Positions 1-21,094 of a stretch of 21,094 bases of DNA are shown one piece after another (position 1 is the first letter of the stretch; each line of letters opens with the position of its first letter). The stretch covers positions 1 to 21,094 of the forward strand of contig JAKBAC010000040.1 of assembly GCA_021809365.1 (NCBI GenBank). Direction: 5' to 3'. The translations under genes were made by a program, and so were the position numbers. Source of the stretch: Planctomycetota bacterium (GTDB taxonomy: Bacteria > Planctomycetota > Phycisphaerae > WQYP01). Under the pieces are notes generated by a model. It did no database searches. It worked only from the letters and a program-made list of their open reading frames with translations, and was not told the origin of the DNA.

Positions 1-2017
1 TGCGCAGAGCCGCGCTAAATCGTTCGGATAGCAGGGCCACAATTGCGGCAACTTGTTGATCCACCTGTTCCGAGCGAAGGGTGGATGCGGGATCCCGGAA
101 AAGTAAGGCCAGAGTAACGCTTTTTTTTCCTGGGCCAATCTGGGCGTTGCGGAATGTGCCGACAAATTCAATGTCTTGCAGGAACTGCACAGAATGTGCA
201 TGAATGGAGGAGGAAATATCACTCCAGCGCACGGTGTCGTCTACTACAATAGATATATCTCTCCGCATGGCCGGGAAGCGCGGTAATGGTGAGGCGCGGC
301 GGATGGGATTAAACGCGGCGATTAATTTTTCCAAATCCAGTTCCGCGGCCGCAACATCCTGGCGGAGATTGTAAAATTTCATGATCTCCGGGGCGACCAT
401 GCCGGCGGACCCGATATCATCTGGCGGCCCATCTAACCACATCACGCAGCGGCCGCTGACACCCGCCGTCAAGCCCGGAACATTATCCGGCTTAACAGCC
501 AGTCGCAGGGCCGGATTTATGGCCGTCAAAAGTTCTCGGACCGCCCCGAGAACCAACGGTAATTCGTCGGCGATCAGGGCAATATGTCGCTGTTCAATGG
601 GCGCGTCCTGTTCGGAAGAGGCGGGCTGAAATACACTGCAATATTCAAAGAGGCGGGCGTTGGGGGTGCCGTTATTCTGATTAAGCGTTTTCGCCCGCAG
701 CAGACCCGGCAGGATGGATGGGCGCAAAGCATTTTCCGCTTTGCGCACCAGTTCGCTAACCAGAACCGGTGCGGCGTTGTCCGGCAGAAACTGACGCCCT
801 TCGGTCGGGTCGACAAAACTATGCGTAATGGCTTCGGAGAACCCGCAGGCGCGCAAGGTATCGCAAATGGCGGCAAGAGCGGCCGTCCGATGGTCCCCAG
901 GCATCACCTGATGGCAAATGGTGTTCTGGACCGGGACATTTCCATAACCCCAAAGCCGCGCTACTTCCTCAATTAAATCAATTTCCCTGGAAATATCAGA
1001 CCGGAAACTCGGCACCGAACAACTGATTACATCCCCTTTAAGTTCCGGCGAAAATTCCAGGCGAGTAAGAATATCCAGCACATCATCCAGGGGCACCTGC
1101 ACGCCAAGAATCCTGGCAATGCGCGCGTGACGCAACGTAACGGGGACAGAAGCTGTATTGGCAGTGCCCGCCGAAACGCAGCCCGGGGCTAACGCTCCGC
1201 CGGCAACGTCTAAAATAAGTGCAGCCGCACGGCGCGAGGCGTAATCCGCCATGGCCGGATCAATGCCGCGCTCAAAGCGGAAAGACGAATCGCTCATCAA
1301 CGCCAAAGCTCGGGCGGTGCTGCGGACAGACAACGGGTTGAATCGGGCGGATTCAAGGATAATATCCACCGTTGAGGATGAGACTTCGCTGGCTTGGCCC
1401 CCCATTACCCCGGCAATCGCCAGCGGCCCGACCGCATCACCAATCACCATCATGGACGAATTAAGTTTGTATGTGCGACCGTCGATGGCGGTGATGGTTT
1501 CACCGTCGGCGGGGGTATCAACGAAAATGCGCTGATCGGTAATTTTTGCAGCATCAAAGGCGTGCAGCGGCTGGCCGGTTTCCATGAGCACAAAATTAGT
1601 GATGTCCACCACGTTATTGACACTGCGCATGCCGACGGATTCAAGAACATCGCGCAGCCATTGTGGCGACGGACCGACTTTTACGTTGCGAATCAGACGG
1701 GCCGAATAATAGGAACACATATCGGGCACGAGAATTTTCACCGCCATGGAATCGGCCGCCGGCGCACCGGATTCAACCAGCGTGACTTCCGGAGCGGCAA
1801 ATGTGAATTTGAACAGGGCGGCCAATTCGCGAGCCAGGCCGATATGACTTAAACAATCGGTGCGGTTACTGGTAACTTCCACATCCAGCACATCGGTTCC
1901 GTGGCTCTGATACACATTTTCCACGACCAGACCGGCGTGGATCAGGGCCTCCTGCGCGGCGGCGGCGGATGGCATGGAATTCAAATAACGGGAAATCCAA
2001 TTCAGGGCAATTTTCAT
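1..2017 (-). CDS. pheT: Phenylalanine--tRNA ligase beta subunit, 3' end off the window
   Basis: This is the beta subunit of the (alpha-beta)2 phenylalanyl-tRNA synthetase, which charges tRNA-Phe in the cytoplasm. The frame is open for 672 codons and reaches the left edge without a stop. The N-terminus begins MKIALNWISRYL. A B3/B4 editing region lies at roughly 90-270. A B5 domain follows at about 290-360 with the motif PSFRSDISREIDLIEEVAR. The C-terminus is a ferredoxin-fold anticodon-binding domain starting near SPLPRFPAMRRDIS, and only a few residues should be missing. Between GLVVENV and TSNRTDCLSHIG there are only about 15 residues. In most bacteria the EMAP/OB-fold tRNA-binding domain of about 110 residues sits here, so this is the short form. 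The ATG is supported by AGGA six bases upstream. The start lies 18 bases after the nuoC stop, so the two are probably co-transcribed. No pheS is seen. Confidence 0.95.
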   Translation of the reverse strand, partial: MKIALNWISRYLNSMPSAAAAQEALIHAGLVVENVYQSHGTDVLDVEVTSNRTDCLSHIGLARELAALFKFTFAAPEVTLVESGAPAADSMAVKILVPDMCSYYSARLIRNVKVGPSPQWLRDVLESVGMRSVNNVVDITNFVLMETGQPLHAFDAAKITDQRIFVDTPADGETITAIDGRTYKLNSSMMVIGDAVGPLAIAGVMGGQASEVSSSTVDIILESARFNPLSVRSTARALALMSDSSFRFERGIDPAMADYASRRAAALILDVAGGALAPGCVSAGTANTASVPVTLRHARIARILGVQVPLDDVLDILTRLEFSPELKGDVISCSVPSFRSDISREIDLIEEVARLWGYGNVPVQNTICHQVMPGDHRTAALAAICDTLRACGFSEAITHSFVDPTEGRQFLPDNAAPVLVSELVRKAENALRPSILPGLLRAKTLNQNNGTPNARLFEYCSVFQPASSEQDAPIEQRHIALIADELPLVLGAVRELLTAINPALRLAVKPDNVPGLTAGVSGRCVMWLDGPPDDIGSAGMVAPEIMKFYNLRQDVAAAELDLEKLIAAFNPIRRASPLPRFPAMRRDISIVVDDTVRWSDISSSIHAHSVQFLQDIEFVGTFRNAQIGPGKKSVTLALLFRDPASTLRSEQVDQQVAAIVALLSERFSAALR

Positions 2018-2035
2018 GAGGTATCCTAAGGGCAG

Positions 2036-2554
2036 TTAAGAAGATTGACGGGTAATCACCGGATAGTTCGAGCGCTCACCCAAACCGGTCACGGGGTAAT
2101 CCTTACGTAATGGATTGGATTGGAAGCTGTCCCAAGTCAGAATACGCCGCAGGTCCGGATGACCGGTAAAGGTGACTCCAAACATGTCAAATACTTCCCG
2201 CTCCAGCCATTCAGCACCGGCATACAGCGGCACCAGAGAGGCCATAACCAATTCACTTTCCTCAACGAACACGCGCACAATCAGGCGGGGCGTGCATTTC
2301 TCCACGCTGTTAAACACGTAGACCAAGCCGAAGCGGGGCTTGTCCCATCCGGGGTAATTGAGGTAATCCACGCAGGTAATATCCGCCAGCATGTCATAGT
2401 GCAACGCCGGATCATCGCGTAAAAAAGTGACTACAGGGATAAGGTGATCGCGCGGAACGGAAATCTGCACTTGCCCGCGAAAACTGCTGCCCTTCAGGCC
2501 AAGCGACGGGAATTCTTCTTTCAACCGGATAGCCGCCGGGTGATCAATTGCCAT
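2036..2554 (-). CDS. nuoC: NADH-quinone oxidoreductase subunit C (30 kDa)
   Basis: This is the NuoC/30-kDa subunit of respiratory complex I, a peripheral-arm protein that packs against NuoD. The family signature is plain: EREVFDMFGVTFTGHPDLRR, then LRKDYPVTG. The frame can be read from 2581, but the start at 2554 (MAIDHPAA, 172 residues) is preferred because GGAG lies nine bases before that ATG. No other nuo gene is in the window; the neighbours are an amidohydrolase upstream and pheT 18 bases downstream. The rest of complex I must be encoded elsewhere or be lost. A promoter candidate sits just upstream (2600-2628). The protein is full length for the family and its core motif is intact, so it is probably functional. 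Confidence 0.93.
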   Translation of the reverse strand: MAIDHPAAIRLKEEFPSLGLKGSSFRGQVQISVPRDHLIPVVTFLRDDPALHYDMLADITCVDYLNYPGWDKPRFGLVYVFNSVEKCTPRLIVRVFVEESELVMASLVPLYAGAEWLEREVFDMFGVTFTGHPDLRRILTWDSFQSNPLRKDYPVTGLGERSNYPVITRQSS

Positions 2555-2599
2555 AATATTTAACTCCGAGAATTCATACAAACAGCCTATAGAGCATGG

Positions 2600-2628
2600 A
2601 GTATAGCGACGGCCGGGGGTTTATCCAA
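2600..2628 (-). promoter_or_regulatory. Candidate sigma-70-type promoter for nuoC-pheT
   Basis: Read on the minus strand, TTGGAT (2623-2628) and TATACT (2600-2605) are separated by 17 bases. Transcription would start near 2593, giving a leader of about 40 bases before the nuoC ATG. It lies in the 98-base gap after the amidohydrolase gene. The -35 element overlaps one arm of an inverted repeat (2624-2636). Support is by sequence match only. Confidence 0.5.
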
Positions 2629-2652
2629 CCGTTGGACCCGGTTATGAACCGG
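2624..2652. repeat. Two adjacent short palindromes between the amidohydrolase gene and nuoC
   Basis: TCCAAC-C-GTTGGA (2624-2636) and CCGGTT-ATG-AACCGG (2638-2652) are both perfect inverted repeats, one base apart. The second begins directly after the amidohydrolase stop codon and could form a hairpin in the end of that message, but no T-run follows, so it is not a classic terminator. The first overlaps the -35 element of the nuoC promoter candidate and could be an operator. Confidence 0.45.
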
Positions 2653-3480
2653 TTAAAGCTGATACACTCTCGCGGCGGTATCGCCCATGATTTGCTCCTG
2701 CTCGCGGATCGAAAGCGGTGCGATAAAATCCTGGATTGTCCGCACCCAGCGTGCATAGGAAACCGCCAGAAGACAAACCGGCCAATCGGATCCGAACATC
2801 AGCCGCGCAGGGCCAAAAGCCTTGAGCACCACGTCCAGATATGGCTGAATATCCGCCGGCGACCAGGCACAGTGATCGGCCTCTGTGACCACGCCGGAAA
2901 GTTTGCAAAAAACATTCGGGCGTCTGGCTAACTCTGTGATCAGCCGATCCCATGGCTCGATGACACGGTCTTTGATGCACGGTTTAGCCATGTGATCCAG
3001 AACAAATATCTGATTTGGATACTGATCGACAAACCGGATGGATTGCGGAAGATGTTTTTCAAAAATCAGAATGTCATAAACCAGATTGAATTGGCGCAGT
3101 AAACGTATGCCACGATTAAACTCGGTGCCAAGCATGTAAGCGTCATCCGGCTCATCCTGCAGAACATGTCGCAGGGCCTTGAGTTTGGGTTGCGCGCTCC
3201 AGTGTTCAAGTTCCGCTTGAATGTTATTGGCAGTCAGGGGCAGCCAGCCGACAACGCCCTTTATAAATTCATGCCTTTGCGCCAGTTCCAATAGCCAACG
3301 GGTTTCTTCCACGGTTTGCCGGGCTTGCACGGTCAGAGCACCCTGAATTCCCGCAGCGTGCAATTCCTGGTGCAGATATTCCGGCAGAAAATCCCGCCGC
3401 AGGACGGCCATATCGGTGTTAATCCATGCGTATTGGTCAGGGCTGTAGCGCCAGAAGTGATGATGGGCATCAATTTTCAC
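2653..3480 (-). CDS. Amidohydrolase-2 family protein (L-fuconolactonase/COG3618-like)
   Basis: This is a 275-residue metal-dependent TIM-barrel hydrolase of the amidohydrolase-2 type, which includes sugar lactonases such as L-fuconolactonase and L-rhamnonolactonase. The metal-ligand motif MKIDAHHHFW opens the protein. FVLDHMAKP and MFGSDWPVC carry further conserved His and Asp residues. Length is normal for the family. The start is GTG at 3480, chosen because GGAG lies seven bases upstream and DxHxH is at the extreme N-terminus, as usual. It follows the 396-residue secreted-protein gene after 38 bases, so the two probably share a transcript. There is no secretion signal, so it should act in the cytoplasm. 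The substrate cannot be read from the sequence, and no sugar-catabolic gene lies beside it. Confidence 0.85.
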   Translation of the reverse strand: MKIDAHHHFWRYSPDQYAWINTDMAVLRRDFLPEYLHQELHAAGIQGALTVQARQTVEETRWLLELAQRHEFIKGVVGWLPLTANNIQAELEHWSAQPKLKALRHVLQDEPDDAYMLGTEFNRGIRLLRQFNLVYDILIFEKHLPQSIRFVDQYPNQIFVLDHMAKPCIKDRVIEPWDRLITELARRPNVFCKLSGVVTEADHCAWSPADIQPYLDVVLKAFGPARLMFGSDWPVCLLAVSYARWVRTIQDFIAPLSIREQEQIMGDTAARVYQL

Positions 3481-3518
3481 AATTATTCTCCGCAGAAGTT
3501 TTCGATATCTTTACATAT

Positions 3519-4709
3519 TCAGGATTTGTGCGGTTTCGCCGGGCCAAGAAACGGTGTCAGCGGTGCCATACCGGGATGCGGGCGGGCACCCTGCTCAATA
3601 AGATGTTCAACGGCTATTTTTGCCAACGTGCGCGAAATGCGATCCCATTTGGTTTTTGGATTATTGAGAAATCGGTGGTAATGCCGCAGAGAGTCATAAA
3701 GCGTGCGGTCTCGCAGAATTCCCCACGGCAACGCCGAGCCGGCGTCGTGGAGTAATTTGGCAACCGCAAAATCCGCATGGGGATTTACCGGCGCGGAAGC
3801 CAGAAGGCTTTGAATTTGCGCCGGCACGCTTTTGGGCCAGCGGTGCACTATTTGTTGCCGCACCAGCGGCTCGTTTTGAATGACTAAAGCATAAAGATAT
3901 ATAGGTGTTGCTGCGGCGATATTGCCTTGAAGAAGCTGATGATACTGCTGATCCAGGTAATCCATCATGGTAACGCTTTGACTGGTCAAGGCTCGCGTAT
4001 TGCTGATCTGCCCGATGAGCACCGGATTTCGCCGCACGGGGAGCGTTTCCTCGATAACCAGCAGACGCACCGTACGGGCGGCGGCGGCCACCTGGGCATC
4101 GCGCAGGAGTTGCAAAGTTAATTGCACATCAGCGCGTTCAGCCAGTGCGGCAAAGTGTTCGCGATCCTGCGGGGGCGTAGCGCCCAAATACGCCAAAAGC
4201 TGGCTCATCGTCCAGATGGGGCCAAGTTCAACGATATTGTCCGGGGCAACGCGTGTCATGTAAGCGGCCAGCCCACGCTGGGCTACTGGTGAGCCGATGC
4301 GGGACTGATAGGTTAACGCGAAGGCTTTAATATCCAGCAGGCGGGCCAGACCAGGATGACGTGTCTTTTTTGCTGCACTTAATAAGGCATTGGCGGCGGC
4401 AATCTTATCCAGCACGCGATGGCGCATCGCCGAGAGTATCTGCGGGGCGTAACGCTTTTCATAACGCCGCCAGTCGCTGGTGGAATACAGTGGCTTAAAG
4501 CGTCCCGGAGCGATGGATGGCACCGTCTCATTGAGCGTTAAATCCGGCCACAGATCGGATACAGCAATAGCCGGCGGCAAAAGCGGATTATTCGCCAGCG
4601 AATCCCCGGAACCGGTCGCTGGCGCTGGTGCCGCAAAAGCAAAAATAGTTCCGGCCCAGCCGAGGCAGGCCAGTATCATGAAAACGCTCACGCGATAAGA
4701 ATATCTCAT
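3519..4709 (-). CDS. Secreted protein of unknown function
   Basis: I do not recognise this 396-residue protein. It begins with a hydrophobic segment typical of a Sec signal peptide (about residues 7-26, VFMILACLGWAGTIFAFA, followed by Ala/Pro-rich sequence), so it is probably exported. The remainder is Ala/Leu-rich and looks almost entirely helical, with regularly spaced helices reminiscent of repeat scaffolds, but I cannot assign a repeat family. Cysteine is absent after the signal. It lies 18 bases after the small FtsL-like gene and 38 bases before the amidohydrolase gene, in the same direction. No good ribosome-binding site precedes the ATG at 4709. An internal ATG at codon 11 would still leave a signal peptide. 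Confidence 0.7.
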   Translation of the reverse strand: MRYSYRVSVFMILACLGWAGTIFAFAAPAPATGSGDSLANNPLLPPAIAVSDLWPDLTLNETVPSIAPGRFKPLYSTSDWRRYEKRYAPQILSAMRHRVLDKIAAANALLSAAKKTRHPGLARLLDIKAFALTYQSRIGSPVAQRGLAAYMTRVAPDNIVELGPIWTMSQLLAYLGATPPQDREHFAALAERADVQLTLQLLRDAQVAAAARTVRLLVIEETLPVRRNPVLIGQISNTRALTSQSVTMMDYLDQQYHQLLQGNIAAATPIYLYALVIQNEPLVRQQIVHRWPKSVPAQIQSLLASAPVNPHADFAVAKLLHDAGSALPWGILRDRTLYDSLRHYHRFLNNPKTKWDRISRTLAKIAVEHLIEQGARPHPGMAPLTPFLGPAKPHKS

Positions 4710-4727
4710 AAAGTTCTGATATTCGCA

Positions 4728-5018
4728 CTAGGGTGATTTAAAGACCGGCGTTGCATAGACCATCACGCCACGGGATGCAGCGGCTGGTTGTGTTCCAGCA
4801 TCCTGTGTCCGCAGAGCAGTCAGTCGGGCGGACAGGGCCTGCGGATTGGTATCCGCGGCAATTTTCGTCTGTTGGTCCCAAAGAATCTGCTTATGTCGGG
4901 CGATTTGCGCGGAAATTCGTGCGGATTGGCTTGTTAAATCCAGCCGCATTTGCCGAATTCCAAACAGCAGACCCGCTGTAAGGAAAAAAGCGATTAAACA
5001 CGTAAGAATCTTAAGCAT
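4728..5018 (-). CDS. Small single-pass membrane protein, FtsL-like
   Basis: A 96-residue protein with a very short cytoplasmic N-terminus, one transmembrane segment (about residues 3-21, KILTCLIAFFLTAGLLFGI) and then a charged helical stretch suited to a coiled coil (about 24-55), ending in a Pro/Ala-rich tail. The order short N-terminus, membrane anchor, heptad-like helix, then ILWDQQTKIAADTNPQAL is what FtsL/DivIC divisome proteins look like. These proteins have very low sequence conservation, so the call rests on architecture only. The typical FtsL neighbours (rsmH, ftsI, mur genes) are missing; the next genes encode a secreted protein and an amidohydrolase. The ATG at 5018 has no strong ribosome-binding site. 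A TATAAT element about 100 bases upstream could drive it. Confidence 0.55.
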   Translation of the reverse strand: MLKILTCLIAFFLTAGLLFGIRQMRLDLTSQSARISAQIARHKQILWDQQTKIAADTNPQALSARLTALRTQDAGTQPAAASRGVMVYATPVFKSP

Positions 5019-5114
5019 TTCCGAACTGCCATCCCTGCCAGTGGAATTGGATTTAATCCATCATCCTGATTGTGCGCACACACCTGCTGCGCCGGGCACC
5101 AACACCTGAAGGGG

Positions 5115-5120
5115 ATTATA
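5115..5120 (-). promoter_or_regulatory. Candidate -10 element for the three-gene unit 5018-2653
   Basis: A perfect TATAAT on the minus strand inside the 281-base gap. The -35 position 17-18 bases upstream reads TTCCTT/TTTCCT, which is weak. It would give a leader of about 90 bases to the FtsL-like ATG. Apart from this and the hairpin at 5209-5250, I see nothing in the gap. Confidence 0.35.
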
Positions 5121-5208
5121 ACCCAGCGGCCACCGGTAAGGAAAGTGAGAAGCCAATGCTGATACACGAATTGACTTTTCGTATTCCTGCGGTTCGCGCC
5201 GAGGCTCT

Positions 5209-5250
5209 GGTGCTCTGTCAAGCCTGAAGGATGAGGATTGGCAGAGCACC
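5209..5250. repeat. Long stem-loop downstream of the Hc1-like gene
   Basis: The arms GGTGCTCTGTCAA (5209-5221) and TTGGCAGAGCACC (5238-5250) pair over 13 bases with one G-T pair, enclosing a 16-base loop. It begins about 50 bases after the Hc1-like stop codon. No T-run follows on either strand, so it is either a 3'-end stabilising structure or a Rho-type end rather than an intrinsic terminator. Confidence 0.55.
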
Positions 5251-5299
5251 AAGCTTACAGGAAGACTATTACCAATGCCTGACCTGTCGGATATTGCCG

Positions 5300-5512
5300 C
5301 TATTCCTGGGGTGCTGAAGTCGCCTCCGGCTGCGAAGTCTGTGGCTCACCGCGAAGTTCCAGAATCTTCACGCGCACAGCCTGTGCGGACTGCCGAATTT
5401 CCTGCATCACCTTCCGAACGCGCGTGCCGGCATTTTTATTGCCGCCTTCCGCCTTGGCAATGTCCTCAGCAACCTGTTCAATTAACTGTTTGAGTGTCTC
5501 GTATTCCTGCAT
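5300..5512 (-). CDS. Histone H1-like (Hc1 family) protein, short form
   Basis: A 70-residue helical protein, MQEYETLKQLIEQVAEDIAK onward. The stretch AKAEGGNKNAGTRVRKVMQE matches the conserved KAExGNKAAAxRVR core of the chlamydial Hc1 nucleoid protein family, also common in planctomycetes. Hc1 normally continues into a Lys/Ala-rich DNA-binding tail. Here the protein ends in an acidic/neutral Gln-Pro-Glu tail instead, so it may be a core-only form. An in-frame GTG at 5530 also exists. The ATG at 5512 is preferred because AAGGAG lies nine bases before it and that site falls inside the longer reading. The expected role is chromatin condensation or another nucleoid function in the cytoplasm; this is family knowledge, not proven here. 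Confidence 0.8.
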   Translation of the reverse strand: MQEYETLKQLIEQVAEDIAKAEGGNKNAGTRVRKVMQEIRQSAQAVRVKILELRGEPQTSQPEATSAPQE

Positions 5513-5530
5513 GATATCGCGCTCCTTCAC

Positions 5531-6004
5531 GACAAACCCAACGCCTCATCCCGGCAGAACACATCTGAAGCCGGAGTAAAAAGACGGGCGTCTGTTAGAA
5601 TTATCGGATGTATACGGCCAATAATATCAGTGAAAAACTCAAAATTTTGTATTTATTCGCATATATGTACATCCGCGAGATCGCTACCCAGCCGGTTTGG
5701 GTGACATTTGGCGGCCCTATCCACCGTGGAAAATCGCTCGGGCCGCCTGCTCAAAGTCGGAATATTGATCCATGAATCACGCTCCAAATCATTTTCAATA
5801 CTATTATTAATACGAACGGAGGCTTTGACATTATCGCCACTGACCTGCAACGTCGTTCGCGTTAGGCGGACGGGAAACAGTGCTATGCGTGCTTGTTGCC
5901 CTATCCCGACGGCAATAGTCACCACAACGGCAAAAAAACATGAAGCTGTGGGTGCCGTATGCTATTCCCTGCTTAGAATATCGGCGGCGGATATTGGGTC
6001 TGTT
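5531..6004. other. Gap with one doubtful minus-strand ORF
   Basis: The 474 bases between the Hc1-like and antitoxin genes hold no gene I can support. The part next to Hc1 (about 5580-5660) is AT-rich and presumably contains its promoter, but I could not settle on one element pair. A short minus-strand stem AGAC-GCCC-GTCT followed by TTTT lies near 5580-5597. A minus-strand frame from 5925 to 5653 (GTG start, 90 residues) begins with a hydrophobic run, VVVTIAVGI, and could be a remnant of a membrane-anchored protein, but it lacks a ribosome-binding site and similarity that I recognise. Confidence 0.4.
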
Positions 6005-6241
6005 TTACAGGCGGTCCTCTCTGCGTGGCCGGACGGAGGAGATTTTGCCCAGCACGCGATGAAATTTGTCCCTTTTGCCGCGTTTGGCACGGTTTGCGAG
6101 ATACTCCGACGTTTCCAGCGCAGAGATTTTTTCCGCCAAGGCCATTGTGACCAGCTGATTTATTGAAGTCCCTTCTTGATCCGCTAATCTTCGGGCGGCA
6201 TCGTGCAGGCTTCGGGGCAGCCGTAAGCTTATTGCAGTCAT
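6005..6241 (-). CDS. Ribbon-helix-helix antitoxin (HicB/CopG-like)
   Basis: This 78-residue protein starts with a ribbon-helix-helix DNA-binding fold: a beta strand (TAISLRLPRSLHDAAR) followed by two helices containing GTSINQLVTMALAEKI. This is the usual N-terminus of antitoxins annotated as HicB-like or CopG-like. The basic C-terminus (RAKRGKRDK) probably wraps the toxin. The ATG overlaps the PIN toxin stop by four bases (ATGA), and AGGAG lies seven bases before it, inside the toxin gene, so the two are translationally linked. In the usual type II order the antitoxin comes first; here it is second. It should neutralise the PIN ribonuclease and bind the operator at the promoter (6670-6687). 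Confidence 0.85.
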   Translation of the reverse strand: MTAISLRLPRSLHDAARRLADQEGTSINQLVTMALAEKISALETSEYLANRAKRGKRDKFHRVLGKISSVRPRREDRL

Positions 6242-6666
6242 GGAAGGTCTCCTATCTCTTTCAAGAACACTCCGGGGCGTAAAATCCGAATACCAAATTG
6301 AGAAGCCGCAGAAAAATCCTTTTCATTGAACGTAATAATGGCGCTACTTCGTGCGGTTACGGCCAGTTCAAGAATCATTTCATCGCCCGGGTCCGACAAA
6401 GTGGGTCTCCATAAATATGATATTTGCCAATGCTTGGCTACCGCACAGATGTAATCGATGAGGTCATCGATATCTCCGGTTGTCAAGCCCAGGCGTTTGG
6501 CTTCGCGCTTTGCGACCGACTCATATTCCAAAATCAACGGGACCGACACATTTAAGACAAACCGACGACTGTCGATCCCTTCGAGAAGTCGGAAAGACGC
6601 ACCAAGCCGTGAGCCCAACGCCGCAATCCAAACGCTGGTATCCATAACGATACTCGGATGCTCCAT
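6238..6666 (-). CDS. PIN-domain toxin (PIN_3/COG1569-like ribonuclease)
   Basis: A PIN-domain endoribonuclease, the toxin of a type II toxin-antitoxin pair. The acidic active-site residues are visible: Asp9 in VMDTSVW, Glu47 in LILEYES, Asp92/Asp95 in SDPGDEMILELA, and the C-terminal ITFNEKDF strand. The last resembles the TxNxxDF motif of the COG1569 family. The frame is open much further upstream (to 6927), but that extension shows no PIN similarity. A near-consensus promoter lies immediately before the ATG at 6666, so 142 residues is taken as the protein. A second ATG at codon 8 is also possible. Every acidic position looks intact, so the toxin should be active. Confidence 0.85.
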   Translation of the reverse strand: MEHPSIVMDTSVWIAALGSRLGASFRLLEGIDSRRFVLNVSVPLILEYESVAKREAKRLGLTTGDIDDLIDYICAVAKHWQISYLWRPTLSDPGDEMILELAVTARSSAIITFNEKDFSAASQFGIRILRPGVFLKEIGDLP

Positions 6667-6669
6667 AGC

Positions 6670-6701
6670 GGTATTATAGGTGATACCAATAGGGATGTAA
6701 A
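6670..6701 (-). promoter_or_regulatory. Near-consensus promoter and operator of the PIN/RHH operon, start point at the ATG
   Basis: On the minus strand TTTACA (6696-6701) and TATAAT (6673-6678) are 17 bases apart, an almost ideal housekeeping promoter. Only six bases separate the -10 element from the toxin ATG, so transcription would begin at or within a base or two of the A of the ATG, giving a leaderless message. No ribosome-binding site precedes this ATG. An inverted repeat GGTAT-N8-ATACC (6670-6674 and 6683-6687) overlaps the -10 element and is a natural candidate operator for the antitoxin. Confidence 0.7.
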
Positions 6702-6938
6702 ATAATGATGATTGTTTCGCGCCGGTGGAGGCCGTATTGGCCCAGGTGCGCCGTGCAAAGGCGAAGTGTTCCAGCGAGTGCAAGTTTCGCCCAGGTAAAG
6801 GTCGTTGGCAACCGTTTACCGTGTGCGCCGCGCAAGTTGCGATTAAGCGAAGAACGCCGCTATTCCGGGACGTCTCACCCAGCCCCGGCGGCTGCATTCG
6901 GGCTTGTTTTACGGTACTCCGGTGCACGGCAAACAGTT

Positions 6939-6978
6939 ACGGGGTTCAATATGCAACAGCTAGCTACGCCCCCGTTTC
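6939..6978 (+). repeat. REP-like stem-loop element, copy 1
   Basis: A 28-base core (6951-6978) beginning ATGCAACAGCTAGCTACG and ending CCCCGTTTC matches copy 2 at 25 of 28 positions. The CCCCGT at its end can pair with ACGGGG at 6939-6944, placing the conserved core in the loop and right arm of a hairpin. Two copies in one non-coding stretch, each with the same stem and internal core, resemble dispersed REP elements. Confidence 0.6.
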
Positions 6979-7223
6979 GCTTCCTGATCATTGAAACATC
7001 CTCTGCTGTGTCCTTGTGAATTATGGAAGTCAAAGATCACCGGACGACAGGCTGAAGTTCAGGATGTCCGACGATTTGTTCATTGTTATTTTAGCGAAGT
7101 GCCGGCGACAGGATTTTCTGCGGGTTTCGTTGTGGGTCCTCCATGGTCGTAATAGACGGAATCAGGCGGAAGCAAGCTTTAACGTGGTGCGTGCAATAGG
7201 CGCCCCACCGCCGCCGTGGGAAG

Positions 7224-7268
7224 GGAACGGGGCACGCAGGATGCAAGAACTAGCTACGTCCCCGTTTC
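7224..7268 (+). repeat. REP-like stem-loop element, copy 2
   Basis: The core (7241-7268) begins ATGCAAGAACTAGCTACG and ends CCCCGTTTC, lying 290 bases after copy 1 in the same orientation. The stem is longer here: AACGGGG (7226-7232) pairs with CCCCGTT (7260-7266), extendable to nine pairs with one G-T. The differences from copy 1 leave the CTAGCTACG block unchanged. Confidence 0.6.
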
Positions 7269-7341
7269 TATTCCCACGCTTTCGTGTGTCCGTGTTGGCT
7301 GGCGGCCCGCCAACCTATGCAGCCTCGGGGCGAGGAGCGAC

Positions 7342-7369
7342 TTGACGGAAGGAGCGGCCTCGGTAGAGT
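7342..7369 (+). promoter_or_regulatory. Candidate promoter for the membrane/coiled-coil gene
   Basis: TTGACG (7342-7347) and TAGAGT (7364-7369) with a 16-base spacer. The start point would fall near 7376, leaving about 24 bases of leader that contain the GGAGG site of the following gene. Confidence 0.45.
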
Positions 7370-7399
7370 TGGTAGCTGCACTTTTGGAGGAAAATAGAC

Positions 7400-8164
7400 A
7401 TGCTGCACGCCGTCGCCAACGCACTTGCACTCGCACCAGTAATCCACAGGGCACCGCCCGAAATAGCAAATCTCCAAACCATCATAAACCAAGTCCAAGA
7501 ATTCTACGGAGAAGGTTGGCACACTATATTATGGGAGGTGGCATTAATAACCGGTGTTTTGGGCATTCTCGCGCCGTTTTGGATCAACGACCGAGCAGAA
7601 AAACGGCTACGGATGGAAATTGAACAGGTTAAAGTGCTCGCCGTGAAAATAAACGCTCAATCGCTGGGGGAAATAGGCAAAGCAACCGAGACGCTAACAA
7701 AATATATCCAGACCATGGTCGAAGAGGCAAATAAGGATTTATCGACCAGCATCGAAACAAAAGCAAAAAAGTCCAACTACTACGCCCAGGCAATCCCATT
7801 TATTTTTAAGGCCTCCGACCTAAAGGCACAACTCCATCTCCAGTCGCACTCGGGACAACAACCGGGCGACCGAGGCCCCATTATGAATATTATTCTGAAC
7901 AGTTTCTACGCCTATCGCTTCTGTATGCTCGCCGACCAGACCGACCAGACCATTGCGCTGCGCACCGATATGAACAATTTCGTGCCTCGGCTAAACAAGA
8001 TCGCGGCAACACAGCTCTTATCACAGTTCGACCCTGATCTTCGTGCGAAAGTAGGCAATGAAATTGCCCCTCTTAAATCCACCGAGTATAACCAGGTGAT
8101 CGAAGCTATGCTCGCCGAGATCCGAGGCATCGCCTACTCCCCCCAGGACCAACGAAACCGGTAA
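7400..8164 (+). CDS. One-pass membrane protein with a long helical domain, unknown function
   Basis: I do not recognise this 254-residue protein. The start is firm: GGAGG sits nine bases before the ATG. The N-terminal 40 residues are followed by one transmembrane segment (about 42-61, ILWEVALITGVLGILAPFW). A strongly charged helical stretch then runs from about 64 to 130 (EKRLRMEIEQVKVLAVKI and onward) and could form a coiled coil. The C-terminal half is soluble and helical. Asp and Arg beside the membrane segment on its C-terminal side suggest that the large domain faces the cytoplasm, but this is uncertain. It is the first of two plus-strand genes in a block that is otherwise minus-strand, next to a toxin-antitoxin pair and upstream of a FRG-domain gene. 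A sensor or effector in a defence-type module is possible but unproven. Confidence 0.75.
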   Translation: MLHAVANALALAPVIHRAPPEIANLQTIINQVQEFYGEGWHTILWEVALITGVLGILAPFWINDRAEKRLRMEIEQVKVLAVKINAQSLGEIGKATETLTKYIQTMVEEANKDLSTSIETKAKKSNYYAQAIPFIFKASDLKAQLHLQSHSGQQPGDRGPIMNIILNSFYAYRFCMLADQTDQTIALRTDMNNFVPRLNKIAATQLLSQFDPDLRAKVGNEIAPLKSTEYNQVIEAMLAEIRGIAYSPQDQRNR

Positions 8165-8630
8165 CCGTCCACCCAGTCTCGCAAAAGGCACCGCCCGCAT
8201 GTGGCGGCAATCCGCGATTCCAGGGGCTTGGGACGGCTAGGGACAAGTCGCCCAAGGCACCAAGGAATCCCAGCATCATGTTTGACCGCTACGCGCAAAT
8301 GCAGCCCCCGCCCGAGCGAGATCTGCGCCAACATGAAAAATAATATTACGGAGGCGGCCGATTTCAGAACGCCGCAATAAATTGGGCCAGGAACTACCAC
8401 AAAATCCCGTGCGAAGGGATCTTGCCGCCCCCCTGAATATGCGACGCCCTTGAAATGCCTGGAAAACCCAAGCCGGCCAGCAGATGATCTCCGGGGCACA
8501 GCACTCACCCCAGCCCGAGACACTTGCACTCAATCTCCTCGGTGGAGGAGGCCCGCGGCAGCGGGTTCACGGCACACGAGTCCACAGCACGCTAGCTACC
8601 GGCGACGACCCATGATATGCTTCCCCAGCG
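8165..8630 (+). other. 466-base gap upstream of the FRG-domain gene
   Basis: No coding frame is convincing on either strand. The visible structure is a hairpin CTCCTC-GGTG-GAGGAG at 8535-8550. An extended -10-like element TGA-TATGCT (8613-8621) lies nine bases before the FRG ATG. The length of the gap suggests that the two plus-strand genes are transcribed separately, or that a gene between them has decayed. Confidence 0.4.
8613..8621 (+). promoter_or_regulatory. Candidate extended -10 element for the FRG-domain gene
   Basis: TG-A-TATGCT, with its 3' end nine bases before the ATG. Transcription would begin about two or three bases before the start codon, consistent with the absence of a ribosome-binding site there. 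No clear -35 element is needed or seen. Confidence 0.3.
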
Positions 8631-9695
8631 ATGAATAACTCCACTACGACAGGCAACGAACCAAAACCCGCTTGTGATGTCGCCGAAACCGTTGCCGATC
8701 TAATCGTATTCGCCAAAAAAGCCGAAAATAAGTTCCGGCAACAGCTTTCCGCGGACGAGGAGATAGTCACACTGGACAAAACAAGGATCCTTTACCATCG
8801 CATGGCTATACCGGAGACCATGCATGCGTTCATCTGGTTCCGAGGGCAGCCGCTCCGAGGAGAGGGGCTGATACCCAAGGTCCAGCGGAGCGCCTTCCGC
8901 CACATTTCCGATAACGAATATTACTACCTCAACCAATTCATGGTTCTGGCCCCAAGCCGCCATCCCGAAAATGTGCCCCAAACCGACGATTACGCGAATT
9001 GGCTGGCATTGGCACAGCATCATGGCCTTCCGACGAGACTTTTGGATTCGTCCGCATCAGTATTGACAGCCGCTTTTTTTGCGGCGGGGAAATGTCCCAA
9101 TCCTGGTGAGGATCGGGATGGGGTGATTTACGCTGCATCTCCTGCCCTCATCAATAGCGAATTCGGAGAATATAAACTTCACAATACGCCTGTGCTTGAA
9201 CTTGTGGATCCCACCGCCATCATCAACGAGAGGCATCTCACGTTGATGACCCCCACGGACCGCGAACACGCTATTATTTATGCTAGGGACCACCGAAGTA
9301 GTGAAAACCCCATAAATTTCATAGATTTGATGCTCCGCTGCGCACAGTCCGAGATCACCGAGCTTATAATCGGAGCGTTCAGCGCGCGGCGAATACAGAG
9401 TAAGAACGCTCCCCCTGTAACGCCACAGGACCAAAGTAAAAAGATACTGGCCGTAATGCCGCGCCAGGAAACCCGCCGGATCATGCAGCAACACGGTGCC
9501 TTCACGATCCACTCCCGCGAAAGCGAGCGCCTTGATCAGGCCAAGAACAGCAATAATTTTCTCACGCAGATTACCATACCGGTCGAACGCAAGGCGCAAA
9601 TTCGAGAGGAGCTCCGGCTGCTGGGAGTTACGCGCAGCCAGCTATTCCAAGATCTCGACAACCTTGCAAGGGAAATCTCAGAACCGCGCGAATGA
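8631..9695 (+). CDS. FRG-domain protein
   Basis: A 354-residue protein built on the FRG domain, named for its Phe-Arg-Gly motif. FRG is at residues 70-72 in IWFRGQP. It is followed by LALAQHHGLPTRLLD (125-139), ASVLTAAFFA (142-151), DGVIYA (163-168) and QQHGAFTIH (286-294). The C-terminus reads ITIPVERKAQIREELRLLG, then SQLFQDLDNLAREI, a typical family ending. All hallmark blocks are present and in order, so the domain is intact. The N-terminal 60 residues are an additional helical region. FRG proteins are frequent in phage, mobile and toxin/defence settings, but their biochemical activity is not one I can state. No Shine-Dalgarno sequence precedes the ATG at 8631, and a -10-like element stands close to it. 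The gene is preceded at a distance by a membrane protein in the same direction. Confidence 0.88.
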   Translation: MNNSTTTGNEPKPACDVAETVADLIVFAKKAENKFRQQLSADEEIVTLDKTRILYHRMAIPETMHAFIWFRGQPLRGEGLIPKVQRSAFRHISDNEYYYLNQFMVLAPSRHPENVPQTDDYANWLALAQHHGLPTRLLDSSASVLTAAFFAAGKCPNPGEDRDGVIYAASPALINSEFGEYKLHNTPVLELVDPTAIINERHLTLMTPTDREHAIIYARDHRSSENPINFIDLMLRCAQSEITELIIGAFSARRIQSKNAPPVTPQDQSKKILAVMPRQETRRIMQQHGAFTIHSRESERLDQAKNSNNFLTQITIPVERKAQIREELRLLGVTRSQLFQDLDNLAREISEPRE

Positions 9696-10156
9696 CTGCG
9701 CTTGAGGGCAATGGGCCGTTGCCGGGGGGCTGCCGTCGAAAGTTTTGGACGGGGGAGGAGGCGGGCAGTTCGGTCGGGGGTTTCCAATCTTATTTTTTAG
9801 CTAAACGCCATGACGGGTGGCAGCCGGGCCGATACGGTGAAATTATAATGTGCAGTTTGCGGCGGCGGCGGGGCCGAGACCGGCCCGCGTATTGGCTCCC
9901 GCGCCAGCAGTGCGGCGGTGGCGAGACACACGAAAAGGGCACGCGCAAGGGTGACATTCGTCGTTGTTGGCGTGGTGGTTCGTACAGGAATTGTTTGGTT
10001 TATGGTTCGAATGGCACGGGCTGCGCGGGGCGCGCCGTTTATCATGCTCTCAAACTCGGCAGCGATCGCGGGGCTGTTTTTCGCAGGCCGGGGGGGTGAG
10101 ATCATGGCAACGGCGGTTGCCAGCCATTTGTATTCTTCCATGTAATGCATATCTGA

Positions 10157-10173
10157 GCGGCCGGTACGGCCGC
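10157..10173. repeat. Perfect GC-rich inverted repeat
   Basis: GCGGCCG and CGGCCGC separated by GTA. It would form a stable seven-pair hairpin, but no T-run follows, so terminator function is not supported. Confidence 0.4.
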
Positions 10174-10471
10174 AGCCTTACCGGCTGGCTGGGATTATTT
10201 CACTTCCAAAACTCTGCACACAAGTTGGTGGTGTCGAGGGATGGTGCTTTGCGGAGGACCTGTCGAAACGGATATTCAGATTGACCGGGGGGATACGCCG
10301 GCGCGTACGATGGTGGATATTTATTGATTGGGGCAGGAGTATGCGCACGCGGCGGGTGCCGTGCCAGGCGCGACGGGGCGGGGTGTTGGGTGTCGGCGGA
10401 TTCTGTTTCCGCGGCGAACTCAACGCTGCCGCATTGAGCTACGGGGTGAATATTCGCATTGAATCGGGTAG

Positions 10472-10477
10472 AATACA
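10472..10477 (+). promoter_or_regulatory. -10-like element directly before the small antitoxin-like gene
   Basis: TAGAAT lies just upstream of the ATG at 10481, and no Shine-Dalgarno sequence is present. The context TAGAATACAGCCATGGA closely matches TATAATACCGCTATGGA before the PIN toxin. A leaderless start is suggested. No good -35 element is seen. The element ends about five bases before the ATG; coordinates may be off by one or two. Confidence 0.35.
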
Positions 10478-10480
10478 GCC

Positions 10481-10696
10481 ATGGAACGATCTCAAGAAAT
10501 TCGCGTAGACCGATCCGTGCTGACGGTAACCACATTGCAGCAGGCGGATGCGGATGATCGGGCTTACTGGCTCTCCAAGACGCCCATTGAGCGTTTAGAA
10601 GCATTGGAACTTATGCGACAGGTGGTGTATCAATATGATCCCCTTACCACCCGACTTCAAAGAATTCTTACAGGCCCTGAACCACTCGGGGGTTGA
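10481..10696 (+). CDS. Small conserved protein, likely antitoxin-like partner of a nucleotidyltransferase
   Basis: This 71-residue protein, with ADDRAYWLSKTPIERLEALE in its middle and YQYDPLTTRLQRIL near the end, matches from memory a widespread small protein family (pattern: YWLSxxPxERLxAxExLR, then RLQRV). Members commonly sit directly upstream of, and overlap, a gene for a nucleotidyltransferase-fold protein in what looks like a toxin-antitoxin arrangement. Here the partner begins at 10635, inside this gene and in another frame, and is cut short (see the pseudogene). The 3' end of this gene is affected too: its last residues GPEPLGG are probably native up to near the break. It may be a surviving orphan antitoxin. 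Confidence 0.65.
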   Translation: MERSQEIRVDRSVLTVTTLQQADADDRAYWLSKTPIERLEALELMRQVVYQYDPLTTRLQRILTGPEPLGG

Positions 10697-10700
10697 GGGC
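10635..10700 (+). pseudogene. Severed 5' end of a nucleotidyltransferase-like gene
   Basis: An ATG at 10635 opens a frame reading MIPLPPDFKEFLQALNHSGV followed by EG. This strongly resembles the N-terminus of DUF6036-type or AbiEii-like nucleotidyltransferases, which continue with a YLLVGGYA-type strand carrying the catalytic GS/GG region. Here similarity stops at about 10698-10700. The frame then runs on as unrelated residues antisense to the next minus-strand gene and ends at 10758-10760. The head of the gene is thus joined to foreign sequence, leaving only about 22 codons. The family match is from memory and short, so it is tentative. The overlap with the upstream small gene is the normal arrangement for such pairs. 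Confidence 0.5.
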
Positions 10701-10701
10701 T

Positions 10702-10908
10702 TCAGGGGCGGCGGTTCAGTTCTTCAATTTTTTCTAATAGTTCCTTGTTTTCCTTTTTGAAGCGCTGGTATTGGGTGGATTTGATTTTTCGCCAGCGCCG
10801 GTAGACGGGTTCCATGTCGGGTTTTGGTTCCGGGTTGGCGCGGTTGCGTTCTTCTTCGTCCAGCAGGGCGAAGACCATCCACCAGGGGGTGCCGTTCCAG
10901 CCGAGCAT
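10702..10908 (-). CDS. Small hypothetical protein with a C-terminal coiled coil
   Basis: A 68-residue frame starting MLGWNGTPWWMVFALLDEEE, with a Trp-rich head and a strongly charged C-terminal helix (KENKELLEKIEELNRR) that has clear heptad spacing. AGGA lies eight bases before the ATG. The amino-acid pattern (amphipathic charged helix, few rare residues) looks coding, and the opposite strand here shows only the tail of the severed gene. I do not recognise the family. It lies 81 bases downstream of purF in the same direction and could be read from the purF transcript. Confidence 0.55.
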   Translation of the reverse strand: MLGWNGTPWWMVFALLDEEERNRANPEPKPDMEPVYRRWRKIKSTQYQRFKKENKELLEKIEELNRRP

Positions 10909-10989
10909 GGGTTTTTTCCTGTCTGCGCACTGCGATGACTTTTAGCCAGGCGGCCGGCGGCCATCCATAAAAGACGGCAGATCACCGGC

Positions 10990-12537
10990 CTACTCAAACA
11001 TTTTCATCTGGTGGCGTTCGAGGCCGAATTTGCTGACGGTATTATCTACCGGAATGGGATAGCGGCCGGACCAGCAGGCGGTGCAGTAATTCTGTTCCGG
11101 TTGACCGAGGCAGGATAACATGCCATCGAGCGAGAGATAATGCAATGAATCAACTTCAATAAAATCGCGGATTTGCTCGACGGTTCGGCCATTGGCGATT
11201 AATTCCGTGGGCGTGGGAAAATCAATGCCGTAGAAACAGGGGTGGCGGATGGGCGGGCAGCTTACGCGCATGTGGATTTCTTTGGCACCGGCGCGGCGCA
11301 GGGCCAGAATCTTGCCGCGGGTGGTGGTGCCGCGGACGATGGAGTCCTCCACCACGACAATGCGTTTTCCCCGCACCACTTCGGGAATCACGATTAATTT
11401 CATCTGCACAGCCAGGTCACGCATCTGCTGTGAGGGCTGAATGAAGGAGCGACCGACATAGCGATTCGGCACGATGCCCTCTTCAAAGGCGATGCCGCTT
11501 TGTTTGCTGTAGCCCAGGGCGGCGGAGCGGCCGCTGTCGGGAATTGGGATGACGATATCCGCATCCACCGGGGCTTCAATGGCCAGTTGCCGGCCCATTT
11601 TCTGGCGCACGGTGAGCACCGTATCACCGAACAGCGTGCTGGATGGGCTGGCGAAATAAACGTGTTCAAAGGCGCAGTGGGCGGGGGTTTCCGGCTTTTC
11701 AACATAGTAGCGGCTGGTCAAATGCGTACCGCCAATATCAATGGTGACTATTTCACCGGGTTGCACTTCGCGGATAAAGGTGGCCTGAATGCTTGCCAGA
11801 GCGCAGGTTTCCGAAGCTACGCAATAAAAGCCATCACGGGTTTTACCGATCACCAGCGGGCGAAAACCCCAGGGATCGCGGCAGGCTTCGATGCGATCTT
11901 TAAATAAGAACAGGAAGCTAAACGCTCCCTGCAGGTGCCGCAGGACATGGGCCAGGGGATCGCTTTTTTCCTGATGCGTCGGCTTGGCCAGCATGTGAAT
12001 GACAATTTCGGTGTCGCTGGTGGAATAAAAAATGTGGCCATATTTCTGGTATTCCGCGCGCAGCCGCGTGGCATTGATTAAATTGCCGTTATGAGCAACG
12101 GCCACCTGGCCGTCGCTGTATTCTTCAAGCAGTGGTTGGGCATTGCATTTGCGATTGGAGCCGGCGGTGGAATAACGGACGTGGCCGATGGCGGCGATCC
12201 CGTTGAGTTCCCGCAGGACGCCTTTGTTGAATACATCGGCTACCAGTCCCAGGCCGGTGTGGGCGGTGATATATTGGCCATCGGTGGCGGCGATACCGGC
12301 GGACTCCTGCCCGCGATGCTGCAGGGCATAAAGTCCGTAATAGCAACGCTCCACGGCATCGGGGGGGCCGGCCACGCCAAACACGCCGCATTTTTCTTTT
12401 TTCTCATAATCGCCCAGCACCTGCTGCAGGCCTTCCAGCGATGATGTCTGCGGTTGCAGGCAGGGTAGGGGTATAGATGCTGATGCTAAGGTTTTTTTTT
12501 CAAGAAACTCTGGGGAATCCGACTCAATACCGCCCAT
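10990..12537 (-). CDS. purF: Amidophosphoribosyltransferase (Fe-S, B. subtilis type)
   Basis: PurF catalyses the first committed step of purine synthesis, converting PRPP and glutamine to phosphoribosylamine in the cytoplasm. CGVFGV carries the N-terminal-nucleophile Cys, exposed after removal of a propeptide; RGQESAGIA, GHVRYST and HNGNL are glutaminase motifs. VVVEDSIVRGTT is the PRPP loop. The cysteines of the 4Fe-4S-type enzyme are present: HCAFEH, RHPCFYG and NYCTAC. A TTG at 12552 would add five residues. ATG 12537 is preferred because GGAG stands nine bases before it, giving 515 residues with the nucleophile at Cys50. The propeptide is therefore about 49 residues, much longer than the 11 of B. 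subtilis. No other pur genes are adjacent. It has its own promoter candidate. Confidence 0.96.
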   Translation of the reverse strand: MGGIESDSPEFLEKKTLASASIPLPCLQPQTSSLEGLQQVLGDYEKKEKCGVFGVAGPPDAVERCYYGLYALQHRGQESAGIAATDGQYITAHTGLGLVADVFNKGVLRELNGIAAIGHVRYSTAGSNRKCNAQPLLEEYSDGQVAVAHNGNLINATRLRAEYQKYGHIFYSTSDTEIVIHMLAKPTHQEKSDPLAHVLRHLQGAFSFLFLFKDRIEACRDPWGFRPLVIGKTRDGFYCVASETCALASIQATFIREVQPGEIVTIDIGGTHLTSRYYVEKPETPAHCAFEHVYFASPSSTLFGDTVLTVRQKMGRQLAIEAPVDADIVIPIPDSGRSAALGYSKQSGIAFEEGIVPNRYVGRSFIQPSQQMRDLAVQMKLIVIPEVVRGKRIVVVEDSIVRGTTTRGKILALRRAGAKEIHMRVSCPPIRHPCFYGIDFPTPTELIANGRTVEQIRDFIEVDSLHYLSLDGMLSCLGQPEQNYCTACWSGRYPIPVDNTVSKFGLERHQMKMFE

Positions 12538-12591
12538 GAGGGGAATCTCCAACTTCGGGGTACAACCATCGCTACCTGCGATGTAGATTTA

Positions 12592-12624
12592 ATTATACAC
12601 GTTCAGACCGCCCTGCAAACAGGG
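12592..12624 (-). promoter_or_regulatory. Candidate purF promoter with palindrome over the -35 region
   Basis: On the minus strand TTTGCA (12614-12619) and TATAAT (12592-12597) are 16 bases apart. Transcription would start near 12585, giving a leader of about 48 bases. A hairpin-forming inverted repeat CCCTG-N4-CAGGG (12611-12624) covers the -35 element and may be an operator. The rest of the gap up to 12765 shows nothing further and no clear terminator for the upstream gene. Confidence 0.5.
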
Positions 12625-12765
12625 ATTCGCAAAATCCGGCGGAATTCATGGATATTGGGGATATTTTGCCATGAAAGCGGGTGAAACTGGAAACGGCGGC
12701 GCAGCTGATTCACTTTTACGGCGGGTTATTTCAGCAGGCGGTTTGCCGGACAGCAGGGGTGCGGT

Positions 12766-15700
12766 TCAAGGGGCCAAGTACCAATTACGCCGCACCAGCA
12801 CCGCCAGAAGTTGCTGGGGGGTTAATACGCGTGGATCATAGGCCAGGCGAAGCCCCACATCCGCGAAACCGCGGTGGGTGCGGCGCAGATGCCAGTTGAC
12901 GGCGGCGGGTGTGGCCGGCGAAATTTTTCCCAAGGGAGCCAGGGCAGAGCCACCAATAACCAGCATATTTTTTAACGCTGCTGCCGGCAGGAGCTTATTG
13001 ATCGCAGCGCTATTGAGCGTGGCTGGAGTTTTGATCCATGTTTTCAGAGCCTGGCGATAGGTTGATGTATCATTAAAAACGTACACGGCGACATTCCCAG
13101 CCAGATCAGTAAAGGCGTCTTGCGCCGCACCGGAAGCGACCGGTTCAAACCAGAGGAAAGGATTCTTACTGGGGCCGTATTGATGCAAAAAAGGAGCCAT
13201 CGCCGGCACGGCGTAATTGTATAAATCCCAGTAACGGGGCGTGGGCAGGCGCGCATCGCGCGTGGAGTTGACGCTTTTGAGATATGCCACATACGCCGCC
13301 AGTGTCCTGCCGGACAGATGGGCGGACGTGAGATTTTTGCTACCGTTTATCCGATAGGCCTCCTGCCATTCACTTGCGGTAGGCAGGCGGCAGCCCAGCA
13401 AAGCGGCAACATAAATGGCGGCCTTCGGGGGCAAATATTGCACCGGATCATCCAAATTTGGCGGGCCGCCGGCAGTTTTGCTCAGGTGCCCCCCCGCTTT
13501 GGCCAGCATATTTGCGGGGTAACGGGGGGCGTTGTAAATTTGATTGGTGTTGGTAAACCAATGCTGGGCCAGTTCAGCCTCGCCGACGGTCTGATTGTAA
13601 ACCCAGGTGTGCGGACCAAAATAATTACTGTTGGGTTTGATGAGGTTGTAGAAGGAGTTGGACGGCTTCTGGATCAGGTTATGGCTGGAATTCACGGCAT
13701 TAAGAAATACACCCACGCTTAAATCGGTTGTGCATAAATAAAATCGTTTTACGCCATTGGGATTCATGAGATGAAATTTAAGTGTGTTGCTACCTGAGGG
13801 GCTGGTGAAAATCCGAACATGATGGGCAGCTTTGGTCTGCTTCCAACCCGCAAGCGCCGGTCCGGACGGCTTTTGCGCCTGACCGGGTTTGGCTTTAATA
13901 ACGGCTTGCAGTCCCTGGTCAAAAGCTGCAACCTCAGCCGTGCCCTGCAGAGATTGCATAGCCGGTTCAGTCAATGCCCGAGCCAGTAATCGATGCATAC
14001 CCGTGGCAAGGTTCTGGGCCGCTTCCGGGGCCTTTACGCCGAAGCACTGTGCGGAAAATTGATACAGTAAAATATTGAATCGCGCTTGGGGCGTCAGGGT
14101 CTTCAGAGCCGTCAAGTCATCCAACTGCGGTGTATGAGCCAGCATCAGGTGGTAATCTGCGGCAGCGGCGATGGTTTGGGATACCATCGCTGCGGTCGCG
14201 GATTGATTCATCCGCTGCTGCCAACGCAGTGGATATTGCCGCCTCAATTGTGCCAGCAACGCGCGTTTGCGAGCCGCCGCCAGCTTTGATTCAGCGTGCA
14301 CGAGTTGATCCAGTTGCATCGGAATTTCCTGCTCTAAAGCCAGGGGCGAATTTGCGGGCGAGGACGGGATGGCTGCCAGCCGCTGCCAGATAGCTCGAAC
14401 AAACAACGCCTTATTGGCAGACGCGGACAATGCCAGGCGGTAATCTGCCGGAAGCGCGACAGCCGAGGCGGAATCAATTGCGGCAAGCTGATGCAACAGG
14501 GCGACTTTTGTTTGCAAAGCGGATTGAATTTGTGCGTTGGTCCACCAGGGATTCTTCCGGACGGTTGCATACAGGGTGGAAATGGAAACAGCGGGGGAAA
14601 GCGTATCCTGCAGAAGATGGCATTGCGACAGGGCGGTATCAATGGTGTTGAAATCAGCAAGCAGGTGCTGGAAGGTCAAACGCTGTTGCGTCCATTGGGC
14701 GGCCGTGCGGTGGGAGATAACCGGTTTTAGGCCCGACCAAGTAATCTTGGCGAACGCCTGTTTTATCATGGCGGCACGGGCCGGCATCAGAGCGGAGGAA
14801 ATGGCGAGCTTATTCCACGGCCGGTTGAATTGCGACTTGGATTGCGGCAGCTTGGCGGAAAAATCGGTAGCAAGTAAGGACCGGATATTGGAACGAATGG
14901 TTTGAATATGCTTGCTGATCGTGGGAACTTGCCACCGGCGCTTGCGCAGGGTCGTTGTTAGAAGATTGTAACTGGCCTGGTTGGCACCTATTGCAAGTGT
15001 CGGTGCCGGGGCGGGCGCGAAGATTACGGCGGTAATTCTATGAAGATAAGCCGCGTTGACGGTTGGATAAGGGGAAATGTGAAGCACGCGCGGATTGATA
15101 CGATAATGCTTCCCCGCAGGCTGAAAGCCCAGAAATGTCGCGACCCATTTTTTTATATTAATTTGAGAGTCGATGAATGCGGTAACAGTCTGGTTCAGTT
15201 TCGTGAGATTGACCTGGGCGGTCATGACGGAATGTTCAATGTCCAGACGATTTTTCCATATCCACAGATCATGATTGCTGAACACCGCTAATTGAGTTCG
15301 CAACGCCTGTAACTGCGCCTGATAATTGACCGTGGGCGGTTTGGGGAGCCGCAACGCATGGGCTATGCGCTGCTGAACATCCCGGGCTTCAATATTAAAT
15401 TGAAACTGGGATACAACATACGCGTTATCGGGGCCGGGAAGTCTTCGATAGCCCGCCAAGTCCGGGAAATACTTTTTTGGCGAAAGGGTTATGCTCCGCG
15501 GAGGCAGTTTCGCTACCAAGTCCCAGCGGATTTGTTTGCCGTACGCTGCCAAGGCCTTGGATTGCATTTGAGCTGCCGCCAACAAGGATGCCGCGTGATT
15601 TTCCAGCTCGGCGGGATCGGAGGTGGCCGCCAGATAGTGTGCCGCGTACTTGGGAAAGGTGATGATCAGCGGCTCTTTAACTTTTGAGAACTGTTTTAGT

Positions 15701-17094
15701 AACGTATTCAATTGCGGACGAAGAATGGTTACGCGCCGGGCTGCAGAAACTTGTGCAAGCCATTGCGGAGCGGATAAACCGCCGGGGCTCATGGCAAAGC
15801 GCCTTAAATTTGGCTTGCCGGCCCAGGCACTTTTATAGAGTTTCAGGAACGGTGCCAGGGATTGATCTTGCGGCATGGCCGCGAGAACCTGGCGGTTCAA
15901 GCTTTGGGCTGCCGAATTCCAACCGCGCTTTTGCCAGCGCTCCTGCTGCTGCTGCAAGGTGGTATACAGTTTTCCCAAAATACGCTGGGTCTGCATCAGC
16001 AGTACAATGGCATGGCCGAGTTTTTGTGCTTCGTGCGGATGCGCGGAGAGGTCCTTTTGAATTTGCTGATTCGATAACAGGCCGGTGAATTCATGAAGAA
16101 TATCATCCGGATTCAGAATGATGCCGTGCGATAAGGCGGTATTTAGTGGGGCCAAAGCCGGAACTTTGGACAGTGCCTGGCGATCAGCTGTAAACGCTTT
16201 GAACCAGTGCGTATAAGCCGCGGCGTAGGGGGCGTAGGCACCATTGAAGCGTGACATTTCCGCCAATGTACGCACGTGCCGCAGGTAGCCCAATGCCGCG
16301 ACGACCAGCAGAATCAGTGCGGCGGCGGTGCATAGATACAGGGGCTTGCGGCTCTTGCGGGGTTTTAACTTAGCGGCACGCTCCAGGGCTGCGGCAATAT
16401 TGCGCTGGTCTTCGGGCAAGTCTTTATTGAGCAGAAGGCCGCAGAACTCACTCCACGCTCTTCCCTGCGAACCTAAGGATTTGAATTCCGCCATGCCCGG
16501 ATCCAGCGGGGTTGTGGGCGTCCAGCGGCGTGCGGCGACAAATTCGCAGATGACTCGCCCAAGCTGCGATAGATCATCTGATGCAACAGCATTTGCGTTA
16601 AAGACACTGCCGGCGGGATTAGATAAAGCGATATGGGCCAGGGCCGGCGATCCGGTGGAGCAGAAAATATTTTCCGCCCGAAGATTGCCGTGCGTGCGGG
16701 AAGTCAATTTTTGTGCATCCAGCAGCGCGGTAAGGACGGCAGTTGCTACGTGATGCAGATCAGCGGGGGTTGGCGTGACACGCAGGCGAATCAAGCGGCT
16801 TAGGGGCCAGTCAAAGCGTTCCAAGACACAATAGGCAGAGTTGTTATCGCCGGCCTGAATGTCAAAAACCCTGGCCCAAAGCGCTGATTCCTGGGCAATT
16901 AGTTTTTGAAAGTCATAACGGGCGATAAAGTTGGACTGAGCTGCGCGTTGACGCGTGGCATTCCACAGATCATCCGGTGGATTAAAAGCCAGGATAATTT
17001 TGGCGGGAGATTCGGAACTTTCCAGCGCATAGCATATCGCCATGGCCTGCCGGCCTATGATGTGATCGGTTTGATATGGACCGAAATTAGGCAC
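12766..17094 (-). CDS. Pseudokinase - transmembrane - FGE/SUMF1-like fusion protein, T6SS-associated
   Basis: A 1442-residue membrane protein. Residues 1-240 have a protein-kinase fold: PYQTDHIIGRQAMAICYAL looks like a degenerate glycine loop, THGNLRAEN (134-142) occupies the HRDxKxxN position, and DDLSQLGRVICEF (173-185) matches the DxxSLG helix. The catalytic Asp is replaced (HGN for HRD), and DFG reads SNP, so it is a pseudokinase. A basic stretch (KPRKSRK) and one membrane segment (about 251-271) place the rest outside the cytoplasm. About 800 helical residues follow. The C-terminal part (about 1085-1420) is formylglycine-generating-enzyme-like, with GCRLPTASEWQEAYR, FTDLAGNV, VIGGSAL and GFADVGLRL. 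The usual active-site cysteines are not seen. The start is GTG 17094; an in-frame stop lies five codons upstream. Neighbours include a lipoprotein and PAAR-like/DUF3540 genes. Confidence 0.82.
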   Translation of the reverse strand: MPNFGPYQTDHIIGRQAMAICYALESSESPAKIILAFNPPDDLWNATRQRAAQSNFIARYDFQKLIAQESALWARVFDIQAGDNNSAYCVLERFDWPLSRLIRLRVTPTPADLHHVATAVLTALLDAQKLTSRTHGNLRAENIFCSTGSPALAHIALSNPAGSVFNANAVASDDLSQLGRVICEFVAARRWTPTTPLDPGMAEFKSLGSQGRAWSEFCGLLLNKDLPEDQRNIAAALERAAKLKPRKSRKPLYLCTAAALILLVVAALGYLRHVRTLAEMSRFNGAYAPYAAAYTHWFKAFTADRQALSKVPALAPLNTALSHGIILNPDDILHEFTGLLSNQQIQKDLSAHPHEAQKLGHAIVLLMQTQRILGKLYTTLQQQQERWQKRGWNSAAQSLNRQVLAAMPQDQSLAPFLKLYKSAWAGKPNLRRFAMSPGGLSAPQWLAQVSAARRVTILRPQLNTLLKQFSKVKEPLIITFPKYAAHYLAATSDPAELENHAASLLAAAQMQSKALAAYGKQIRWDLVAKLPPRSITLSPKKYFPDLAGYRRLPGPDNAYVVSQFQFNIEARDVQQRIAHALRLPKPPTVNYQAQLQALRTQLAVFSNHDLWIWKNRLDIEHSVMTAQVNLTKLNQTVTAFIDSQINIKKWVATFLGFQPAGKHYRINPRVLHISPYPTVNAAYLHRITAVIFAPAPAPTLAIGANQASYNLLTTTLRKRRWQVPTISKHIQTIRSNIRSLLATDFSAKLPQSKSQFNRPWNKLAISSALMPARAAMIKQAFAKITWSGLKPVISHRTAAQWTQQRLTFQHLLADFNTIDTALSQCHLLQDTLSPAVSISTLYATVRKNPWWTNAQIQSALQTKVALLHQLAAIDSASAVALPADYRLALSASANKALFVRAIWQRLAAIPSSPANSPLALEQEIPMQLDQLVHAESKLAAARKRALLAQLRRQYPLRWQQRMNQSATAAMVSQTIAAAADYHLMLAHTPQLDDLTALKTLTPQARFNILLYQFSAQCFGVKAPEAAQNLATGMHRLLARALTEPAMQSLQGTAEVAAFDQGLQAVIKAKPGQAQKPSGPALAGWKQTKAAHHVRIFTSPSGSNTLKFHLMNPNGVKRFYLCTTDLSVGVFLNAVNSSHNLIQKPSNSFYNLIKPNSNYFGPHTWVYNQTVGEAELAQHWFTNTNQIYNAPRYPANMLAKAGGHLSKTAGGPPNLDDPVQYLPPKAAIYVAALLGCRLPTASEWQEAYRINGSKNLTSAHLSGRTLAAYVAYLKSVNSTRDARLPTPRYWDLYNYAVPAMAPFLHQYGPSKNPFLWFEPVASGAAQDAFTDLAGNVAVYVFNDTSTYRQALKTWIKTPATLNSAAINKLLPAAALKNMLVIGGSALAPLGKISPATPAAVNWHLRRTHRGFADVGLRLAYDPRVLTPQQLLAVLVRRNWYLAP

Positions 17095-17129
17095 CCGGCA
17101 ATTCCATCACGCGTTCGCTGGCGGGAACG

Positions 17130-17138
17130 ACTATACCA
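17130..17138 (-). promoter_or_regulatory. Extended -10 promoter candidate for the pseudokinase-SUMF1 gene
   Basis: On the minus strand TGG-TATAGT is an extended -10 element; the start point would be near 17124, about 30 bases before the GTG. The -35 region is poor (TTCGGC at 17 bases), which an extended -10 can tolerate. Confidence 0.4.
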
Positions 17139-17201
17139 TGCTTCACAACAGTGCCGAAATAACCTCCCGCTTTGCGCTGCAGGCCCGGCTGATACCATCG
17201 G

Positions 17202-17218
17202 CATAGCCGGCGGCTATG
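17202..17218. repeat. Perfect 17-base palindrome upstream of the pseudokinase gene
   Basis: CATAGCCG and CGGCTATG flank a single central base. The repeat lies about 65-85 bases upstream of the extended -10 element, inside the 179-base gap after the lipoprotein gene. It could be a regulator-binding site. No T-run supports termination. Confidence 0.45.
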
Positions 17219-17273
17219 TGATGGAATGCAAGCCGAGCCTTGGGAAATTACGCGATACCCGCTGCATACCGCT

Positions 17274-17813
17274 TTAGCTTTTTTTCGGCTTAGGGGGCGT
17301 TTGGCACACCACGCCGCTGTTTTTAATTAAAATTTTGATTGGATTGGCCGATCCGGGCCAGCGTGATTTTTTCAGCGGCAGGATCAGCCGACGCGGATCT
17401 TCCGGGCCGGGCATATCCTGACGAATTCCCGGCAACTGAGCCAGTACAAACAGAGAGGTGTCGCCATTTTTCTTCCATTGCTTCCATATTGGATTGTGTT
17501 TGGAGAATACGACTTGGGCGGACGAACCGGGAGTAAAGTTAAGCGTGGCTTTGAGTGCACCGGAGCGGAGCAGATCACCGGCGGAAAAGTACCGGGTCAT
17601 GGAATAGTTATACCAGCGTTTATAATCCGTGGCGTTCACACCCACGAGATCCACGGCAATGGTGCTGGTGGATTGATTATTAACCTGCAAGCTCTGGCCG
17701 AGGGTGAACTGCGTATTGCGGTCAATCGGCCCGCTGGAGCAGGCGGTCAAACCCAGCAGCAGCACCATCAGCATGGCACCAGCAAGTGCTCTACTTTGCG
17801 AAGTACATTTCAT
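17274..17813 (-). CDS. Outer-membrane-type lipoprotein of the T6SS-associated locus
   Basis: A 179-residue lipoprotein. The signal peptide is hydrophobic (AGAMLMVLLLGLTAC), and Cys25 ends the lipobox LTAC. Ser at +2 avoids the inner-membrane retention signal, so outer-membrane sorting is expected if Lol rules apply. The mature part is short and beta-rich, with LQVNNQSTSTIAVDLVGVNA and YFSAGDLLRSGALKATLNF, and ends in a Lys/Pro-rich tail. Size and position match T6SS lipoproteins such as TssJ or TagQ, but no diagnostic motif is seen, so the family is not assigned. AAGGA lies six bases before the ATG. It follows the 649-residue gene after 42 bases and precedes the pseudokinase-SUMF1 gene. Confidence 0.78.
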   Translation of the reverse strand: MKCTSQSRALAGAMLMVLLLGLTACSSGPIDRNTQFTLGQSLQVNNQSTSTIAVDLVGVNATDYKRWYNYSMTRYFSAGDLLRSGALKATLNFTPGSSAQVVFSKHNPIWKQWKKNGDTSLFVLAQLPGIRQDMPGPEDPRRLILPLKKSRWPGSANPIKILIKNSGVVCQTPPKPKKS

Positions 17814-17855
17814 AGTGCGTCCTTTTTCTCACGATCCATCAGGGCGGCAATGGTA

Positions 17856-19805
17856 TTACATTCCCATTTGAAACCGGCGGATCACCGCGTGAACCTCTCG
17901 GTTTACCTGCCAATCAATTACAATCAGGCTTCGTGTTTGAATCAAGAGCCGATCCAGTTTGGCGGCTGCCGGTTCAAACACATTGGCCATCGCGGCGGAG
18001 GGCATTGTACCGTATCCGCGGCAAAAGCTGTCGGGGCCGATTCCGGGAATCATCTGAACAATCAGCGAGAGGATATCCGCCCACAACCGCGAGGGGATTA
18101 ATTCGCTATCCTGTTCTTGAACGCCGGTGGCTTGAAATACATTTTGCGGCCCCAGGGTTTTATTCCAGCGGCTGTCACGCGACAGAATATCCATGATGCG
18201 GTTATCAAGGGGTTTATCCGCCGTATATTCCGTTGCAAGTTGCCGCGCCAGGCTGTTTAGTTCATCCGCGACCACGGGCAGCGGATTGGCCGCATGAACC
18301 ACCAGTGCTCTCAGGGCCAGCACGGCCAGAGAATAGAGATCATAGGCGGTGTCCATTCGAACAACGCATTGCATCCAGACCGGCTGCAGGGTGGATCCCT
18401 CGGCGGCTTTGAGGACACCAGCCAATCGCGGATGCATCGGTTGGTGCAGCGATCGGAAGCGATACTCCCCCACCGCCAGTGCGGAATCCTGTTCCACGGA
18501 GCCAGCCACCAGAACGCGTTGGTCAGATAATCCCAGACGCAGGCAGACCAGATCATCGGCGCGCACCGTAACGGCATCAAGGTTGCTTAAGGTCCCTTCG
18601 ACATATATCGAATGGTCGCTTTCGATGGTCACGGTGCGCAGGCGCAGGGCCGCCTTTTCGGTGACCATGGACCGGCCTTCCATGGTGGGCTGATAAACGC
18701 CCGGCGATATTTTTGAGCCATGGGTAAAGACCACGGCCTGCGCATCGGACAGTTCCAGGCGGGCGGCGTCGCCGCAATCAACAAGCCGCACCTGACCGGT
18801 CCATAAGAATGGCAGCGCCACCGCGGGATTTGCCAGGGAGATCTGAAAACTGGAACAGTGTAAATTCAGGATGGGGCGTTGCAGCGTGCGAACGGCAGTC
18901 TGAGTTTGGTGCACCGCATCGGCCAGGAATTTGAGCTTCAGGTGCAGGCTTTCGATGATGCGACCTCTTTGCCCGTGCCGGCCTAGAAATACGGTTCCGG
19001 AAGTTGCGATTTCGCCCGTATCGCGGAGTATCTGGGCGACCTTGTCAAAATCGGCCGGCGTTTTGCCCACAGGCAGGCCGTCATATTTGGCACCGCCGAG
19101 CACATCCAGAAAAGCTTCAGCGGACAGTGCACTGAATTTGGAAATGTGCATTAACCAGCCGGCGGAGTTCCAGGCGATTAAGGCGCGTTCCGCCAGGACA
19201 TCGCGCAGATATTGTGTGTTTTCATTGGCGGGAGCGTCCTCCTGCACGGCAAGAAACAGTGGCTGGCCATCGGTGGATTGAACCGTCAGGTAACGAAACA
19301 GGCTGCGGGAATAGGCGGGTAATTTATGGGCGGACAGCAATACATCATCGCAGCAAAGTTTCCAGGTTTGCTGGGAAGCTTCATCAATTAAGGGCTGGAT
19401 TTTCCGGGCGGTGAAATTAAAAAACAGCGGTATGGGCGGTTGGTTTTCCCATGTGCCTGTCATGATGAAATCTTCGGTGCCACTGCGTGCGGCCTGGCAG
19501 TTGCTTTTCCATCGTTCATCCAGAAGATGATTGTTCCAGTGCGTGCGGACAGCTTCGGGGCCATCCATTGCAAAGTCCTGCGTTTGAAGCGCAATTTCAA
19601 CCCATTGCAGGACAGTGCCGACTTGATCGGTCAGACAACCGAGAAAACAGCGGGCGTCAAATGTTTCCCGCACCGGCACAAACCAGCCGGCAACGGGATC
19701 AGCCTTGAGGCGGATAACAGCGCAAAGCCGAATCGCCGCATCAGGCGGGGCGATGAACGGGCAGGCCTGAAAGCCTGTCGGCATAGATGGTGTAAGTTGG
19801 GCCAT
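17856..19805 (-). CDS. 649-residue protein with a weakly kinase-like second half, T6SS-associated
   Basis: I do not recognise a named family. There is no signal peptide or membrane segment, so it is probably cytoplasmic. The N-terminal half (1-220) is mixed alpha/beta. The second half contains RPILNLHCSSFQISL (310-324), GQVRLVDCG (337-345) and MDTAYDLYSLAVLALRALV (484-502). Their order and spacing recall the catalytic loop, the strand before DFG, and the DxYSLG helix of protein kinases. Between the second and third lies an insertion of about 100 residues, beta-rich by eye. The catalytic Asp, Lys and DFG are missing, so if it is a kinase fold it is a dead one. The ATG at 19805 has AGAGGA about eleven bases upstream. 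It lies between the PAAR-like gene and the lipoprotein gene and may act as a scaffold or adaptor. Confidence 0.7.
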   Translation of the reverse strand: MAQLTPSMPTGFQACPFIAPPDAAIRLCAVIRLKADPVAGWFVPVRETFDARCFLGCLTDQVGTVLQWVEIALQTQDFAMDGPEAVRTHWNNHLLDERWKSNCQAARSGTEDFIMTGTWENQPPIPLFFNFTARKIQPLIDEASQQTWKLCCDDVLLSAHKLPAYSRSLFRYLTVQSTDGQPLFLAVQEDAPANENTQYLRDVLAERALIAWNSAGWLMHISKFSALSAEAFLDVLGGAKYDGLPVGKTPADFDKVAQILRDTGEIATSGTVFLGRHGQRGRIIESLHLKLKFLADAVHQTQTAVRTLQRPILNLHCSSFQISLANPAVALPFLWTGQVRLVDCGDAARLELSDAQAVVFTHGSKISPGVYQPTMEGRSMVTEKAALRLRTVTIESDHSIYVEGTLSNLDAVTVRADDLVCLRLGLSDQRVLVAGSVEQDSALAVGEYRFRSLHQPMHPRLAGVLKAAEGSTLQPVWMQCVVRMDTAYDLYSLAVLALRALVVHAANPLPVVADELNSLARQLATEYTADKPLDNRIMDILSRDSRWNKTLGPQNVFQATGVQEQDSELIPSRLWADILSLIVQMIPGIGPDSFCRGYGTMPSAAMANVFEPAAAKLDRLLIQTRSLIVIDWQVNREVHAVIRRFQMGM

Positions 19806-19859
19806 GGTGCCGTGGTTCCTCTTTCTGATCTGCGGAACGGCAATGTCACGCGAACGCTG

Positions 19860-19906
19860 CCGGAATATATATCCGGGTATTGTACAGAAATCGCATCAAG
19901 CGCAAA
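19860..19906 (-). promoter_or_regulatory. Candidate promoter and inverted repeat upstream of the 649-residue gene
   Basis: On the minus strand TTTGCG (19901-19906) and TACAAT (19879-19884) are 16 bases apart, the same geometry as the purF candidate. The start point would be near 19872. An inverted repeat CCGGA-N7-TCCGG (19860-19876) spans this point and could be an operator. It lies in the 109-base gap after the DUF4150 gene. Confidence 0.4.
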
Positions 19907-19914
19907 GTCGGATT

Positions 19915-20319
19915 CTACGAGGCAACCATGACCTTGGCCTGACTGGGCGCGATTTGTGCACCTGAGGGCATATTGGCATTGGAACCGTTATGCCCCGTTG
20001 TGCTGGTAAGGTAGACTGCGGGCTGGCCCTGTATTTTTACCTTGGTGCTGCCTTTTTTAAACGCCACGGTTTGCATATTGGTGCCGGAAACTACTCCGCC
20101 GGCGGTTCCGGCTTCATCGCCTTGAGATTGCGACATTTGCGTATTGAGATTGGCGGCCTCCTTGCTGTCAAACTTGACTTTGGTGGAGGTTTTTTGCGCT
20201 TGCGCTAGATTGCCGATGTTCGGATACGGAATCGGTATCGGACCGGCGGGCGATGGCGTTTTGCAAACGTCGGGCATGCCCATACACACGCCGCCGCCTT
20301 TGCTTGATGCTGGAAACAT
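19915..20319 (-). CDS. PAAR-like DUF4150 protein (T6SS spike tip)
   Basis: A 134-residue protein of the DUF4150/PAAR-like group, which caps the VgrG spike of type VI secretion systems and can carry effectors. The family hallmarks are VCMGMPDVCKTPSPAGPIPI followed by PYPNIG, then the long repeat-like region with GTNMQTVAFKKGSTKVKI. A GTG at 20328 is in frame. The ATG at 20319 is preferred because AGGAG stands eight bases upstream. There is no C-terminal effector domain, so it is a stand-alone tip. It follows the DUF3540 gene after 18 bases, an order typical of DUF2169/DUF3540/DUF4150 cargo clusters. Confidence 0.85.
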   Translation of the reverse strand: MFPASSKGGGVCMGMPDVCKTPSPAGPIPIPYPNIGNLAQAQKTSTKVKFDSKEAANLNTQMSQSQGDEAGTAGGVVSGTNMQTVAFKKGSTKVKIQGQPAVYLTSTTGHNGSNANMPSGAQIAPSQAKVMVAS

Positions 20320-20337
20320 AGAAAACACTCCTGCAAA

Positions 20338-21094
20338 TTAACCCAGGTGAATCTGATCGGCTTTAACCTTGAAATCTTCCTGCGTGTTGAGGTAGGTATT
20401 CTGGCTGCGGCTATGCCAGGTGGATTTAACGATCATCCGCAGGCGGCCCGAGCAAAGCTGGCAAAGCTCCTCTACGCTCTGATACACGTTCTTACAACGG
20501 CTGATCAGGGTTTCGGTAATCAGCTCGGTGCGGTTTGAGGTGACTTTGATATTTTCAAGGTCACCGGTCAGCGACGAAGATTTTACAGCCGTGCGATCGG
20601 CGGCAAGATTAAATTTTTCCGCAGTTACATGGACTTCCGGCGATTTAAGTTTTGCAGTATCAGATCGCAGACGCAGTTGCGACAATGCCCCCTTAAGAGC
20701 ATGGATGATGCCGACATCCACCGCCCGGCTGGCCTGAATGGCTACGGAGTCAGCCTCCATGCGGATTTGTTTTCCAGCGCGAAACACCATATCGCCATCG
20801 GGAGCGACCAATTCCAATCCGCCGGTATCAGCGTGAATGCGGGTTTGGCGCGAGTGAGGATTGTATTCCAGAACCAGGTTATTTTCGGGGGAGAAGATGC
20901 GTACATAGGGTTGCGTGTCGGCGTTGGATATTTCCGCGTAACCGCCACCCGGTAGAGGCCGCTTTTCCACCGGTGCTGGGTTCTGCGAACCGGGAATTAT
21001 TCCTATGGCGTAAAGACATTGGGCGTCCTGACCGGCGATCAGAACCTGTTGGCCGATGTGCGCGACTTGGCCATAGCCCATCGCCGCAGTGGCC
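20338..21094 (-). CDS. DUF3540 protein, T6SS-associated, 5' end off the window
   Basis: A DUF3540 family protein, found in T6SS spike/cargo clusters next to DUF4150 and DUF2169 genes. The middle (about LVLEYNPHSRQTRIHADTGG to TAEKFNLAADRTAVKSSS) is a run of short beta-strand repeats like the triangular beta-helix of VgrG and gp5 spikes, followed by a helical segment with CKNVYQSVEELCQLCSG. An ATG at 21081 is available, but the frame stays open to the window edge. The residues GQQVLIAGQDAQCLYAIGII are already inside the family's N-terminal domain, so the true start is most likely beyond 21094. The stop is TAA at 20338, 18 bases before the DUF4150 start. Confidence 0.8.
   Translation of the reverse strand, partial: ATAAMGYGQVAHIGQQVLIAGQDAQCLYAIGIIPGSQNPAPVEKRPLPGGGYAEISNADTQPYVRIFSPENNLVLEYNPHSRQTRIHADTGGLELVAPDGDMVFRAGKQIRMEADSVAIQASRAVDVGIIHALKGALSQLRLRSDTAKLKSPEVHVTAEKFNLAADRTAVKSSSLTGDLENIKVTSNRTELITETLISRCKNVYQSVEELCQLCSGRLRMIVKSTWHSRSQNTYLNTQEDFKVKADQIHLG

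What the first reader, a model, noticed from the sequence alone, without database searches (positions are those of the whole stretch)
12766..17813. A pseudokinase and a SUMF1-like domain joined across the membrane, beside a lipoprotein, in a T6SS-associated locus
Seen: kinase-like N-terminus without HRD/DFG residues, one membrane segment, about 800 helical residues, then an FGE/SUMF1-like domain without active-site cysteines; the adjacent gene encodes a lipoprotein, and two genes on are DUF4150 and DUF3540. Known: in the Pseudomonas H1-T6SS, TagQ (lipoprotein), TagR (SUMF1-like, periplasmic) and PpkA (membrane kinase) act in series to switch on secretion. Inference: this locus fuses the TagR-like and PpkA-like parts in one chain and has lost catalysis in both, so it may signal by conformational coupling from the envelope to the secretion machine. 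I do not know of a description of such a fusion.
Basis: partly seen in the sequence, partly recalled or inferred. Interest (0 to 1): 0.82.

Follow-up and report, generated by a model that had tools for sequence, protein, structure and literature searches.

The report
Dead-kinase transmembrane T6SS regulator
In a group of Planctomycetes, a molecular spear gun (type VI secretion system) comes with one long membrane-spanning protein that seems to merge an inactive kinase with an inactive sulfatase-activator domain, which suggests the weapon may be switched by shape change instead of by phosphorylation.

Summary
The 1442-aa protein (12766-17094, minus strand) has a kinase-related N-domain, one membrane segment, a long helical stretch and an FGE-like C-domain, without HRD/DFG aspartates or the FGE cysteine pair. 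It lies in a real T6SS locus: TssG-ClpV-VgrG-DUF2169-PPR-DUF3540-DUF4150-649aa-lipoprotein-this protein.

The rest is strengthened. 649aa-TssJ-fusion is a recurrent trio. A related tail also occurs on TagF-like domains (8 sequences), in three loci right behind TssM: two kinds of T6SS regulator, PpkA-like and TagF-like, on one kind of tail. The HRD aspartate is missing in 39 of 40 aligned members; no FHA domain was found near the fusion locus in 13 genomes; selection on the pseudokinase is purifying (dN/dS 0.11-0.14).

Best reading: an envelope-spanning, phosphorylation-independent T6SS regulator, a new variant of the TagR-PpkA kind. The mechanism is inferred. The family is not T6SS-exclusive: 9 of 57 genomes with a member lack detected VipB and TssM.

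The parts
12766..17094 (-). 1442-aa fusion protein: pseudokinase - one TM - helical region - FGE-like domain
16357..17094 (-). kinase-like domain, residues 1-246, cytosolic by inference
   Evidence: profile match to solved Ser/Thr kinases, StkP E 1.1e-6; dN/dS 0.11-0.14 in four comparisons
16684..16692 (-). HGN (residues 135-137) in place of the HRD catalytic motif
16282..16338 (-). single hydrophobic membrane segment, residues ~253-271
   Evidence: hydropathy
13870..16269 (-). mostly helical region, residues 276-1075, presumed periplasmic
   Evidence: model of residues 271-1442; parts of it recognisable in 5 of 8 TagF-type proteins
12817..13869 (-). FGE/SUMF1-like domain without the cysteine pair, residues 1076-1426
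17274..17813 (-). lipoprotein, 179 aa: TssJ by predicted fold
17856..19805 (-). 649-aa conserved partner of unknown family, upstream of tssJ
19915..20328 (-). DUF4150 PAAR-like spike-tip protein
   Evidence: Tox-PAAR-like E 1.6e-36
20338..21094 (-). DUF3540 protein (TvpC-like), runs off the window end
   Evidence: E 2e-23; full frame of 296 aa in L027

Best explanation
It is a single-chain, envelope-spanning regulator of the T6SS in Phycisphaerae. One end is a PpkA-related pseudokinase; the other is a TagR-like FGE-fold domain on a long helical stalk. SHOWN (by sequence or model): domain order, one membrane segment, loss of both catalytic centres, recurrent location next to tssJ and the tssKLM genes, purifying selection, and a related tail on a TagF-like domain. 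INFERRED: the pseudokinase is cytosolic and the FGE-like end periplasmic; the FGE-like domain reads the state of the outer envelope or of the TssJ-TssM complex; the change is passed through stalk and membrane to the pseudokinase, which acts as a scaffold or docking switch for membrane-complex and baseplate parts and is opposed by TagF. Phosphorylation is not used, because the Asp is gone and no FHA reader was found in the locus.
For: (1) Among 61 relatives the protein is found in 13 of 13 genomes with VipB and in 1 of 48 without. In the class, 57 of 397 genomes match the family profile, 74 have VipB, 40 have both. (2) TssJ lies directly upstream in 19 of 25 genomes with a kinase-type fusion whose loci I opened (six of the 19 are one genus), and the 649-aa gene upstream of TssJ in 17 of these 19; fullest order 649aa-TssJ-fusion-FHAq-TssK-TssL-TssM-TagF. 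(3) A related tail on TagF-like domains in 8 sequences: P0015, P0017, P0137, P0138, G046, G436, G664, G688. In G046 the tails of the two proteins are 55% identical over 730 aa and 35% over 405 aa; profile comparison of the pseudokinase and TagF-like domains finds no relation (probability 0.1). (4) Published T6SSs couple a periplasmic or outer-membrane regulator to PpkA's periplasmic domain: RtkS and TssW shown, TagR 'probably' (passages); TagF acts on Fha or on the membrane complex (passages). (5) HRD Asp absent in 39 of 40. FHA domains occur in 13 of 13 genomes searched, but none within 230 kb of the fusion in G056, G420, G363, and none on contigs seen to carry the fusion or the main VipB in the other ten. 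(6) Pseudokinase dN/dS 0.11-0.14.
Against: 9 of 57 genomes with a family member have no VipB or TssM hit, among them single-contig G449; no tss gene was seen around the G449, G584, G503, G632 and G688 genes (5 of 29 genomes opened), and G688 holds a TagF-type protein. 34 VipB genomes had no family match. No TagR sequence was held for comparison. The FGE part of the model has low confidence and Foldseek gave no hit at E<=0.001. The kinase domain was not modelled. Topology, partners and function are untested. TagF rests on a weak match (TIGR03373 E 5.4e-4, below cut-off, in 1 of 7 TagF-like proteins scanned; TagF_N E 0.018 in P0015), a shared motif and position behind TssM; its profile found no TagF structure. 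The middle region was recognised in 5 of 8 TagF-type proteins only. A diverged FHA domain could be missed.
Confidence: 0.55

Rival explanations
1. It is mainly a structural tether of the T6SS membrane complex: the long stalk bridges the planctomycete periplasm and holds TssJ and TssM, and the pseudo-enzyme domains are only docking modules.
For: Adjacent to TssJ in 19 of 25 genomes opened; long helical stalk; both active sites dead.
Against: A related tail carries TagF-like domains, and TagF is a known repressor elsewhere (passages); some genomes carry a member without detected T6SS genes; other VipB genomes of the class had no match. TssM with its N-domain is present in the same genome, so the fusion does not replace TssM.
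Confidence: 0.25
2. It belongs to an envelope-sensor family of Phycisphaerae, not specific to T6SS, that T6SS loci recruited; in this window it still acts on something other than the T6SS.
For: Members with no tss neighbour in 5 of 29 genomes opened; 9 of 57 genomes with a member but no VipB or TssM hit.
Against: Among the window's 61 relatives it is in 13 of 13 VipB genomes and 1 of 48 others, in a recurrent order with TssJ.
Confidence: 0.12
3. The kinase-like domain is still an enzyme (residual kinase or AMP transfer) using other residues.
For: 14 of 40 members keep the VAIK lysine, 25 of 40 the loop Asn, 17 of 40 the DFG Asp, so nucleotide binding is possible in some; the window protein keeps the loop Asn.
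Against: The window protein lacks VAIK Lys, HRD Asp and DFG Asp; no FHA reader found in the locus.
Confidence: 0.05
4. Annotation artefact: an unrelated large protein with chance resemblances.
For: No single-sequence Pfam hit passes cut-off in the window protein.
Against: Profile match to kinases, above-cut-off FGE hits in 2 of 5 homologues, conserved motifs and synteny.
Confidence: 0.03

Closest known systems
PpkA / TagR branch of the threonine phosphorylation pathway (Pseudomonas H1-T6SS; RtkS-PpkA in Serratia, TssW-PpkA in Acidovorax)
   Same: Kinase domain, membrane segment, periplasmic regulatory part, T6SS locus (passages). That TagR is SUMF1-like is recalled and taken from the finding; no call showed it.
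   Different: Here the sensor-like and kinase-like parts are one chain, both catalytically dead, and no FHA domain was found nearby.
TagF and the TagF-PppA fusion of Agrobacterium
   Same: TagF is a posttranslational T6SS repressor and is known as a fusion (passages); here a TagF-like gene follows TssM where the stretch reaches it.
   Different: Here TagF-like domains can be fused to the same kind of transmembrane FGE-type tail as the pseudokinase.
TssJ (SciN/Lip) lipoprotein
   Same: Fold match to TssJ of E. coli, P. aeruginosa and S. marcescens, lipobox, T6SS locus.
   Different: No Pfam match. The wider family (Opitutaceae, Lentisphaerae names) was not placed in its loci.
Tvp class III accessory set of Serratia marcescens
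   Same: VgrG, DUF2169 with pentapeptide extension, separate pentapeptide protein, DUF3540, DUF4150 (paper passages).
   Different: Another phylum. This explains DUF3540/DUF4150, which are not signalling parts.
Kinase-FGE fusions such as chlamydial Pkn1; JAK pseudokinase domain with HGN/DPG motifs (both recalled)
   Same: Kinase plus FGE-type domain in one chain; HGN in place of HRD and, in some members here, DP in place of DF.
   Different: No T6SS link or transmembrane stalk of this kind is known to me; recalled, not tested.

Membership tests
T6SS PpkA kinase | protein kinase domain | tested here: met
   profile vs solved kinases, E 1.1e-6; fold itself not modelled
T6SS PpkA kinase | catalytic HRD Asp and DFG Asp | tested here: not met
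   HGN and SNP
T6SS PpkA kinase | one membrane segment between the kinase domain and the C-terminal part | tested here: met
   one hydrophobic segment; side of the membrane is inferred
T6SS PpkA kinase | encoded in a T6SS locus | tested here: met
T6SS PpkA kinase | FHA-domain partner in the locus | tested here: not met
   PF00498 hits of 13 genomes lie elsewhere; FHAq, between the fusion and TssK, has no FHA hit in 6 members. Thresholds apply; the window's own genome is a draft
T6SS PpkA kinase | phosphorylates Fha or TssL | not testable with these tools
   needs biochemistry
TagR | FGE/SUMF1-like domain (feature recalled) | tested here: met
TagR | separate exported protein | tested here: not met
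   fused to the pseudokinase
TagR | sequence relation to Pseudomonas TagR | not tested
   no TagR sequence was held
Formylglycine-generating enzyme | active-site cysteine pair after GGS (place recalled) | tested here: not met
   absent in 33 of 33 aligned tails
TssJ | lipoprotein signal | tested here: met
   lipobox Cys in 83 of 83
TssJ | TssJ-type transthyretin-like fold | tested here: met
TssJ | binds the TssM C-terminal domain | not testable with these tools
   needs a binding assay
TagQ | fold or sequence relation to TagQ | tested here: inconclusive
   no TagQ sequence held; the TssJ match explains the gene
TagF | TagF domain in the sister fusions | tested here: inconclusive
   TIGR03373 E 5.4e-4 below cut-off in P0015, none in six other TagF-like proteins; PF09867 E 0.018; FGKHPGW stretch invariant in 6 of 6; behind TssM
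Tvp class III | VgrG + DUF2169-PPR + PPR + DUF3540 + DUF4150 | tested here: met
   definition from paper passages

The most novel reading that the evidence does not exclude
A phosphorylation-free version of the T6SS 'threonine phosphorylation pathway': a pair of opposing transmembrane regulators, pseudokinase (on) and TagF (off), share one exchangeable periplasmic sensor tail that reads the TssJ-TssM complex, so the weapon is gated by mechanical coupling across the envelope, with no phosphate transfer at all.
Probability: 0.3. Interest if true: 0.8.

Novelty: new variant of a known kind. Interest (0 to 1): 0.6.

Why it matters
How a periplasmic signal reaches PpkA is still argued; one held paper says TagR acts 'probably by direct interaction' with PpkA's periplasmic domain (passage of PMC6082577). 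A natural fusion of a TagR-like and a PpkA-like part fits direct contact, and the dead active sites let one ask whether the kinase's scaffold role can work without phosphate. The parallel TagF fusion gives a ready genetic test of on/off balance.

Tried and rejected
Considered and rejected: (a) the fusion as a TssM replacement: TssM is present in the window's own genome on another contig (G000:C113) and next to the fusion in relatives. (b) The lipoprotein as TagQ: TssJ fold. (c) DUF4150/DUF3540 as signalling parts: they fit the Tvp class III spike set. (d) FHAq (about 200-340 aa, between the fusion and TssK) as a Fha protein: no FHA hit in six members, T6SS_FHA_C only at E 0.18 in one, no convincing solved-structure match (best E 0.54); identity left open. 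(e) The 649-aa protein: no Pfam hit better than E 0.03, solved-structure best E 0.14.

Led nowhere: TssM and TagF profiles against solved structures, NCBIfam on the fusion, Rfam and tRNA scans of the window, Foldseek with the periplasmic model. The class-wide TssM count did not complete. The FGE-sulfatase search of G000 was negative even for the window gene, so it cannot count such tails. Print: listings (20 of 87 papers shown; 20 of 56; 12 of 167; 3 of 3; 15 of 109; 15 of 3,215; 2 of 2) showed no paper on such a fusion or on a Phycisphaerae T6SS regulator by title or start of abstract; subscription papers are mostly not held.

Limits of counts: the 40 rows include the window protein and close relatives. 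The 57 genomes match the profile somewhere, so they include TagF-type and tail-only members, and that search scored two candidates per genome. The loci (29 genomes: 28 of the 57, plus G198) were picked by me. Genomes not printed as hits were taken as absent; many are drafts. A4 used 82 of the 119 other hits listed. The tail profile was built from most of the proteins it then found; independent signs are. The middle profile contained G046's kinase-type protein and so favours its sister.

Full report
WHERE. The window lies in a 3.86-Mb draft genome (G000, contig C198, reversed). Named relatives of the protein are Phycisphaerales/Planctomycetota MAGs. The contig begins inside TssG and runs TssG, ClpV-type ATPase, VgrG, DUF2169 with pentapeptide repeats, pentapeptide protein, DUF3540, DUF4150, the 649-aa gene, the lipoprotein, the 1442-aa protein, PurF. 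TssF, ImpE, Hcp, VipB and TssA lie on contig C202, and part of TssL and TssM on C113 of the same genome.

SYNTENY. I opened 28 stretches from 26 genomes with one script. 25 genomes have the pseudokinase-FGE fusion. TssJ lies directly upstream in 19 of 25; the 649-aa gene upstream of TssJ in 17 of these 19. The fullest order (G436, G420, G198, G016) is 649aa-TssJ-fusion-FHAq-TssK-TssL-TssM, then TagF where the stretch reaches it. In five genomes (G575, G587, G620, G635, G664) the fusion lies with FHAq, TssL, TssM and TagF, but no TssJ, TssK or VipB was seen. G449 has the fusion with no tss gene in 39 kb. G584 has a membrane segment and tail without either regulator domain, and no tss gene in 38 kb. 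Three further loci: G503 (kinase domain, no tail hit), G632 (tail, frame cut by the end of the stretch) and G688 (TagF-tail), none with a tss gene in the 15-19 kb fetched.

THE TAIL IS EXCHANGED. Eight proteins carry a TagF-like domain in place of the pseudokinase: P0015, P0017, P0137, P0138, G046, G436, G664, G688. The window protein alone found P0015 (E 1.2e-23) and P0017 (3.9e-15). In G046, G436 and G664 both versions exist in one genome and the TagF version follows TssM. In G046 the tails are 55% identical over 730 aa plus 35% over 405 aa. A profile of the middle region from kinase-type proteins finds 5 of 8 TagF-type proteins (G046 3e-41, P0015 6e-24, G664 2e-8, G436 4e-8, G688 3e-6), not P0017, P0137 or P0138, and not the two TssM controls. 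The cytosolic domains show no relation. G014 has a third form, membrane segment plus tail only, in tandem with the fusion.

CO-OCCURRENCE. In 61 relatives: fusion in 14, VipB in 13, both in 13. In 397 class genomes: a family match in 57 (E<=1e-10), VipB in 74, both in 40, Fisher P 2.5e-21 without correction for kinship. Of the 17 with a match and no VipB, 8 have TssM and 9 do not. 34 genomes have VipB without a match, so it marks some T6SS lineages, not T6SS in general, and it is not confined to T6SS.

NO SIGN OF PHOSPHO-SIGNALLING IN THE LOCUS. FHA domains are present in all 13 genomes searched, but none lies within 230 kb of the fusion in G056, G420 and G363 (one contig each), and in the other ten none is on a contig that or 81 show to carry the fusion or the main VipB gene. 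FHAq, in the place where I would expect fha (recalled order), has no FHA hit. A diverged FHA domain below threshold is not excluded.

MECHANISM. In known systems a periplasmic or outer-membrane protein (RtkS, TssW; probably TagR) acts on the periplasmic part of the kinase PpkA, and TagF blocks Fha or the membrane complex (passages only of PMC6082577, PMC12607579, PMC10482370, PMC5995506). Here the two halves of the first step are one chain and the repressor can bear the same kind of tail. The simplest reading is that the tail senses the TssJ-TssM or outer-envelope state and the cytosolic heads, pseudokinase and TagF, set assembly on or off by contact. The sensing and the on/off roles are inference.

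NOVELTY. Kinase-FGE fusions as such are known from recall (chlamydial Pkn1), and TagF fusions exist (TagF-PppA). The listings showed no paper on a T6SS pseudokinase-FGE or TagF-FGE transmembrane fusion. I class it as a new variant of a known kind.

Noticed in passing
L133, L131/L132, L137, L139, L135 (genomes G575, G587, G620, G635, G664): Pseudokinase-FGE, FHAq, TssL, TssM and TagF genes together with no TssJ, TssK or VipB seen nearby and no VipB hit in the genome: possibly a T6SS-derived membrane complex without a sheath.
   Followed up: partly
L035:6459-10310 (G014): A tandem third form: membrane segment, helical region and FGE-like tail with no cytosolic regulator domain.
   Followed up: partly
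L127/L128 (G449) and L129/L130 (G584): Members of the tail family with no tss gene in 38-39 kb, in genomes without VipB or TssM hits.
   Followed up: partly
window 17856-19805, minus strand: 649-aa protein, upstream of TssJ in 17 of 19 loci, no known family.
   Followed up: partly
window 19915-21094 and L027:3874-12472: A complete Tvp class III spike set in a planctomycete.
   Followed up: yes
window 8631-9695, plus strand: FRG-domain protein (E 4.6e-18).
   Followed up: no
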